64,000 nt of DNA from Hymenobacter jeollabukensis (GTDB lineage Bacteria; Bacteroidota; Bacteroidia; Cytophagales; Hymenobacteraceae), in NCBI RefSeq assembly GCF_005771675.1, contig NZ_VAJM01000001.1, forward strand, positions 372,001-436,000. The letters are read 5' to 3'. The position numbers and the translations under genes were made by a program. Position 1 is the first letter of the stretch. Each line of letters opens with the position of its first letter. Shown one piece after another: positions 1 to 64,000 of this stretch. The notes beneath the pieces were generated by a model. It saw nothing but the letters and a program-made list of their open reading frames with translations, did no database searches and was not told where the DNA came from.

Positions 1-515
1 GCTGCGGCGGCCCGGGCCAGCGTGTCGCGCAGCACCGAGTCGGTGCTCCAATGAATGCCCTCGAACAGCGCGGACTGGGGCTGGCGCAGGCCCAGCAGGT
101 AGTAGCCGCCGTCGTCGGCCGGCCCGAGCACTACGTCGTGGCCGTGCAATTGACGGAAGGCGGCAACGAGGATATCGGTGCTCAGGCCCGGGCAGTCGGT
201 GCCGATGACCACCGTGCGTTGGGCGCCTTCGGCAAAGGCCGCGGCGAAGGCGTGGGCCATGCGCTGGCCCAGGTCGGCCGCGGCGGGCTGCAGCTGCTGC
301 CGGGTGCCGGGCCACAGCGGACCAGCACCGGGGGGCGGCGCGGCGGCCAGCCAGAGCGTGCTTTCGATGGGCAGCGGCGCCACGGCCGCCTGGGTGTGGT
401 CGAGCAGCTGCCGGTAGATGTCCAGCGCGGCTTCTTCGCCCAGGCCGGCGGCCAGGCGCGTCTTCACCTTGCCCAGCTCCGGGTAGCGCGCAAAAATCAG
501 CAGGTGCTCAGTCAT
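1..515 (-). CDS. TIGR04282-type arsenosugar-associated glycosyltransferase (partial)
   Basis: Reads leftward from ATG at 513-515 and leaves the window before its stop. The N-terminus (MTEHLLIFARYPELGKVKTRLA) and the later GTDCPGL and GPADDGGYYLLGL segments are those of the DUF2064/TIGR04282 nucleotide-diphospho-sugar transferase family. That family is found beside the radical SAM enzyme ArsS in arsenosugar clusters, where it is thought to attach or process the sugar part. The AhpD-like gene at 1415-1753 supports this setting. ArsS itself is not in the window. The family call is secure; the arsenosugar role rests on neighbourhood. Confidence 0.85.
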   Translation of the reverse strand, partial: MTEHLLIFARYPELGKVKTRLAAGLGEEAALDIYRQLLDHTQAAVAPLPIESTLWLAAAPPPGAGPLWPGTRQQLQPAAADLGQRMAHAFAAAFAEGAQRTVVIGTDCPGLSTDILVAAFRQLHGHDVVLGPADDGGYYLLGLRQPQSALFEGIHWSTDSVLRDTLARAAA

Positions 516-517
516 TT

Positions 518-718
518 AATATGCGGGAATATGCTGCGCTTCGCGCATGTGGGGTAATGTGCGCAATGCGCAGGCGACGGTTTCTGACAGCGGTTCGCGG
601 AAGAGAAGTCGTAGCTCGCCGAGCTGTTCTGCAATGCCATCAGCCGCCAACAGCGCCGGGGCGCTTATTTCATGGCTCATGGTCGCCACATTTCGCACAT
701 TCCACCTCATTCTTCACA
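518..718. repeat. Paired inverted AATGTG-type short arrays between two genes
   Basis: The left array (about 518-573) repeats AATATGCGGG/AATGTGCGC-like units. The right array (686-718) carries the same motif inverted (CACATTTCG, CACATTCCACC). The right array begins immediately after the rhodanese stop codon, reading leftward. The two arms could pair in the rhodanese-glycosyltransferase transcript. Confidence 0.5.
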
Positions 719-1246
719 TTAATTATAAGCCTTTTCGCCGCGGGTCAGCCAGGCGCCCCAGAGGGCCGAGTATGGGTGCACGCGCTGGGTGGGGCCGTGG
801 GCGTCGACCAGCGGGCGGGCTTCGTTGGCCCACTGGAAGATGCCGCCGTAGAGGTTGCGCACGTCGCGGAAGCCCAGGGCCCGCAGCTGCTCGCCGATGC
901 GCTCGGAGCGCACGCCTACCGAGCAATACACCACCACCGGCTGCTCGCGCGGCAGGTCGCGCACGGCGGCCGGGCTGAACGCGTCGTAATCGACGAAGCG
1001 GGCGCCGGCGAGGTGGCTTACGTTGTACTCGGCCGCGGTGCGCGTATCGAGCAGCGTGAGGGCGGGCCGCTGCTGGCGCAGCTGCGCCAGCTCGGCGGCC
1101 GACACGGTGGGCACCGTGTTCTTGTACATGGTCCGCAGCAGCGTCGCGTAGGCCGGCGACACGGCCGGATCGGGCGCCTTCGTCTGGGCCGAGCCGCAGC
1201 CGACCAGCGCCAGCAAAGCGGACCACATCAGCAGGAGTCGTTTCAA
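719..1246 (-). CDS. Rhodanese-like domain lipoprotein
   Basis: A single rhodanese domain behind a lipoprotein signal. TTG at 1244-1246 is chosen as start because it gives MKRLLLMWSALLALVGCGSA, a compact signal with lipobox LVGC. Longer starts would translate through the short repeats at 1251-1275; ATG at 1226-1228 is the other option. The loop CSVGVR has the catalytic Cys and closing Arg of active rhodaneses (C-x4-R). Likely a periplasmic or membrane-tethered sulfurtransferase. It lies between the AhpD-like gene and the glycosyltransferase on the same strand. Its part in arsenosugar chemistry is unknown. Confidence 0.85.
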   Translation of the reverse strand: MKRLLLMWSALLALVGCGSAQTKAPDPAVSPAYATLLRTMYKNTVPTVSAAELAQLRQQRPALTLLDTRTAAEYNVSHLAGARFVDYDAFSPAAVRDLPREQPVVVYCSVGVRSERIGEQLRALGFRDVRNLYGGIFQWANEARPLVDAHGPTQRVHPYSALWGAWLTRGEKAYN

Positions 1247-1250
1247 ATTC

Positions 1251-1410
1251 TGAATGTGATAAATGTGCGGGAATCGGAAAAGGTGCGGCGCTTCGCTAAT
1301 GCGTCGGGATGTGGAACACGAGCTGACGCTGTTTTGAGTCATTCATCAGCAAACAAGCACATTTCTCACATCAGCAAAGCGCCACCCATTCAGCACATTC
1401 CCCCACATTA
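1251..1410. repeat. Paired inverted AATGTG-type short arrays between two genes
   Basis: The left array (1251-1275) reads GAATGTGAT AAATGTGCGG GAA. The right array (1357-1410) contains GCACATTT, CTCACATC, AGCACATTC and CCCACATTA, i.e. the same motif inverted. The right array starts five bases beyond the AhpD-like stop. The unit matches that of 518-718, so both junctions of this gene set carry the same type of element. Confidence 0.5.
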
Positions 1411-1414
1411 ACTG

Positions 1415-1753
1415 CTACATGGACAGTTCCTTGGCCTTGTTCATCATCTGTACGCCGTGCACCAGGACGGCCCCGCCCTTGATGGCCGCGGCCACGTGCA
1501 CGGCTTCCATCATCTGGGCCTCGTCGGCGCCTTTCTGCAAGGAGTCGGTGGTGTAGGCGTCGATGCAGTAGGGGCACTGCACGGCGTGGGCCACGGCCAG
1601 GGCAATGAGGGCTTTTTCGCGCTCCGAGAGGGCGCCTTCCTTGAAGACCTCGCCGTAGTAGTCGAAGAACTTGCGGCCCATCTCGGCCTGCCACTCGGTG
1701 ATGTTGCCAAACTTGGCCAGGTCGGCGGGATTGTAGTAGGTGCTCTTTTCCAT
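1415..1753 (-). CDS. Arsenosugar-associated AhpD-like (carboxymuconolactone decarboxylase fold) protein
   Basis: 112 residues, all alpha-helical CMD/AhpD fold. The AVQCPYCIDAYT segment holds the CxxC redox pair plus the downstream acidic residue typical of AhpD-like peroxidase proteins. The N-terminus MEKSTYYNPADLAKFGNI and the VAAAIKGGAVLVHG segment resemble the small peroxidase-like protein that accompanies ArsS. Probably cytoplasmic and thiol-active; its exact reaction is not established. It is the first gene of the leftward set. Confidence 0.85.
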   Translation of the reverse strand: MEKSTYYNPADLAKFGNITEWQAEMGRKFFDYYGEVFKEGALSEREKALIALAVAHAVQCPYCIDAYTTDSLQKGADEAQMMEAVHVAAAIKGGAVLVHGVQMMNKAKELSM

Positions 1754-1819
1754 AGTGGGGTCAACAAACGTAGCCGCGCCGGGTTCGGATTGGCGGGGTG
1801 AAAAATCGGCCGGGGCCAG

Positions 1820-2362
1820 CTAGGCCAGCCGGCGTACCCGGATGTGCACGTGCTCCCCGTCTTCGCGGGTGGTGGGCGTCACCTCGATGCGGTCGGCCTC
1901 GTCGAAGTAAGTGGCCAGGCCGCGCACGATGCCCACGGCCAGCGCGCCCATGCGCCGCTTCGACACGTACTCCACCACCACTTCGTCGGGGGCCACGCGG
2001 CGCACGTCGAGCACCGGCGGGGCATTGTCTTCGTGCTCCTCGCGCACGCGCTTGTGCATCACCTTTTCGGTGTGCTCCAGCATTTCCAGGGTACGCCAGC
2101 CGGGGTCCATGAGCTTCTGGTACATGTAGAGCAGGTCGGGCACGAGGTACTCGCCGAATTTCTCCTGCAGCTCGGCGGCCGGAATGCCGGTCATTTCGGC
2201 GGCGTGGCCCACCAGGGCGTACATGTGCTCGTCGGGGTACACGTGCTTGTGGTCGAAGTCGAGGCCGCTGATGCCGGCCGCTTCAACGAGGCGAATCCAG
2301 GTGCTGTGGTCGTACTGTGTCTGCACGTAGCGCTTGAGCAGGGTGAAAATGGTGCCGTGCAT
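1820..2362 (-). CDS. Stand-alone heme NO-binding (H-NOX) protein
   Basis: 180 residues from ATG at 2360-2362 (MHGTIFTLL); upstream in-frame codons do not look like protein. It aligns with bacterial H-NOX: predicted proximal heme ligand His103 (MHKRV) lies 12-13 residues before a Pro pair (APP), and the propionate-binding YxSxR motif is Tyr132, Ser134, Arg136. These spacings equal those of Thermoanaerobacter H-NOX with a one-residue offset. Cytoplasmic sensor of NO, possibly O2. No histidine kinase, GGDEF or EAL gene lies beside it, so its partner is unknown. Confidence 0.9.
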   Translation of the reverse strand: MHGTIFTLLKRYVQTQYDHSTWIRLVEAAGISGLDFDHKHVYPDEHMYALVGHAAEMTGIPAAELQEKFGEYLVPDLLYMYQKLMDPGWRTLEMLEHTEKVMHKRVREEHEDNAPPVLDVRRVAPDEVVVEYVSKRRMGALAVGIVRGLATYFDEADRIEVTPTTREDGEHVHIRVRRLA

Positions 2363-2556
2363 GGAGGAGTCGAAAACCCAAAAGTCCAAAGAAAATACAA
2401 CACGAACGTACAAATAGCCTTCCACGTTGGCGGAAATATTGGCCGGCGCTGGCAGCCCGCAGCCCCAGCCGTGAGCGGTGCCCCGCGCCGAAGCCGCCGG
2501 GCGGGTAGCAACGGGCGGATTTGCCGCTACCTTGTCGTTTCAATCCCCCCGATTCT

Positions 2557-4326
2557 ATGCCCCACTCCTACTCCCGCCTGCTGGGCCTGCTGCTCGCGGC
2601 CGGCGCGCTGGGCACCGCCGCCTGCCAGCGCGACGCCAAACAAGACGCGGCCCAGGCCTCGCCCGCCGACATCGGCTTCGACCGTTACAAGAAGCGGTTC
2701 ATCGACTCGCTCTGGTACTACAACCCCGGCTGGGCCTCCTCGCAGGGCTTTCACAAGTACGACGCGGTGCTCGTCATTCCCACGGCCGGGCGCCGGCAGG
2801 TGGAGAACGTGGCCGCCGCCCGCGGCCTGAAGGAGCTGCGCGGCTTCGCTTTCGACAGCCTCTCGCCCAACAACCAGACCGACTACCTGCTGATGGTGAA
2901 CCAGCTGCGCTCGACGCGCTGGTACAACGACACGCTGCGCAGCTGGCAATGGGACCCGAGCCAGTACAACCTCAGCGCCCCGGTGGCCGAAATCCTTAAC
3001 GGCCGCTACCAGCCGCTGGCCATGCGCCTGCGCAGCATTTCGGCCAAAATCAACCGGGTGGCCGAGTACTACGAAGCGGCCAAAACCAACCTGCAGAACC
3101 CCACCCGGGAGCACCTGGAGCTGGCCATCCTGCAGAACCGCGGCGGCCTCGACGTGTTCGGCCCCGCCCTGCTCGACTCGGTGAGCCGCGCCGACCTGCC
3201 CGCCCGCGAGAAGGAGGAGCTGCGCGCCCGCATCGAAACCACCCGGCAGGTGATGCAGGAGTACGTGCGCTTCCTCGATAAGGAGCTGCGGCCCCAGGCC
3301 CGGCGCAGCTTCCGCATCGGCAAGACGCTGTTCGACCAGAAATTCCGCTACGACATCGTGGCCAACGCCTCGGCCGACGAAGTGTACCAGCGGGCCCAGC
3401 GCCACAAGCAGGAGCTGCTGCAGGACATGGCCCGGCGTGCCACCCGCCTCTGGCCGAAGTACTTCGCCGCGCAGCCTATGCCCGCCGACACGCTCACCCG
3501 CATCCGCGCGGTCATTCAAAAGCTGTCGGAGAAGCACGCCACGCAGGCCGGCTTCGTGGATGCGGTGCGCCAGCAGATTCCGGTGCTCGTCAAGTTCGTC
3601 GACGACAAGAAGCTGCTCACCCAGGACCCGACCAAGCCGCTGGTGGTGCGCGAAACCCCGCTGTACATGCGCGGCTCGGGCGCGGGCGCGTCGGTTTCGG
3701 CTCCCGGCCCCTACGACAAGGGCGCCGACACCTACTACAATGTGGAGCCGCTGGACGGACAGCCCGCCGCCCAGGCCGAAAGCTATTTGCGCGAGTACAA
3801 CCAGTACACCCTGCAGATTCTGAACATCCACGAGGCCATTCCGGGCCACTACACCCAGCTGGTGTACGCCAACCGCTCGCCCAGCATCATCAAGGCCGTG
3901 CTCGGCAACGGGGCCATGATCGAGGGCTGGGCCGTGTACGCCGAGCGCATGATGCTGGAAAGCGGCTACGCCGGCGGCTCCGACGAAATCTGGCTGATGT
4001 GGGACAAGTGGAACATGCGCGTGACGCTCAACACCATCCTCGACCACCTGGTGCAGACGGGCAGCATTACGGAGCCCGAAACGGTGCAGCTGCTCATGCG
4101 CGACGGATTTCAGGAGGAAGCCGAGGCCCGTAACAAGTGGCGCCGCGCCACGCTCAGCCAGGTGCAGCTCAGCTCCTACTTCACCGGCTACAGCGAAATC
4201 ATGGCCCTGCGCGAGGAGCTGAAGCAGAAACAGGGCAAGGCCTTCGACCTGAAGAACTTCAACGAGCAGTTCCTGAGCTACGGCAGCGCCCCGGTGAAGT
4301 ACATCCGCCAGCTGATGCTGCGCTAA
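2557..4326 (+). CDS. DUF885 family lipoprotein (putative metallopeptidase-like)
   Basis: 589 residues from ATG 2557, which gives a signal with lipobox GTAAC; an earlier in-frame ATG at 2521 would bury the signal. The family signature HEAIPGHYTQ sits near residue 425 and resembles a zinc-binding HExxxGH helix. The C-terminal part ends LSYGSAPVKYIRQLML, typical of DUF885. Members are secreted proteins presumed to be metal-dependent peptidases, but the substrate is not known. A TACCTTG-type -7 element lies at 2528-2534. Predicted to be anchored in the envelope. Confidence 0.88.
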   Translation: MPHSYSRLLGLLLAAGALGTAACQRDAKQDAAQASPADIGFDRYKKRFIDSLWYYNPGWASSQGFHKYDAVLVIPTAGRRQVENVAAARGLKELRGFAFDSLSPNNQTDYLLMVNQLRSTRWYNDTLRSWQWDPSQYNLSAPVAEILNGRYQPLAMRLRSISAKINRVAEYYEAAKTNLQNPTREHLELAILQNRGGLDVFGPALLDSVSRADLPAREKEELRARIETTRQVMQEYVRFLDKELRPQARRSFRIGKTLFDQKFRYDIVANASADEVYQRAQRHKQELLQDMARRATRLWPKYFAAQPMPADTLTRIRAVIQKLSEKHATQAGFVDAVRQQIPVLVKFVDDKKLLTQDPTKPLVVRETPLYMRGSGAGASVSAPGPYDKGADTYYNVEPLDGQPAAQAESYLREYNQYTLQILNIHEAIPGHYTQLVYANRSPSIIKAVLGNGAMIEGWAVYAERMMLESGYAGGSDEIWLMWDKWNMRVTLNTILDHLVQTGSITEPETVQLLMRDGFQEEAEARNKWRRATLSQVQLSSYFTGYSEIMALREELKQKQGKAFDLKNFNEQFLSYGSAPVKYIRQLMLR

Positions 4327-4348
4327 GCGGCCCATCACCCGTGCCGGC

Positions 4349-4384
4349 GCGCCGGGCTCCGCTGAGCGGGGCTCGGCGCTTTGC
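4349..4384 (+). terminator. GC-rich stem-loop after the DUF885 gene
   Basis: A near-perfect stem (GCGCCGGGCTCCGC against GCGGGGCTCGGCGC, with two G-U type mismatches) is followed by a short T run. It lies 23 bases after the DUF885 stop. Confidence 0.5.
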
Positions 4385-4496
4385 GGTCCGCCGGGCGCGC
4401 GGCTGGCAGCCGTCCCAATTTGAGCCAAAAGCGGGCCGGTTGCGTACAACGGCCGATACACACCTTCTCCACAAGCTCCTAACTCAGCCTGCCGCA

Positions 4497-4853
4497 ATGA
4501 AAGAAGCCGACCGCCAGCGCGTGTACGATACCGACGATGAGGGCCTGCGCCACTACACCCACGACCACCTGAAGGTCTTCGCCAAGTTCACTTCCCAGGG
4601 TTGCGCCACCTGCGAGCTGCTGGCCCCGCCCTTCGCCAAGTTTGCCGACGACGAGCAGTACCAGCCCATCCTTTTCCTGCGCCTGGACTCCGACGAAAAT
4701 CCGGTGGCCAAAAAGCTGATGCAGGAGCGCGTGGCCCCGTTTTTCGTGAGCTACTGCCAGGGCCAGCTGCTGGAGTGCGACTCGCTCACCACCGAAGAAG
4801 CCGTGCGCGGCATGCTCGACCGCCTGCGCGCCTTCGTGCCGCACACGCGGTGA
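4497..4853 (+). CDS. Thioredoxin-like protein
   Basis: 118 residues from ATG 4497. It has a thioredoxin fold with redox pair Cys-Ala-Thr-Cys (SQGCATCELLAPPFAKFA), the FLRLDSDENP strand-turn and the cis-Pro segment RVAPFFVSY. No signal peptide is visible, so it is probably cytoplasmic. Likely a minor disulfide reductase rather than the main TrxA, because the active site is not WCGPC. A tandem heptamer array begins at its stop codon. Confidence 0.85.
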   Translation: MKEADRQRVYDTDDEGLRHYTHDHLKVFAKFTSQGCATCELLAPPFAKFADDEQYQPILFLRLDSDENPVAKKLMQERVAPFFVSYCQGQLLECDSLTTEEAVRGMLDRLRAFVPHTR

Positions 4854-4890
4854 TTGGTGATTGGTGATTGGTGATTGGTGATTGGTGATT
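4851..4890 (+). repeat. TGATTGG heptamer tandem array (5.7 copies)
   Basis: Five perfect TGATTGG units plus five more bases. The thioredoxin-like gene's TGA stop is the first codon of the array. No inverted partner array was seen nearby. Confidence 0.95.
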
Positions 4891-4984
4891 AAGGCATATT
4901 CCCGGCCAGACACCAGGTTACGAGCACCTTGGCAGTCCAGGAAATTCGTCAAACCCACGCAGGTTCGTGAATCAATCGTCCACG

Positions 4985-5022
4985 CAATCTGGGTAATCCG
5001 GCAAATCCGCAAGAATCCGTGA
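4985..5022 (+). repeat. Degenerate AATCYG-type array before the YdcF-like gene
   Basis: Four units of about 9-10 nt (AATCTGGGT, AATCCGGCA, AATCCGCAAG, AATCCGTGA) run up to the start region of the next gene. A different unit sequence from the heptamer array about 100 bases upstream. Confidence 0.5.
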
Positions 5023-5033
5023 TTTTTGCGGCC

Positions 5034-5804
5034 GTGTTTTTCCTGCTCTCCAAGCTGCTCGACTTTCTGCTGCTGCCGGCCCTGTGGCTGCTGGGGCTGC
5101 TGCTGGCCGCCCTGCTCACCCGCCGCCCGGCCCGGCGCCGCGCCCTGCTGCTGACGGCGCTGCTGCTGCTCGTCATCGGCACCAACAACGCCCTCGTCAA
5201 CGAAGCCCTGCTGGCCTGGGAGCTGCCCCCGTTGACGCTGCGCCAGCTCGGTGGCCCCTACGACGCGGGCGTGCTGCTCACCGGCATCGGCGACGGGCGC
5301 AAGTCGCCGCACGACCGGGTGTACCTGGGCCGTGGCGCCGACCGCCTGACCAACGCCCTGTGGCTGTACCGCGCCGGCCGCATCCGCCGCATCATCATCT
5401 CGGGCGGCTCGGGGCTGCTGAAGGGTGCGCGCGGGCACACCGAAGCCCACGAGCTGTACGTGCTGCTGCGCCTGGCCGGCGTGCCCGCCCGCGACATCCT
5501 ATTGGAAGAGCGAAGCCGCAACACCCGCGAAAACGCCCTTTACACCAAGGAGCTGCTGGCCCGGCACCCCGATATCAAGTCGCTGGTGCTCATCACCTCG
5601 GCCTTTCACCAGCGCCGGGCCCTGGGCTGTTTCCACCGCGTGGGGCTGCGCCCGGCGCCCTTCCCCGCCGGCTTCGTCACCACCGACCGTCGCCTCTCGC
5701 CCGATTACTGGCTGGTGCCCGACGCCGACGCGCTGGCCCGCTGGAGCCTGCTGCTGCACGAAATCAGCGGCTACGTGGTGTACCGGGTGCTGGGCTACGC
5801 GTGA
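5034..5804 (+). CDS. YdcF/ElyC-like DUF218 membrane protein
   Basis: About 256 residues. GTG 5034 gives MFFLLSKLLDFLLLPALWLL, the usual start in this family; GTG 5019 is also in frame but would begin inside a repeat. Two N-terminal hydrophobic segments precede a DUF218 domain with GVLLTGIGD, IIISGGSG, EERSRNTRENA and LITSAFHQRRA. E. coli relatives (ElyC, SanA, YdcF) act in envelope or polyprenyl-carrier biology, with a poorly defined biochemical function. The gene ends 15 bases before a palindromic element. Confidence 0.85.
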   Translation: MFFLLSKLLDFLLLPALWLLGLLLAALLTRRPARRRALLLTALLLLVIGTNNALVNEALLAWELPPLTLRQLGGPYDAGVLLTGIGDGRKSPHDRVYLGRGADRLTNALWLYRAGRIRRIIISGGSGLLKGARGHTEAHELYVLLRLAGVPARDILLEERSRNTRENALYTKELLARHPDIKSLVLITSAFHQRRALGCFHRVGLRPAPFPAGFVTTDRRLSPDYWLVPDADALARWSLLLHEISGYVVYRVLGYA

Positions 5805-5819
5805 GGGAATGGGCGGATA

Positions 5820-5872
5820 GGGAAATCGTCCGTCATCCTTCGGCTGCGCCTCAGAATGACGGACGATTTCCC
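5820..5872. repeat. Compact palindromic REP-like element
   Basis: Perfect 17-bp inverted arms, GGGAAATCGTCCGTCAT (5820-5836) and its complement (5856-5872), around a loop that contains CTTCGGCTGCGCCTC. The core resembles the arms of the larger element at 21541-21665 (GTCAT..GAG.GCAGCCGA). It sits between two convergent genes and could also act as a bidirectional terminator. Confidence 0.85.
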
Positions 5873-5887
5873 AATTCAATCCTTAGG

Positions 5888-7285
5888 CTATTCCACCTTC
5901 TTACCCTCCGACTGGGGCGCCGGCGCTACCCACACCGATTTCTGATTGACAAACTCGCGGATACCCAAATAGCTCAGCTCCCGGCCGTAGCCCGACTTCT
6001 TGACCCCACCAAAGGGCATTTCGGGCGAAGACTTCACCAACGCGTTGATGAACACCGCCCCGGCCTCGATGCGCCGGGCCAGCGCCTCACCGCGCGCCGC
6101 GTCGCGGGTCCAGATAGCGGCGCCCAGGCCGAAGCGCGAGTCGTTGGCAAGGCGGATGGCATCGTCCGCGTCCTTGGCTTCGAGCACCAGCGCCACCGGG
6201 CCGAACAGCTCCTCCGCGTAGGCCCGCTGCCCGGGCTTCACGTTTGACAGGATCATGGGGCGGAACAGCGCCGTGCCGGGCGCCGACTGCCCGCCGAACA
6301 GCTCCACCTTCGCGCCCTGTTTCACCGAGTCATTGACCTGTTCGGTCAGCTCGTCGGCCAGGTCGGGGCGGGCCAGGGGGCCGTACTGGGTGGTTTCCAG
6401 CAGCGGGTCGCCGGTGCGCAGGGCCAGCAGGTGGGTTTTCATCTTGCTGATGAACTCCTTGAGCACCGGCTTCTCCACGATGAAGCGCTTGGCGGCAATG
6501 CAGCTCTGCCCGGCATTGATCATGCGGGCCTGGGCGGCGGTTTTGGCGGCCAGCTCCAGGTCGGCATCCGCCAGCACGACGAAGGCATCGGAGCCGCCCA
6601 GCTCCAGCACGGTTTTCTTGATCTGGGCACCGGCCGTGGCGGCCACCTGCGCCCCGGCCGGCTCCGAGCCGGTGAGCGTGACGGCCCGCACCCGGTCGTC
6701 CTCGATGAGCTTGCTCACCAGCTCGGAGCCGATGAGCAGGGTGCGGAAGGTGGCCGGCGGAAAGCCCGCGTCGTGGAAAATCTTTTCCAGGGCCAGGGCG
6801 CACTGCGGCACGTTGGAGGCGTGCTTGAGCAGCCCCACGTTGCCGGCCATCAGCGCGGGCGCGGCGAAGCGCACCACCTGCCAGAAGGGGAAGTTCCAGG
6901 GCATCACGGCCAGCACCACGCCGATGGGCTCGTGGCTGATGAAACTGCGCCGGGCCTCGGTCTTGATTTCCTCGTCGGCCAGAAAGGCTTCGGCGTGCTC
7001 GGCGTAGTAGTCGCAGCAGAGGGCGCACTTCTGGGCTTCGGCCCGGCCGTCGACGACGGGTTTGCCCATTTCCAGGGCCATGAGGCGGGCCAGCTCGTCG
7101 GCCCGCTCGCGCAGCAAGGCCGCCGCGCGGCGCATCAGGCGGGCGCGCTCGGCAAACGTGGTCAGTCGCCATTGGGCGGCGGCGCGGTGGCTTTGGGCCA
7201 GAATCCGCTCGACGCGGGACCAGGCAAAGGGGCGGAAACGGCGCAGCACGCGGCCGGTGTAGGGGTTGTAGGACTCGATGGGCAT
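5888..7285 (-). CDS. NAD(P)-dependent succinate-semialdehyde dehydrogenase family protein
   Basis: 465 residues from ATG at 7283-7285. An aldehyde dehydrogenase fold with VMPWNFPFWQ (cofactor loop), LELGGSDAFVV (general base Glu228) and NAGQSCIAAKRF (nucleophile Cys262). Overall resemblance is to the short SSADH/YneI (Sad) branch. Likely oxidises succinate semialdehyde or a similar aldehyde to the acid in the cytoplasm. No GABA transaminase is adjacent, so the physiological substrate is open. Divergent from the sigma factor gene. Confidence 0.9.
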   Translation of the reverse strand: MPIESYNPYTGRVLRRFRPFAWSRVERILAQSHRAAAQWRLTTFAERARLMRRAAALLRERADELARLMALEMGKPVVDGRAEAQKCALCCDYYAEHAEAFLADEEIKTEARRSFISHEPIGVVLAVMPWNFPFWQVVRFAAPALMAGNVGLLKHASNVPQCALALEKIFHDAGFPPATFRTLLIGSELVSKLIEDDRVRAVTLTGSEPAGAQVAATAGAQIKKTVLELGGSDAFVVLADADLELAAKTAAQARMINAGQSCIAAKRFIVEKPVLKEFISKMKTHLLALRTGDPLLETTQYGPLARPDLADELTEQVNDSVKQGAKVELFGGQSAPGTALFRPMILSNVKPGQRAYAEELFGPVALVLEAKDADDAIRLANDSRFGLGAAIWTRDAARGEALARRIEAGAVFINALVKSSPEMPFGGVKKSGYGRELSYLGIREFVNQKSVWVAPAPQSEGKKVE

Positions 7286-7479
7286 AAACAAAAGTGCAAA
7301 TCGGCGGGCAACGGTGGCTCCGTAAGTACGTACGCAGAAAGCGCGCGGCCGCTACCTATAACCGGTTTGCCGACTCCGGGGTTGACCCGGCCGCCTTTGT
7401 CGTCTGCGTTTTGTCCTTACTTTTGACCGGCCCCGGTCTGCGCCCACTCCGGCACGGCGGCGGCCCCATTTCCCACACC

Positions 7480-8034
7480 GTGACCAGTTTGCTACCCGAG
7501 TCGCCCCCCGCCGCTGAACAGCAGCTCGTAGCCCGGCTGCGCGCCCAGGACGAGTCCGCCATGACCGAGTTCTACGACAAGTACTCGGCTGCGCTCTACG
7601 GCGTAATCCTGCGCATCGTGCGCCGCGAGGAAGAAGCCGAAGACGTGCTGCAGGAGGCCATGGTAAAAATATGGCATTCGTTTCCGAGCTACGACGCGTC
7701 GAAAGGGCGCCTGTTTACGTGGGTTTTGAACGTGAGCAGAAATTTAGCCATCGACAAAATCCGCTCCCGCCAGTACCGCGTAAGTTCTCACAGTCAGCCA
7801 CTGGACGATAGTCCTGCCGAGCGCCAACCCGCCGTCGATTCCTTCCGGCCCGAGCACATCGGGCTGCAGGAACTCACGCGCCGATTGAACCCTGAGCAGC
7901 GCCAAATTGTCGACTTGCTGTATTTCGAAGGCTACACCCAAAGCGAGGTGGCCGACGAGCTGAATATGCCCCTAGGTACAGTGAAAACCCGCGCCCGCGC
8001 CGCCATCAAAGTCCTCTCCACCCTGATCCGATAA
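7480..8034 (+). CDS. ECF-type RNA polymerase sigma factor
   Basis: 184 residues from GTG 7480 (MTSLLPESPPAAEQQLVARL); an upstream in-frame extension lacks sigma-like sequence. The region 2 segment (EFYDKYSAALYG, DVLQEAMVKIWHSF, RLFTWVLNVSRNLAIDKIR) and the region 4 helix-turn-helix (LNPEQRQIVDLLYFEGYTQ, MPLGTVKTRARAA) are intact. It is followed six bases later by an anti-sigma factor, the usual paired arrangement, so activity is probably controlled by membrane sequestration. Confidence 0.95.
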   Translation: MTSLLPESPPAAEQQLVARLRAQDESAMTEFYDKYSAALYGVILRIVRREEEAEDVLQEAMVKIWHSFPSYDASKGRLFTWVLNVSRNLAIDKIRSRQYRVSSHSQPLDDSPAERQPAVDSFRPEHIGLQELTRRLNPEQRQIVDLLYFEGYTQSEVADELNMPLGTVKTRARAAIKVLSTLIR

Positions 8035-8040
8035 CCTGCC

Positions 8041-8958
8041 GTGAACATCGAGGAATACATCGAATCGGGTCAACTAGAGCTGTACGCGCTGCAGCAGCTT
8101 TCCCCGGCCGAAGCGGCCGAGGTGGAGCGGCTGGCGGCCGAACACCCGCCCATCCGGGCTGAACTCATCAACGTACAGCGGGCCCTGGGCCTCTACGCCG
8201 AAGCCCACGCCGTGACCCCGCCCGCCGCCCTGCGCGAGCGGGTGCTCAGCAGCTTCCAGCAAGCCGTTAATCAAGCCGCCTCAGCCGCCGAACCCTCCGC
8301 GCCGACCGAAACGTCCGCTCCTTATGTAGTGCCAAGTGTGGCGCCCACCGCCCCGGCTCCCCGCTACGAGGCCGCGCCGGCCCCCGAAGCCGTGGTGCGC
8401 AGCCTGCCCGCCGAATCTACCGGCAGCGGCTTCCGCTGGCTGGCCATTGCCGCTTCGGTGGCGCTGCTGCTGAGCCTGGGGGCCAACTGGCTGTTCTACA
8501 GCCGCTGGCAGCAGTCGGAAAACCAACTGGTGCTGGCCCAGGCCGAGCAGGCCCGCTACGCGGCTACCACCCAGGCCGTGCAGAAAAGCCTGGCCGCGCG
8601 TACCCAGGAAATCGGGGTGCTGCGCGACGAGCAGTTCCGCATGGTGGTGATGACCGGTACGGCCCAGGCCCCCGGCGCCCGCGCCCGGGTGATGTACAAC
8701 CCCGTCAGCCGCCGCGTATACGTGGACGTGAAGAACCTGCCCGCCGCTCCCAGCGGCAAGCAGTACCAGCTATGGGCCCTCGACAAGGGCAAGCCCGTCG
8801 ACGCCGGCATGCTGGCCCAGACCACCGCTGTTGGCGACAGTCTGCAGCGCATGAAGGACGTGGCCAGCGCCCAGGCCTTTGCCGTGACGCTGGAAGACGC
8901 CGGCGGCCACCCCACCCCCACCATGGCCGCCCTCACGGTGATGGGCCAGATGCTGTAA
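8041..8958 (+). CDS. RskA-like membrane anti-sigma factor
   Basis: 305 residues from GTG 8041. An N-terminal helical sigma-binding part (residues 1-75, no HxxxCxxC zinc motif), an Ala/Pro-rich linker, one membrane segment (about 132-153, WLAIAASVALLLSLGANWLF), a short coiled coil, then the extracytoplasmic RskA C-terminal domain (about 205-305, with YQLWALDKGKPVDAG and FAVTLEDAGGHPTPT). It would hold the upstream sigma factor at the membrane and release it on an envelope signal. The spacing suggests translation coupled to the sigma gene. Confidence 0.92.
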   Translation: MNIEEYIESGQLELYALQQLSPAEAAEVERLAAEHPPIRAELINVQRALGLYAEAHAVTPPAALRERVLSSFQQAVNQAASAAEPSAPTETSAPYVVPSVAPTAPAPRYEAAPAPEAVVRSLPAESTGSGFRWLAIAASVALLLSLGANWLFYSRWQQSENQLVLAQAEQARYAATTQAVQKSLAARTQEIGVLRDEQFRMVVMTGTAQAPGARARVMYNPVSRRVYVDVKNLPAAPSGKQYQLWALDKGKPVDAGMLAQTTAVGDSLQRMKDVASAQAFAVTLEDAGGHPTPTMAALTVMGQML

Positions 8959-8985
8959 GTACTTTTTCCCTAATGCCGAATGCCC

Positions 8986-9022
8986 AAAGCCGGGCCGCTG
9001 ACGTCAGCGGCCCGGCTTTTTT
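8986..9022. terminator. Rho-independent terminator between convergent genes
   Basis: A perfect stem, AAAGCCGGGCCGCTGAC against GTCAGCGGCCCGGCTTT, is followed by a T run. It lies between the anti-sigma gene and the convergent von Willebrand gene. Confidence 0.95.
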
Positions 9023-9040
9023 GTGGGCGGTAGCGCGGGC

Positions 9041-10687
9041 TCAACGCTGAGCGGTTTCGCCTTGCAGCATCGCCGCCTGTTGCACCAGCTGCCGGAACTC
9101 GGCGCGGGTGCCGTCGGCATCGGGGCCAGTGGCGCGGCTGGTCAGCTCCTGGGTGCTGGCCCAGCTGGCCGTGCCGCGGTACTGCGAGCCGCGCAGCAGC
9201 AGGCCGAACTGCGCCACGGCCGCGGCCCAGCGCAGGTTGTCGGAGGCCCGGACAATGGGCTCGTCGAGACGGGCGCCGCGCACGGGCAGGGTGAGCAGGC
9301 GGCTGGGGCTGCCCTGCGGTTCCTGGTAGCGCAGCTTCACGGTGAGCAGCTCCGGGCTGCTGCCCGCCGCGTAGGTGGCGGCCGTGGCCTGGTACTTCAG
9401 CGGATCGACGGCGGGGCTGGCAGCGGCGGTGGGGGACCCGGTGGGTACGATTTCGTAGAGGGCCGTGACCTGCTGGCCCGCGCCCAACTCGCCGGCGTCT
9501 TTGCGGTCATCGTTGAAGTCTTCGGCGGCCAGCAGGCGGTTTTCGTAGCCCAGCAGGCGGTACTCGCGCACCAGGGCGGGGTTGAACTCGACCTGCACTT
9601 TCACGTCCTTGGCCAGGGTGAAGAGCGTGCCGCCGAACTGCTGCACCAGCACCCGCCGGGCCTCGCCCAGCTGGTCGATGTAGGCGTAGTTGCCGTTACC
9701 CTTGTCGGCCAGCAGCTCCATCTGGCTGTCTTGCAGGTTGCCCTGCCCGAAGCCCAGCACCGACAAAAACACTCCCGACTCCCGCTCCCGGGTAATCAGC
9801 CGCTCCATGTCGGCGTCGCTCTGCTCGCCCACGTTGAAGTCGCCGTCGGTGGCCAGGATGACGCGGTTATTGCCGCCGGGCTGCCGGTGCTGCCGCGCCA
9901 CCTCGTAGGCCAGGCGCAGCCCCTCGCCGCCCGCCGTCGAGCCGCCGGCTTCGAGCTTATCCAGGGCACCCAGGATGGTTTCCCGCTCGGTGCCCGAAGT
10001 GGGCGGCAGCACCAGCCCGGCGGCCCCGGCGTACACCACGATGCTCACGTAGTCCTGGGGCCGCAGCCGCTCGCGCACCAGCAGCCGCAGCGACTCTTTC
10101 AGCAGCGGTAGCTTGTCGGGGTCGTTCATCGAGCCCGACACGTCGAGCAGAAACACCAGATTGGCCGGCGGCAGGTTTTCGGAGGCAACGTCCTTGCCCT
10201 GCACGCCCACCAGCACCAGCTGGTGGGCGGGGTTCCAGGGGCAGGCGGCCACCTCGGCATTCAGCGAGGCGGGGCCGCTGCCGGGCTGCGGGTACTGGCA
10301 GGGAAAGTAATTCACCAGCTCCTCCAGCCGCACCGCGTCGGGCGGGGGCAGCTGGCGGTTTTGCAGCAGAAAGCGGCGCACGTTGGCGTATGAAGCCCGG
10401 TCTACGTCGATGGCGAAGGTGCTGAGCGGGTTGCGCCGGGCGTCGAGAAACGGGTTTTCGTGGATGACGGCGTAATTCTCGCGGCGGGCCGGGGCCGTGT
10501 CGGCCGCGCCAGGCACGGGCTGATTGGCCACCGGCTCCGGTGCCATTGCGGCATCCGTGGTGGTTTCAACCAGCTCGGGCTGGGCCCCGGCTTTCAGGTT
10601 TTCGGTGGAGTATTGCTGGCTGCAGGCCGACAAGAGCGCAGCCGCCAGCAGCAGCCCCCGCAGGGGCCGCAAGCGGATAATCGTCAT
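9041..10687 (-). CDS. von Willebrand factor type A lipoprotein (YfbK-like)
   Basis: 548 residues from ATG at 10685-10687, giving signal peptide MTIIRLRPLRGLLLAAALLSAC with lipobox Cys22. The N-terminal vWF_A segment (ENPFLDARRNPLSTFAIDVDRASYANVRRF, shared with YfbK) precedes the vWA domain. The MIDAS residues are visible in LDVSGSMND and ATDGDFNVG. The C-terminal part, including ALYEIVP and LRYQEP, fits DUF3520. Likely an envelope metal-ion-dependent adhesion or scaffold protein; the binding partner is unknown. Confidence 0.9.
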   Translation of the reverse strand: MTIIRLRPLRGLLLAAALLSACSQQYSTENLKAGAQPELVETTTDAAMAPEPVANQPVPGAADTAPARRENYAVIHENPFLDARRNPLSTFAIDVDRASYANVRRFLLQNRQLPPPDAVRLEELVNYFPCQYPQPGSGPASLNAEVAACPWNPAHQLVLVGVQGKDVASENLPPANLVFLLDVSGSMNDPDKLPLLKESLRLLVRERLRPQDYVSIVVYAGAAGLVLPPTSGTERETILGALDKLEAGGSTAGGEGLRLAYEVARQHRQPGGNNRVILATDGDFNVGEQSDADMERLITRERESGVFLSVLGFGQGNLQDSQMELLADKGNGNYAYIDQLGEARRVLVQQFGGTLFTLAKDVKVQVEFNPALVREYRLLGYENRLLAAEDFNDDRKDAGELGAGQQVTALYEIVPTGSPTAAASPAVDPLKYQATAATYAAGSSPELLTVKLRYQEPQGSPSRLLTLPVRGARLDEPIVRASDNLRWAAAVAQFGLLLRGSQYRGTASWASTQELTSRATGPDADGTRAEFRQLVQQAAMLQGETAQR

Positions 10688-11026
10688 GGCAGGAAAAGGC
10701 TTAGGTGGACTGGAAACGCCCCGGTCTAGGCGCACCGGCTACCCGCCCCGCCGCAATTCGCGACCTGCGGGGGGCGGCGCTGCGGCCCGGGTTTTCTTCG
10801 CGACGAAAACCCGCAACTGCAGCACCGGCGCGGCCAGCGGCGCAAGGGCGCCGGGCCGGGTGTGAAGCCTCCGGCGCCAGTAGCGCCGGGGTTCTGTACA
10901 TACCGGCGAGGCGGGGGAAGTAACCCGGCAAACGGCGCTTTTTCCTCCCGCTATTTTGCCGCAGCCCGTGCTGCCAATCCCCATAGACCGCGAAACCAGC
11001 CGCCACGCCTGCGTATCTTGCGCCCC
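10688..11026. other. Divergent intergenic region with small palindromes
   Basis: No convincing gene in 339 bases. It holds two hairpins: GGGTTTTC-TTCGCGAC-GAAAACCC at 10789-10812 and CCGGCGC-CAGTA-GCGCCGG near 10871-10889. A TATCTTGC element at 11014-11021 could be the -7 box of the downstream gene. The first hairpin lacks a T run in either direction, so it may be an operator rather than a terminator. Confidence 0.5.
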
Positions 11027-12433
11027 GTGCTGCTCCGTACTTCCCTGCTTCTGCTGCTGACGGCCTGGAGTCTGTCCTGGCCCCCTGCCTGCTCCCGCCA
11101 GCGCGGCCCGGCCGCCGTGCCGCCCCCGGCCACCGCCGCCACGCCCCTGCCCTGGCTGGATTCCTTGCTGACCACCACGCCCGGCCTGCGTCGCCACGCC
11201 GTGGGCCTCAGCCTGGCCTACGCCGACAGCGCCCGGCCCTTTTACGCCTACCACGCCGACCAGTACTTCGTGCCGGCCAGCACCCTGAAGCTGCTTAGCT
11301 TCTACGCGGCCCGGCACCTGCTCGGCGACACGCTACCCAGCCTGCGCTACTTCTCCCGCCACGATACCCTCTACTTCCAGGGCACCGGCGACCCGACCTT
11401 CCTCCACCCCGACGTGCCCTCGCGCCGGGCCTACGCCTTCCTGGCTACCCGCCCCGAGCGCGTACTGGCCTACTGCGAGCTGCCCACCGCCCCCGCCTAC
11501 GGCCCCGGCTGGGCCTGGGACGACTACCGCTACTACTTCCAGGCCGAGCGCGGCGCCTTCCCGCTCTACGGCCATACAGTGCGTTTTTATTACTCGCCCG
11601 CCGTGCCCGCGCTGCGCCGCCGCCCCGGCCGCCCGGCCCGGCTGCAGGTGCGCCCCCGCGTCTTTGCGCCACTCACCGCGCTGGCCCCCGCCCCGGAGCC
11701 CGGCCCGGCCCAGGGTCACGTGCGCCGCGCCCAGCTCGACAACCGCTTCGTGGCCCTGCCCGCGCCGCGCCGCTGGGTCGACGAGGTCCCCTACCGCACC
11801 AGCCGCACCCTGCTGCTGCGCCTGCTCGGCGACACGCTGCGCCGCCGGGTGGTGGCTGCTCCCTGGCGCCCCCACCCCGGCCGCGGCGACACCATCCGCA
11901 CCCTGCCGGGCCTGCCCGCCGACACGCTCTACCGCCGCATGCTGCGCGTGAGCGACAATTTCCTGGCTGAGCAGCTGCTGCTCCTGTGCAGCACCCGGGT
12001 GGGCTACCACGACTCGCTGAGCACCGGCCGCGTCATCCGCGCGGCCCGCCGCACCAGCCTCGCCTTTTTGCCCGACGCCCCGGTGTGGGTGGATGGCTCC
12101 GGCCTCTCGCCCCTGAACCTGCTCACTCCCCGCGACCTGACCGCCCTGCTCTGCCGCCTGCACGCCGAGATGCCCGAGCACCGCCTGCTGAGCCTGCTGG
12201 CGGCCGGCGGCGGCCCCGGCACCCTGCGTCGCCGCTACGCCGACGCCCACGGCCCCTGGCTCTGGGCCAAAACCGGCACCCTGCGCCACGACCTCAACCT
12301 CTGCGGCTACCTGCGCACCCGCTCGGGCCGGCTCGTCGCCTTTGCCTTCCTCAACAACAACCACGCGGCCAGCAGCTGGGCCGTGCGCAACGAGGTGGAG
12401 CGCGTGTTGGGCCAGGTGCGCCGGCGGCTGTAA
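11027..12433 (+). CDS. PBP4-type D-alanyl-D-alanine carboxypeptidase/endopeptidase (S13)
   Basis: About 468 residues; GTG 11027 is preferred (MLLRTSLLLLLTAWSL signal), with TTG 11018 possible. The three serine-penicillin-binding motifs are present: SxxK in PASTLKLLSF, SxN as SDN in RVSDNFLAEQ, and KTG in WAKTGTLRHDL. This is the S13/DacB architecture, acting on peptidoglycan cross-links outside the cytoplasmic membrane. GC content is very high even for this window. A TATCTTGC promoter-like element lies just before the start. Confidence 0.9.
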   Translation: MLLRTSLLLLLTAWSLSWPPACSRQRGPAAVPPPATAATPLPWLDSLLTTTPGLRRHAVGLSLAYADSARPFYAYHADQYFVPASTLKLLSFYAARHLLGDTLPSLRYFSRHDTLYFQGTGDPTFLHPDVPSRRAYAFLATRPERVLAYCELPTAPAYGPGWAWDDYRYYFQAERGAFPLYGHTVRFYYSPAVPALRRRPGRPARLQVRPRVFAPLTALAPAPEPGPAQGHVRRAQLDNRFVALPAPRRWVDEVPYRTSRTLLLRLLGDTLRRRVVAAPWRPHPGRGDTIRTLPGLPADTLYRRMLRVSDNFLAEQLLLLCSTRVGYHDSLSTGRVIRAARRTSLAFLPDAPVWVDGSGLSPLNLLTPRDLTALLCRLHAEMPEHRLLSLLAAGGGPGTLRRRYADAHGPWLWAKTGTLRHDLNLCGYLRTRSGRLVAFAFLNNNHAASSWAVRNEVERVLGQVRRRL

Positions 12434-12740
12434 GGGGGTAGTCGGTAGTCGGTATGCAGTAGTCAGTAGTCAGACCGGCACGGCCCACTGCAGTGCGGGC
12501 TTGGCGCCGGGCTTCGGCTCAGTCCACGGCGGCGGGCACTAAATGCGGTGAACGGTTCGCCCGACTGCGGGCACTGGCCCGCGCCACAGTTGCCGGCCGC
12601 TTCGTCCTGCTCATGCTTGCCACCTGGGCTTGCTATTCCCAGCCGCTGCCAGCAATTCTCCCGCAGTACCCGGTGGCTGCGCATTACACCTATTATCACT
12701 GCCCTATATTTAGCTCCTCTTTCTCTCAACTGCCCTTCGT
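12434..12740. other. Intergenic region with heptamer array and promoter-like element
   Basis: 307 bases without a supported gene. It contains the heptamer array at 12438-12473 and a TATATTTAGC sequence at 12705-12714. The same ten bases occur at 39128-39137 before the DUF4290 gene, which suggests a shared promoter type. Confidence 0.5.
12438..12473 (+). repeat. GTAGTCR heptamer tandem array (5 units)
   Basis: Five exact 7-nt units in a row: GTAGTCG, GTAGTCG, GTATGCA, GTAGTCA, GTAGTCA. It starts four bases after the PBP4-type gene's stop codon. No inverted partner array was found. Confidence 0.9.
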
Positions 12741-13883
12741 ATGCCCCGCTTCTTTGCCTGCCTGCGCGTCGGTGCCCTGGCCCTGTTGCCCCTGGCCGCC
12801 GCCGCCCAGTACCCCGCTTCCCTCGTGGAAGTCAAAACCACCGACGCCACGCCGGCCACGCGCCTGCAGCTGCAGACCACCGGCGGCCTCTACCTCGGCG
12901 GCGACTACGACGGGGACCCCAGCGGCCTTGGCGTCCCGCTGGAAGGCAGCGGCACCCGCCTGATCTGGTACCCCGGCAAAGGCGCCTTCCGCGCCGGGGG
13001 CATCGACGGCACCCAGTGGGACGCGGCCAACATCGGCAGCTACTCCACCGCTGCCGGCTTCAACTGCCGGGCCTTTGGCGAATACTCTACCGCCTTCGGC
13101 AAGGACGTGACGGCCGCCCAGTTCGGTTCCGTTGCCGCGGGCGAATACGCCGTCGCGTCGGGCGCCACCTCGGTGGCCCTGGGCTACGACGCGCACACCA
13201 ACGCCCGGCAGGGCTCCTTCGTCTTCGCCGACCGCTCCGTGGTGCACGATAACGGCGGCTCCAACAACAATGCCTTCCGGGCCGGCGTCAACCACTTGGC
13301 CAACTGGCGGGTGTCGGGCGGCTTCCGCGTCTTTACCAGCAGCAACCTGACCACCGGCGTCACCTTCCAGTCGGGTACGGTTACCAACAACTGGGGCCAG
13401 AACAACGCGGTCATCTCCACCTCCACCGGGGCCTACCTGAGCACCAGCGGCGTGTGGACCAATACCTCCGACCGCCACAGGAAGCACCGCTTCGAGGCCG
13501 TGTCGGGCGAGGACGTGCTGCGCCGCCTGCGCCGGCTGCCCATCACCCGCTGGAGCTACAAGCAGGAAACCGGCCCGGTGCGCCACCTCGGCCCCATGGC
13601 CCAGGACTTCTACCGCGCCTTCCAGCTCGGCCCCGACAGCATCAGCATCGGTACCGTGGACGCCGACGGCGTAGCCCTGGCCGGTGTGCAGGCCCTCGAC
13701 GCCCGCACCCGCGCCCTGCAAGTCGAAAACGAGCGGCTGCGCGCCCGCCTCACCGCCTTGGAGCAAGTGGCCATTGCCCCCAGCACTGCCGGCCTGCCGC
13801 TGAACCTGAATACCATCCTGCTGACCCTCGGCACCGGTCTGCTGGCCCTGCTGCTGCTGCGCCGCCGCCCCGCCACCCGGTAA
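12741..13883 (+). CDS. Surface fibre protein with YadA-like head and S74 self-cleaving chaperone domain
   Basis: 380 residues. A signal peptide (1-22) is followed by a beta-rich stalk and YadA-type head repeats (about 99-155: GSYSTAAGFNCRAFGEYSTAFG, SVALGYDAHT). The S74 intramolecular chaperone starts at about residue 241; its cleavage motif SDRHRK places Ser243 and Lys248 five residues apart as in phage endosialidases, and RHLGPMAQDF is the second hallmark. A coiled coil (318-343) and C-terminal membrane segment (about 355-373) with RRR follow. Cleavage at Ser243 would free the trimeric head from a membrane-held chaperone. The role is unknown. Confidence 0.88.
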   Translation: MPRFFACLRVGALALLPLAAAAQYPASLVEVKTTDATPATRLQLQTTGGLYLGGDYDGDPSGLGVPLEGSGTRLIWYPGKGAFRAGGIDGTQWDAANIGSYSTAAGFNCRAFGEYSTAFGKDVTAAQFGSVAAGEYAVASGATSVALGYDAHTNARQGSFVFADRSVVHDNGGSNNNAFRAGVNHLANWRVSGGFRVFTSSNLTTGVTFQSGTVTNNWGQNNAVISTSTGAYLSTSGVWTNTSDRHRKHRFEAVSGEDVLRRLRRLPITRWSYKQETGPVRHLGPMAQDFYRAFQLGPDSISIGTVDADGVALAGVQALDARTRALQVENERLRARLTALEQVAIAPSTAGLPLNLNTILLTLGTGLLALLLLRRRPATR

Positions 13884-13954
13884 AGGCCGCCCCCGGCGCG
13901 GGCGGCGGGGCGGCGGTAGCCCCAACGGCCGGTGCCACGGACGGCCCGCTTTTC

Positions 13955-13962
13955 TATATTGC
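13955..13962 (+). promoter_or_regulatory. Putative -7 element before the nuclease gene
   Basis: TATATTGC fits the TAnnTTTG-type -7 box with one mismatch. It lies 18 bases before the nuclease ATG. Confidence 0.4.
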
Positions 13963-13980
13963 GCCCCTCCTCCGTACCCT

Positions 13981-15435
13981 ATGCGCCTGAATACCTCCCC
14001 GCTCCTGCCCGCCCTGCTGCTGACCGGCGCCCTGGCCGCCTGCTTCCAGCGCAGCCCCGACGAAGCCCACCAAGCCGCTGCCGCCGCGCCCGGCGCCGAT
14101 GCCGTGGTGCTGCAAACTGGTAAAACCCTCAGCGAAGATTTCGAAGCCGGCAGCAAGGGCTCCTACGCCGCCGCCGAAGAAACCCTGCCCTCCGGCCGCT
14201 GGCTGCTCGACGACGCCCTCATCGGCACGGCCGAGCAAGACCACAAGCACGGCCAGAAAGCCCTGCGCCTGCGCGGCAAGGGCCGCGCCCAGATGCGCTT
14301 CGACCTGCCCGCCGGCGCCGGCCGGGTGCGCGTCTTTCACGCCAGCTACGGCAAGGATGGCGCCGTGCGCTGGCAGCTCTGGGGCTCCCAGGACCGCGGC
14401 CGTAGCTGGCAGCCCGTGGGCAGCGAAATCAAGGTGGAAGGCGCCGGCCTGCCCGCTACCATCGTGGTGAACCGCCCCGGCCCGCTGCGCCTGGAAATCC
14501 GCAAGCTCGATGGCGGCGACGACCGGCTGAACATCGACGACTTCTCGGTGGAGCCCTACCAGGGCGGCACCCCGCCCGCCGTGGCCGGCAACGGCGCCAA
14601 AACGCCCGCCGCTGCCGCACCGGTTACCACCACTGCGCCGGCCACCTTGCCGCAGGGCACCGGTCCGGCGGGTCAGGACGACCCGCTCAGCCTCGGCAAC
14701 CCCAGCGGCGCCACCAGCAGCCCCGCCCAGTCGCCCAACAACTACCTGATGGTGAAGCCCCAGTACACTCTCAGTTACTCCCGCGACCGGGGCACGCCCA
14801 ACTGGGTGGTGTGGCACCTGAGCAAGGCGTGGATGGGCTCGGCCCCGCGCCAGGACGACTTTCGCCCCGACCCGGCCCTGCCCCGCGGCTGGTACCAGGT
14901 CACGCCCCGCTCCTACTCCGGCTCGGGCTTCGACAAGGGCCACAACTGCCCCTCGGCCGACCGCAGCCTGACGCTGGACGACAACTCGGCCACCTTCCTG
15001 ATGACCAACATGATTCCGCAGGCGCCCATGAACAACCAGCGTACCTGGAATCACCTCGAAGACTACTCGCGCGACCTGGTGCAGGCCGGCAACGAAGTGT
15101 ACGTGCTGATGGGCAGCTACGGCCGCGGCGGCACCGGCTCCAACGGCCCCGCCCAAACCCTCGACAACGGCCACGTGACCGTGCCCAAGCGCGTGTGGAA
15201 GGTGCTGGTGGTGCTGCCCAACGGCTCCGGCGACCTGCAGCGCATTGCCGGCGGCCAGGCCCGCCTCATTGCCATCGACACGCCCAACGACAACAGCGTG
15301 GACCCCGACTGGGCGAAGTACCGCACTTCCGTCGACGCCATCGAAGCCGCCACCGGCCTCGACCTGCTCAGCCTGCTGCCCGTCGAGGCCCAGGCCCGGC
15401 TGGAAGCCCAGGTCGACGCCGGCCCCACGCGCTAG
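13981..15435 (+). CDS. NucA-type DNA/RNA non-specific endonuclease lipoprotein
   Basis: 484 residues. Lipobox LAAC places the lipid on Cys21. Residues about 45-195 look like an extra beta-sandwich domain; a Pro/Thr/Ala linker follows; the nuclease domain spans about 255-475. The catalytic segment FDKGHNCPSADRS carries His321 (DRGH-type motif with Lys for Arg), followed by ATFLMTNMIPQAP and NNQRTWNHLE with the metal-binding Asn and Glu. These stretches and KVLVVLPNGSG...DLLSLLP closely resemble Anabaena NucA. Expected to degrade DNA and RNA outside the cell or in the periplasm with Mg2+. A NuiA-like inhibitor gene lies at 16149. Confidence 0.93.
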   Translation: MRLNTSPLLPALLLTGALAACFQRSPDEAHQAAAAAPGADAVVLQTGKTLSEDFEAGSKGSYAAAEETLPSGRWLLDDALIGTAEQDHKHGQKALRLRGKGRAQMRFDLPAGAGRVRVFHASYGKDGAVRWQLWGSQDRGRSWQPVGSEIKVEGAGLPATIVVNRPGPLRLEIRKLDGGDDRLNIDDFSVEPYQGGTPPAVAGNGAKTPAAAAPVTTTAPATLPQGTGPAGQDDPLSLGNPSGATSSPAQSPNNYLMVKPQYTLSYSRDRGTPNWVVWHLSKAWMGSAPRQDDFRPDPALPRGWYQVTPRSYSGSGFDKGHNCPSADRSLTLDDNSATFLMTNMIPQAPMNNQRTWNHLEDYSRDLVQAGNEVYVLMGSYGRGGTGSNGPAQTLDNGHVTVPKRVWKVLVVLPNGSGDLQRIAGGQARLIAIDTPNDNSVDPDWAKYRTSVDAIEAATGLDLLSLLPVEAQARLEAQVDAGPTR

Positions 15436-15459
15436 GCCCGGTTTCGGCTATACCATGAA

Positions 15460-15498
15460 CAAGCCCGCTCCGGCAGTTGCCAGAGCGGGCTTGCGCTT
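15460..15498. terminator. Terminator between nuclease and small secreted protein genes
   Basis: The stem AAGCCCGCTC against GAGCGGGCTT encloses a 12-base loop. It separates two convergent genes. Confidence 0.85.
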
Positions 15499-15518
15499 TA
15501 TTGAGCATTCAACGGCGG

Positions 15519-15929
15519 TTACTCCCGCGTGCCGCTGTCGAAACCACTGACGAGCAGCTGCCGGTCGGCGGCCGAGAGCGGGCGGTTGCTGGCCTGGGCG
15601 TACACGGCGCAGGCGCGCTCCGCCGTTTCGACGCCCAACGTTTTGGCCCGCATGCCCCAGAGCACCAAGGCGTACTGGTGGCGGTTGTACATGTTGCCGT
15701 CGTGCAGAAACATGGTCTGCTTTTTCGAGGCGAGCAGCTTCTCGAAGTCCATTTCGCCGCCGCGGCTGGCTTGCCGGACGTAGGCTTCGATGCTGGCCGG
15801 AGACGCGGCCGGCGCGGCCGCTACCGGGCCGCCGTTGGCAGTTGCCAGGGCAGTCGGCGCCGACTGGGCCCAGGAAGTGGTAGTGTGCCCCAACAGGAGC
15901 AATGAGCAAACGACTAGCAACCGTGACAT
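15519..15929 (-). CDS. Small secreted protein of unknown function
   Basis: 136 residues. A clear signal peptide (MSRLLVVCSLLLLGHTTTSWAQ, cleavage after WAQ) is followed by an Ala/Pro-rich stretch and then about 90 residues of charged helical sequence (SIEAYVRQASRGGEMDF, RHQYALVLWGMRAKTLG, ACAVYAQASNRPLSAADRQ). I do not recognise a family. It is the only gene between the nuclease and the gene holding its predicted inhibitor, transcribed on the inhibitor's strand. Confidence 0.7.
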   Translation of the reverse strand: MSRLLVVCSLLLLGHTTTSWAQSAPTALATANGGPVAAAPAASPASIEAYVRQASRGGEMDFEKLLASKKQTMFLHDGNMYNRHQYALVLWGMRAKTLGVETAERACAVYAQASNRPLSAADRQLLVSGFDSGTRE

Positions 15930-16063
15930 AAGCGTTGGGATAAGGAATGACTGAAGCTACGCAACAACGTCCGCAGCCGGTTTTAGGTGCCTGCTCACGC
16001 AACTTTCGCGCCGCATTCGATCAGCCACGACTTTCCCGCATTATCATTCCGTCATCCTCAGCC

Positions 16064-16116
16064 AAGGGGCCGCCGGCCGGCACGGCCCGTAAACCAGCGC
16101 CAACCGGCGGCCCCTT
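16064..16116. other. Stable stem-loop downstream of the HIT-NuiA gene
   Basis: Perfect 13-bp arms (AAGGGGCCGCCGG and complement) enclose a 27-base loop. Neither side has a T run, so termination is possible but not shown. Confidence 0.5.
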
Positions 16117-16148
16117 GCGCTCATGCCCGCAGGCCAGTGCCCGGCGGC

Positions 16149-17042
16149 TCAGGTTTCCACCAGGGTGGTTTTGAAGCCGGCCAGCTTGCCGCCGCTGGTT
16201 TTGCCCAGGGCGTAGGCCTCCAGCTGCGGCCCTTTCCCGATGCGGTACACTTTCACGTCCTCCAGCTCCTGTTTCAGGAACATCTGCAGGGCTTTGTAGC
16301 GGTTGGCCAGGTCCACGTTGCCGAGCACGCCGTCGTCGGCGGTGTGGTTGCGCAGGAAGTACGTCAGCTCCTGCTCCTGCACCGGCGTGTCGGCGGGCTG
16401 ATTGAGCAGCTTCAGCAGCTCCTTGGCGTCCAGCGCCCCACTCGGGGCCTGGTAGCTCACCACCGTCAGCGGCGCATCCGATTCGCTGACGAAGTACAGG
16501 CCTTCGGTGAGCTGGCGCAGCTGCTCGAGCGAGGCATCGGCCGGGCTGGCGTCGGCAGTTTTGGCGACGTTGGAAGCGGCGGTTTCGCGCTCCGCCTTGC
16601 TTTCCAGGGGCTTATCGGCCGTTTTGGCGGCCGGGCTGCCGTCGGCACCGGGCACCTTGGCGGCAATAGCGGCGGCCAGCTCCTTCATACGCTCCTCGGG
16701 CACCTTGATTTTGGGGTTGGCGAAGTTCATGTCCGACACCTGGTTCATCGGAATCAGGTGAATGTGCGCGTGCGGCACTTCCAGCCCGATAACGGCCACC
16801 CCGATGCGCTTGCAGGGCACGGCGGCCTTCACGCCCTTGGCCACGCGCTGGGCAAACTGGTGCAGCGCCGCCAACTCGGCCGGGGGCAGGTCGAAGATGT
16901 AGTCGACCTCCTTCTTGGGAATGACCAGCGTGTGGCCCTCCACCAGCGGCGTGATGTCGAGAAAGGCCAGGTGATGCTCGTCTTCGGCCACTTTGTAGGC
17001 GGGCAGCTCACCCGCCACGATGCGGGAAAAGATGGAAGGCAT
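16149..17042 (-). CDS. HIT domain protein fused to a NuiA-like nuclease inhibitor
   Basis: 297 residues from ATG at 17040-17042. Residues 1-115 are a HIT nucleotide hydrolase/transferase domain with the triad His91-x-His93-x-His95 (PHAHIHLIPMN). A charged Ala-rich linker (about 116-170) leads to a C-terminal domain (171-297) that matches Anabaena NuiA from LEQLRQLTEGLYFVSESD to the end. The Glu of the SES motif (Glu187) and the C-terminal Val-Glu-Thr ending, both used by NuiA to block NucA, are conserved. Predicted cytoplasmic. It follows greA on the same strand but is separated by a terminator. An ordinary HIT protein of this type would end near residue 130. Confidence 0.9.
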   Translation of the reverse strand: MPSIFSRIVAGELPAYKVAEDEHHLAFLDITPLVEGHTLVIPKKEVDYIFDLPPAELAALHQFAQRVAKGVKAAVPCKRIGVAVIGLEVPHAHIHLIPMNQVSDMNFANPKIKVPEERMKELAAAIAAKVPGADGSPAAKTADKPLESKAERETAASNVAKTADASPADASLEQLRQLTEGLYFVSESDAPLTVVSYQAPSGALDAKELLKLLNQPADTPVQEQELTYFLRNHTADDGVLGNVDLANRYKALQMFLKQELEDVKVYRIGKGPQLEAYALGKTSGGKLAGFKTTLVET

Positions 17043-17044
17043 GC

Positions 17045-17227
17045 GGTGAAATGGTGAGGTGGTGAACTGGTGAGTTGCCGTTCTGGCGGCACCAGGCGGG
17101 CCGATTGGGCCGGCCGTCAAAGTACGGGGCAAAATGCAAAAGGGCGAAGCCGCAGCTTCGCCCTTTTTACAATGTCGCAGGAGAGCAGTAATGGTCAACT
17201 CACCAGTTCACCACTCACCATCTCACC
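17045..17227. repeat. Paired inverted GGTGA octamer arrays flanking the greA terminator
   Basis: The left array, 17045-17076, is four exact 8-nt units: GGTGAAAT, GGTGAGGT, GGTGAACT, GGTGAGTT. The right array, 17197-17227, is the inverse: AACTCACC, AGTTCACC, ACTCACC, ATCTCACC. The right array abuts the greA stop and the left array abuts the HIT-NuiA start codon. A terminator hairpin lies between them. Confidence 0.9.
17138..17168. terminator. Terminator between greA and the HIT-NuiA gene
   Basis: The stem AAAAGGGCGAAGC / GCTTCGCCCTTTT with a CGCA loop has an A run on one side and a T run on the other, so it could work in both directions. Confidence 0.9.
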
Positions 17228-17229
17228 GC

Positions 17230-17700
17230 TTACCGGCTGATTTCCAGGATTTCGAACTGCAGCTTGCCGGCGGGCACGGTGATTTCGGCCACGTCGCCGG
17301 CCGACTTGCCCAGCAGGCCCTTGCCGATGGGCGACTTCACCGAGATTTTGCCGGCGGCCAGGTTGGCTTCTTCTTCGGCCACCAGCGTGTAGTCGAGCAC
17401 CATGTTGTTCTTCAGGTTCTTCAGCTTCACCTTACTCATGATCAACACCTTGCTGTTGTCCAGGTTGCTGTCGTCGAGGATGCGGGCGTTGCCGATGATT
17501 TCTTCGAGCTTGGAGATTTTCAGCTCCAGATGGCCCTGCGACTCCTTGGCCGCGTCGTACTCGGCGTTTTCGCTCAGGTCACCTTTGTCGCGGGCTTCGG
17601 CCAGCTGGCGGGCTGCCTCGGCCCGACCGCGGATTTTAAGATCCTGCAGTTCGTCCTTCAGCTTTTGCAAGCCTTCGGCGGTATAATAGTTGACGGCCAT
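17230..17700 (-). CDS. greA: Transcription elongation factor GreA
   Basis: 156 residues, the usual length. The N-terminal coiled coil carries GDLSENAEYDAAKE, whose acidic tip residues stimulate RNA cleavage by backtracked RNA polymerase. The C-terminal FKBP-like domain includes VKSPIGKGLLGKSAGDVAEI. Start ATG at 17698-17700 (MAVNYYTAEGLQKL). The greA-HIT order on one strand is seen in other Bacteroidota, though here a terminator and repeat arrays separate the two genes. Confidence 0.97.
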   Translation of the reverse strand: MAVNYYTAEGLQKLKDELQDLKIRGRAEAARQLAEARDKGDLSENAEYDAAKESQGHLELKISKLEEIIGNARILDDSNLDNSKVLIMSKVKLKNLKNNMVLDYTLVAEEEANLAAGKISVKSPIGKGLLGKSAGDVAEITVPAGKLQFEILEISR

Positions 17701-17730
17701 GACGAAGTAGGGTGTGGTGGGTCAATCAGG

Positions 17731-17772
17731 TAAAAAAACAAGGAGAACGGCCGGCGCTGCCGGCCGTTCTCC
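17731..17772 (-). terminator. Terminator after the hydroxyacid dehydrogenase gene (leftward)
   Basis: Perfect 14-bp stem GGAGAACGGCCGGC / GCCGGCCGTTCTCC with a 3-base loop and a T run on the minus strand. Confidence 0.9.
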
Positions 17773-18093
17773 CGAACAGGCATCAGCAAATATAGGCAAT
17801 CAGGCCCACAGTGCGCAACCGGTGAACTGGTGAGATGGTGAAATGGTGCGTGACTGTTCTGATTGCCAGAACCTCATTTTTTGGTTCGGCCCGGCGCACT
17901 GGTCCCGGTTTAGCCGCTGGCGTAACCGGAGCCCGGCGTAAAGCAGGTATGCAACCAGCGTAGACGGTTACAGTGGCGGCCCAGTGGTTTCGCGCGGGCG
18001 CCGGACGCAGGCTGAGAGCCGGCGGTATGTAGGCCACGGTTGCGCAACGTGCTGTTGACAAACCGGCGTCAGCGCCTCCGAAAACGCACCATT
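17773..18093. other. Non-coding region enclosed by inverted arrays
   Basis: 321 bases with no supported gene. It is bounded by the arrays at 17821-17850 and 18087-18118. The inner 230 bases are GC-rich, with one short AACC...GGTT hairpin near 17877-17893, and have no recognisable homology. Confidence 0.5.
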
Positions 18094-18118
18094 TCACACC
18101 CTCACCAACTCACCAATC
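17821..18118. repeat. Second pair of inverted GGTGA octamer arrays
   Basis: The left array is GGTGAACT, GGTGAGAT, GGTGAAAT, GGTGCG (17821-17850). The right array, 18087-18118, is the inverse and includes a 14-base exact match to the left (GTGAAATGGTGCGT). The right array runs into the coding end of the dehydrogenase gene, where it encodes the last residues IGELVRV. Confidence 0.85.
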
Positions 18119-19035
18119 TTCCGAGCCAGCACCTCGTTGATGCGCTGGTAGGACTCGTGCGTCCAGCCGCCCACGTGCGGGGTGAGCACCACGTTGGGAG
18201 CCGTGCGCAGATACTCAAAGCGGGTGCGCTGCTCGGGCTTGAGGCCGCTCAGCCGCTCGTTGTCGAGCACGTCGAGGGCCGCGCCGCGCAGCTTGCCTTC
18301 GCGCAGCAGCGGCACCAGGGCACTGTGGTCGAGCACTTCGCCGCGGGCCGTGTTGAGCAGCCAGAGCTTGTGGTGGAATCCGCGCAGCAGTGCCTCGTTG
18401 ACGAAGCCGTGGTTTTCGGGCGAGTACGGAATGTGGATGCTGAGCACGTCGCAGCGCTGCTGCAGCTCCGCCAGGCTCACCAGCGGCAGGTAGTCGGTGG
18501 CGGCTACGGCCGGGTCGTGGTCGTAGCCGAGCACGGTGCAGCCGAAGCCGCGCAGGCAGCGGGCAAAGCTGCGCCCCATGTGGCCCGCGCCGATAATGCC
18601 CACGGTGCGGGCCTGCAGCTCGTAGCCGCGGTTGGCTTCGCGCTGCCACTCGCCGCGGCGCACCTCGGCGTCGGCCGAGGCCACTTTGCGCAGCAGGGCC
18701 AGCAGCGTGCCCACCGCAAATTCGCCCACGGCCTGGGCGTTGCCTTCGGGCGCATTCACCAGCGCCACGCCGGCCGCCTCCAGGGCCGCCACGTCGATGT
18801 TGTCGACGCCGGCGCCGGCGCGGGCCACGAAGCGAAGCTGGTGGCCGTGGCGCAGCAGCTCGGCCGTCACGCGCACCTTGGAGCGCACGATCAGGCCGTC
18901 GTAGGGTCTTTTGGCTAACGCAGCCGGCACTTCGGCGGGCAGCAAATCGGGTTCGTAATCAATCTGCACCCCGGCTTCACGCATGAGCGTCTTTAGCGAA
19001 GGGTGCATTTCATCGACGACAAGGCAGCAGATCAT
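18094..19035 (-). CDS. D-2-hydroxyacid dehydrogenase (phosphoglycerate dehydrogenase-like)
   Basis: 313 residues. The catalytic domain halves surround a Rossmann NAD domain with GIIGAGHMGRSFA. Active-site elements are Arg in LNTARGEVLD, the acidic residue in ALDVLDNERL and His in LTPHVGGWT. VARAGAGVDNIDVAAL and the APEGNAQAVGEF substrate loop resemble SerA more than lactate-type enzymes, but the regulatory ACT domain is absent. Likely a cytoplasmic NAD-dependent oxidoreductase, either the first step of serine synthesis or a related 2-hydroxyacid. No other serine gene is adjacent. Confidence 0.88.
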   Translation of the reverse strand: MICCLVVDEMHPSLKTLMREAGVQIDYEPDLLPAEVPAALAKRPYDGLIVRSKVRVTAELLRHGHQLRFVARAGAGVDNIDVAALEAAGVALVNAPEGNAQAVGEFAVGTLLALLRKVASADAEVRRGEWQREANRGYELQARTVGIIGAGHMGRSFARCLRGFGCTVLGYDHDPAVAATDYLPLVSLAELQQRCDVLSIHIPYSPENHGFVNEALLRGFHHKLWLLNTARGEVLDHSALVPLLREGKLRGAALDVLDNERLSGLKPEQRTRFEYLRTAPNVVLTPHVGGWTHESYQRINEVLARKIGELVRV

Positions 19036-19142
19036 AGCTCAGGATAGGTGGTGGAGAGAACGGAACAGCGAAAACCACGCCCGGTTGGCCTAAGCCGCAG
19101 GCATCGAGCGGGAGCCAGCGGCAATCCGCTGGCCGGCAGTAC

Positions 19143-19937
19143 TTAGCCCTGCTTGCGGTGCGCGGCCACCTGCTGGGTCAGGCCGATGAAATCCTGCACG
19201 CTGAGCTGCTCGGCGCGCTTGTCGAAGATGGGCTCGGTCATGGCTTCGGCGGGCATCCCCAGGGGCTTGAGGCAGTTGCGCAGCGTCTTGCGGCGGGTGC
19301 TGAAGGCCTGCTTCACCACCTGGAAGAACAGCTTCTCATCGCAGTCGAGACGCTCTACTTTATTACGCGTCAGGCGCAGCACCGCGCTCTGCACCTTGGG
19401 CGGCGGCACAAACACGTGCGGGGGCACCGTGAAGAGGTATTCGGTGTCGTAGAAAGCCTGCACCAGCACGCTCAGGATGCCGTAGACCTTGGAGCCGGGG
19501 CCGGCGGCAATGCGCTCGGCCACTTCCTTCTGGATCATGCCCACGCACTCGCGCACCTGCTGGCGGTGCTCCAGCACCTTGAAGTAAATCTGGGTGCTGA
19601 TGTTGTAAGGAAAGTTGCCGATGACGGCCAGCGGCTCGTTATTGAACAGCTTGCCCAGGTCCTGCTTGAGAAAGTCGGCCGACAGAATGCGGTCCTGCAG
19701 GGCCGGAAAATGCACTTTCAGGTAGGCCACCGAGTCCCGGTCGATTTCGATAACGGTGGTTTCGTACGCGTCCGGGCGCTCCAGCAGGAACTGCGTGAGC
19801 ACGCCCATGCCGGGGCCCACTTCCAGCACGTGGCGCACGCCGTCGGGCAGGCGCAGGCTTTCGGCGATGTCGCGAGAAATGTTGAGGTCGGCCAGAAAAT
19901 GCTGGCCCAGGTGCTTCTTCGGGGTGACGCGTTCCAC
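19143..19937 (-). CDS. rsmA: 16S rRNA dimethyladenosine transferase KsgA/RsmA
   Basis: 264 residues. GTG at 19935-19937 is chosen because the protein then starts MERVTPKKHLGQHFLADLN, the usual beginning; it also lies downstream of a -7 element at 19981-19988. SAM-binding HVLEVGPGMGVLTQFLL and catalytic IGNFPYNIS (NxPY-type motif) are intact. It dimethylates two adjacent adenines near the 3' end of 16S rRNA during small-subunit assembly. Divergent from the aminopeptidase gene. Confidence 0.95.
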   Translation of the reverse strand: MERVTPKKHLGQHFLADLNISRDIAESLRLPDGVRHVLEVGPGMGVLTQFLLERPDAYETTVIEIDRDSVAYLKVHFPALQDRILSADFLKQDLGKLFNNEPLAVIGNFPYNISTQIYFKVLEHRQQVRECVGMIQKEVAERIAAGPGSKVYGILSVLVQAFYDTEYLFTVPPHVFVPPPKVQSAVLRLTRNKVERLDCDEKLFFQVVKQAFSTRRKTLRNCLKPLGMPAEAMTEPIFDKRAEQLSVQDFIGLTQQVAAHRKQG

Positions 19938-19980
19938 GGGCGGGGGCGCAAAGGACAGCTTCGCGCGTTGGATTGGGCGG

Positions 19981-19988
19981 CAAAAGTA
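19981..19988 (-). promoter_or_regulatory. -7 promoter element of rsmA
   Basis: TACTTTTG on the minus strand, an exact TAnnTTTG match, 44 bases before the chosen GTG. It makes any start further upstream unlikely. Confidence 0.7.
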
Positions 19989-20077
19989 CGAAAGCCCGGC
20001 CGGGCCGCGCCGCCCGCGTGTTACGCGGCGGTTACGCATAACCCGATAACTTGCGCGCCGAAGCTATACCTGCGCTA

Positions 20078-21526
20078 ATGTCTCTCCAACTCGCCACTGC
20101 CGCCGCGCTGCCCGCCGGCCCCGCCGATACCGTCGTGATTCTGCCCGCCGGCAGCACTTCCCTGCCCGCCCAAGCCCCCGCCCTGCCCGAGGCTGCCCGC
20201 CAGTACGCCGAAAGCCAGCTGGCCGCCGAGCAGAAGCTGTTCGCCGTGAACCTGTACTCGCACCGCCTGTACGTGGTGGTGGCCGAAGAGAAGAAAACCG
20301 CCGACCTCAACGCCGAGCAGCTGCGCCGCAAGGGCCACGAGCTGCACGCCAAGCTGAAAACCGCCAAAGTCAAGGAGCTGCACATCGTCGACCTGACCGC
20401 TGAAAAGAAAGCCGCCCTGCCCCTGGCCGAAGGCCTGTACCTGACGGCCTACCAGTTCGAGGGCTACAAAACCGACGAGAAAAGCAAGCAGCCGGCCGAC
20501 CTGCAGCGCGTGGTGCTGGTGGACGCCGCCGAAGCCGAGGTGACGGCCCTGGCCCACCTGCTCAGCGGCGTGGAGCTGGCCCGCGACCTGGTGAACCTGC
20601 CCGCCAACAAGCTCACCGCCACCAACTTTGCCGAGCAGATGGCCGCCGCGGGCGAGCAGGCCGGCTTCCAGGTCGAAATCCTCGACCAGGCCCGCATCGA
20701 AGCCCTGCGCATGGGCGGGCTGCTGGCCGTGAACCAAGGCAGCCCCGAGCCGCCCACCTTCACCATCATGGAGTGGAAGCCCGCGGGCGCCAAAAATGAC
20801 AAGCCCTACGTGCTGGTGGGCAAGGGCGTGGTGTACGACACCGGCGGCCTGAGCCTAAAGCCCACGCCCGGCAGCATGGACTTTATGAAGTGCGACATGG
20901 CCGGCGCCGCCGCTATGGTGGGCACGCTCTACGCCCTGGCCAAAAACAACGTCCCGCTGCACGTCATCGGCCTGGTGCCCGCCACCGACAACCGCCCCGG
21001 CGGCAACGCCTTCGCCCCTGGCGACGTGCTGACCATGCACTCGGGCCTCACGGTGGAAGTGCTCAACACCGACGCCGAAGGCCGCCTCATCCTGGCCGAT
21101 GCGCTGCACTTCGCCAAGAAATACCAGCCCGAGCTGGTTATCGACGCGGCCACGCTCACCGGCTCGGCCGCCCGCGCCATCGGCAAGGAGGGCATCGTGG
21201 CCATGGGCACCTGCGGCGACGAAACAATGCAGGAGCTGGCCGCCGCCGGCCGCCGCGTGCACGAGCGGATCGTGGAGTTTCCGCTCTGGGACGAGTACGC
21301 CGAGCACATCAAGAGCGACATTGCCGACATCAACAACCTGGGCAAAGCCGAAGCCGGCGCCATTTCGGCCGGCAAGTTCCTGGAGCGCTTCATCGAAGGC
21401 ACGCCCTGGATTCACCTCGACATTGCCGCCCCCGCCTACCTCACCGCTCCCGACTCGTACCGCGGCAAAAACGGCACCGGCACGGCCGTGCGGCTGATTT
21501 ACGATTTCCTAACCAGCCGCGCGTAG
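20078..21526 (+). CDS. pepA: Leucyl aminopeptidase (M17)
   Basis: 482 residues from ATG 20078 (MSLQLATAAALPAG). The C-terminal catalytic domain carries GKGVVYDTGGLSLKP, MKCDMAGAAAM and NTDAEGRLILADAL, which supply the two-metal site and bicarbonate pocket of M17 enzymes. Cytoplasmic hexameric aminopeptidase for peptide turnover. The N-terminal domain (1-165) is the variable regulatory part. A TAACTTGC sequence at 20046-20053 may be its -7 box. Confidence 0.95.
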   Translation: MSLQLATAAALPAGPADTVVILPAGSTSLPAQAPALPEAARQYAESQLAAEQKLFAVNLYSHRLYVVVAEEKKTADLNAEQLRRKGHELHAKLKTAKVKELHIVDLTAEKKAALPLAEGLYLTAYQFEGYKTDEKSKQPADLQRVVLVDAAEAEVTALAHLLSGVELARDLVNLPANKLTATNFAEQMAAAGEQAGFQVEILDQARIEALRMGGLLAVNQGSPEPPTFTIMEWKPAGAKNDKPYVLVGKGVVYDTGGLSLKPTPGSMDFMKCDMAGAAAMVGTLYALAKNNVPLHVIGLVPATDNRPGGNAFAPGDVLTMHSGLTVEVLNTDAEGRLILADALHFAKKYQPELVIDAATLTGSAARAIGKEGIVAMGTCGDETMQELAAAGRRVHERIVEFPLWDEYAEHIKSDIADINNLGKAEAGAISAGKFLERFIEGTPWIHLDIAAPAYLTAPDSYRGKNGTGTAVRLIYDFLTSRA

Positions 21527-21540
21527 CCTGGTTTTCTAAG

Positions 21541-21665
21541 AACGTCATGCCGAGCGCAGCCGAGGCATCTTGCGTGCTGATGCCAGATAGCAACCCGTTC
21601 GTTGAACGAGGAAATTGCTTTCAGACCAAACACGCGAGATGTCTCGACAAGCTCGACATGACGTT
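21541..21665. repeat. Palindromic dispersed element with imperfect 35-bp inverted ends
   Basis: The left arm (21541-21576) begins AACGTCATGCCGAGCGCAGC; the complement of the right arm (21631-21665) begins AACGTCATGTCGAGCTTGTC. The arms agree at most positions and end in CGCGTG-like sequence. The middle 54 bases are unrelated. No transposase is encoded, so it is MITE/REP-like. It sits between pepA and pdxA. Confidence 0.9.
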
Positions 21666-21726
21666 CTGTTTAGTCAGCTGCTTCGGTTCAGCTGCTTCTC
21701 TCCTCCCTTAGCACCAACTCCACAGA

Positions 21727-22746
21727 ATGCTTCCCCGCATTGGCATCAGCACCGGCGACCTGGCCGGCATCGGCCCCGAAATCATCTACCGCACCCTGCA
21801 GGACCCGCGGGTTCTACGCTTCTGCACCCCGGTAGTTTACGGCACCGCCGCCACCCTCTTCGACGACTTCCCGCACGATAAGCACCACCCGCCGCTGAGC
21901 TTCCGGCAGGTGCGCGAGGCAGCCGACATCACGGCCGGCAAAGTCAACGCCGTGACCTGCTGGGACGAGGACTTCGTACTCACGCCCGGCCAGCCCACCG
22001 AAGCGTCCGGTCGCGCCGCCCGCCTGTCCCTGATTGCCGCCGCCGAGGACCTCAAGGCCGGGCTGATCGACGCGCTGGTGACGGCGCCCATCAGCAAGGA
22101 AAACACCCAGGGCGAGGGATTCAACTTCCCCGGCCACACCGAGTTCCTGGCTCACCACTTCAGCCCCAACAACGACAGCCTGATGTTCCTGGTGGCCGAC
22201 GATTTGCGCGTGGCCACCGCCACCGGCCACATTGCCCTAAAGGACGTGCCCGCCCGCCTCACCTCCGAGGTACTCAGCGGCAAGCTCCGGATGCTGCTGC
22301 ACTCCCTGCGCCAGGATTTCGGCATCGATAAGCCCCGGGTGGCCGTGCTGGGCCTGAATCCGCACGCCGGCGAAAAAGGCCTGATCGGCAAAGAAGAACA
22401 GGATCTGGTGATGCCGGTTATCCAGCAATTCCTCAACGACGGCCACCTCGTCTACGGCCCCTACCCTGCCGACGGCTTCTTCGGCACCCGGCAGTACGGG
22501 CAGTTCGACGCCACCCTGGCCTTGTACCACGACCAGGGCCTCATCCCGTTCAAAACCATTGCCTTCGAGCGGGGCGTCAACTTCACCGCCGGCCTGCCCG
22601 TCATCCGCACCTCTCCCGACCACGGCACCGCTTACGGCCTGGCCGGCAAGTTCGACGCCGACCCGACCTCTTTCCGCGAAGCCCTGTACCTGGCCTGTGA
22701 CCTGGTACGCAACCGCAACAAGGAGAAGGAAGCCACGGCGCGGTAA
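21727..22746 (+). CDS. pdxA: 4-hydroxythreonine-4-phosphate dehydrogenase PdxA
   Basis: 339 residues. Family hallmarks: GISTGDLAGIGPEI, TAPISKENTQGEGFNFPGHTEFLA, metal-ligand histidines in GHTEF, GLNPHAGE and YHDQGLIPFK, and the end motif IRTSPDHGTAYGLAG. NAD-dependent step of de novo pyridoxal phosphate synthesis, producing the amino-ketone used by PdxJ. No other pdx gene is nearby. Start ATG 21727 matches the usual N-terminus. Confidence 0.96.
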   Translation: MLPRIGISTGDLAGIGPEIIYRTLQDPRVLRFCTPVVYGTAATLFDDFPHDKHHPPLSFRQVREAADITAGKVNAVTCWDEDFVLTPGQPTEASGRAARLSLIAAAEDLKAGLIDALVTAPISKENTQGEGFNFPGHTEFLAHHFSPNNDSLMFLVADDLRVATATGHIALKDVPARLTSEVLSGKLRMLLHSLRQDFGIDKPRVAVLGLNPHAGEKGLIGKEEQDLVMPVIQQFLNDGHLVYGPYPADGFFGTRQYGQFDATLALYHDQGLIPFKTIAFERGVNFTAGLPVIRTSPDHGTAYGLAGKFDADPTSFREALYLACDLVRNRNKEKEATAR

Positions 22747-23162
22747 TCCGGCATTGCGGCGCGTGGCCGTCTGAGTCGTCCCCAGCCGCAGCGCGGCGAC
22801 ATGTTGGTAGTAACCCAGCGGTATAGAAGAACAGCCAAGCTGCAGCGCAGCGGCATTGCCTTGCTGATGTGGGGCTAATTTTGACGTTCTAGCGGCACCT
22901 CTGCCATGCCGCTGCGCTGCAGCTCGGCTGTTCTTTCTGCACGTCGCCCCTACCAATATGACGCCGCTCGGCGGCTGTGCATGAACCCTTTACGCCTTGA
23001 TTACAACCTAGGAGCGGCGCATTTACTATTACCATCACAGAAACATTCTTTTCAAAAACGAAACTTTGTTTTTGATTTCGCAATTTCTGCTGCACCTTTG
23101 TAGCCGGAAAGGCTGATTGGCACCGTCTGATTCCGCCGTTCCACCCTCGCTTCACCTCGCTC
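22747..23162. other. Intergenic region with palindromic element and antitoxin promoter
   Basis: 416 bases. It contains the 195-bp inverted-repeat element at 22783-22977. A more AT-rich stretch follows with a small palindrome CAAAAAC-GAAACTTT-GTTTTTG near 23055-23076 and CACCTTTG at 23092-23099, a candidate -7 box with a TTTTG about 19 bases upstream. No HigB-like toxin gene is recognisable here. Confidence 0.55.
22783..22977. mobile_element. 195-bp MITE-like element with about 75-bp inverted repeats
   Basis: Left arm 22783-22858 and right arm 22903-22977 are complementary over most of their length. The inner part (AGAACAGCC[A/G]AGCTGCAGC GCAGCGGCAT) is nearly perfect; the outer part (CAGCCGC..GCGGCG.CAT.TTGGTAG) is imperfect. 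The loop is about 44 bases. No coding capacity for a transposase, so a non-autonomous element is inferred. Confidence 0.85.
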
Positions 23163-23531
23163 ATGACGCTCCACAACCCTTCGGAATATAAGTCTGCCCT
23201 GCGCCGCCTCGACGCACTGGTGGCCGCCGGTTTCGAGGGCAACGTGGCGCTGGAAACCGAGTTTCGGGAGCTGGTCGTGGCCATCGACGCCTACGAGGGC
23301 CAGCTCGGGCTGATGCCCATTCCGTCGCTGCCGGAGTCGCTGGCCGACATGATTGAGCTGAAGCGGCAGCAGATGCGCCTCAAGCAGAAAGAGCTGGCGC
23401 AGCTGCTGGAAGTGCCGGCCGGCGCCCTGTCCCAGATCCTGAGTGGCAAGCGCCGCGTAACCCTGGATCTGGCCAAAAAGCTCTACGAGCGGCTGGGCAT
23501 CAGTCCGGAGTTTATTCTCAAAAAGGCCTAA
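23163..23531 (+). CDS. HigA-like helix-turn-helix protein without adjacent toxin
   Basis: 122 residues. The C-terminal half is an XRE/HigA helix-turn-helix (MRLKQKELAQLLEVPAGALSQILSGKRRVTLDLAKKLYERLGISPEFIL). The N-terminal half (EYKSALRRLDALVAAGFEGN, ELVVAIDAYEGQLG) matches the COG5499 antitoxin type. Such antitoxins bind their own promoter and neutralise a HigB RNase encoded immediately upstream. No HigB gene lies upstream or downstream here; a MITE-like element occupies the place. Either a solitary regulator or the survivor of a broken pair. Confidence 0.85.
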   Translation: MTLHNPSEYKSALRRLDALVAAGFEGNVALETEFRELVVAIDAYEGQLGLMPIPSLPESLADMIELKRQQMRLKQKELAQLLEVPAGALSQILSGKRRVTLDLAKKLYERLGISPEFILKKA

Positions 23532-23580
23532 ACTCCCGCTGAAGCTTCCCTCAACCCTCATTCAAGCGGCGAAATATTGC

Positions 23581-23588
23581 TATTTTTG
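23581..23588 (+). promoter_or_regulatory. -7 promoter element of the DUF177-rpmF block
   Basis: TATTTTTG, an exact TAnnTTTG match, 22 bases before the GTG start of the DUF177 gene. Confidence 0.65.
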
Positions 23589-23609
23589 CCGCCCGCCTGA
23601 ACCGACTCC

Positions 23610-24149
23610 GTGAAAAAGGACCATAAATACGACCTGCCGCTGGCCGCCCTGACCGAGAAAAAGCACGAGTTCGTGTTTGACCTCGACCAGGCGTTCTTCG
23701 AGCAATTCGACCAGACCCTGATTCCGGACGGCAAGCTGCGCGCCGATGTGGTGGTCGACAAAACCGCCCAGCGCATCGTCATCGACACGCACATCGTGGG
23801 CACCGTGCAGCTGATCTGCGACCGGAGCCTCGACGAGTTCGACCAGCCCATCGACGTGGAAAACCAGCTGCTGCTGCGCTTCGGCGACCAGGAACTGGAG
23901 CTCGACGACGACGTGCTGCAGGTGACGCCCGACACGCAGACCCTGCCGATGGCCCAGCACCTGTTCGACTACATCGGTCTGGCCTTGCCCATGAAGAAGC
24001 TGCACCCGCGCTTCCAGAATGAGGAGGACGACAACCCCGACGCCGAAGTCAAGCTCATCTACTCCACCGGCTCGTCTTCGGACGCCGAGGACGATGATGA
24101 CCAGGACCCCGGCGACCCGCGCTGGAATGCGCTGCGGAACCTAAACTAA
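23610..24149 (+). CDS. DUF177 (YceD-like) protein
   Basis: 179 residues from GTG 23610. The YceD fold has a single conserved Cys (LICDRSLDEFDQPI) where many relatives have a CxxC pair, and an acidic C-terminus rich in Glu and Asp. It directly precedes rpmF, as in most bacteria; YceD-type proteins are linked to 23S rRNA or large-subunit maturation. First gene of the rpmF-plsX-fabH block. Confidence 0.9.
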   Translation: MKKDHKYDLPLAALTEKKHEFVFDLDQAFFEQFDQTLIPDGKLRADVVVDKTAQRIVIDTHIVGTVQLICDRSLDEFDQPIDVENQLLLRFGDQELELDDDVLQVTPDTQTLPMAQHLFDYIGLALPMKKLHPRFQNEEDDNPDAEVKLIYSTGSSSDAEDDDDQDPGDPRWNALRNLN

Positions 24150-24197
24150 GGCCGCACCCCTTCTCCCGTTTTTTCATTTTTTTCTTCACTTTCACTC

Positions 24198-24419
24198 ATG
24201 GCACACCCCAAACGACGCATTTCCGCCGTCCGCCGCGACAAGCGTCGCACCCACTACAAGCTCGACCCGAAGCCGGTTTCCGTTTGCCAGACCACCGGCG
24301 AGCTGCACCTGCGTCACCGCGCGTACGTGGTAGATGGTGACCTGTACCTCAACGGTAAAGTAGCTATTGCCGGCTACGCTCCGGTAGCTTCGGCCGCTCC
24401 CAGCACCGACGAGGAATAG
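24198..24419 (+). CDS. rpmF: 50S ribosomal protein L32
   Basis: 73 residues beginning MAHPKRRISAVRRDKRRTHY, the L32 N-terminus. Of the four zinc-binding cysteines of some L32 proteins only one remains (SVCQTTGELH), so this is a zinc-independent form. It lies between DUF177 and plsX, the conserved order. Confidence 0.97.
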   Translation: MAHPKRRISAVRRDKRRTHYKLDPKPVSVCQTTGELHLRHRAYVVDGDLYLNGKVAIAGYAPVASAAPSTDEE

Positions 24420-24441
24420 CCCCGACCCGCTCCTAGCCCAG

Positions 24442-24470
24442 CCGGCGGCCCTCACCCGGCCGCCGGTTTT
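24442..24470 (+). terminator. Terminator between rpmF and plsX
   Basis: Stem CCGGCGGCC / GGCCGCCGG with a 7-base loop, followed by TTTT. Confidence 0.85.
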
Positions 24471-24503
24471 ACATTACCGCCGACTGTTCTTCATCCCGCT
24501 TTC

Positions 24504-25448
24504 ATGAAAATAGCCCTCGACGCCATGGGCGGCGACTTCGCCCCCAAAGCTGCCGTGGACGGAGCCGTGCTGGCCGCCGAACAACTCGATGGCCAGGCCA
24601 CTATTGTGGTCATCGGCCAGGAAGAAGCCGTGCGCCCCCTGCTCGACGCGCACGGCGAGCGTGCCCGCAATATTGAGTTCGTGCCCGCCACGCAGGTCAT
24701 TGCCATGGGGGAACACCCCACCAAAGCCCTGCAGCAAAAGCCCGATTCCAGTATTGCCGTGGGCTACAAGCTGCTGCACGGCAGCGACGTGGAAGCCTTC
24801 TGCTCGGCTGGCAGCACCGGTGCCATGCTGGTGGGCGCCATCTTCAGCGTGAAGCCCGTGCCCGGCGTGATGCGCCCGGCCATTGCCAACCTCGTGCCCA
24901 AGCTGAAAGGCGAGTACGGCGTGATGGTGGACGCCGGCGCCAACGCCGAGTGCAAGCCCGAAATGCTGGAGCAGTTTGCCGAGCTTGGCTCGCTCTACGC
25001 GCAGTACGTGTTGGGCATTGATCGGCCGAAAGTAGGCCTGATGAACCTCGGGGAGGAAGAAGGCAAGGGCACCGCCCTGCTGCAAGCCGCCTACAACCTG
25101 CTGAAAGTGAACCCCCACATTCACTTCATCGGCAACATCGAGGGCCGCGACATGTTCAATGAGAAGGCCGACGTGATTGTGTGCGACGGCTACACCGGGA
25201 ACGTGATTCTGAAGCTCTCGGAGTCGTTTTACGACATCATGCACGAGAAGGGCATCCATAAGGACCCGTTCTTCCACAAGTTCGACTACGAAGGCGTGGG
25301 CGGCTCCCCGATTCTGGGCATCAACGACAACGTCATCATCGGCCACGGCGTGAGCGGGCCGAAGGCTATCTGCAGCATGCTGATGCAGGGCTTCCAGATG
25401 GCCAAGTCGGGCATTGCCGACCAGATCAAGGACACCTTCAAGTCCTAG
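24504..25448 (+). CDS. plsX: Phosphate acyltransferase PlsX
   Basis: 314 residues. It starts MKIALDAMGGDFAPKAAVDG, the family signature, with AFCSAGSTGAMLVGA and CDGYTGNVILK further on. It makes acyl-phosphate from acyl-ACP and phosphate for the PlsY step of phospholipid synthesis; peripheral membrane enzyme. Followed by fabH as in many bacteria, but with a terminator on either side. Confidence 0.97.
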   Translation: MKIALDAMGGDFAPKAAVDGAVLAAEQLDGQATIVVIGQEEAVRPLLDAHGERARNIEFVPATQVIAMGEHPTKALQQKPDSSIAVGYKLLHGSDVEAFCSAGSTGAMLVGAIFSVKPVPGVMRPAIANLVPKLKGEYGVMVDAGANAECKPEMLEQFAELGSLYAQYVLGIDRPKVGLMNLGEEEGKGTALLQAAYNLLKVNPHIHFIGNIEGRDMFNEKADVIVCDGYTGNVILKLSESFYDIMHEKGIHKDPFFHKFDYEGVGGSPILGINDNVIIGHGVSGPKAICSMLMQGFQMAKSGIADQIKDTFKS

Positions 25449-25470
25449 CGCGGAAGCACATCCGCCGCTC

Positions 25471-25498
25471 AGTCCGGCCACCTCGGTCGGACTTTTTA
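25471..25498 (+). terminator. Terminator between plsX and fabH
   Basis: Stem AGTCCG / CGGACT with an 11-base loop and a T run. Confidence 0.75.
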
Positions 25499-25499
25499 C

Positions 25500-25507
25500 T
25501 ACCTTGG
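25500..25507 (+). promoter_or_regulatory. Putative -7 element before fabH
   Basis: TACCTTGG resembles TAnnTTTG with one mismatch and directly follows the plsX terminator, as expected if fabH has its own promoter. Confidence 0.4.
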
Positions 25508-25562
25508 CGGCCGTTTTAGGCGGCGCCTTCTCATCAGCCGCACCTTTCTTTTTCTCTTGCCC

Positions 25563-26576
25563 ATGAAGCTGACCGCTGCCATTACCGGCGTAGGCGCCTA
25601 CGTACCCGAGTACGTGCTGACCAACCAGGAACTCGAAAAGCTGGTCGATACCAACGACGAGTGGATTCAGACCCGGACCGGCATCAAGGAGCGCCGCATC
25701 CTGAAAGGTGAAAATCAGGGTACCTCGGTCATGGCCATCAAGGCCGTGCAGCAGCTACTGGACAAAACCGGCACCCGGCCCGAGGAAGTGGAGCTGCTGA
25801 TCTGCGCTACCACCACGCCGGACATGGTCTTCCCGGCTACGGCCAACATCATCTGCGAAGGCGTGGGCATCAAGAATGCCTTCGGCTACGACATTTCGGC
25901 CGCCTGCTCGGGCTTCCTGTTTGCCCTGGCCACCGGCGCCTCGTTCGTCCGGGCGGGTCTGTACAAGAAAGTCATCATCGTCGGGGCCGATAAGATGTCG
26001 GCCATTACCGACTACACCGACCGCAGCACCTGCATCCTGTTCGGCGACGGGGCCGGCGCGGTGCTGCTGGAACCGACCACCGACGGCTACGGCATCCTCG
26101 ACCAGGAGCTGCGCTCCGACGGCATCGGCGAAAACTACCTGTACCAGAAAGCCGGCGGCTCGCGCCGCCCGCCGTCCATCGAGACGGTGACCAACCGGGA
26201 GCATTTCGTGTACCAGGAAGGCGCAACGGTGTACAAGTTTGCCGTGAAGGGCATGGCCGATGTGGCCGGCACCGTGGCCGAGCGCAACGGCCTCACCGCC
26301 GACACCATCGACTGGCTGGTGCCGCACCAGGCCAACAAGCGCATCATCGACGCCACCGCCTCGCGCGTGGGCATCGGCGCCGACAAGGTGATGCTGAACA
26401 TCTACAAGTACGGCAACACCACCAACGCCACCATTCCGCTCTGCCTCTCGGACTACGAAAGCCAGCTGCGTCGCGGCAACAACCTGATTGTGGCGGCCTT
26501 CGGCGGCGGCTTCACCTGGGGCGCGCTCTACGTGAAGTGGGCCTACGACCCGAAGCCTGGTCCGCAAACCGCTTAA
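25563..26576 (+). CDS. fabH: Beta-ketoacyl-ACP synthase III FabH
   Basis: 337 residues from ATG 25563 ([21 protein letters not shown]). The Cys-His-Asn triad is visible: Cys in [13 protein letters not shown], His in [11 protein letters not shown] and Asn in [11 protein letters not shown]. It condenses acetyl-CoA, or a branched primer, with malonyl-ACP to start fatty acid synthesis. The [13 protein letters not shown] end is typical. Confidence 0.96.
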
Positions 26577-26618
26577 TTTCAGGCGGCCGGCGCGGAACCC
26601 CTATACTTGCACCTCCCG

Positions 26619-26659
26619 ACGTGCCGCCCCGCCCACCCGGACGGGTCGGCACGTTTTTG
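26619..26659 (+). terminator. Stem-loop between fabH and efp
   Basis: ACGTGCCG / CGGCACGT arms enclose a 20-base partly paired loop, followed by TTTTTGTTTT. A TATACTTGC element at 26601-26609 lies upstream of the hairpin, so the structure may sit inside the efp leader. Confidence 0.75.
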
Positions 26660-26756
26660 TTTTCTCCCCCAATCGTTTTCCTCCCCTGGCGCGGCAGCCC
26701 GACGGTTTTCCGGAATCAGCCCGGCAGCGGCGTCAACCCAAACTCTTCTTTACCTC

Positions 26757-27320
26757 ATGGCAACCACCGCGGATTTTCGCAATGGCCTCGTGTTGAACTA
26801 CAACGGGGACCTGCACGTCATCACGGAGTTTCAGCACGTGAAGCCCGGCAAAGGCCCCGCTTTCGTGCGCACCAAAATGCGCAACATCAAGACCGGCAAG
26901 GTGATTGACAACACCTTCAACGCCGGCGTGAAAGTGGAAACGGCCCGCGTGGAGCAGCGCCCGCACCAGTACCTGTACAAGGACGACTACGGCTACACCT
27001 TCATGGATACCGACAGCTTCGAGCAGATTACGCTGCCCGAGGCCATGGTGCCCTTCGCCGACCTGATGAAGGAAGGCCAGATGGCGACCATCCTGATGCA
27101 CGCCGAAACCGAGCAGCCGCTGACTGCCGAGCTGCCCGCCTTCGTGGAGCTGGTGGTGACCTACACCGAGCCCGGCCTGCGCGGCGACACGGCCACCAAC
27201 ACCCTGAAGCCGGCCATCCTGGAGACGGGGGCCCGCATCCAGGTGCCTTTGTTCATTGACCAGGACCAGAAAATCAAGGTCGACACCCGCGACTACTCCT
27301 ATGTCGAAAGAGTCAAATAA
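26757..27320 (+). CDS. efp: Elongation factor P
   Basis: 187 residues from ATG 26757 (MATTADFRNGLVLNYNGDLH). The loop that reaches the peptidyl-transferase centre reads KPGKGPAF with Lys32 at the tip. The C-terminal OB fold includes VVTYTEPGLRGDTATNTLKPA and the end motif IKVDTRDYSYVERVK. It rescues ribosomes stalled at polyproline. No EpmA/B, EarP or YmfI-type modification gene is in the window. Confidence 0.97.
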   Translation: MATTADFRNGLVLNYNGDLHVITEFQHVKPGKGPAFVRTKMRNIKTGKVIDNTFNAGVKVETARVEQRPHQYLYKDDYGYTFMDTDSFEQITLPEAMVPFADLMKEGQMATILMHAETEQPLTAELPAFVELVVTYTEPGLRGDTATNTLKPAILETGARIQVPLFIDQDQKIKVDTRDYSYVERVK

Positions 27321-27348
27321 GGACCAAGCGAAGCCCTCCCCCGCTGCC

Positions 27349-27834
27349 ATGAAAGCCAAAGAACTGCAAGACCTCATCGACTTCATCGCGAAGTCGGGCC
27401 TGAACAAGGTCAACATCGAGACGGAAGAATTCAAGATTTCGGTTCAGCGCGAGCCGAACACGAAATACGTGGCCTCGGCAGCTCCCGCCGCCCCGGCACC
27501 CGTAGCCGCCCCGGCTGCTGCGCCTGCCCCCGCCGCCGCTCCGGCCGCCCCGGCTGCTGCGCCTGCCGCCGCCGAAGCGCCGGCTGCCAGCAACACGGTA
27601 GCGCTGAAAGCCCCGATGATTGGCACCTTCTACCGCTCGAGCAGCCCCGAAAGCCCCTCCTTCGTGAACGTGGGCGACGTGGTGGAGCAGGGCCAGGTGA
27701 TTTGCATCATCGAAGCCATGAAGCTGTTCAACGAAATCGAAGCCGAGCAGCGTGGCCGCATCGTGAAGGCCATGGTCGACAACGCCTCCCCCGTGGAGTA
27801 CGACCAGCCCCTGTTCCTGATCGAGCCGATGTAA
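27349..27834 (+). CDS. accB: Biotin carboxyl carrier protein of acetyl-CoA carboxylase
   Basis: 161 residues from ATG 27349 (MKAKELQDLIDFIAKSGLNK), the standard beginning; ATG 27301 is in frame but would overlap efp. A helical N-terminus, an Ala/Pro-rich swinging linker (about residues 45-85), and a biotinyl domain with the target Lys in IEAMKLFNEIEAE. Followed by accC, but with a hairpin-forming array in between. Confidence 0.96.
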   Translation: MKAKELQDLIDFIAKSGLNKVNIETEEFKISVQREPNTKYVASAAPAAPAPVAAPAAAPAPAAAPAAPAAAPAAAEAPAASNTVALKAPMIGTFYRSSSPESPSFVNVGDVVEQGQVICIIEAMKLFNEIEAEQRGRIVKAMVDNASPVEYDQPLFLIEPM

Positions 27835-27839
27835 TCCTT

Positions 27840-27932
27840 GGACATGAGACTGTGAGACATGAGAAGTGAGACAGACGAATCGTTCTGCGAAATCGTCCAT
27901 CTCACTTCTCATGTCTCACAGTCTCATTTCTT
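27840..27932. repeat. Paired inverted GAGACAT heptamer arrays between accB and accC
   Basis: The left array is five exact 7-nt units: GGACATG, AGACTGT, GAGACAT, GAGAAGT, GAGACAG, then ACG. Within it 27844-27871 is perfectly complementary to 27900-27927 (28 bp) across a 28-base loop. The left array is almost identical to that at 39976-40013. Confidence 0.95.
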
Positions 27933-27942
27933 TCCCACAACC

Positions 27943-29286
<1,344 letters not shown>

Positions 29287-29305
29287 GCGGCTTTTTCGCA
29301 AGCGT

Positions 29306-29341
29306 AAAACGGCTCATCCTCGTCTGGATGAGCCGTTTTTT
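29306..29341 (+). terminator. Terminator after accC
   Basis: Stem AAAACGGCTCATCC / GGATGAGCCGTTTT with a 6-base loop and a T run. Confidence 0.95.
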
Positions 29342-29427
29342 GTTGCTACTTACTATCCGATGGTGCCCCGCAAACTACCGATTCTGGACCGCTCCCTGCG
29401 CTGGCTGGTCTGCCCGGCGGCCCTGCT

Positions 29428-29700
29428 GATTCTTCCCTGCAGGCCTTGCAGGGGCTGGCAGCGAGCGGCCACTGGAGCCAGGCAGGCCGCGGCGGCGAGT
29501 ACGCGGCCGGCAACGGGGGCGCTATGCGCGTGGCGCCGCTGGCGTTTGTGCAGCCGCCCGTGGAGCGCCGGCTCATCGAGGATGTGTGCAGCCTTACGCA
29601 CCGGCACCCGGAGTCCTACGCCGGGGCGCTAGCCGTGGTGCCGGGCATCCGGGCCTGGCTGCAAGCGGTTATTGCGCGGTTTAGCCAGTGCTGGCAATAA
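29428..29700 (+). pseudogene. Decayed ADP-ribosylglycohydrolase fragment
   Basis: One frame reads DSSLQALQGLAASGHWS, then GRGGEYAAGNGGAMRVAPLA and LTHRHPESYAGALAVV, ending in TAA. These are internal motifs of DraG-type ADP-ribosylglycohydrolases. The N-terminal metal-binding half (GDxxG, SDDT) and the C-terminal metal-binding half are missing, and the codons before about 29428 are not family-like. GC-rich as its neighbours, so probably a local deletion remnant rather than a recent arrival. The rest of 29343-29716 holds nothing recognisable. Confidence 0.75.
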
Positions 29701-29716
29701 GTTCGGCGCCGATGCA

Positions 29717-31345
29717 CTACCAGGGCCGCTTCTGAAACACCGACAGCACCTTCACGCCGTTAGCACGCAGCACGTACACTTCGGCGCCGAGCGAATCGGG
29801 GTAGGCCTCGGGATGCGTGCGGTAAGCGGTCAGGAAGTACACATCCTTGGCGGCCGGGTCCAGCTGCAGGCGCTGACGGGCCGCGGCGGGCAGGATGGCC
29901 ACGTTGTTCATCATCGGCATACGCTGGCCGGCGTCGAGGTGAATCCGCGGGGCCGCGTCGTGGGCCAGCACCCATTCCAGGCCGGCCCGGTACGAGAGGC
30001 CCCAGTAGTCCCGTTCGAACTGCTGCTCGACCACGGCGGGCGGCAGAAACGAGAAGTACACCTGCTGCTGCGGGTGGGCGGCCACCATGCGGCCCAGGGT
30101 CAGCAGTACTTCGACAGCGGCCAGCGTGGCGGCGCCCTGGGCCAGCCGCCGCCCCCAGCCGGGGCGCCGGGCGGCCTGCGCCACGGCCCAGGCGCCGCGC
30201 AGGGCCAGCAGCAGCAGGGCCGGGTAAATGAAGTACAGGTGACGCCAGCCGTCGTACACCACCGAGTGCAGCACGATAACCATCAGCACGGGCAAGGCCA
30301 GCCAGCCAATGAACAGCGCGTCGAGGCGGCCATTGAGCGGCTGCAGCTGGGCCAGGGGGCGCCGCAGCCAGGCCGCCAGGTAGGTACCGGCGCCCAGCAG
30401 CGCGGCCGTCACGTAGGCCACCGGCGTGGTCAGCAGCACCCACACCGGGATGTAGTGCCAGGGCAGGGCGTTGATGGACACCCGCTGGCCGAAGTACAGC
30501 AGGTCGGCGTCGAAGCTGAACTTGCTCAGGCTGGCAAAGGCGCGCTGGAAGTTGGCAAGCGGGGCCGCCCAGAGGTAGGGCCAGCCCACGATGATGGCCA
30601 CCAGCGTCACGAGCAGGTAAACGGGCAGCAGGCGCAGCCACCGGCCGGGCTGCTTGTCGGGGCGGGGCGCCGCCAGCAGCTCCAGCGCCACCATGCCCAG
30701 GGTGAAGGCCAGCAGCAGGATACCCATGATGCGCACGTCGGTGGCGGCGGCGGTGGCCAGGCCGTGCAGCGCCGCCCGGCCCGGCGTGGGGCGCTGCAGC
30801 AGGCGCACCAGGGTGTACACGCCCAGGGTGAAAAAGGCAAGGAACACGATGTCCTTGGTGTTGTAGAAGCCCTCGGCGAAAAAGCGGGGCGAGAGCAGCA
30901 GCAAGGTGCTGGCGGCCAGCCCCAGGCGCCAGTCCTGGAACCGGGCGCGGGCCAGCCCATACAGCGCCCAGGCGCCCATCCAGAACACCAGGAACACGCA
31001 GCCGTGGCGCCAGAGGTACACCGCCCGCGAATCGTGCAGGCCCAGCAGCTGCTCCAGCAGACACACCGGCAGCTCAAACAGCACGCCGTGGTCGTTGTCG
31101 GAGTAGGTGGCGAAGTCGGGCAGATTCTGCAGGGCCGGCTGCCGGGCCGTCCAGGCCGGAGCCACCTGGCTGGTCACGTACCGGGTACTGATCAGGCCGG
31201 TGGTGCGGTCCGTGGGCTCGTCCCACGACACGCCGTAGCCGGGCAGTAGCAGCAGGCCCAGCAGCAGCCACAGGGCGAAGTAGCAGCGAATCCAGAACCT
31301 GGGGGACAAGCGGGAGGTAAGCGGGCGGGGAAATCCGGGGAGCAT
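29717..31345 (-). CDS. GT39-like integral membrane glycosyltransferase
   Basis: 542 residues from ATG at 31343-31345. About ten to twelve hydrophobic helices and a GT-C layout: the first extracytoplasmic loop holds GVSWDEPTDRTTGL, where the Asp-Glu pair is typical of the catalytic loop of PMT/ArnT-type enzymes. A soluble C-terminal part (about 430-542) follows. Would transfer a sugar from a polyprenyl-phosphate donor to an unknown acceptor at the membrane. Acceptor and donor cannot be read from context. Confidence 0.75.
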   Translation of the reverse strand: MLPGFPRPLTSRLSPRFWIRCYFALWLLLGLLLLPGYGVSWDEPTDRTTGLISTRYVTSQVAPAWTARQPALQNLPDFATYSDNDHGVLFELPVCLLEQLLGLHDSRAVYLWRHGCVFLVFWMGAWALYGLARARFQDWRLGLAASTLLLLSPRFFAEGFYNTKDIVFLAFFTLGVYTLVRLLQRPTPGRAALHGLATAAATDVRIMGILLLAFTLGMVALELLAAPRPDKQPGRWLRLLPVYLLVTLVAIIVGWPYLWAAPLANFQRAFASLSKFSFDADLLYFGQRVSINALPWHYIPVWVLLTTPVAYVTAALLGAGTYLAAWLRRPLAQLQPLNGRLDALFIGWLALPVLMVIVLHSVVYDGWRHLYFIYPALLLLALRGAWAVAQAARRPGWGRRLAQGAATLAAVEVLLTLGRMVAAHPQQQVYFSFLPPAVVEQQFERDYWGLSYRAGLEWVLAHDAAPRIHLDAGQRMPMMNNVAILPAAARQRLQLDPAAKDVYFLTAYRTHPEAYPDSLGAEVYVLRANGVKVLSVFQKRPW

Positions 31346-31669
31346 GGGGCGGAGACAAGGCAGGACCCTAAAAATAATCATACGGTTTTATAGCTCCCCG
31401 CATAATTCAGTCAACCGCCCCTGCGGCTGGCTGAACGCGGGCTGGGCATATTCGAAAAGTCAAAACCGCCCCATTTCCTGGTGTCGGGCACCACTCCCGG
31501 TATCCGAAGTCATATTTTATCAACCTACACAACCCCACTTTATGCCTGTGAGCTTTGGTAACGAACTTTATCTGTCGTTATGACAATTTCAATCTTGCGT
31601 AATTTTTTTATGAAATATCGCCAATAATTGACTATTTGCCGCCTCCACAACCAATCCATTCCCACCATT
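31346..31669. promoter_or_regulatory. Divergent AT-rich promoter region before the amylase gene
   Basis: 324 bases with no gene. The 100 bases before the amylase ATG are clearly more AT-rich than the surroundings, with an ATTTTTTTATGAAATAT-like stretch and CTATTTG at 31631-31637 as a possible -7 element. No operator was identified. Confidence 0.45.
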
Positions 31670-33475
31670 ATGTTCAAACACTCTGCGGCAGCCGCCTGGC
31701 TGCTCGCGGCCGGAGCCGTATTGGCTTCGTGCAGCAAAGAAGCGGCCCTCTCGCCCGCTCCCGCCGTGGCGCCCCTGGCCACTACCCCCAACGCCGTGGC
31801 CGCCAACGGCGTGATGATGCAGGGCTTTTACTGGAACACGCCCATCAGCACCACGGCCGGCAGCTGGTGGCAAAACCTGGGCAGCAAGGCCCAGGAGCTG
31901 AGCGACGCGGGCATCACCGCCATCTGGCTGCCCCCGGCCTACAAGGGCGGCAGCGCCCAGGACGTGGGCTACGGCGTGTACGACCGGTACGATTTGGGCG
32001 AATTCAACCAGAAAGGCACCGTGGCCACCCGCTACGGCACCATCGGCCAGCTGCAGTCGGCCATTACGGCCCTGCACGGCAAGGGCATCCAGGTGTACGA
32101 GGACATGGTGATGAACCACCTCACCTGGGCCGACGCGCAGGAAACGGTGAACGGCAACACAGTGTACACCAAGTTCAACTACCCCGGCCGCGGCAGCACC
32201 TACAGCGCCTATAAGTGGGGCTACAACAACTTCACCGGCACCCAGCAGGCGCCCAACAACGGCTGGTACCAGTGGAAAAGCTGGGACTTTCAGCCCTACG
32301 CCAACAACGACGCCTACGACAACCTGCTGGGCTCGGAAATCCAGTACAACGGCAACGCCAGCAATGCCACCGAAACCATCAACTGGGGCAACTGGATTAC
32401 CACCAAGCTCCAGCTCGACGGCTACCGCCTCGACGCCACGAAGCACATCTACACGCCCTACGTGAATCAGTGGCTGGACGCGGTGAAGGGCAGCAGCGGC
32501 CGGTTTGCCGTGTCGGAGGCCTGGTTCCGGAACCTGGGCGACATGAACAACTACGCCGCCGCCACCGGGGGCCGCACCAGCCTGTTCGACGTGCCGCTGC
32601 ACTACACCTTCCAGGACATGAGCAACGGCAATGGCAGCTGGGACATGCGCGGGCTGCAGTTTGCCGGCTTCACCGAGGCCAACGGGCCGCTGTCGGTATC
32701 CTTCGTGGATAACCACGACACCGACCAGCAGGGCGGGGCGCTGTATTCGCCGGTGACCAACCTGAAGATGCTGGCCTACGCCTACATCCTCACCCGCGAG
32801 AAAGGCTACCCCTGCGTGTTCTACCGCGACTATTACGAGTACGGCCTGGGCGGGCAGATCAAAACGCTCATTACCATCCGCAAAGCCAACGCCTACGGGG
32901 CCGCCACGGAGTACACCAGCGTGAATGACGCCGACGTGTACGCCTATTCCCGCGCCGGCGACGCCTCGCACCCCGGCCTGCTGGTGCTGCTCAACGACGG
33001 CAGCACGGCCCGCACCAAGACCATTACCACGCCCTTCAAGAGCGTAACCCTGACCGACAAAACCGGCAACAACACCAGCACCATCACCACCGACGCCAAC
33101 GGCACCGGCAACTTCCCGGTGGGTGCCCGCGGCTACGCTGTGTGGGTGCCTGGCACCGGCGGCACCACGCCCCCACCCAGCGGCACCACGGCCGTGACGT
33201 TCAACGTGACTTACAGCAACACCGTGAGCGGGCAGGATGTGTACGTTATCGGCAGCACGGCCCAGCTCGGCAACTGGAACACGGCCAGCGCCATCAAGCT
33301 CAGCGGCGCGGCCTGGCCCAAGTGGAGCGGCACCGTGAACCTGACCGCGGGCACGGCCGTGCAGTACAAGTACATCCGCAAGGACGGGGCCGGCAACGTG
33401 CTCTGGGAAGGCGGCTCGAACCGCAGCTTCACCCCCACCGGCACCACGCTGACGCGCACCGATACCTGGCAGTAG
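31670..33475 (+). CDS. Alpha-amylase lipoprotein (GH13) with C-terminal CBM20
   Basis: 601 residues from ATG 31670. Lipobox VLASC puts the lipid on Cys21. The GH13 barrel has all conserved regions: DMVMNH (145-150), GYRLDATKH with nucleophile Asp255, AVSEAW with acid/base Glu283 and FVDNHDT with Asp350. A beta C-domain precedes a Pro/Thr linker (about 495-505) and a CBM20 starch-binding domain (VIGSTAQLGNWNTASAIKLS, about 505-601). Expected to hydrolyse starch at the cell surface. No SusCD pair is adjacent. Confidence 0.95.
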   Translation: MFKHSAAAAWLLAAGAVLASCSKEAALSPAPAVAPLATTPNAVAANGVMMQGFYWNTPISTTAGSWWQNLGSKAQELSDAGITAIWLPPAYKGGSAQDVGYGVYDRYDLGEFNQKGTVATRYGTIGQLQSAITALHGKGIQVYEDMVMNHLTWADAQETVNGNTVYTKFNYPGRGSTYSAYKWGYNNFTGTQQAPNNGWYQWKSWDFQPYANNDAYDNLLGSEIQYNGNASNATETINWGNWITTKLQLDGYRLDATKHIYTPYVNQWLDAVKGSSGRFAVSEAWFRNLGDMNNYAAATGGRTSLFDVPLHYTFQDMSNGNGSWDMRGLQFAGFTEANGPLSVSFVDNHDTDQQGGALYSPVTNLKMLAYAYILTREKGYPCVFYRDYYEYGLGGQIKTLITIRKANAYGAATEYTSVNDADVYAYSRAGDASHPGLLVLLNDGSTARTKTITTPFKSVTLTDKTGNNTSTITTDANGTGNFPVGARGYAVWVPGTGGTTPPPSGTTAVTFNVTYSNTVSGQDVYVIGSTAQLGNWNTASAIKLSGAAWPKWSGTVNLTAGTAVQYKYIRKDGAGNVLWEGGSNRSFTPTGTTLTRTDTWQ

Positions 33476-33508
33476 CGCCGGGAAGACGCTTTAATGTTTG
33501 TGTGAATG

Positions 33509-33541
33509 AAAAAAGGCCAGCTGCTTCAGCTGGCCTTTTTT
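33509..33541. terminator. Bidirectional terminator after the amylase gene
   Basis: AAAAAAGGCCAGCTG-CTT-CAGCTGGCCTTTTTT is a perfect hairpin between convergent genes. Confidence 0.95.
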
Positions 33542-33557
33542 CGGTTGCAACAGGGCT

Positions 33558-34760
33558 TTATTGGCGCTTGTACAAGGTACCATTGAAGTAGATGCGTTCG
33601 GGCTTGGCCGCCGTGCCTTCGGTCACGAAGGGAAAGCTCACCCCGCTGGTTTGCTGCCCCTGGTTGTCGGTCAGCGTCAGGACAAAGCCGTTGAGCTGCC
33701 AGCGGCCGGCTGCCTGGCCCTGCCCGCCGGTCTTCAGGACCGAGCCGTCGGAGACGCTACTGGAGGAGGCCACGCCGGAGCGGGAATAGGTGCCGTCGGC
33801 GCGGAAGGTGTAGGTGCCGGCCACGGCAATGGAGCCTGAGCCGGTGGAAACGGAATTGCCGCCCTCGAAAGTACCTAGCAGCTGCTGGGTGCTGCGAAAC
33901 GGCTGTGCCCCCACGAAGATGCCCGTGTCCCAGTTGAAGGCGTCGGCTTTGGCGTCCTCCACCACGCTGCTGGATTTCTGCCCGCTGGCCCAGGCTACCG
34001 TGAGCTTGTTGCCACTAACCTGGAAGGTGCCGCGGTAGCCCGGCTTGAGCGCCGCCAGCTCGGCCGCCGAGAAGCCGGTCGGGTCCACGTACACCCGGCC
34101 ATCGGGCGTGAAGTAGTAGGTACTTTTCTCCAGGGAACGGGTGGCAATCCAGTAGCGCGTCATCAAAAACAGGCCCACCGGGCGGTTGCCCGTCACCTTG
34201 CCGACCAGGGGCTGGGCCACGGCGGCCGGGCGGGCTGCCGGGCGCGGGGCCGCCGTGACGGCCGGAGCCGGGCGGGCCGCCGCCGGGGCGGTGGCGGGGC
34301 CGGGCCCTACCGGTCGGATAGTGCTGGCCGGCTGCGTCGCCGGAGCTGGCGCGCTGGCGCTGCCGCCGGCATTGCGGGCGGCGGCCTGCAGCACGGTGGC
34401 AAAGCGTGCATCGGGGCGCACGGCGGCCAGGTCGGCGTCGGTGCGCAGGGAGTTGGGGTCGGCGTAGCCTAGGGCCGTAGCCTGGTTCAGAGCGGCAAAG
34501 GCGGCGTTGGCATTGCCGGCCAGGGACTCAATGCAGGCCATATTGTAGCGGTGCACCGGGTCCTGGGGCTCGTAGTCGATGGCCTGCTGGCAGAGCGTCC
34601 GGGCCTGGGTGAGGTTGCGCGCCTGCACCGCCTGCAGCATCACTGGATAAATGGCCACTACGGCCTGGTGCTTGGCGGCGGCATCGGACTGCGCGTGGAG
34701 CGGGCGGCTGCTCAGCAGCGCGGCCACAACCAGGGTTGCGGCGAGGAAACGGGCTGACAT
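33558..34760 (-). CDS. Secreted TPR-containing protein of unknown function
   Basis: 400 residues. Signal peptide to about residue 23 (LHAQ). A TPR-like region (about 30-130, LTQARTLCQQAIDYEPQDPVHRYNMACIESLAGN) is followed by an Ala/Pro-rich linker (130-185). The C-terminal 200 residues form a beta-rich lipocalin-like domain with two similar halves (ESTYYFTPDGRVYVDP-like and GTYTFRADGTYSRSG). No enzymatic motif seen. Probably periplasmic or exported. Confidence 0.75.
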   Translation of the reverse strand: MSARFLAATLVVAALLSSRPLHAQSDAAAKHQAVVAIYPVMLQAVQARNLTQARTLCQQAIDYEPQDPVHRYNMACIESLAGNANAAFAALNQATALGYADPNSLRTDADLAAVRPDARFATVLQAAARNAGGSASAPAPATQPASTIRPVGPGPATAPAAARPAPAVTAAPRPAARPAAVAQPLVGKVTGNRPVGLFLMTRYWIATRSLEKSTYYFTPDGRVYVDPTGFSAAELAALKPGYRGTFQVSGNKLTVAWASGQKSSSVVEDAKADAFNWDTGIFVGAQPFRSTQQLLGTFEGGNSVSTGSGSIAVAGTYTFRADGTYSRSGVASSSSVSDGSVLKTGGQGQAAGRWQLNGFVLTLTDNQGQQTSGVSFPFVTEGTAAKPERIYFNGTLYKRQ

Positions 34761-35125
34761 GGTGGGAATGCCGGGGAATGGTGGACGGGCTCAGAAAATA
34801 CCCATTGCGCCGCCGAAATCCGCGCAAAGTCGATGGACCCGGGACTGGCCTCTACCAAGCGGCCCACACTGAATACCAAGCCGCGGCGTTAAGGCGCAAA
34901 TCTGCGCTCCGTATGCCGCCGACCCGGCCATTTTCTGCTCCTCCTGCCGTGCTGATTACGCTACTGCCGGCGCCGGCCGCCACGGCCCAGACCCCGCCCG
35001 TGTGCCGGAGCGTGCTACCGGCGAGGACTTTGCCGAACTGACGCTGCACTATGAGCTAGGACCGGGCGCGCGTTGAACCCGCAATAACAGCCGCGGGGCC
35101 GGCCAATTGGTCGGCCCCGTGGCTG
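34761..35125. other. Mostly non-coding stretch with a possible gene remnant
   Basis: 365 bases. The only hint of coding is at 34913-35076. ATG 34913 reads a signal-like sequence ending in ATAQTPPVCRS. A one-base frame change near 35025 would continue as TGEDFAELTLHYELGPGAR and a stop. This could be a frameshifted remnant of a small secreted protein. Confidence 0.35.
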
Positions 35126-35127
35126 TT
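35086..35127 (-). terminator. Terminator-like hairpin at the end of the DUF3109 gene
   Basis: AACAGCCGCGGGGCCG and CGGCCCCGTGGCTGTT form a long stem with one mismatch. It overlaps the stop codon of the gene at 35126. Confidence 0.6.
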
Positions 35128-35707
35128 AGGTCGTCGTTTCAGGAGTTGGATTTTCGATTTCCTGGGTCAGCTCCTGGTACCAGGCCTCGCCGTACTTTCG
35201 AATCAGCGGCTCCTTCAGGAACTTGTACACCGGCACGCCCAGCTGGGCGCCGAAGGCGCAGGCCGGATTGCAGATTTCCCACCGGTCGTAGTTCAGGGCC
35301 TCGAACTCGTCGTACTTGCTGATGCGGATGGGGTACAGGTGGCAGCTGATGGGCTTTTTGAACGTGGTGGCCCCGGCCAGATAGGCCTGCTCGATGCCGC
35401 ACTTCAGGATGCCCCGCTCGTCGTACAAGGCGTAGGCACACTCCCGGTTGTCGATGGTGGTGGTCGAGTAGTCGCCCTCCCAGTCCTCCACGTACAGGCC
35501 CTGCTCCTCAATGGCGTGGCGGCCGGCGTGGGTCAGGAAGGGCTTGATCTTATCGTACTCCTGCTCCAGAATCTTGAGCTCCGCCTCTTCCAGCGGGGCG
35601 CCCAGGTCACCCTCCACGCAGCAGGCGCCCTTGCAGCGCTCCAGGTTGCAGACGAAAAACTGGTCGCGGACGTCGTCGGAGACGATGGTATTCTGGATGA
35701 CAATCAT
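35126..35707 (-). CDS. DUF3109 family cysteine-rich protein
   Basis: 193 residues. Many conserved cysteines: Cys20, Cys25, Cys29 and Cys30 ([16 protein letters not shown]), then [24 protein letters not shown] and [10 protein letters not shown]. This layout is shared with the YkgJ/FliB metal-binding group and suggests a metal or Fe-S cluster. Widespread and uncharacterised in Bacteroidota. Cytoplasmic. Confidence 0.9.
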
Positions 35708-35831
35708 GGAAGGGTGCGGGAAACGAGCCGCAAAGATACGGCGGCAGATTCGCTGCCGAACAACGCCCGGCGGCGCGAAGTTCGCCTTTCCCTTAGCCGC
35801 TCAGCGCACCTACCCGTCACGTAAGGCAAAC

Positions 35832-36137
35832 TCAGCGCCACAGCTTCACGCAAATCAACACAATGCCCAATACCAGGACGTGAGCCGATAAGCTGCCCTT
35901 GTCAAAGGCAGAAGCGCGCTCCAGGATGCATTTGCCCACGAGGAACAGGCCCCAGAAAATGCCAAAGCCATAACCGAAGAGCAGGGGTAGTACGGGTGTT
36001 CCTAACGTGCATGCACTACCCACCGGCATGAACTGCGCCATTAGCACGCAGGCAATTATGCACAGCAAGTAAAACCCGACCGTCAGGGCAAACCCCGCCG
36101 CTGCCGAGCGGCCCCAGGAAAGTTGGTCTGCGTTCAT
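35832..36137 (-). CDS. Small integral membrane protein, unknown
   Basis: 101 residues with three hydrophobic segments (about 12-36, 47-70 and 84-98). No family recognised. GC content is visibly lower than its neighbours. It is divergent from the helicase gene; its start ATG is at 36135-36137. Confidence 0.6.
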   Translation of the reverse strand: MNADQLSWGRSAAAGFALTVGFYLLCIIACVLMAQFMPVGSACTLGTPVLPLLFGYGFGIFWGLFLVGKCILERASAFDKGSLSAHVLVLGIVLICVKLWR

Positions 36138-36206
36138 GGAAGTGAAAGATAAAGTAAGCTAACCACATTAGCCGCCCGGCCCCTTCCCCCGCCGCCCCGT
36201 TCGTCT

Positions 36207-36214
36207 TACCTTTG
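36207..36214 (+). promoter_or_regulatory. -7 promoter element of the helicase gene
   Basis: TACCTTTG, an exact TAnnTTTG match, 36 bases before the ATG. Confidence 0.65.
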
Positions 36215-36249
36215 TGGTTTAGCCGCCAAGCCGGCTACGAAGACGACGA

Positions 36250-38496
36250 ATGGCACTGGACTATATCAACCTACTCAACGAGTCGCAGCGCGGCGCGGTG
36301 TTGCACACCGAGGGCCCGGCGATGATTATTGCGGGCGCGGGCTCGGGCAAGACGCGGGTACTGACCTACCGCATTGCCCACCTGCTGGAAAAGGGCGTGG
36401 ACCCGTTCAACATCCTGGCCCTGACCTTTACCAACAAGGCCGCCCGCGAAATGCGCGCCCGGATTGAGAAGGTGGTGGGCCCCGAGGCCAAGAACCTGTG
36501 GATGGGCACCTTCCACAGCATCTTCGCCCGCATTCTGCGCTCGGAGGCCGATAAGCTCGGCTACCCGCGGCACTTCACCATCTACGACACCCAGGACACC
36601 AAGACGCTCATCACCCAGATTGTGAAGGAGCTGGACCTGGACGACAAGCTCTACAAGCCGAGCACCGTGCTGGGCCGCATTTCTGCGGCCAAGAACAAAC
36701 TGATTTCGGTGCAGCAGTACCTGCAGGACCCCGTCATCAAGCAGGACGACGAGGCCGCGCTGCGGCCCAAAATCGGCGTCATCTACCAGCAGTACCAGCA
36801 GCGCTGCTTCAAGGCCGGCGCCATGGACTTCGACGACCTGCTGTACCAGACCAACGTCCTGTTCAAGGACCACCCGGACGCGCTGAACAAGTATCAGAAC
36901 ATCTTCCACTACGTGATGGTGGACGAGTACCAGGACACCAACTACTCGCAGTATCTCATCAGCCGGAAGCTGGCGGCCAAAAACCGCAACATCTGCGTGG
37001 TGGGCGACGACGCGCAGAGCATCTACGCCTTCCGCGGCGCCGACATCCAGAACATCCTCAACTTCGAGAAGGACTACCCCGAGCTGGCCATTTTCAAGCT
37101 GGAGCAGAACTACCGCAGCACGAAAAACATCGTGAAGGCGGCCAACTCGGTTATCAAGAACAACCAGGCCCAGCTGCGCAAAAGCGTGTTTTCCGACAAC
37201 GAGGAAGGCCCGCGCATCGAGGTGATTCGGGCGGCCTCAGACAACGAGGAGGGCAAGCTGGTGGCCAACGGCATCTACGAGGAGAAGATGAACCACCATC
37301 TTTCCTACGACCATTTTGCCATCCTCTACCGCACCAACGCTCAGAGCCGGGCCATGGAAGAGGCCCTGCGCAAGCTCAACATCAAGTACAAAATCGTCGG
37401 CGGCCTCTCGTTCTACCAGCGCAAGGAAATCAAGGACCTGGTGGCCTACCTGCGCCTAACCGTCAACCCCAACGACGAGCAGGCCCTGCGCCGCATCATC
37501 AACTACCCCAAGCGCGGCATCGGCGACACCACGATCAGCAAGCTGATCAACGCGGCGGAGGAGTCGAACCATACGCTCTGGGAAGTGGTGACCAATGCTG
37601 ACCAGTTTCTGCCCGCCCGGGTGTCGAACCCGGTGGTGGACTTCGGCGAGAAAATCAAGAGCTACGCCGTGGTGGCCGGCAAGGATGACGCCTTCGAGGC
37701 GGCCAAGTTCATTGCCAAGAACTCGGGCATGATCGAGGACCTCTACGCCGACAAGAGCATCGAGGGCCTCTCGCGCTACGAGAACATCCAGGAGCTGCTG
37801 AACGGCATCAAGGAATACGTGGACGACCCGGAGCGGGAGGACAAGTCTCTGGCTTCCTTCCTGCAGGACATTGCGCTGGTGACGGATACCGACCTCAAGG
37901 ACGCCAAGGACGAGGGCGAATCCGTCACGCTGATGACGATTCACTCGGCCAAGGGCCTGGAGTTCCGCAACGTGTACATCGTGGGCATGGAGGAAAACCT
38001 GTTCCCCTCGCAGATGATGATAACCTCGCGCTCGGACCTGGAGGAGGAGCGCCGCCTGTTCTACGTGGCCATTACCCGGGCCGAGAAAAAGCTCACGCTC
38101 AGCTACGCCACCTCCCGCTACCAGTGGGGCAACCTGCGCAGCTGCGAGAAAAGCCGCTTTATCGACGAAATCGACCCCACGTTCGTGGAGTTCAAGTACG
38201 GGCAGGAGGAAAGCCCCTTCGCCCCGGTGCTGGAACGCCGCTCGAACCTGGTCGGCGCTCAGAAAATCAAGCCCGCCGCGGCCCCGGTGAAGCCCTACGT
38301 GCCCTCCCCCGACTTCAAGCCCTCGGACACCACCAACCTGGCCGTCGGCAACAAGGTGGAGCACCCCAAGTTCGGCTTCGGCACGGTGGTCAAGCTGGAA
38401 AAGCAGGACGGCTCGGTGAAAGCCACGATTCAGTTCGAGGGCGGCGTGGGCGAGAAAACCCTGCTGCTGAGCTTCGCCAAGCTGCGGATTGTATAA
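36250..38496 (+). CDS. UvrD/PcrA-type superfamily 1 DNA helicase
   Basis: 748 residues. Walker A AGAGSGKTRVLTYR, motif Ia ALTFTNKAAREM, DEYQDTN (motif II), GDDAQSIYAFRGA (III), QNYRST (IV), TIHSAKGLEFRNVYIVG (V) and VAITRAEKKL (VI) are all present. The C-terminal 90 residues carry the PcrA-type tudor-like end (VEHPKFGFGTVVKLE). A 3'-5' helicase in repair and removal of stalled complexes. Often annotated pcrA or uvrD. Confidence 0.96.
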   Translation: MALDYINLLNESQRGAVLHTEGPAMIIAGAGSGKTRVLTYRIAHLLEKGVDPFNILALTFTNKAAREMRARIEKVVGPEAKNLWMGTFHSIFARILRSEADKLGYPRHFTIYDTQDTKTLITQIVKELDLDDKLYKPSTVLGRISAAKNKLISVQQYLQDPVIKQDDEAALRPKIGVIYQQYQQRCFKAGAMDFDDLLYQTNVLFKDHPDALNKYQNIFHYVMVDEYQDTNYSQYLISRKLAAKNRNICVVGDDAQSIYAFRGADIQNILNFEKDYPELAIFKLEQNYRSTKNIVKAANSVIKNNQAQLRKSVFSDNEEGPRIEVIRAASDNEEGKLVANGIYEEKMNHHLSYDHFAILYRTNAQSRAMEEALRKLNIKYKIVGGLSFYQRKEIKDLVAYLRLTVNPNDEQALRRIINYPKRGIGDTTISKLINAAEESNHTLWEVVTNADQFLPARVSNPVVDFGEKIKSYAVVAGKDDAFEAAKFIAKNSGMIEDLYADKSIEGLSRYENIQELLNGIKEYVDDPEREDKSLASFLQDIALVTDTDLKDAKDEGESVTLMTIHSAKGLEFRNVYIVGMEENLFPSQMMITSRSDLEEERRLFYVAITRAEKKLTLSYATSRYQWGNLRSCEKSRFIDEIDPTFVEFKYGQEESPFAPVLERRSNLVGAQKIKPAAAPVKPYVPSPDFKPSDTTNLAVGNKVEHPKFGFGTVVKLEKQDGSVKATIQFEGGVGEKTLLLSFAKLRIV

Positions 38497-38513
38497 CCCC
38501 GCCCGCGTCGTAG

Positions 38514-38590
38514 CGCGAACTTGTAGTTCGCGTATCCTGAACGGTTGTCGTTACAAGATGCCGCTAAGGATACGCGAACTATTTTTTTAG
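38514..38590. repeat. GTTCGCG-type inverted repeats and terminator
   Basis: A small palindrome CGCGAAC-TTGTA-GTTCGCG (38514-38532) overlaps a larger one, TAGTTCGCGTATCCT (38524-38538) with AGGATACGCGAACTA (38567-38581), followed by seven T residues. The two structures are mutually exclusive. The larger one ends the helicase transcript. Confidence 0.85.
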
Positions 38591-38593
38591 CTA

Positions 38594-39070
38594 ATGAGCC
38601 ACACAAGCATGATCTTCCTCGATATCGACGGCGTGCTCTGCACCCAACCACTATGGAAGCCAGAAGTCATGGCCGACGACGGGTACAGCGAGTTCAACGC
38701 CGCCTGCGTGGCCAATCTGAACGCGTTGGTTGAAAAAACCGGCGCACAGATCGTCCTTACTTCGTCGCGCCGCATGACCGTAACTTTGGCCGGATTTCAG
38801 GCCTTGATGCAGCGCCGTGGCTTTCGTGGTGACATCCGGGGCAAAGTCGATGAGGCCACTGAACCAAACGGGACGTCCCGCGCTTCTGAAATAGAGGGCT
38901 GGCTGACCCGGCACGGCGAGCCGGCCCGCTACGTCATTATCGACGACGACAGCCGGCTGGCCGGGCTGCCAGACCACTACCGCCGGCACTGGGTCCGCAC
39001 GGCCTACCACCGCGGCTTGGATGCGGCGGCGCTGGCCGAAGCCCTACGTATTCTGGCGGCCGGCCAATAA
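38594..39070 (+). CDS. HAD-like protein (Swiss-army-knife RNA-repair HAD type)
   Basis: 158 residues. HAD motif I is FLDIDGVLC, motif II LTSSRR and the distal motif YVIIDDDSRL. The overall pattern fits the HAD_SAK family found in RNA-repair proteins and as stand-alone phosphatases. The nucleophile Asp and the Asp two residues later are both present, so activity is plausible. It starts four bases beyond the helicase terminator. Substrate unknown. Confidence 0.8.
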   Translation: MSHTSMIFLDIDGVLCTQPLWKPEVMADDGYSEFNAACVANLNALVEKTGAQIVLTSSRRMTVTLAGFQALMQRRGFRGDIRGKVDEATEPNGTSRASEIEGWLTRHGEPARYVIIDDDSRLAGLPDHYRRHWVRTAYHRGLDAAALAEALRILAAGQ

Positions 39071-39127
39071 TTTGGGCTGTTGGCGTTTCGTAGCGGCGAA
39101 AACGCGACCTGAACGGTGCAACTGCCG

Positions 39128-39137
39128 TATATTTAGC
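39128..39137 (+). promoter_or_regulatory. Promoter-like TATATTTAGC element before the DUF4290 gene
   Basis: The same ten bases lie at 12705-12714 upstream of another gene; both fit a TAnnTTTG-type -7 box with one mismatch. Confidence 0.4.
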
Positions 39138-39240
39138 GCTTCAAACCGTCGAGCCATTACCTGCTCGGCACCCTCGGCTGGCCTCCCCTCCTATCCGGGT
39201 ATCCGACTCCGCGCCGCCGAATTCCTTTCCTGACAAACCA

Positions 39241-39969
39241 ATGATTGACATTCTTCCCCCGCAGCTCCAGCTGCTGGTGCGCGAATACGGCCAGAATACC
39301 TACCAGCTGGCCCAGACGCTGCTCACGCTGGAAGACCGCGCCGAGCGCACCAAGCGCGCCCAGCAGATTGTGCAGCTCATGTTCCGCCTGAATCCCGGCG
39401 TACGGGAGCAGCAGGACTACCAGCACAAGCTCTGGAACCACCTCTACGCCATGACCGGCAACCAGCTGGACGTGGACGCCCCCTTCCCCCTCACCGGCCT
39501 CGACCAGTTTACCCGCAAGCCCGAACGCCTCAGCTACCCCACCAAGGGCCCCAAGCTGCGTCCTTACGGCAAAAACGTGGAGGAGCTGGTGGCCAAGGCC
39601 GTGGCCCTGGAAGATACCACCGCCCGCGAGCAGGCAGCCATTAGTATCGGCCGGGTGATGAAGTTTCTGCACCGGATGCACAGCAAGGACATCCCGAAGG
39701 ACGTGACCATCATCCGCCACCTCAAAGATTTGTCGGCCGGCAAGCTGCAGCTCGACCAGGCCCAGGTGGACGCCGCCGGCGGCTTCGACACCATGACCGG
39801 CTCGGCCAGTCAGGGCGGTGGTGGCGGCGGCCGCGCCAGCCAGGGCGCATTCGTGGTGCCGCAGCCCCGCCAGGAGCGGGAGCAGCGCCGCGGTGGCGGC
39901 AAGCAGGAGCGCCGCGACAAGCGCCGGGGCAAAAAAGGAGGCCGTGAACCGCAACAACCGCCGCAGTAA
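39241..39969 (+). CDS. DUF4290 family protein
   Basis: 242 residues. The conserved N-terminal helical domain (MIDILPPQLQLLVREYGQNTY, LWNHLYAMTG, PYGKNVEELV) is followed by a Gly/Arg/Lys-rich tail from about residue 185. It lies before murA, its usual neighbour in Bacteroidota. Function unknown; the basic tail could bind nucleic acid. Confidence 0.9.
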   Translation: MIDILPPQLQLLVREYGQNTYQLAQTLLTLEDRAERTKRAQQIVQLMFRLNPGVREQQDYQHKLWNHLYAMTGNQLDVDAPFPLTGLDQFTRKPERLSYPTKGPKLRPYGKNVEELVAKAVALEDTTAREQAAISIGRVMKFLHRMHSKDIPKDVTIIRHLKDLSAGKLQLDQAQVDAAGGFDTMTGSASQGGGGGGRASQGAFVVPQPRQEREQRRGGGKQERRDKRRGKKGGREPQQPPQ

Positions 39970-39975
39970 TTATTT

Positions 39976-40084
39976 GGACATGGGCTGGTGAGACATGAGA
40001 AGTGAGACAGACGTCAGCAACGATTTCGCTGAACCTGGATGTCCGTCTCCCTTCTCAGGCCTCACTGTCTCATATCTCATCGAC
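39976..40084. repeat. Second GAGACAT heptamer array with inverted partner, before murA
   Basis: The left array 39976-40013 is GGACATG, GGCTGGT, GAGACAT, GAGAAGT, GAGACAG, ACG. It differs from the accB-accC copy only in the second unit. The right array (about 40039-40084) is an imperfect inverse (GTCTCCC, TTCTCAG, GCCTCAC, TGTCTCAT). Loop sequences share a GCGAAATCGT-like core, here on the opposite strand. Confidence 0.9.
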
Positions 40085-40095
40085 TCTGTTCCAGA

Positions 40096-41406
40096 ATGGC
40101 AGCAGCTTTTGAAGTAATCGGCGGGAAACCGCTGCGCGGCGAGATAGTGCCGCAAGGGGCCAAAAACGAGGCCCTGCAAATCCTCTGTGCCGTGCTTCTG
40201 ACCCCGGAGCCCGTCACCATCTCCAACATTCCGGACATCCGCGACGTCAACAAGCTCATTGAGCTGCTCGGCAGCATGGGTGTGCAGGTAGAGCGGCTCT
40301 CGGCCGATACCTACCGCTTCCAGGCCGATGAAGTCAACCTCGACTACCTCGACACGCCGGAGTTCGTGAAGCAGGCGCGCGAGCTGCGCGGCTCGGTGAT
40401 GATTCTGGGCCCGATGCTGGCCCGCTACGGCAAGTGCCAGCTGCCCAAGCCCGGCGGCGACAAAATTGGCCGCCGGCCGCTGGATACCCATTTCTGGGGC
40501 CTGCAGAAACTCGGCGCCGACCTGAAAGTGGAAGGCCCGGAGTTTTACCGTATGTCGGCCTCGAACGGGCTGCGCGGCGCGTACATGCTGCTGGACGAGG
40601 CTTCGGTAACGGGCACGGCCAACATCGTGATGGGCGCGGTGCTGGCCGAGGGTACCACCACCATCTACAACGCGGCCTGCGAGCCGTACCTGCAGCAGCT
40701 CTGCAGGATGCTGGTGCGTATGGGCGCCAATATCCAAGGCATCGGCTCGAACCTGCTGGTCATCGAAGGCGTGAAGTCGCTCGGCGGCACCGAGCACCGC
40801 ATGCTGCCCGACATGATTGAAATCGGCTCGTTTATCGGGCTGGCAGCCATGACGGGCTCGGAAATTACCATCAAGGACTGCGCCATCCCCGAGCTGGGTT
40901 TGATTCCGGACACCTTCCGCAAGCTGGGCATCCAGCTGGAGTTCCGCGGCGACGACATCTTCGTGCCGGCCCAGCCGCGCTACGAAATTGCCACCTACCT
41001 CGACGGCTCCATCCTGACGGTATCGGACCACACCTGGCCGGGTTTCACGCCCGATTTGCTGAGCATTATGCTGGTGGTGGCCACTCAGGCCAAAGGCACC
41101 GTGCTGATTCACCAGAAGATGTTCGAGTCGCGCCTGTTCTTCGTCGACAAGCTCATCGACATGGGCGCGCAGATTACCCTCTGCGACCCGCACCGCGCCA
41201 TCGTCATCGGCCTCGACAAGCACCACGCCCTGCGCGGCATCACCATGACCTCGCCCGACATCCGCGCCGGCGTGGCCCTGCTGATTGCCGCCCTCTCGGC
41301 CGAGGGCAAGAGCACGATTCTCAACATCGAGCAGATTGACCGCGGCTACCAGAACATCGAAGGCCGCCTGCAGGCCCTGGGTGCCCAGATCAAGCGCGTC
41401 GGCTAA
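40096..41406 (+). CDS. murA: UDP-N-acetylglucosamine 1-carboxyvinyltransferase MurA with Asp in place of Cys115
   Basis: 436 residues from ATG 40096 (MAAAFEVIGGKPLRGEIVPQGAKNE). First committed step of peptidoglycan synthesis: adds enolpyruvate from PEP to UDP-GlcNAc. The loop that holds the catalytic Cys in E. coli (Cys115) reads PGGDKIGRRPLDTHF here, so the residue is Asp122. Cys-to-Asp enzymes stay active and are insensitive to fosfomycin. Other signatures (LIPDTFRKLG, DPHRAIVIG) are normal. Confidence 0.96.
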   Translation: MAAAFEVIGGKPLRGEIVPQGAKNEALQILCAVLLTPEPVTISNIPDIRDVNKLIELLGSMGVQVERLSADTYRFQADEVNLDYLDTPEFVKQARELRGSVMILGPMLARYGKCQLPKPGGDKIGRRPLDTHFWGLQKLGADLKVEGPEFYRMSASNGLRGAYMLLDEASVTGTANIVMGAVLAEGTTTIYNAACEPYLQQLCRMLVRMGANIQGIGSNLLVIEGVKSLGGTEHRMLPDMIEIGSFIGLAAMTGSEITIKDCAIPELGLIPDTFRKLGIQLEFRGDDIFVPAQPRYEIATYLDGSILTVSDHTWPGFTPDLLSIMLVVATQAKGTVLIHQKMFESRLFFVDKLIDMGAQITLCDPHRAIVIGLDKHHALRGITMTSPDIRAGVALLIAALSAEGKSTILNIEQIDRGYQNIEGRLQALGAQIKRVG

Positions 41407-41428
41407 GGCACCGAAGCCCGTTGACCCT

Positions 41429-41460
41429 AAAAAGCCCCGCCCCTACCGGCGGGGCTTTTT
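41429..41460 (+). terminator. Terminator after murA
   Basis: AAAAAGCCCCGCC / GGCGGGGCTTTTT with a 6-base loop. Confidence 0.95.
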
Positions 41461-41540
41461 GTTTGCCCCAAGCGCTGCCGCAAAAGGAAATTCTCCAACC
41501 GTCGTTATCCATCCACATTCATCTAAACCCATGTATTGCC

Positions 41541-42419
41541 ATGCATAAACTAACTGGAATTCTGGTGGGGTTGGGGTTGCTGCTGGGCGGTTGCAGCAAC
41601 GATAAGGAAGCGGCCCCAGCCGTGGCCGATCAGGCCGTGATGCTGGAGGCCCCGGCCGTGGAATACGCGCCGGTTTCCGGAGCCGCCGAAGCAGAGCAGG
41701 CCGATGCCCTGGCCGACGGCAACAGCGGCCCCGCCGCCGTGCCCGTCAGCCCCACGGCCCGGCAGCTGATTTACAAGGCCGACGTCGACATCAAAGTCCG
41801 TGACCTGCCCCGCGCGGCGGCCCGCGTCGACAGCATCGTGCGGCGCAGCGGCAGCTGGGTGGGCGCTGCCGCCCAAACCCACTCCGACGACGCGTGGCGG
41901 CAGGAAATGACCATCCGCGTGCGGCCCGAGCGGTTTACCACTTTGCTCGCGGGCCTGTCCGCCCTCGGTACCGTGGAGCGCAAGGCCCTGACTTCGGAGG
42001 ACGTAACGGCCGAGCACGCCGACGTGGCGGCCCGCCTGCGCACCAAGCGCGCCCTGGAGCAGCGCTACATCGGGCTGCTGAGCCAGGCCAAAAAGGTGAG
42101 CGAGGTGCTGGAAATCGAGGGCAAAATCGGGCAGGTGCGCGAGGAAATCGAGTCGGCGGAAAGCCGCTTTAAGGCCCTGAACGACCAAGTAGCCTACTCC
42201 ACCATCACGCTGAAGCTCTACCAGCCGTTGACCCTGCCCGCGCCCGACGCGCCGGTTATTTCCTTCGGCAGCCGCGTAGTCGAGGCATTTTACGACGGCT
42301 GGCAGCTGGTCACCGGGCTGTGCATCGGCCTGGTGGCGCTGTGGCCGCTACTGCTGGTCGGGGGCGTTGTGTTCTGGCTGGTTCGCCGCTGGCGCCTGCG
42401 CCGGCTGGCTTTGCAGTAG
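41541..42419 (+). CDS. DUF4349 lipoprotein
   Basis: 292 residues from ATG 41541 with lipobox LLGGC (Cys18). A beta-strand region (QLIYKADVDIKVRDLPRAAARVDSIV) is followed by a long coiled coil (about 165-215, KRALEQRYIGLLSQAKKVSEVLEIEGKIG) and a single C-terminal membrane segment with a basic end (WRLRRLALQ). This is the DUF4349 layout. Envelope protein of unknown role. Confidence 0.9.
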   Translation: MHKLTGILVGLGLLLGGCSNDKEAAPAVADQAVMLEAPAVEYAPVSGAAEAEQADALADGNSGPAAVPVSPTARQLIYKADVDIKVRDLPRAAARVDSIVRRSGSWVGAAAQTHSDDAWRQEMTIRVRPERFTTLLAGLSALGTVERKALTSEDVTAEHADVAARLRTKRALEQRYIGLLSQAKKVSEVLEIEGKIGQVREEIESAESRFKALNDQVAYSTITLKLYQPLTLPAPDAPVISFGSRVVEAFYDGWQLVTGLCIGLVALWPLLLVGGVVFWLVRRWRLRRLALQ

Positions 42420-42429
42420 TAGTGCCGCT

Positions 42430-42480
42430 TACGCACAAAAAAGCCCGGCCTCATTGCGGTACCGGGCTTTTTTGTGCGTA
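42430..42480. terminator. Bidirectional terminator between convergent genes
   Basis: Perfect 19-bp arms TACGCACAAAAAAGCCCGG (42430-42448) and complement (42462-42480). Confidence 0.95.
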
Positions 42481-42496
42481 GCAAGCAGCAAGCTGC

Positions 42497-42832
42497 TCAG
42501 TCGATGATCATATCCACTACCGACGTCACCAAGGTCAGCACGATGCTGAAGATGAGGGCGTAAAGAAACCCATCGACCTTGAAGCCAGGCAGCAGCCAGT
42601 CGGCCAGCAGCACGATGACGGCGTTGATGACCAGCAGAAACAGGCCCAGGGTGAGCACAGTGATGGGGAAGCCCAGGATTTTCAGGATGGGCTTGACCAC
42701 CGCGTTCAGGATGCCGAGCACCAGCACCAGCAGCAGCGCGTCGGTGAAGCCGCCGAGGTGGGCGCCGGGCAGCACCTTCGTCAGCACGTAGGCAATGATG
42801 GCGCTGAGGATGAATTTCAGAATGAAGCCCAT
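42497..42832 (-). CDS. Phage holin family IV small membrane protein
   Basis: 111 residues from ATG at 42830-42832 (MGFILKFILSAIIAYVLTKVLPG). Four hydrophobic segments and the VLGILNAVVKPILKILGFPITVLTLGLFLLVINA pattern match the PF04020 family. Despite the name most members are chromosomal housekeeping membrane proteins of unknown function, and no phage genes are near. Confidence 0.88.
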   Translation of the reverse strand: MGFILKFILSAIIAYVLTKVLPGAHLGGFTDALLLVLVLGILNAVVKPILKILGFPITVLTLGLFLLVINAVIVLLADWLLPGFKVDGFLYALIFSIVLTLVTSVVDMIID

Positions 42833-42931
42833 ACGGGAAACAGTTTGGAAGGAGGAGAAAAGAGAAGCCCGCCGGCTCAGCAGTGAACCGACGGGCAACT
42901 ATACGCAAAAGTCTATGCTTGGCTGCGCTTA

Positions 42932-44026
42932 CGCTTCCGTAATGCCGTTGGCCGTCAGCCGGCCCTGCGACACGGCCATCCAGTTGGCCATCTGGTAGAG
43001 CAGGCGGGCGCCCACGTTGCCGTTCCAGTCGGTGTCGCCGGGGGCTACTTCGTTCAGGTCGCAGCCGATGATTTGGCGGCCCGAGCGCACCACGGCCCGG
43101 ATCAGGTACAGCGCCTCCTCAAACTCCAGCCCGCCGGGTACCGGGGTGCCGGTGCCGGGGCACAGCTTGGGGTCCAGCCCGTCGATGTCGAAGCTCAGGT
43201 ACACCTTCTGGGGCAGCTGGGCAATGATTTTACCGCACTGCTTTTTCCAGGATTTCTTCTCGTACATGCCCTCGCGCAGGAAGCGGTGGTGGAACATCAC
43301 CACCCGCCCGCCCGATTGGGCAATGAGGTCGGCCTCCTGCTGGCACAGGTCGCGGATGCCTACTTGCACGAGCTTCTTCACCTGCGGCAGCTGCAGGGCA
43401 TTGTACATGATACTGGCGTGCGAGTACTGAAAGCCCTCGTAGGCCGTGCGCAGGTCACAGTGCGCGTCGATCTGCAGGATGCCAAATTCCTCGTGGCGCT
43501 CGGCCAGCGCGTGCATGTAGCCCAGCGGGGTGCTATGGTCGCCGCCGAGCACCACCACGCCCTTGCCGGCGTCGAGGTAAGCGCCGGTTTTGGCCTTGAG
43601 CCACTTCAGCAGCGCCTCGCCCCGCTCGGTGACCTTGCCCGTCACGTTGGCAAACTTCTTGGCCGATTCCGCAGGCTGGCCGTCTTCCAGCCAGCCGATG
43701 TAGCCTTCGGCCAGCTCACGCAGCTCGCGGCTTTCGGCTTCCCACTTCTCGTCCACCTCTTCCATAGCCAGGCCCAGCTTCCAGGCGTCGGGCAGGTCCG
43801 GGTCGTAGAGGTCGACCTGGGCCGAGGCCTCGGCAATGGCGGCCGGGCCCTGGGCCGTGCCGGCGCGGTAAGACACGGTGACTTCCCAGGGCACGGGCAC
43901 CACCACCACCTGGGCTTCCTCGGGCGAGAAAGGCAGGCCGAACAGGCCACCGGACGTATCACCGACGGCGTTGGGGTCGAAATTGGCTATTTTCTGCTGC
44001 AGCGCAAGGACAATCGGGTCGTGCAT
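42932..44026 (-). CDS. Ureohydrolase (agmatinase/formimidoylglutamase family)
   Basis: 364 residues from ATG at 44024-44026 (MHDPIVLALQQKIANFDPNAVGD). Two-manganese site motifs are visible: GGDHSTPLG, QIDAHCDLR and SFDIDGLDP. An insertion of about 50 residues after the first strand (EKWEAESRELRELAEGYIGW) is typical of a Bacteroidota branch annotated as agmatinase or formimidoylglutamase. It hydrolyses a guanidino or formimidoyl group; the exact substrate cannot be set from sequence. Confidence 0.88.
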
Positions 44027-44066
44027 GACGAAAGGAAAATTCGGGGAGAAAGAAGAAGCGGGCCGT

Positions 44067-44127
44067 AAAAAAACGGCAGGATTGAAGCGGCGCTGGAAGG
44101 GTTTCCGCACCGGTTCAATCCTGCCGT
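44067..44127 (-). terminator. Terminator of the chemosensory operon
   Basis: ACGGCAGGATTGAA (44073-44086) pairs with TTCAATCCTGCCGT (44114-44127), with further pairing inside the loop. Seven T residues follow on the minus strand. Confidence 0.9.
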
Positions 44128-44140
44128 CAGCTGCCGGTGG

Positions 44141-44779
44141 CTAGGCGGGCAGGCCGTTGCCGGGCAGGTCGTAGGTGCGGATAATGGTCAGGATTTTGTC
44201 GAAGGTCTCGCGGTCGAAGAAGAGCATCAGGGGCAGTTCCACGTTGCTGTTCTGGTCGGAAAACTGCGTGATGACCGAGAAAATCAGCGGCTGCATCTTC
44301 GGGTGCGTTTCCAGCAGGCTGTCGAGCGAGTGGGCCAGGTTGCCGTGGGTGGCGGCGCGCGGCGGGGCCCCGTAGATTTTCGCCTTCAGGATATTCGCCA
44401 GCTGCGTCACCAAGGCCCCGGTGATGATGTTGCTGATTTCCAGCAGCAACGACTCCTGCATCTCGTTGATGTTCAGGTCGTCGCTCACGTCCATGCGCAG
44501 GCACACCTTGGAGAGGCGCTGCACGTGCTGGCCGGAGAAGAACATCAGCGTGGTGCCGTTGAAGTCGCCCTTGATGTCGGACTGAATGGCCACGTGGCTG
44601 CTCTGGTAGCTGCTGATGAGCTTGATAATGTCGCCGGCGCGCACCAGCTCCAGGCTGGGCACTTCCAGCAACACCCTCTCCTGGGCAATGGCTGCAAACG
44701 AGTCGGCGGCCCGCGCCAATCCGATATTCAGGATTTCGCGGATAATATCCCGTTCCAGATCATTCATGAGCAGGTCCAT
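44141..44779 (-). CDS. CheC-type chemotaxis phosphatase
   Basis: 212 residues from ATG at 44777-44779 (ATG at 44767 is possible). Two helix motifs of the CheC/CheX/FliY group are present: REILNIGLARAADSFAAIA and LLEISNIITGALVTQLANIL, with Glu and Asn at the catalytic spacing (E-x2-N). Expected to dephosphorylate CheY-P. Last gene of the chemosensory operon, 74 bases after cheA. Pro residues follow both motifs (LEVP, GAPP), as in active members. Confidence 0.85.
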   Translation of the reverse strand: MDLLMNDLERDIIREILNIGLARAADSFAAIAQERVLLEVPSLELVRAGDIIKLISSYQSSHVAIQSDIKGDFNGTTLMFFSGQHVQRLSKVCLRMDVSDDLNINEMQESLLLEISNIITGALVTQLANILKAKIYGAPPRAATHGNLAHSLDSLLETHPKMQPLIFSVITQFSDQNSNVELPLMLFFDRETFDKILTIIRTYDLPGNGLPA

Positions 44780-44853
44780 ACGGGTGGCTTAGGTTAAAAG
44801 CAGGCCGGCGGCGGCTACGCGGCAGCGACCCTGGGGGGTTGGCAGTACGAATT

Positions 44854-46491
44854 TCATGGGCGGCGGGATAAGAACAGGCGCGTAATAGCTGGCACGTCGA
44901 GTACCAGGCACACCTGCCCGCTGCCGAGCAAGGTAACTCCGCCAAACAGATCGATCATGTCGAGCGGCTGGCTGACGGGTTTGATGACGATATCCTGCTG
45001 ACGCAGGAACCGGTCGACAATCAGGCCTAATTTACGGCCGTTGTAATTGGTGATGATGATGTCCTGCGCCCCGGTCAGCGCGGCGCGGTTGGCCGGCAGC
45101 AGGGCGTCGTCGTTGTCGGCCAGCAGGTCAGCCAGGCGCACCACCGGAATGTTCTCGGTCAGCACCTTGGCCAGCAGCGTGCCGCCCACCACGTGCAGCT
45201 TCTCCGGCGCCAACGACACCACCGAGTCGGTGTGCATCAGCGGCAGCGCGTACGGGTGGCCGTCGAGTTCGAAGAGCAGGGCGCCCTTCACGGCAATGGA
45301 GGTGGGCAGCACCAGCGTGAAGGTGGTGCCCTGGCCCAGCTTGGAATCCACGCGCAGCTGCCCGCCGAGCGAGTCGATGGCCAGCTTTACCACGTCGAGG
45401 CCCACGCCGCGGCCCGAAATTTCGGTTACCTGCTCAGCCGTCGAGAAGCCGGCCTCGAAGAGCAGGTTGTGCACTTCCGTTTCGTTGAGGCGGGCCGCCG
45501 CTTCGCGCGTGAGCAGCCCGCGGTCCACGGCCTTGCGGCGCACGCGCTCCACGTCCACCCCGCGCCCGTCGTCGCTGATGCGGATGAGCACGTTGTCGCG
45601 GTCGGTCTGGGCCGAGAGGACCAGCTGCCCGATTTCCGGCTTGCCCGCCTTCACGCGCTCCTCGGGCGTTTCCAGGCCGTGGCCGATGGCGTTGCGCACC
45701 AGGTGCAGCAAAGAATCGGTGATGATCTGCAGGATGTTGCGGTCGATCTGGATATCCTGCCCGCTGATGGTCAGCTCCACCTGCTTCTGCTCGGCAGTGG
45801 CCACGTCGCGCACCACCCGCGGAAACTTGTTGAACAGCGTGCCCACGCCCACCAGGCGGGCGTCCATCACTGAGTACTGCAAATCGTCGGCGAGGCGGCT
45901 GAGGTGGGCCGTCACCGTCTGCAGGGTGGTGTCGCCGATTTCCTGGGCCAGGGTCAGCACCCGGTCCCGGTCGATGATCAGCTCCCCGACGAGGTTGAGC
46001 AGGTGGTCGAGCTTCTTGATCGGGATGTAAACCAGGTCCGACAGCTCCAACTTGCGGGTGGCATCTTCCTCGCTGCCAGATTCGTCGTCGTCCAGCAGCA
46101 CCGGCTCTTCGCCCTCGATAACCCGGTCCAGGTTCTCGATGAGCGGAAGGTTTTCGGTCAGCTCCTGGTTGGCGCCCACGGCCCGGATCATGCCGCCCAG
46201 CACGTCGATGCCGCTGAAGAGCACGGGTACCATGGAGCCGGCGAAGGGCCGCTCCTTGCTGCGGATCTGCCCGAAGATGGTTTCCATCCGGTGCGCCACT
46301 TCGCCGATGGCGTCGTGGCCCATGGCCCGGGCGTTGGCCTTCAGGTTGTGGAGCAGGCGGAACACTTCGTTCAACGCCCCTTCGTCGCCCGGCCGCTTTT
46401 CCAGCACCGACATGTGCTGGCTCATGGCGTCGTAGGCCTCCAGGGCCTCGGCCATAAACAACTCCCGGTATTCCTGTTCGCGTGACTTCAT
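44854..46491 (-). CDS. cheA: Chemotaxis histidine kinase CheA lacking the P2 domain
   Basis: 545 residues. P1 (Hpt) with phospho-acceptor His48 (RLLHNLKANARAMGH), a 25-residue acidic linker (about 125-150) where CheY-docking P2 would be, P3 dimerisation helices (about 150-230), the P4 ATPase with N box HLVRNAIGHGLE (263-274), G1 ISDDGRGVD and G2 GRGVGLDVV, and P5 CheW-like domain (about 400-540). Its ATG overlaps the cheB stop by four bases (ATGA), so the two are translationally coupled. Confidence 0.94.
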   Translation of the reverse strand: MKSREQEYRELFMAEALEAYDAMSQHMSVLEKRPGDEGALNEVFRLLHNLKANARAMGHDAIGEVAHRMETIFGQIRSKERPFAGSMVPVLFSGIDVLGGMIRAVGANQELTENLPLIENLDRVIEGEEPVLLDDDESGSEEDATRKLELSDLVYIPIKKLDHLLNLVGELIIDRDRVLTLAQEIGDTTLQTVTAHLSRLADDLQYSVMDARLVGVGTLFNKFPRVVRDVATAEQKQVELTISGQDIQIDRNILQIITDSLLHLVRNAIGHGLETPEERVKAGKPEIGQLVLSAQTDRDNVLIRISDDGRGVDVERVRRKAVDRGLLTREAAARLNETEVHNLLFEAGFSTAEQVTEISGRGVGLDVVKLAIDSLGGQLRVDSKLGQGTTFTLVLPTSIAVKGALLFELDGHPYALPLMHTDSVVSLAPEKLHVVGGTLLAKVLTENIPVVRLADLLADNDDALLPANRAALTGAQDIIITNYNGRKLGLIVDRFLRQQDIVIKPVSQPLDMIDLFGGVTLLGSGQVCLVLDVPAITRLFLSRRP

Positions 46492-47600
46492 CGGGAGTAC
46501 GAACGGATAGCGGGTGACACGCGCGGCGGGGCGGCGGGGCGCAGCGGCTGCACGTGGCCGTTGATAAAGCGGGCCATGTCTTCCAGGGCCAGCACCGCCG
46601 AAGCGTGTCCGCCCTCAATGACAGCCTTGGGCATGGCAAATACGGCGGCCGACTGTTCGCTCTGGGCCAGGACCGTGCCGCCGAAGTGGCGGATCATGGC
46701 CGCGCCGGCGGTGCCGTCGCAGCCCAGCCCGGTCAGCACCACGCCCAGGGTGCGGGCGCCGGCGGCCCGGGCGGCCGAAATCATCAGCAAATCAATGTTG
46801 GGCTCGTCGAGGCCGGCGGCGGGCTCATGGGCCTGCTGCAGCCAGAGCGACTGGCCCACTTCGCCGCGCACGGCCCAGTTCGAGCCGCCGGGCACCACCA
46901 CGATTTGCCCGGCCTGCAGGCGCAGTCCGGCGCGGCCCTCCACTACCGGCAACGACGCGGCCCGGCGCACCCGTTCCAGCAGCGAAGCCGTGAAAGCCGC
47001 CGGCAAATGCACCGCCACCACCACCGTCCAGCGCAGGCCCGGCTGCAGGCCGCGCACCAGGGCTTCCACCGCTGCCGCCCCGCCCGTCGAGCCGCCGATA
47101 ACTATGACGCCGCGCGGGGTGGTGCTCAGCACGTGTCCGGCCATGCCGTACACGGCCGATCCGCTGCTCAGGCTCAGCCGTTGCAGGGCCGCCGTGGCTA
47201 CCGCCCGCGACTGGTGCACTTTGCGCAGCAGGTCGCGGCGCGCGAAGCCATAGTCGGGGTCGGTGGGCGCCGGTAAGGGGCCGATGTGGTCGTACACGCC
47301 CCACTGCGAGGCTTCGCGCAGCGTGGCCGAGGGCAGGGTGTAGCCGGCGTAGAGCAGCACGGGGCCGCGGTGAAACTGCGCCAGGCGCTTCATGCTGGCC
47401 ACGGGCTGCTCGCCGGTGATGACGAGGTCGGGACGCAGGCGGCGGGCCTGGGCAATGAGGTCGTCGGGGCCGGCGGTGCTGCCCACAATCTGCACGCTCG
47501 CGTCGGTCCGCAGCAGCTTGGACAACGCCAAGCGCATCAAGCCTGGCATGTCGCCAAGCAGGATGGTCAGGGGAGCAGGCAGTACCGGGGGGTTAAACAA
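46488..47600 (-). CDS. cheB: CheB methylesterase with degenerate receiver domain
   Basis: 370 residues; the start is taken as TTG at 47598-47600 and is uncertain. The C-terminal methylesterase domain keeps the Ser171-His198-Asp295 triad (GGSTGG, VVAVHLP, GLGCDG). The N-terminal domain (10-110) resembles a receiver, but the phospho-acceptor Asp is replaced (PDLVITGEQP, Gly63 at the expected site), the N-terminal acidic pair is reduced to one Asp (LLGDMPG), and the signature Lys is missing. Control by CheA phosphorylation is therefore unlikely. Confidence 0.9.
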   Translation of the reverse strand: MFNPPVLPAPLTILLGDMPGLMRLALSKLLRTDASVQIVGSTAGPDDLIAQARRLRPDLVITGEQPVASMKRLAQFHRGPVLLYAGYTLPSATLREASQWGVYDHIGPLPAPTDPDYGFARRDLLRKVHQSRAVATAALQRLSLSSGSAVYGMAGHVLSTTPRGVIVIGGSTGGAAAVEALVRGLQPGLRWTVVVAVHLPAAFTASLLERVRRAASLPVVEGRAGLRLQAGQIVVVPGGSNWAVRGEVGQSLWLQQAHEPAAGLDEPNIDLLMISAARAAGARTLGVVLTGLGCDGTAGAAMIRHFGGTVLAQSEQSAAVFAMPKAVIEGGHASAVLALEDMARFINGHVQPLRPAAPPRVSPAIRSYSR

Positions 47601-47674
47601 AGCGCAACGAAACAGAAGCAGAACACGAGCCGGCGTCCCTTAGGCGGGGCGCCGCGCCAACGCCGAACGCGGAA

Positions 47675-48055
47675 TTAGGCCGAAGCGCCGCTGTCCTGCA
47701 GCGCGCCGCCCACGATTTCGAGCACCTTGTCTTCGGAGAAAGGCTTCACGATGTAGGCAGAAGCGCCGCTTTCCAGGGCTTCGTTCACGATGACCTCCTG
47801 CCCTACGGCCGAGCACATCACAATTTTCACGTTGGGCAGCTCCTGGCGGATGTCCTTGAGCACTTCCAGGCCGGTGTTGTCGGGCAGGATGACGTCGAGG
47901 GTAATCAGGTCGGGCTTGGTTTCGCTGGCTAGGTCGCGGGCCTGCTGGCCGTTTGCGGCCTCACCCACCACGTCGTAACCGGCGTCGGTGAGCATATTCT
48001 TCAGCATCGTGCGCATGTAGAACGAGTCGTCTACGATGAGGATGCGGTTTTTCAT
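47675..48055 (-). CDS. cheY: CheY-like response regulator
   Basis: 126 residues, a single receiver domain. All key residues present: acidic pair in LIVDDSFYM, phospho-acceptor Asp in LITLDVILP, Ser in VMCSAVGQ and Lys in YIVKPFSED. Output of the CheA kinase in this operon. No flagellar genes are in the window, so the target may be gliding machinery or another effector. Confidence 0.94.
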   Translation of the reverse strand: MKNRILIVDDSFYMRTMLKNMLTDAGYDVVGEAANGQQARDLASETKPDLITLDVILPDNTGLEVLKDIRQELPNVKIVMCSAVGQEVIVNEALESGASAYIVKPFSEDKVLEIVGGALQDSGASA

Positions 48056-48103
48056 AAGGGTGCGGTCTAGGGAGTGAGCGTGGGAGTGGCAGAGTTACCG
48101 GGC

Positions 48104-48643
48104 CTATCTACGCTCAGTAGCGGCGGAAGATGTGGCTTTGGGCTTGAGCTGCATGATTTCCTCGGGCGTGAGCAGCTTGAGCATGTCCAGCACGATGATG
48201 ATGCGGTTTTCCACCCGGGCGATGCCCTCAATGTATTTGTCGTTGATGTTCAGGTCCTGGATGAACTCCGGGGCTTTTTCGATGCTGGCGGCCGGCAGCG
48301 ACAGGGGCTGGGGCACCTCGCGCACGATGATGCCGATGGTGTAGTCCTTGGCCTCGAGGGCCATGGTGTAGGTCACGCCCGTCACCGGCTCGTTGCTGGA
48401 GGTGCGCAGCCGAAACCGCTCTTCCAGGTCGATGATGGCAATGATGTCGCCGCGCAGGTTGGCAATGCCCTTCACGAAGCGCGGCGTTTTGGGCATGCGC
48501 GCAATTTCGGGGGTGAGCGTGACCTCCTTCACCTGCTCGATGCGAATCCCGTATTCTTCGCCGGCGAGGCGGAACACGATGAGCTGCACGGGCACGTCGG
48601 GCTTGGAGGCTTTTTTGTCGGCGGCCGCTTGACTATCAGGCAT
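48104..48643 (-). CDS. cheW: CheW coupling protein
   Basis: 179 residues. The CheW domain spans about 20-165, with VQLIVFRLAGEEYGIRIEQVKEV, MPKTPRFVKGIANLRGDIIAIIDL (the Arg of NLRG is the conserved receptor/kinase contact) and ENRIIIVLDM. It links the poly-HAMP receptor to CheA. Second gene of the operon. Confidence 0.95.
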   Translation of the reverse strand: MPDSQAAADKKASKPDVPVQLIVFRLAGEEYGIRIEQVKEVTLTPEIARMPKTPRFVKGIANLRGDIIAIIDLEERFRLRTSSNEPVTGVTYTMALEAKDYTIGIIVREVPQPLSLPAASIEKAPEFIQDLNINDKYIEGIARVENRIIIVLDMLKLLTPEEIMQLKPKATSSAATERR

Positions 48644-48720
48644 GCACGGGGTGGGTTAGAGCGAAACGGTCGGCCCGGCCGGAGCGGATGAGGCTCCGGC
48701 CGGGCAGCATTCAGACCGTA

Positions 48721-51700
48721 TTATTTCTTGCGTTGCTTGGGAGCCGGGGCTTTGGCCGCGTTATCCGGACGCTGGTTGTCGGCCGGCTTGCCGTTTTTGG
48801 CCTCCGAGGCTCCCGCCCGACGTACCGGCGCCTTGCGGGGCGTGGGCATGGTCGGCTCGGTGGGCTCCGCCGCGTGGGCAGCGGGCTTGCGCGTCGGCAG
48901 CGGACGGGCCGGGGCGGCGTTGGTCAAAGCGCCACCGGCAGCGGGGCGCTGAGCCGGGGCCGGACGACGCGGCGGCGCGGCGGGTGCTGCGGACGGCGCC
49001 GCCGACGCGGCCTGCCGGGCGGCCATGCGGCCCACCGGGCGCTGGGCCGGGGCCTCGGGCTGCGGCGCTACGGGCTGCCGACGCGCCGGGCGGGCGGGCC
49101 GCACGGGCTCGGGCTCGTAGTAGACATCCTCGGCCATGTAGTCCATCAGCTGGAAGGCCGAGAGGCCCACCTGCAGGTCGTCGGCAATGTCGGTCAGCTT
49201 CTGGCTCGACGCGGTCAGCTCGGCCATCGACGAGCTGAGCTGCTTGGCCGTGCTGGCTACCTGCTGGGTGCCCGAAGCCGTTTGCTCGGCAATGGCTACC
49301 ACTTCTTCCACGTACTTCACCACGTCGCCAATCGAGGTTTTCTGAATCTCGGTGGCCGTGAGAATGTCGCGGGAGGTGCGCAGGATTTCGCCCGAGCTGG
49401 TGGCAATGTTTTTAAAGGCCGACGAAGCCTCAAACGTCGCGTTCTTCCCTTTCAACACTCGGCCTTCCATGGTCGAAATTGCCGCGGCGGCCGAAGCGGT
49501 GTCCTTTTTCACGTCCTCTACCAGCGTGTTGATTTCGTTGGCGGATTTACGGGAGCCTTCGGCCAGCTTGCGGATTTCCTCGGCTACCACCGCGAAACCC
49601 CGACCGGCTTCCCCGGCGCGGGCGGCTTCGATGGCGGCGTTCAGAGCCAGCAGGTTGGTTTGGGCGGCAATGTCGGTGATTACGCCCAGCGACTTGGAAA
49701 TGTCCTGCGAGCGGACCGACAGCACGTCGATGGTGCGGGCGGTGCCGGCCGAAGCGCTGGAAATTTCTTCCATGTTCTTTACCACCTCGGCCACGGTTTT
49801 CAGACCGAGCTGGGAGGTTTGCTCCCCGAGGATGGCGGCTTTGTTTACCACGTCGGCTTTGTTGGCCGTTTCCTTGGTGGCCGTCATGATTTCCTCGATC
49901 AGCTTGAAGGCCTGGTCGGTCTTCATAGCCTGATTCTGGGCGCCCTCAGCCATCTGCTGCATGGCCAAGGACACGTCCACTGTCACGCGGCTCATCTCCA
50001 GACCTTTCTGGGCCATTTCCTCCGACGAAGCCCCTACTACCAGGGACGACTCGTTGATTTCCGCCAGCAGCTCGTTGAGCGAGTCCACGGCGGTGTTCAG
50101 GGCCATGGCCATGGCGTAGATGTCGCCGGCGGTGGGTACTTCCACGCGCTGGGTCAGGTCGCCTTCCGAGAGGGCCCGCACCACGCGCGACACTTCCAGT
50201 ACCGGCGAGGCAATGGACTCGATCAGGTCGTTGAGCGTGTCCACGATGTCTTTCCACGAACCTGATACGCCGGTTACCATGGCGCGCTCGGTCAGCTTGC
50301 CTTCCACCCCGGCCACGCGGGCTACGCGCGACACTTCCTGGGCCAGGCGGTTCAGGTCGTCCACCATGCGGTTGATGGTGTCGGCCAGGTCGGCCACCTC
50401 GCCGCGGGCTTCCAGGGTCAGTTTCTGGGTAAGGTCACCCTGCGATACGCCGGTTACTACCTTCACGATGCCGCGTACCTGCGTGGTGAGGTTGGCGGCC
50501 ATGCGGTTTACGTTGTCGGTCAGGTCCTTCCACACGCCCGACACGTTCGGCACGTTGGCCTGGCCGCCGAGGCGGCCTTCGGTACCCACTTCCTGCGCCA
50601 CGCGGGTTACTTCGCCGGCAAACACGTTGAGCGAGTCCACCATCTGGTTGAGGATGTTCTTCAGCTCCAGCATCTCGCCGCGCACATCCACCGATACCTT
50701 CTGGGTCAGGTCGCCTTTTGCTACGGCCGTGGCTACGTTGGCAATGTCGCGCACCTGCGAGGTCAGCGAGGCGGCCATGGTGTTTACGTTGTCGGTCAGC
50801 TCCTTCCAGGTACCCCGGACGTTGGGCACGTTGGCCTGCCCGCCCAGCTTTCCTTCGGTGCCTACTTCGCGGGCCACGCGGGTTACTTCGTCACCGAAGG
50901 TGTTCAGCGAGTCCACCATCTGGTTAAGGTTCTCCTTGAGCTGGAGAAGCTCACCTTTCACATTTACAGTGATTTTCTGGCTCAAGTCGCCGCGGGCTAC
51001 GGCGGTGGCTACGTTGGCAATGTCACGCACCTGCGAGGTCAGGTTCGAGGCCATCGTGTTCACGTTGTCCGTCAGATCCTTCCACACCCCGCCTACGTTC
51101 GGCACGTTGGCCTGGCCGCCGAGGATACCCTCGGTACCTACTTCGCGGGCCACGCGGGTTACTTCGCCGGCGAAGATGTTGAGCGAGTCCACCATCTGGT
51201 TCAGAATGTTCTTCAGATCCAGCAGCTCGCCCTTTACATCTACCGTGATTTTCTGGGTCAGGTCACCCTTTGCTACCGCGGTGGCTACGTTGGCAATGTC
51301 ACGCACTTGGCTCGTCAGGTTCGAGGCCATGGTGTTTACGTTGTCGGTCAGCTCCTTCCAGGTACCACCGACGCGGGGCACCACGGCCTGGCCGCCCAGT
51401 TTACCCTCCGTACCCACTTCGCGGGCCACGCGGGTTACTTCGTCACCGAAGATGTTGAGCGAGTCCACCATCTGGTTCAAGATGTTCTTGAGCTCCAGGA
51501 TTTCGCCCTTCACGTTCACCGTCATCTTCTGCGACAAGTCGCCGCGGGCTACGGCGGTAGCCACGTTGGCAATGTCTCGTACCTGAGAGGTCAGGTTCGA
51601 GGCCATGTTGTTAACGTTGTCGGTCAGCTCCTTCCACACCCCGCCGACGCCCGGCACAATGGCCTGACCGCCGAGCTTACCCTCCGTACCAACTTCCAGT

Positions 51701-53169
51701 GCCACGCGGGTTACTTCGCCGGCGAACAGGTTCAGCGAGTCCACCATCTGGTTGAGGTTCTGCTTCAGTTGGAGCAGCTCCCCTTTCACGTCCACGGTGA
51801 TTTTCTGGGTCAGGTCCCCTTTGGCTACGGCGGTAGCTACGTTGGCAATGTCACGCACCTGCGAGGTCAGGTTCGAGGCCATCGTGTTCACGTTGTCCGT
51901 CAGTTCCTTCCACACGCCGGCCACGCTGGGCACGTTGGCCTGGCCGCCGAGGCGGCCTTCGGTACCCACTTCCTGCGCCACGCGGGTTACTTCCCCGGCG
52001 AACAGGTTCAGCGAGTCCACCATCTGGTTGAGGTTCATCTTGAGCTGCAACAGCTCGCCTTTCACGTCAACCGTAATCTTCTGGCTCAGGTCGCCTTTTG
52101 CTACGGCGGTAGCTACGTTGGCAATGTCACGCACCTGACTCGTCAAGTTGGCGGCCATGTTGTTTACGTTGTCGGTCAGGTCTTTCCAAACCCCGCCAAC
52201 GCCCGGTACCACGGCCTGGCCACCTAGCTTCCCTTCGGTACCCACTTCCTGCGCCACGCGGGTTACTTCGCCGGCGAAGAGGTTCAGCGAGTCCACCATC
52301 TGGTTGAGGTTTTCCTTCAACTGCAGCAGCTCGCCCTTTACGTTTACCGTGATTTTCTGGCTCAAGTCGCCGCGGGCTACGGCCGTTGCCACGTTGGCAA
52401 TGTCCCGTACCTGAGAGGTCAGGTTCGAGGCCATCGTGTTCACGTTGTCGGTCAGGTCTTTCCACACCCCGCCCACGTTCGGCACGGAGGCCTGGCCGCC
52501 CAGCTTCCCTTCGGTACCTACTTCCTGCGCCACGCGGGTTACTTCGCTGGCGAAGACGTTCAGGTTATCGATGGTTTTGTTGATGGTTTCGGCCATCAGC
52601 TTGAAGTCGCCCGACACCGGAATCTGGAACGACTCGTCCAGGTTACCCCGGCTGATGTTCTTCAGTACCTTGCCCACTTCCAACACCGGCACGGCGATGG
52701 AGTCCACCAGGCCGTTGATGTTGTTGATCATGTCCCGCCAGAAGCCCGTGGCGTTTTCGCCGGAGGCGCGGGCCTTCAGATTCCCTTCTACCCCGGCTAC
52801 TTTGGAGATGCGCGACACCTCGCCGCCCACGCCGCCAATCATCTCCACCATGGAGTTGTAGGCTTCGGCAATTTCGGCGAAGATGTCGTCGTTCTGCTTG
52901 GTCAGGCGCACCGAGATGTCGCCCTTCTTAAAGGCGTCGAGGGCGTAGAGCACCCGGTTGAGCTGCTCGTTGACGTAGTCCGGGTCGGCCGAGTCGTTGG
53001 CGCCGCCGCGGGCCACGCCGCGTTTGCGCGTCAGGTCCGACGTGGTGCGCGCCAGCATGCCGGTACCGTTGCGGGTAACGGGTCCGGTGCCGGTGACAGG
53101 AGTATCGGGCAGGTTGGCGTCGGAGGGCGTAGGCGTCGTAGCAGGTTTGCTGGTCTTACCGGTGGCCAT
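48721..53169 (-). CDS. Soluble poly-HAMP methyl-accepting chemotaxis protein
   Basis: 1482 residues from ATG at 53167-53169. No signal peptide or membrane segment. After a 65-residue low-complexity start come ten 92-residue units and one half unit (about 66-1036). Each full unit has two HAMP-like modules ([17 protein letters not shown]... and GTEGKLGGQ...[10 protein letters not shown]), giving about 21 modules. The MCP signalling domain (about 1037-1300) has the tip [20 protein letters not shown] and [16 protein letters not shown]. An Ala/Pro/Arg-rich tail of about 170 residues ends the protein. The layout recalls Nik1-type HAMP stacks. First gene of the operon. Confidence 0.92.
50480..52540 (-). 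repeat. 276-bp coding tandem repeats in the poly-HAMP gene
   Basis: Nucleotide-level repeats of period 276: the GTTGGCAATGTC marker lies at 50737, 51013 and 51289 and continues at about the same step to 52393. Seven units are highly similar, and the outer units are diverged. Confidence 0.9.
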
Positions 53170-53244
53170 ATGTGCGGAATGCAGGGCGCGAGGAAGCGCA
53201 GTGAGGGCGTGGGGAAGCCGGCCGGGCATGGCAGGCGGTATCGG

Positions 53245-53252
53245 CAAAAGTA
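53245..53252 (-). promoter_or_regulatory. -7 promoter element of the chemosensory operon
   Basis: TACTTTTG on the minus strand, an exact TAnnTTTG match, 75 bases before the receptor ATG. Confidence 0.65.
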
Positions 53253-53426
53253 GCAAACCACTTCGGTTGCGCGCTACTATATATTCTTTTGTGTTGGCGG
53301 GAGGTCAAATATGACTTCGCAAGGGTGCTGACCGGCAATACTTTCACGGGGGCGAAACTCGGCGCGGACCGGGCGCGTTGCTAGGAGCCTAACGAACGCA
53401 CGGCGCCGCACAACGGATTATTCGTT

Positions 53427-53434
53427 CATCTTTG
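53427..53434 (+). promoter_or_regulatory. Putative -7 element of topA
   Basis: CATCTTTG has one mismatch to TAnnTTTG and lies 89 bases before the topA ATG. Confidence 0.45.
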
Positions 53435-53523
53435 CGGCCAACTTCAACGCCGCGCCGCGCTTTTTGTTTCCGTTTTTTCCCCAAACCGACGCTTAGCGCC
53501 TACCGATACTACCCCCTCATTGT

Positions 53524-56007
53524 ATGGTCAAGAATCTTGTCATCGTGGAGTCGCCCGCCAAGGCGAAGACCATAGAAGGCTACCTGGGCAAAGACTTCAT
53601 CGTCAAGTCCAGCTTCGGCCACGTCCGCGACCTGCCCAAGGACAACAACGCCATTGATATTAAGAACGGCTTCAAACCGACCTACGTGGTGTCACCCGAC
53701 AAACGCGAGGTCATTGCCCAGCTGAAGAAGCTGGCCAAGGAAGCCGAAACCGTGTGGCTGGCGAGTGACGATGACCGCGAAGGCGAAGCCATCAGCTGGC
53801 ACCTGGCCGAAACGCTGGACCTGACCAACGAGAAGACGCGGCGCATCGTGTTCCGCGAAATCACCAAGAATGCCATCCTGAACGCCATCGATTCGCCCCG
53901 GGAAATCGACCTGAACCTAGTGAATGCCCAGCAGGCCCGCCGCGTGCTCGACCGCCTGGTGGGCTTCGAGCTGAGCCCGGTGCTCTGGAAAAAGGTTAAG
54001 ACCGGCCTTTCGGCCGGCCGCGTGCAGTCGGTGGCTGTGCGCCTGGTGGTGGAGCGGGAGCGGGAAATCAGCCAGTTCAAGACCTCCTCGGCCTACCGCG
54101 TGGTGGCCCGCTTCGACGCCGGCAACGGCGCCGTGCTGGAGGCCGAGCTGCCCCGTCGCCTGCCGACGCTGGAGGAAGCCTCGAACTTCCTGGCCCGCTG
54201 CGTGGGCGCGGCCTACACCATCGACACCTTAGAAAAGAAGCCGGGCAAACGCTCCCCCGCCCCGCCCTTCACCACCTCCACGCTGCAGCAGGAAGCTTCG
54301 CGCAAGCTGAGCTTCTCGGTGGCGCAGACCATGAGCGTGGCCCAGCGCCTCTACGAAGCCGGTAAGATCAGCTACATGCGAACCGACTCGGTGAATCTCT
54401 CGCAGGAGGCGCTGACCGGGGCCAAGCACGAGATTGAGCGCAGCTACGGCCCCGAGTACGCCCACACCCGGCAGTACAAAACCAAAGCCGCCTCGGCCCA
54501 GGAGGCCCACGAAGCCATCCGCCCCACGGACTTCTCGCTGGTGAAAGCCGGTGAGGATTCGGCCGAGCAGCGCCTGTACGATTTGATTCGCAAGCGTGCC
54601 TTGGCTTCGCAGATGGCCGACGCGCAGATCGAGCGCACCACCGCTACCATCGGCATCAGCACCCAGCCCGATACCCGCCTGACGGCCACGGGCGAAGTCA
54701 TTTCGTTTGAAGGCTTTCTGAAAGCCTACGCCGAGTCGAAGGACGAGGACGAGGCCACGGACGGGGAGTCGTCGTTTTCGCGGGGGCTGCCGCCGCTGTC
54801 GGTGGGCCAGCCGCTGCCGCTGCAGCGCCTGACGGCCACGGAGCGTTACGCCACCCCGGCGGCGCGCTACACCGAAGCCTCGCTGGTGAAGAAGATGGAG
54901 GAAATGGGCATCGGCCGCCCGTCGACCTACGCCCCGACCATCAGCACCATTCAGAAGCGCGGCTACGTGGAGAAAGACTCGCGGGAGGGCAAGGAGCGGA
55001 AGTTCCATGTGCTCACGCTGAACGGCGGCGAGGTGCAGACCGAGGTCAAGACCGAAACCTACGGGGCCGATAAGGCCAAGCTCTTTCCCACCGATACGGC
55101 CATGGTGGTGAACGACTTCCTGGTGGAGCACTTCCCGGTGATTGTGGACTTTCAGTTCACGGCCAAGGTGGAGGACGAGTTTGACCGCATTGCCGACGGG
55201 CTGGAAAGCTGGGAGGAAATGATTGCGGCTTTCTACGGCACCTTCCACGAAACCGTGGAGCGCGGCAAGGAAGTGGAGCGCGCCGACGTGGGCACCACCC
55301 GTGAAGTGGGCCTGCACCCCGAAACCGGCGAGAAAATCTACGCCAAGCTGGGCCGCTTCGGGCCCTACGTGCAGCTGGGCGAAATCGACGAGGACAAGAC
55401 CAAGAAGCCCGCCTACGCCAACCTGCGCAAGGGCCAGTTCATCGAGAGCCTGACGCTGGAAGACGCGCTGGAGCTGTTTAAGCTGCCGCGCAACGTGGGC
55501 CAGTACGAGGAGGCCGACATGACCGCCGCCGTGGGCCGCTTCGGTCCCTACATCCGCCACGACGGCAAGTTTTACTCCCTTGCCAAGGGCCAGGACCCGC
55601 ACACCGTGACGGCCGAGGAAGCCGTGGAGCTCATCAACGCCAAGCGCAAACAGGAGGCAGAGAAGGTCATCAAGAGCTTCGAGGCTGAGGGCCGCGCCGA
55701 CGTGCAGGTGGTCAACGGCAAGTACGGCCCCTACATCGTGGCGGCGGGCAAGAACGTGAAGATTCCCAAGGGTGAAGAGCCGCGGGAGCTGACCTTGGAG
55801 CGCTGCATCGAGCTGGCCGACGCCACCCCGGACAAGCCCGCCAAGGGCCGCTTCGGGGCAAAGAAAGCCGCCCCGGCGACGGACGGCGCGCCCGCCAAGG
55901 CCGCCAAAGCATCGACCAAGACGGCTGCGGCGAAGAAAACGACCACCGCGGCCAAGAAACCGGCGGCCCCCAAAGCCACCGGCGCCGCCAAGAAGACGAC
56001 CAAGTAA
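53524..56007 (+). CDS. topA: DNA topoisomerase I
   Basis: 827 residues. The TOPRIM domain starts MVKNLVIVESPAKAKTIEGYLG and includes SDDDREGEAISWHL. The catalytic Tyr284 is in GKISYMRTDSVNLS. The C-terminal part has repeated GRFGPYVQLGE / GRFGPYIRHDGK / GKYGPYIVAAGK segments, which replace the Cys4 zinc fingers of E. coli TopA. A Lys/Ala-rich tail of about 45 residues follows. Relaxes negative supercoils. Confidence 0.97.
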   Translation: MVKNLVIVESPAKAKTIEGYLGKDFIVKSSFGHVRDLPKDNNAIDIKNGFKPTYVVSPDKREVIAQLKKLAKEAETVWLASDDDREGEAISWHLAETLDLTNEKTRRIVFREITKNAILNAIDSPREIDLNLVNAQQARRVLDRLVGFELSPVLWKKVKTGLSAGRVQSVAVRLVVEREREISQFKTSSAYRVVARFDAGNGAVLEAELPRRLPTLEEASNFLARCVGAAYTIDTLEKKPGKRSPAPPFTTSTLQQEASRKLSFSVAQTMSVAQRLYEAGKISYMRTDSVNLSQEALTGAKHEIERSYGPEYAHTRQYKTKAASAQEAHEAIRPTDFSLVKAGEDSAEQRLYDLIRKRALASQMADAQIERTTATIGISTQPDTRLTATGEVISFEGFLKAYAESKDEDEATDGESSFSRGLPPLSVGQPLPLQRLTATERYATPAARYTEASLVKKMEEMGIGRPSTYAPTISTIQKRGYVEKDSREGKERKFHVLTLNGGEVQTEVKTETYGADKAKLFPTDTAMVVNDFLVEHFPVIVDFQFTAKVEDEFDRIADGLESWEEMIAAFYGTFHETVERGKEVERADVGTTREVGLHPETGEKIYAKLGRFGPYVQLGEIDEDKTKKPAYANLRKGQFIESLTLEDALELFKLPRNVGQYEEADMTAAVGRFGPYIRHDGKFYSLAKGQDPHTVTAEEAVELINAKRKQEAEKVIKSFEAEGRADVQVVNGKYGPYIVAAGKNVKIPKGEEPRELTLERCIELADATPDKPAKGRFGAKKAAPATDGAPAKAAKASTKTAAAKKTTTAAKKPAAPKATGAAKKTTK

Positions 56008-56030
56008 CTGGGCCGCCTTCCATCGTGCAA

Positions 56031-56064
56031 GCCCCGCTGACGCAAGCTCGTCGGCGGGGCTTTT
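56031..56064 (+). terminator. Terminator after topA
   Basis: GCCCCGCTGACG / CGTCGGCGGGGC with a 6-base loop and TTTT. Confidence 0.9.
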
Positions 56065-56072
56065 GCGTGGCG

Positions 56073-56080
56073 TACTTTTG
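56073..56080 (+). promoter_or_regulatory. -7 promoter element of the DUF45 gene
   Basis: TACTTTTG, an exact TAnnTTTG match, just after the topA terminator and 80 bases before the next ATG. Confidence 0.65.
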
Positions 56081-56160
56081 CGGAATGCGGCCGGGCGCTG
56101 AATAAAAGAAATGGAGGCGCTTGAACCGTTTCGCGTCAGGCTGCGGGAGGAGGAATAGCA

Positions 56161-56895
56161 ATGAGTAAGACCATTCAGATTGCCGGGCTGGAAGTGGAGC
56201 TGGTGCGCAAGGCCATTCGCACCCTGCGCGTGACGGTGTACCCGCCCCACGGCCGGGTGCGCGTGGCCGCGCCCCTGCGCCTGCCCGAGGCCAACATCCA
56301 CGAGTTCATCGAGGCCCGGCGGGCCTGGATTCAAAAGCACCAGGCGCGTTTTGCAACGCAGACGCCGGCGGCCGAGCTGAGCTACAGCACCGGCGAAACG
56401 CACTACTACCAGGGCCGGCCCTACCAGCTGCGCGTGCACGCCACCGAAGGCCGCGCCCGGGTTGTGCTGCAGGAAGACGAGGGCGTGCTGGACCTGTACG
56501 CCCCGGCCGCCAGCACGCCCGCCGAGCGGCAGCAGGTGCTGGCGGCGTGGTACCGCGCCCGGCTGAAGGAGCAGCTGCCCGCGCTGCTGGCCCGCTGGGA
56601 GCCGGTGGTGGGCGCCCGGGCCGCGGCCTGGGGCGTGAAGCAGATGCGCACCCGCTGGGGCACCTGCAACACCCGCGCCCACCGCATCTGGCTGAGCCTG
56701 GAGCTGATCAAAAAGCCGCAGGACTGCCTGGAATACGTGTTGGTCCACGAGCTGACCCACCTGCACGAACGGCTGCACAACGCCCGCTTCTGGGGGCTCA
56801 TGGACCAGTTTATGCCCGACTGGCGGCAGCACAAGGCGCGGCTCAACCAAGCCGTGCCCGGCCAGCCCCAGCCCACGGCCGGCGACGCGGATTGA
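56161..56895 (+). CDS. YgjP/SprT-like DUF45 metallopeptidase
   Basis: 244 residues. The zinc motif HELTHLHERLHNARFW (HExxH plus a later His) and the preceding RTRWGTCNTRAHRIWLSLELI are the DUF45 signature; an N-terminal beta domain precedes it. Cytoplasmic, no signal. Members are often encoded with type I restriction systems, but here the neighbours are topA and a DUF4846 gene, so no such link is visible. Confidence 0.9.
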   Translation: MSKTIQIAGLEVELVRKAIRTLRVTVYPPHGRVRVAAPLRLPEANIHEFIEARRAWIQKHQARFATQTPAAELSYSTGETHYYQGRPYQLRVHATEGRARVVLQEDEGVLDLYAPAASTPAERQQVLAAWYRARLKEQLPALLARWEPVVGARAAAWGVKQMRTRWGTCNTRAHRIWLSLELIKKPQDCLEYVLVHELTHLHERLHNARFWGLMDQFMPDWRQHKARLNQAVPGQPQPTAGDAD

Positions 56896-56968
56896 GCCGC
56901 CAAAAAGTATGTCCGATGCTGGCCGCCCGTACGCAAGAAAAGCCGCCCGGTCACGTTGCTAGTGGCCT

Positions 56969-57862
56969 ATGAGCAAGTCACTATTTATCGTTTCGCTGGC
57001 CGCCGCCGGGCTGTTTGCATCGGCTGAGCCGTTGCTGGTACCACCGCCCGAGCAGCCGCTAATCCCGAGCCCTACCCCGGCCCCCGCGCCTCGCTACGAC
57101 TGGCTCACCCGGCCCTACAACGCCCAAGCGGCCCTGGCGGCACGCTTTGCCCCGCCGACTGGCTGCCAGCGGGTGGCCGTGGCCTCGGGCTCTTACGGCG
57201 AATGGCTGCGGGGGCTGCCGCTGCGGCCCCGGGGCACCGCCGTGCGCCTGCACGACGGCCGGCTGAAAGACCCGCAGACGGTTCACGCGGCCGTCATCGA
57301 CATCGACACCGGCCCGCGCGACCTGCAGCAGTGCGCCGACGCGGCCATTCGCCTGCGGGCCGAGTACCAGTTCACCCAGAACTTCCGCTCGATTCACTTT
57401 TACCTCACCAGCGGCCACGACATCTGGTTTGGAGACTGGGTGGCGGGCCAGGGCTTCCGGGTACAGGGCGAGGAAGTGCTGCCGGCCTCCCGCCCCGCCG
57501 AAGCCCCTACCCACGCGGCTCTGCGCCGCTACCTCGACGTGATGTTCACCTACGCCGGTACTTTGTCGCTGAGCCGGGAGCTGCGGCCGGTGCCGCTCAC
57601 GCAGGCCCAGCCCGGCGACGTGCTGGTGCAGGGCGGCTCGCCGGGCCATGCCGTGACGGTGCTCGACGTGGCCGAACACCCCAGCACCCACGCCCGCTAC
57701 GTGCTGCTGGCCCAGAGCTACATGCCCGCCCAGGATATGCACGTGCTGCGCAACGTGAACGAGCCGCAGCTGGGCGCCTGGTTTCGGCTGGAGGCCTCGA
57801 ATGGCGTGTTCGAGACGCCGGAGTGGGAATTTGGGGCCGACCAGCTGAAGCGCTGGCAATAG
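56969..57862 (+). CDS. DUF4846 secreted protein
   Basis: 297 residues with an N-terminal signal (cleavage near FASAEP). Conserved segments FRSIHFYLTSGHDIWFGDW, YLDVMFTYAGTLSLSREL and PGDVLVQGGSPGHAVTVLDVA identify DUF4846. The last segment resembles a Cys/His-type hydrolase fold with a GHAV histidine, but no activity is known. Periplasmic or exported. Confidence 0.88.
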   Translation: MSKSLFIVSLAAAGLFASAEPLLVPPPEQPLIPSPTPAPAPRYDWLTRPYNAQAALAARFAPPTGCQRVAVASGSYGEWLRGLPLRPRGTAVRLHDGRLKDPQTVHAAVIDIDTGPRDLQQCADAAIRLRAEYQFTQNFRSIHFYLTSGHDIWFGDWVAGQGFRVQGEEVLPASRPAEAPTHAALRRYLDVMFTYAGTLSLSRELRPVPLTQAQPGDVLVQGGSPGHAVTVLDVAEHPSTHARYVLLAQSYMPAQDMHVLRNVNEPQLGAWFRLEASNGVFETPEWEFGADQLKRWQ

Positions 57863-57927
57863 CGCGGCCCCGGCCCAATCCGGCAAGACAAACCGGCTGG
57901 TATTGCGCCGGCGCTGAACAACTGCTA

Positions 57928-58053
57928 GGGTAGAAGTTTCTACTTGGCTTCACGATATCTTCTACCTGACGAGCTATAAGGCTTAGCTTACTTATTCTGC
58001 GTGTTGGATAGAGTCAACGACACTTGCTAGTGATTCTACCCCAATGGGTAGAA
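57928..58053. promoter_or_regulatory. Cluster of GGGTAGAA inverted motifs before the sirtuin gene
   Basis: GTAGAA-GT-TTCTAC (57930-57943) and TTCTACCC-CAAT-GGGTAGAA (58034-58053) are perfect palindromes, with a further TTCTACC at 57960-57966. The whole 57863-58121 stretch is much more AT-rich than the flanking genes. This pattern suits operator sites for a dimeric regulator; none is known. Confidence 0.5.
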
Positions 58054-58121
58054 AGGGTCATAGCAAAAGAAGTAGGTTCTTACCCACAGAATTTCCCACT
58101 GGCTTCGTAAAATGGGCTGTT

Positions 58122-58820
58122 ATGAAGAAAGTCGTTGTTCTTACCGGCGCGGGCATCTCCGCCGAAAGCGGCATTGCCACCTTCCGCGCTTCCGATGGGC
58201 TCTGGGAAAATCACCGGGTGGAGGACGTGGCCTCGCCCGAGGGCTGGGCCCGCAACCCCGCCCTGGTGCAGGAATTCTACAACCAGCGCCGCGCCGCCGC
58301 CCGCCGCGCCCAGCCCAACGCTGGCCACCGCGCTCTGGTGGAGCTGGAAAAAGCCTACGAAGTCGTCATCGTGACGCAAAACGTGGATGATTTGCACGAG
58401 CGGGCCGGCTCTCATCACGTCATTCACCTGCACGGCAAGCTCAACGAGGCCCGCAGCTCGCGCTACGAGGAGCTGGTGTACCCGCTCGGCGACAAGGACC
58501 GCATTGAGATGGGCGAGCTGTGCGAGCGGGGCCAGCAGCTGCGGCCCAACATCGTGTGGTTTGGCGAGGCCGTGCCGCTGATTGAGCGCGCCGCCGAAGA
58601 GTGCGCCACCGCCGACATCATGCTGGTGGTGGGCACCTCGCTGCAGGTGTATCCGGCGGCCGGATTGCTGCACTATTTGCCCAGCGGCCGGCCCTTGTAC
58701 GTCATCGACCCCGGCCAGCCCGGCACCTCACGGCGCGGGGTGCAGTTCGTAGCCGAGCCGGCCACCGTAGGTGTGCCGCGGGTCGTCCAGGAGCTGCTGG
58801 CGCGGGCGAATCAGGGCTGA
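58122..58820 (+). CDS. Class III sirtuin (NAD-dependent protein deacylase) lacking the zinc site
   Basis: 232 residues from ATG 58122 (MKKVVVLTGAGISAESGIATFRASDGLWENHRVED). The NAD motifs GAGISAESG and TQNVDDLHERAG and catalytic His104 (HLHG) are present. Tyr53 and Arg56 (FYNQRR) form the acyl-pocket pair that marks desuccinylase/desmalonylase sirtuins such as CobB. The four zinc-binding cysteines of most sirtuins are absent; only Cys134 and Cys161 occur and are unpaired. Its stop overlaps the end of the convergent monooxygenase gene by 10 bases. Confidence 0.93.
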   Translation: MKKVVVLTGAGISAESGIATFRASDGLWENHRVEDVASPEGWARNPALVQEFYNQRRAAARRAQPNAGHRALVELEKAYEVVIVTQNVDDLHERAGSHHVIHLHGKLNEARSSRYEELVYPLGDKDRIEMGELCERGQQLRPNIVWFGEAVPLIERAAEECATADIMLVVGTSLQVYPAAGLLHYLPSGRPLYVIDPGQPGTSRRGVQFVAEPATVGVPRVVQELLARANQG

Positions 58821-60337
58821 AAACCGGCGTCTGGGACCATTCCCCGCACGTTCCATTCCGCCGCGTACGCCGAAAACTGCGGTTCGTCGAACCGCGGTGC
58901 GACCAGGCCGAGGTAGCCGTCGGGCCGCACGAGGTAGATGGTACCGGCGGCTTCCCCTTGGCCGGGAGGCACTACGGTTAGCGGCAGCGGCTGCCGGGCG
59001 GCCCAGGTCCGCAGCGCCGCCGTTGGCTTGCCCAGACTCAGCAGCTGCCAGCCGGGTTGTCGCAGCGGCTCGTAGCGCGGCTCTGGCGCCCAGGGCAGCC
59101 GGTCGCCGCCGCGGGCCCGGCCGGCCCGGCCCTGGCTCAGGGGCGAATCGGGGTAATGAATGCCGGTTTGGGAGAGGATGCGAAACAGCAGCCGGCGCAG
59201 CGCGGGCACGCGCAATAGCCAGGGCAGCACGCGCGGCACCAGCTGGGTGCGCACCCAGCTGGCCCAGGCCGAGCCGCTCGTGGCCCCGGTGAAGGCGCGG
59301 TCGGTGGTGGCTACGAGCTGCCGGGCAAAGGGCAGGCGCTCGGCGGCGTAGGTGTCCAGCAGCCGCTCGGGGGCCTGGCCTTCGGCCACGGCGGCTAGCT
59401 TCCAGCCCAGGTTCACGGCGTCGCCCAGGCCGGTGTTCATGCCCTGCCCGCCGGCGGGGCTGTGCACGTGGGCCGCGTCGCCGAGCAGCAGCACCCGGCC
59501 CCGGCGGAAGGCCTCGGCCACGCGGTGGTGGACTTTGTAGGTGGAAAACCAGCTGACCTCGCGCACCCGAATGCGCTCCAGCTGCTCCAGGGCGGGGCGC
59601 AGCTGCTCGAAGGAAGCCTCGGCCGGGGCCACGCCCGGCGGCAGCAGGCCGATGATGCGGGTGCAGCCCTGCGGCATGGGAAAGAAGGCCGAAAACTGCC
59701 GCTCGTCGAGGGAAATCTGCAGCAGCCGCGCCCCGCCCGGCGCGTCCAGGCCCTCGGTCACGGTATCGGCCACGAAAAACACCTGTTCGTAGGTGCCGCC
59801 GGGAAAGCCCACGCCCAGCGCGTGGCGCACGGCCGAGTGGGCCCCGTCGCAGCCGGCCACGTAGCCAGTTCGGGCTGTTTCCACGGCGCCGGCCCCGCGC
59901 TGCAGCTGCACCGTCACGCCGTCGGCCTCCGTGCTCAGGCCGAGCAGGCGGGTACCCCATTCCACTGCTACCCCGTAGCCGGCCAGGGCCTCGCGCAGCA
60001 ATTGCTCGGTCTGGTCCTGCGACAGGGTCAGCAGAAACGGGAACGGACTGAGCCCGGTGCCAATGCGGCCTACCGGCGCCACCGCCCGCAGCCGCCCGTG
60101 CAGGCGCAGGCCCGCCGCCCGCAGCACTTCGCCCCGCCCCACGAAGGCATGGGCCAGGCCGTGCCGGTCGAGCAGCTCCAGGGTGCGGGCGTGCACCACC
60201 AGCGCCCGGCTCAGGGGCGAGGGGCCGGGCGCGGCGTCTACCAAGCGGGGGCGCAGGCCGTGGCGGCACAGTTCCAGGGCCAGCAGCAGGCCCGTGGGGC
60301 CCGCGCCCGCCACGAGTAAGGGGGTAGCAGTTTGCAT
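58811..60337 (-). CDS. FAD-dependent aromatic-type monooxygenase
   Basis: 508 residues from ATG at 60335-60337 (MQTATPLLVAGAGPTGLLLAL). The dinucleotide motif GAGPTG, the DG motif GCDGAHSAVRHALG and the GD motif GDAAHVHSPAGGQGMNTGLGDAVNLGWKL mark the PHBH/MhpA flavoprotein hydroxylases. A C-terminal thioredoxin-like domain (about 400-508) lacks an active Cys pair. Likely hydroxylates an aromatic or polyketide substrate using NAD(P)H and O2. No catabolic genes accompany it. Confidence 0.9.
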   Translation of the reverse strand: MQTATPLLVAGAGPTGLLLALELCRHGLRPRLVDAAPGPSPLSRALVVHARTLELLDRHGLAHAFVGRGEVLRAAGLRLHGRLRAVAPVGRIGTGLSPFPFLLTLSQDQTEQLLREALAGYGVAVEWGTRLLGLSTEADGVTVQLQRGAGAVETARTGYVAGCDGAHSAVRHALGVGFPGGTYEQVFFVADTVTEGLDAPGGARLLQISLDERQFSAFFPMPQGCTRIIGLLPPGVAPAEASFEQLRPALEQLERIRVREVSWFSTYKVHHRVAEAFRRGRVLLLGDAAHVHSPAGGQGMNTGLGDAVNLGWKLAAVAEGQAPERLLDTYAAERLPFARQLVATTDRAFTGATSGSAWASWVRTQLVPRVLPWLLRVPALRRLLFRILSQTGIHYPDSPLSQGRAGRARGGDRLPWAPEPRYEPLRQPGWQLLSLGKPTAALRTWAARQPLPLTVVPPGQGEAAGTIYLVRPDGYLGLVAPRFDEPQFSAYAAEWNVRGMVPDAGFQP

Positions 60338-60535
60338 GAGGCGGCAATGTCGACGGCGTAAGCAGCTCATTTGCCGGGAAATATCAAAGGCCCGCGCGAA
60401 CGGCAGTTGGCGCAGGAGCCGCGGGGCCGACTGATGTTTGTCATTGGGTTATCCCAAGAACGGGTTTTCGCGTAGGTAGCCAACAAGCCTTGCCGGTGCC
60501 GCAGCCGGCGGGTTCCCGTTCTACCCTCCTCGCCA

Positions 60536-63500
60536 ATGAGCTATTTCTACCGCCCGCTGTTCGCCGCGGGTTTGCTGCTGACGGCGGCTTTGCCCGTCCA
60601 TGCCCAATCAACCCCGCCGGCCCACCACGTTTACCTGCTCGGCAACACCGCCGGGCCGGTGCCCGACGCCCGCCTGAAGGCCCTGCGCCGCACGCTGGAG
60701 CAGGAAACCACGCCCTTCACCGTGGTGCACCTGGGCGACATTGTGGGCAACGCGGGCCTCTCCGACAAGCAGGATACCACCCGCGCCGGCCTCGAAAGCC
60801 GGGCCAACGCCCTGCTGGCCTTGGTGAAGGACCTGCCCAACGGCCGCATCTACTTCGTGCCCGGCGACAAGGACTGGAACAACTCCGGCCGCGACGGGCA
60901 GAAAAGCGTGCGGCGGCTGGAAAAATACATCGAGCAGCAGCTGGGTGGGCAGAACGCCTTCATCCCCAGCAACGGCTGCCCCGGCCCCGAAATCGTGGAC
61001 GTGGCCCCGCTGGTGCGGCTGGTGGCGCTGAACACGCCCTGGTTTTCGCACCCCTTCGACCGGCCCGAAGCCCCCGATACGGACTGCAAAACCATGTCGA
61101 CGGAGGAATTCCGGGAGCAGATTCAGGACGTCATCGACGACACCAAGGGCCGCAACGTGCTGCTGGTGGGCCACCAGCCGGCCATCAGCAACGGCACCTA
61201 CGGCGGCTTTCAGCCGCTGAAGCGCCACCTATCCCCGCCGGTCTTTGGTACCATCAACGCGGCTTACCGCCAGAACGTGGGCACCCCGCGCGACATGGCT
61301 TCACCGGGCTACCAGGAGTTCAAGAAAACCTTGCTGAGCACCCTGAAGGAGCACCCCGGCGTCATCTACGCCGCGGCGCACGACTTCAGCCTGCAGCTCA
61401 CGCCGTTCGAGAAAAACTACCACATCGTCAGCGGCTCGTTTGCGCACACCGAGCCGGTGGGCAGCAACGCCAAGTCGCTCTACAACGAAGCCGACGCCGG
61501 CTACACCCGCCTCGACTACTACCCCGACGGCACGGTGAAAACGGTGATGCTGCGCTTTGAGGCGGGCGACGCGGTGAAAGAGGCATTTTCGGCCACGCTG
61601 TTTCAGTCGGCCTGCCTGCCCGCCAGCAAGGACACGCCCACCAACGCCTTCATGCCCGACTGCCCCACAGCGCCGAAGGGCGTGGCCGTGCCCAAACCCG
61701 ACGCGGCCGGCGGCCCCACGGCCACCGTGACGCCCGGCCCGCAGTACCGCGCCCACGGCCTGCAGAAGTCAATGGTGGGGCCGGTATACCGCACTTCCTG
61801 GACGCAGCCGGTGACCGTGCCGGTGCTCGATCTGAACACCGAGAAAGGCGGGCTGCGCCCCACCGGGCGCGGCGGCGGACGCCAGACCACTTCGCTGAAG
61901 ATGATTGCGGCCGATTCGTCGGAGTACACCTTCCGCTCCGTCGACAAGGACGTGACCAAGATTCTGCCGCCGGAGCTTCGCGGCTCGGTGGCGGCCGACA
62001 TCCTGCGCGACATCACGCCCACGGCCCACCCCTACTCGGCCCTGGTCATCTCGCCCCTGCTCGACCGCACCGACATTCTGCACGCCCGCCCGCGCCTGTT
62101 CGTGCTGCCCGACAACCAGCAGCTCGGGCCCTACCGCGAGCAGTACGCCGGCCTGCTCGGCACGCTGGAAGACGACCCGTGGGACAAGAAGGACAACATT
62201 GCCGGCTTCGGCGGCTCCGACAATGTGCGCCGCTCGTTCAGCATGTTCCGGCAGCTCTACAAGGACAACGACAACCGCGTCGATGCCAAGCAGCTGGGCA
62301 AAGCCCGGGCCTTCGACATGCTGGTAGCCGACTTCGGCAAGCACGAGGACAACTGGAAGTGGGCCGAGTACAAGGAAGGCAAAGGCTCGGTGTACCAGCC
62401 CATTCCGCGCGACCGGGACCAGTCATTTACCCTCTGGAACGGGGCGCTGACCTGGATTGCCAACCGTGAGTGGGCCGTGCCCAGCATCGAGGACTTCCAG
62501 CTGAAGTTCAACGACCTGGAAAGCCTGAACTGGCCGGCCCGCCACCTCGACCGCGCCCTGCTGCAGAGCCTCACCCGCGACGACTGGAAGCAGATCGGCC
62601 AGTACCTGCAGCGGCGCATCACGCTCACGGCTATCGACTCGGCCACGGCCCAGCTGCCCAGGGAAATCCAGGGAATTTCGGGCAACGACATCAACCGCAA
62701 GCTGAAAAGCCGCATTCAGGAGCTGCCCAAGGCCATCGACGAATATTACCTGATGCTGGCCCGCGACGTGGACGTGGTCGGCTCCAACAAGGCCGAGGTC
62801 TTCACCGTGCAGCGCCTGCCCGACGGCAACGTGCGCGTGCAGGTCAGCAAGAAGGACGACGACGGCGCGGCCAAGGGCCAGCCCTTCTTCGACCGCACCT
62901 TCGTGAAGGGTGAAACCCGCGACATCCGCCTCTACGGCCTCGACGGCAAGGACGTGTTTAACGTGAGCGGCGCGGGCAACAACAGCATCCGCGTGCGCAT
63001 CGTCGGCGGCGAGGGGGGTGATATGGTGGCCGATAACGCCACGGGCGGCCGCACCGAGGTGTACGACGTGCCCAATACCGAGCTGAAAGCCGGCCCCGGC
63101 ACCGCCGACCGCCGCTCCCTGCGCCTGGGCATCAACCACTACGACCGCGACGCCTTCGAGTACGACGGCTACGCCCCCCGCGGCAGCATCATCTACAACC
63201 AGAACGACGGCTTCGGCATCGCGGCCGGCTTTGACTGGGTGAAGCAGGGCTTCCGCAAGCCCGATTACCGGGTGCGCTACGGCATCGACGCGCAGTACAC
63301 CACCGGCGGCAACCGGCAGCTTACGGGCAACGTGCGCTGGCGCTACCTGATCGGCAAGTGGGACTTCGGCGCCCGCGCCACTTACGGCAACTTCTTTCCC
63401 TTCTACAACTTCTTCGGCCTAGGCAACAACACCGCCAAGGACGACAACCGTTACGACGACCACTACTACCGGGCCCGCTACCGCGGCTACCAGACGGAGG

Positions 63501-64000
63501 CCTTCTTCGAGCGGGCCTTCCGTGGCAAGAGCTACGTGCGCCTCGGGCCGGTGTACGAGCAGTACCAGAGCGACTTTTCGGCCAGCAGCTACATCGGCCA
63601 GCTGAAAGCCCAGCCCACGCCCTCCGACCTGGTACCCAACACCGATTTCCAGCGCCTGCTCGGCGGTAAAGCCGTGGTCGACCTGGACTTCCGGGACCGG
63701 AAGCTCTTCGCCCGCAAGGGCGTACGCCTCTACGGGGAGCACACCACCTGGCAGCAGCTCAACCAAGGCAGCAACACCTTCGGCCTCACCGAAGCCTTTG
63801 CCGAGTACCTGGCCACCGCCCGCCTGGGCATCCCGGTGACGCTGGCCGTTAAGGGCGGCGGCGGCAAGAACTACGGCCCCGACGACGACATTCCGTTCTA
63901 CAAGTTCACCCAGCTGGGCCAGCGCCAGAGCCTGCGCGGCTACGTGCGCAACCGCTTCACCGGCGACGCCTCGCTGTACCTGAACACGGAGCTGCGCCTC
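60536..64000 (+). CDS. Metallophosphoesterase-like domain fused to an Omp85-type barrel (3' end cut)
   Basis: 1155 codons from ATG 60536 to the window end, still open. Signal peptide to HAQ (residue 24). Residues 30-330 follow the phosphoesterase fold, but its metal-ligand motifs have changed: GNTAG (Asn37 for Asp), LGDIVG (Asp68 kept), GDKDW (111-114, for GNHD), VGHQPA (His213 kept) and AAHDFSLQ (281-288, for GHDHxLQ). A central region (about 400-850) leads to beta-barrel strands of the surface-antigen D15/BamA type from about residue 870. Exported to the outer membrane. The N-terminal domain may be catalytically dead. Confidence 0.85.
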   Translation, partial: MSYFYRPLFAAGLLLTAALPVHAQSTPPAHHVYLLGNTAGPVPDARLKALRRTLEQETTPFTVVHLGDIVGNAGLSDKQDTTRAGLESRANALLALVKDLPNGRIYFVPGDKDWNNSGRDGQKSVRRLEKYIEQQLGGQNAFIPSNGCPGPEIVDVAPLVRLVALNTPWFSHPFDRPEAPDTDCKTMSTEEFREQIQDVIDDTKGRNVLLVGHQPAISNGTYGGFQPLKRHLSPPVFGTINAAYRQNVGTPRDMASPGYQEFKKTLLSTLKEHPGVIYAAAHDFSLQLTPFEKNYHIVSGSFAHTEPVGSNAKSLYNEADAGYTRLDYYPDGTVKTVMLRFEAGDAVKEAFSATLFQSACLPASKDTPTNAFMPDCPTAPKGVAVPKPDAAGGPTATVTPGPQYRAHGLQKSMVGPVYRTSWTQPVTVPVLDLNTEKGGLRPTGRGGGRQTTSLKMIAADSSEYTFRSVDKDVTKILPPELRGSVAADILRDITPTAHPYSALVISPLLDRTDILHARPRLFVLPDNQQLGPYREQYAGLLGTLEDDPWDKKDNIAGFGGSDNVRRSFSMFRQLYKDNDNRVDAKQLGKARAFDMLVADFGKHEDNWKWAEYKEGKGSVYQPIPRDRDQSFTLWNGALTWIANREWAVPSIEDFQLKFNDLESLNWPARHLDRALLQSLTRDDWKQIGQYLQRRITLTAIDSATAQLPREIQGISGNDINRKLKSRIQELPKAIDEYYLMLARDVDVVGSNKAEVFTVQRLPDGNVRVQVSKKDDDGAAKGQPFFDRTFVKGETRDIRLYGLDGKDVFNVSGAGNNSIRVRIVGGEGGDMVADNATGGRTEVYDVPNTELKAGPGTADRRSLRLGINHYDRDAFEYDGYAPRGSIIYNQNDGFGIAAGFDWVKQGFRKPDYRVRYGIDAQYTTGGNRQLTGNVRWRYLIGKWDFGARATYGNFFPFYNFFGLGNNTAKDDNRYDDHYYRARYRGYQTEAFFERAFRGKSYVRLGPVYEQYQSDFSASSYIGQLKAQPTPSDLVPNTDFQRLLGGKAVVDLDFRDRKLFARKGVRLYGEHTTWQQLNQGSNTFGLTEAFAEYLATARLGIPVTLAVKGGGGKNYGPDDDIPFYKFTQLGQRQSLRGYVRNRFTGDASLYLNTELRL

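Follow-up and report, generated by a model that had tools for sequence, protein, structure and literature searches.

The nuclease NucA of Anabaena PCC 7120 and its inhibitor NuiA are represented by PDB entry 2o3b, whose title identifies it as the NucA-NuiA complex. In this pair a glutamate is presumably placed at the metal site and the C-terminal threonine at the interface, and Glu24 and Thr135 of NuiA are the residues to which, from the 2O3B work, we take the inhibitor roles to belong. HIT proteins, the second family concerned here, usually form dimers. The NucA-NuiA complex is well studied and tight, with a pKd of 11.49 quoted in PMC5374557, which assigns D121 to NuiA and E24 to NucA. In chain 2o3b_A the nuclease motif appears as ARGH, consistent with a D121A nuclease. 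We take the reverse of the published assignment to be correct, D121 being a residue of NucA and E24 a residue of NuiA.

The HIT-NuiA protein and the convergent nuclease

In the 64,000-nucleotide stretch of Hymenobacter jeollabukensis DNA analyzed here (the window), an earlier note had described one open reading frame that joins HIT to a complete NuiA domain, and Pfam confirmed both halves (Table 1). The NuiA match (PF07924; E 4.8e-34, residues 172-297) lies above the curated cut-off, with 117.9 bits against 22.1, and spans model positions 4-130 of 130, and the HIT match (PF01230; E 6.7e-19, residues 11-100) reaches 68.8 bits against a cut-off of 21.5; further matches were to NuiA_2 (32.4 bits against 27) and DcpS_C. 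The HIT domain, said to be intact, indeed carries its triad as HAHIH at residues 91-95, and this retention suggests that a single chain probably retains the two activities. By sequence, the NuiA part matches PDB chains 2o3b_B (E 1.2e-12) and 1j57 (1.4e-12). The inhibitory Glu and the C-terminal Thr were likewise found to be kept, since HMMER aligned Glu187 with NuiA Glu24 and Thr297 with Thr135, which ends NuiA; Glu24 is chain position 25 in the PDB alignment, the chain being assumed to be one residue longer. A predicted structure gave pLDDT values of 83-97 for the NuiA blocks and only 36-72 for the HIT blocks, and Foldseek matched the modeled NuiA fold to 2o3b_B (E 5.2e-11, TM by target 0.88).

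The reading frame of the nuclease, described previously as NucA-like, was also confirmed. Its Endonuclease_NS match (PF01223; E 4.5e-51, residues 251-467) scores 174.1 bits against 23, and its best PDB matches by sequence are 2o3b_A (1.2e-75) and 1zm8_A (1.6e-75). All four of D121, H124, N155 and E163 are kept and the R122 position is Lys. N-termini like its lipobox-like start were seen by eye in two paralogues and in the related nuclease loci looked at. The nuclease had been called the only one in the window; this does not extend to the genome as a whole, which holds three lipoprotein-like Endonuclease_NS genes and one NuiA, so that the NuiA target is not unique and the pair is not exclusive. 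Upstream of the fusion, the hairpin is terminator-like to the eye and was missing from the list of a consensus scan. Since it stands between greA and HIT-NuiA here, joint expression with greA is not assured.

Table 1. Positions of features in the window and the basis on which each was assigned.
Feature	Position	Strand	Basis
Lipoprotein-like nuclease, presumed NuiA target	13981..15435	+	N-terminus, Pfam, PDB match, linkage
Putative signal peptide of nuclease with lipobox-like LAAC (Cys21)	13981..14043	+	Translation read by eye
N-terminal ~150-aa domain of nuclease	14113..14565	+	Without Pfam family above cut-off
Endonuclease_NS (NucA-type) domain	14731..15381	+	Pfam; NucA D121, H124, N155, E163 positions kept
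HIT-NuiA fusion gene	16149..17042	-	ORF and Pfam matches
NuiA domain, residues 172-297, with Glu187 and C-terminal Thr297	16152..16529	-	Pfam, HMMER, model
Linker of HIT-NuiA, residues 131-171	16530..16652	-	Between domain matches
HIT domain, residues 1-130, triad His91/93/95	16653..17042	-	Pfam and sequence
Perfect 13-bp hairpin with short T run, in the greA/HIT-NuiA gap	17138..17167	-	Sequence; terminator-like by eye
greA, upstream neighbor of hit also in sister genera	17230..17700	-	Pfam and comparison

Conservation of the locus and distribution of NuiA

We read 121 loci, all belonging to the genus of the window or to a single sister genus. In 120 of these a common reading frame downstream of greA encodes both HIT and NuiA, which argues that the fusion is not a product of chance. 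Among the 120 fused rows the HxHxH motif is invariant, the Glu24 position is E in 118 and D in 2, and the Thr135 position is T in 115 and S in 4. The linker between the domain matches varies from 18 to 48 residues in the 120 relatives and is poorly conserved in 14 of them, which argues against rigid coupling of the two domains through a fixed geometry.

Genomic association of the fusion with NUC-type nucleases, a test set beforehand, was borne out: a nuclease lies on the same contig, convergent in each case, at 119/121 loci. At 107 loci it was found 3' of HIT-NuiA within the stretch read, and for the remaining 14 it lies ~10-52 kb away in 12 and on another contig in 2. Spacing thus ranges from 90 bp to ~52 kb, which shows that the two genes have not been kept tightly together, and since the 121 loci form one clade with one inherited arrangement, the linkage amounts to roughly one event. 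The genes on the greA side are equally retained (2HDH in 118/121, ksgA in 116/121), and a special specificity read from local adjacency was therefore dropped. The genes beyond the nuclease (S74, DacB and vWFA) occur in no more than 1-2 of the 121 loci, making the nuclease the last retained gene on that side among the window genes tested. In the 23 genomes searched from other, sister genera, greA and hit are adjacent and unfused in all.

The fused-locus nucleases keep the D121, H124, N155 and E163 positions in 101/101 rows, as do 17/17 rows from sister genera. Of the 107 fused loci with a nuclease, 104 encode the ~150-aa N-terminal domain in frame with the nuclease domain; this extra domain was not detected in nucleases adjoining unfused nuiA. 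In a tree that used 36 of 103 fused-locus rows, these nucleases group as a single clade (100/99). Those that adjoin unfused nuiA are not monophyletic, and both paralogues from the window's own genome are placed among them, leaving direct descent of the window nuclease from the genes adjoining unfused nuiA, as an orthologue, unsupported. The locus does not fit a polymorphic toxin-immunity system, in which a delivery domain and a variable toxin C-terminus would be accompanied by an adjacent immunity gene, because Pfam finds the nuclease domain only, with no delivery domain, and the 36 fused-locus nucleases form one clade.

Unfused nuiA was found away from greA-hit. In 17 of 20 sister-genera loci of the family a nuclease lies no more than ~330 bp from it, and in the other 3 the stretch contains none. 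Among 49 named loci it lies beside a nuclease in 35, of which 25 are cyanobacterial, and 14 have no nuclease beside; the cyanobacterial nuclease is convergent in 25 of the 27 loci fetched. At the genome level, PF01223 is present in 23/23 NuiA-positive genomes of the phylum sample versus 144/395 overall (Fisher 2.5e-11), and in the family NuiA is missing from 3 of the 204 genomes, all of them among the 8/204 that lack the nuclease (p 4e-5), both P-values ignoring relatedness. Five family genomes (G495, G557, G561, G577 and G578) have NuiA with no nuclease detected. Outside the family, only 1 of 19 NuiA loci in the phylum sample has a nuclease in its 1.5-kb flanks (L005, G280), and the matches listed in phylum-wide profile searches agree with this figure. 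NuiA occurs without HIT in most lineages sampled, either domain being found alone, and in four Myxococcota loci it is fused to DUF6748, with no nuclease detected beside them.

The NuiA domain of the second fusion described below had no match in phages at E 1e-5 (tblastn), and BFVD returned nothing at E <= 0.001. The full window protein matched 104 plasmid records, but in no record did a single location span 80% of the query. Among the 40 of these 104 that were listed, most spans cover HIT only (~1-137) or NuiA only (172-297, with cyanobacterial names); three weak matches (H8, H9 and H15) cover 57-64% of the query and end at residues 172-192, and two more (H22 and H23) end at residue 151.

Two origins of the HIT-NuiA joining

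A second HIT-NuiA fusion was found in Candidatus Thermochlorobacter. Its HIT domain belongs to a different subfamily, of the Ap4A-phosphorylase type, being nearest to 6af2 and the Ap4A phosphorylase entries 3ano/3wo5 (E 4.9e-38 to 4.5e-36), and the window-type HIT is nearest to 7mqw/3p0t; a search with the window's HIT domain misses the Thermochlorobacter type, which Pfam detects. In a relative, hit and nuiA are separate genes overlapping at ATGA. A single ancient HIT-NuiA fusion was rejected by the difference in HIT subfamily together with the NuiA tree (AU p 2.3e-5), which had 130 columns and several long branches and included 19 of the 120 window-type fused rows and 4 from Thermochlorobacter, of which two probably come from a single genome. 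HIT and NuiA became joined on at least two occasions, each time with a different HIT enzyme.

Proposed role and comparison with described systems

HIT-NuiA is quite probably a cytoplasmic safety inhibitor of exported NucA-type DNA/RNA nucleases, tethered to an intact HIT enzyme. Predicted from sequence, inhibition of nucleases by this protein is well supported by genomics; inhibition, dimerization, a cytoplasmic site of action and any benefit from the HIT half are each what we infer. Any nuclease folding ahead of its export would be captured by the C-terminal NuiA domain, whose Glu187 would enter the metal site and whose free C-terminal residue, Thr297, would lie at the interface; dimerization through HIT would give a two-headed inhibitor. 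In an ancestor shared by the two genera that have the fusion, nuiA was probably joined to the end of hit in an older greA-hit pair, with a nuclease nearby and convergent. Self-protection before export, as proposed in the earlier note, stands in so far as it draws on the linkage of fusion and nuclease, on the proximity of unfused NuiA to nucleases (17/20 and 35/49 loci) and on the strong co-occurrence; it is weakened by the three nucleases that share one NuiA and by the single inherited arrangement behind the 121 loci. That the NuiA domain instead acts on something else, with the nuclease near by chance, is highly improbable. Such an accident would fit the loose spacing in the sister genus, the 18 of 19 NuiA loci outside the family with no nuclease in their 1.5-kb flanks and the DUF6748 fusions, but genome-level co-occurrence, the adjacency of nuiA and nuclease in several phyla and the retained inhibitor residues all argue against it.

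Two further explanations concern the HIT half, and both are compatible with a safety inhibitor. The chances are about even that the fusion was neutral or driven by expression, nuiA having been attached to a steadily expressed housekeeping gene and HIT having no part in nuclease control. The old greA-hit pair, the variable linker and the occurrence of each domain alone are consistent with this, but HIT genes were joined independently on two occasions (though NuiA has also been joined to DUF6748), one frame is retained in nearly all of the 121 loci, and the hairpin leaves expression with greA in doubt. It is possible, though rather doubtful, that HIT senses or consumes nucleotides and that its state tunes NuiA, in which case control of the nucleases would follow nucleotide stress, a sharper form of the safety inhibitor; equally tentative candidates for the HIT substrate would be dinucleoside polyphosphates, adenylated compounds or nucleic-acid breakdown products. 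Two independent fusions with different HIT subfamilies, the ATGA-overlapping pair and the triad kept in every fused row favor such tuning, which is opposed by the variable linker and by the many lineages in which NuiA occurs without HIT. The suggestion in the earlier note that HIT hydrolysis is tied to nuclease control becomes more plausible because of the independent second fusion with another HIT subfamily. A nucleotide-gated inhibitor, in which HIT would bind or turn over Ap4A or another nucleotide and thereby change the hold of NuiA on exported nucleases, and in which evolution would have arrived at this coupling two or more times using different HIT enzymes, is unlikely.

That the fusion was kept in two genera and independently remade hints that nucleotide metabolism and the control of nucleases may be connected, a link directly testable with two small proteins; a single inhibitor may also serve against several exported nucleases. 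A search of a literature collection with few subscription papers found no HIT-NuiA fusion, no paper naming PF07924, none on a Hymenobacter nuclease inhibitor and none on a fusion of an Ap4A phosphorylase-type HIT domain. Among described HIT proteins, 7MQW and 3P0T share the HIT domain of the window protein (E 2.6e-25 and 1.4e-23), but their chains of 142 and 138 residues are too short for an added NuiA domain. The mycobacterial Ap4A phosphorylase (3ANO, 3WO5) is related to the HIT half of the Thermochlorobacter fusion; the match stops at the end of the HIT part and, unlike the Thermochlorobacter protein, the enzyme is without NuiA. Nit-Fhit (1EMS) is likewise a HIT enzyme fused to another domain, although its partner is a nitrilase-like domain and not a nuclease inhibitor. 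NucA-NuiA of Anabaena PCC 7120 (2O3B) resembles the pair in the window in combining a NucA-type nuclease with a PF07924 inhibitor in which the Glu24 and Thr135 positions are kept, whereas the window nuclease differs in its added N-terminal domain and lipobox-like N-terminus, and the window inhibitor is the C-terminal half of a HIT enzyme.

The HIT-NuiA protein and the neighboring nuclease

Domain matches confirmed the proposal of an earlier note that a HIT domain (PF01230) and a full NuiA domain (PF07924, inhibitor of NucA-type nucleases) are joined in a single protein. When the NuiA part was compared with the PDB at an E-value of 0.001, matches were confined to the NuiA chains 2o3b_B and 1j57/1ktu, and a pairwise alignment with NuiA placed Glu187 on Glu24 and the last residue, Thr297, on Thr135, in agreement with the retention of the inhibitory Glu and C-terminal Thr claimed in that note. 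The described likeness of the nearby nuclease to NucA was also upheld, as its closest solved relatives in a PDB sequence search were 2o3b_A, from the NucA-NuiA complex, and 1zm8_A (both labelled 'Nuclease'). An AlphaFold2 model of HIT-NuiA from a 28-row alignment had pLDDT values of 83-97 in blocks of the NuiA part and was poor in the HIT half, which had almost no relatives among the 28 rows; Foldseek ranked 2o3b_B first for this model (E 5.2e-11, TM by target length 0.88), followed by NuiA 1j57 and then HIT proteins.

Features of the window around HIT-NuiA
Feature	Position	Strand	Basis
Protein adjoining the nuclease: YadA head repeats, Peptidase_S74 chaperone domain	12741-13883	+	
Nuclease, 484 residues: lipobox-like start and Endonuclease_NS domain (PF01223)	13981-15435	+	domain matches
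N-terminal domain of the nuclease, no Pfam family	14113-14565	+	
136-aa protein with signal-like N-terminus, between nuclease and HIT-NuiA	15519-15929	-	
HIT-NuiA, 297 residues: HIT domain and full NuiA domain	16149-17042	-	domain matches
Copies of the GGTGA-NTGGTGA motif	17044-17230, 17821-17850, 18101-18114		

The key residues are also conserved among relatives. All 120 fused rows have the HIT triad HxHxH; at the Glu24 position 118 of them carry Glu and 2 Asp, and at the Thr135 position 115 carry Thr and 4 Ser. Glu is likewise found at the Glu24 position in 42 of 43 further family rows, the last having a gap there; these 43 include duplicates and two rows that come from the broken frames of L126 and L134. 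Outside the family it is present in 19/19 rows, three of them belonging to the second fusion described below. An alignment of 15 sequences has just six invariant columns: one S, one E, and two each of G and T, with the second T forming the C-terminus. On the nuclease side, 101/101 fused-locus and 17/17 sister rows retain the residues that align with D121, H124, N155 and E163.

The window's own genome contains three Endonuclease_NS genes, all with lipoprotein-like N-termini as judged by eye, one NuiA gene, and two further HIT matches, of which C5 (1.7e-14) is clear and C23 (3.2e-4) weak. Among the other features, the N-terminal half of the nuclease also matches other large ORFs from sister genomes; the 136-aa protein has relatives in 8/8 loci of its own genus and 0/113 of the sister genus, with no Pfam match at E 1 and no NCBIfam match above cut-off; and a relative of the YadA/Peptidase_S74 protein occurs in only two of the 121 fused loci, window included.

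Distribution of the fusion and its linkage to nucleases

NuiA was found in 201 and Endonuclease_NS in 196 of 204 family genomes. By genus code, 8 of these genomes are in the window's genus and 120 in one sister genus, 128 together, and 76 are in four other genera. NuiA surroundings were read in 121 of the 128, window included, and HIT and NuiA lie in one open frame at 120 of these fused loci. At L126 (G463) the domains are split over two overlapping frames, reflecting either a broken fusion or an assembly error, and at L074, L134 and L139 part of a domain is on a second overlapping frame. NuiA frames in the remaining seven genomes are 252-361 aa, a length that fits a fusion. No HIT-fused NuiA was present among 20 loci from the other genera (sister loci), picked mostly from better-scoring NuiA genes.

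The association with a NUC-type nuclease for which the earlier note proposed looking across relatives is evident at the fused loci: a convergent nuclease lies 3' of the fusion, 90-6952 bp off, at 107 of the 121, with the extra N-terminal domain in frame at 104 and the nuclease part alone detected at L157, L183 and L188. In 12 of the other 14, a genome-by-genome search located the window nuclease's orthologue in convergent orientation ~10-52 kb off on the contig of the fusion (in pieces in G417); in G453 and G497 it is on a different contig. The fused loci form a single clade, so this placement is an inherited arrangement; their nucleases likewise form one clade in the nuclease tree. The greA-side genes are kept as well as the nuclease (2HDH 118, KsgA 116, PepA 106 and PdxA 103 of 121), and genes past the nuclease are found in only one or two loci.

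Unfused nuiA has a nuclease within ~330 bp at 17 of the 20 sister loci (7 convergent, 10 same strand), and a nuclease is beside nuiA at 35 of 49 named loci (30 convergent, 5 same strand), where L223 and L230 duplicate genes from the G-numbered genomes. These 35 are cyanobacterial in 25 cases, the others being from Bacteroidota, Acidobacteriota and one Chlorobiales record. The 14 loci with no nuclease beside nuiA are L197, L216, L219, L224, L227, L230, L231, L232, L234, L236, L238, L239, L240 and L244; at L197 and L216, HIT is fused or adjacent. Nucleases adjoining unfused nuiA do not form one clade, and two paralogues from the window's own genome are placed among them.

At the genome level, all 23 NuiA genomes in a phylum sample of 395 are among the 144 with Endonuclease_NS (Fisher 2.5e-11, relatedness ignored). 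Within the family, the three genomes lacking NuiA are all among the eight lacking the nuclease (p 4e-5, relatedness ignored), and five keep NuiA with no nuclease detected. Outside the family, NuiA and nuclease are mostly apart, a nuclease being found in the 1.5-kb flanks of one of 19 NuiA loci (L005, G280).

Origins of the NuiA fusions

HIT is a separate gene (frames of 131-170 aa) in 23 sister-genus genomes, comprising the 20 whose NuiA loci were read and three without NuiA. Because greA is directly upstream of this unfused HIT in 23/23 by coordinates, and upstream of the fusion on the same strand at 121/121 fused loci (119 by a strict distance rule; L126 at +1178 and L165 at -336), greA-hit is the older pair, to whose HIT end NuiA was joined later. 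In the window, the gap between greA and HIT-NuiA contains a 13-bp hairpin flanked by 19-bp perfect inverted arms, so co-transcription is not assured. The structure may represent a small mobile element or a repeat; its GGTGA-NTGGTGA motif, a pattern derived from the element itself, has 10 matches in the window with one mismatch allowed, versus 0.19 expected.

Pfam also revealed single-frame HIT-NuiA proteins, with the domains in that order, in a distant family, at loci L010, L007 and L008 of genomes G125, G272 and G390 respectively; one of the three matches Candidatus Thermochlorobacter aerophilum (L197). The nearest relatives of this second fusion's HIT half are 6af2 and two mycobacterial Ap4A phosphorylases, 3ano and 3wo5, which differ from those of the window's HIT; each of the three genomes also has a separate second HIT gene. 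In a related genome (G133, L216) hit and nuiA are adjacent with an ATGA overlap, and of the other five of the nine genomes in that family, two have both HIT and NuiA but at separate places, and in three this search detected just one of them. The NuiA tree widely separates the two fused groups, and a single common clade was rejected (AU p 2.3e-5, from a short alignment with several long branches). Endonuclease_NS is present in 9/9 genomes of this family, and no nuclease was found in the 5-kb flanks of L197 or the 1.5-kb flanks of L007, L008 and L010. Finally, a third C-terminal fusion type, DUF6748-NuiA, occurs at four Myxococcota loci (L234, L236, L238 and L240), where no nuclease was detected.

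Possible roles of the two halves

The NuiA half most likely acts inside the cell to protect it from the NucA-type nucleases that are exported, and one inhibitor may serve all three nucleases in this genome. NuiA is C-terminal in the three kinds of fusion seen, an arrangement in which its conserved last Thr stays free. With its triad kept, HIT probably retains activity, and could contribute dimerisation, steady expression or nucleotide gating. That HIT and NuiA have been fused repeatedly favors some coupling of the two, and the loose linker, which varies from 18 to 48 residues between domain matches, favors plain tethering of NuiA to HIT. No description of the HIT-NuiA fusion or its double origin was found in the papers searched, which covered few subscription journals and no domain databases; the nuclease-inhibitor pair itself is already known.
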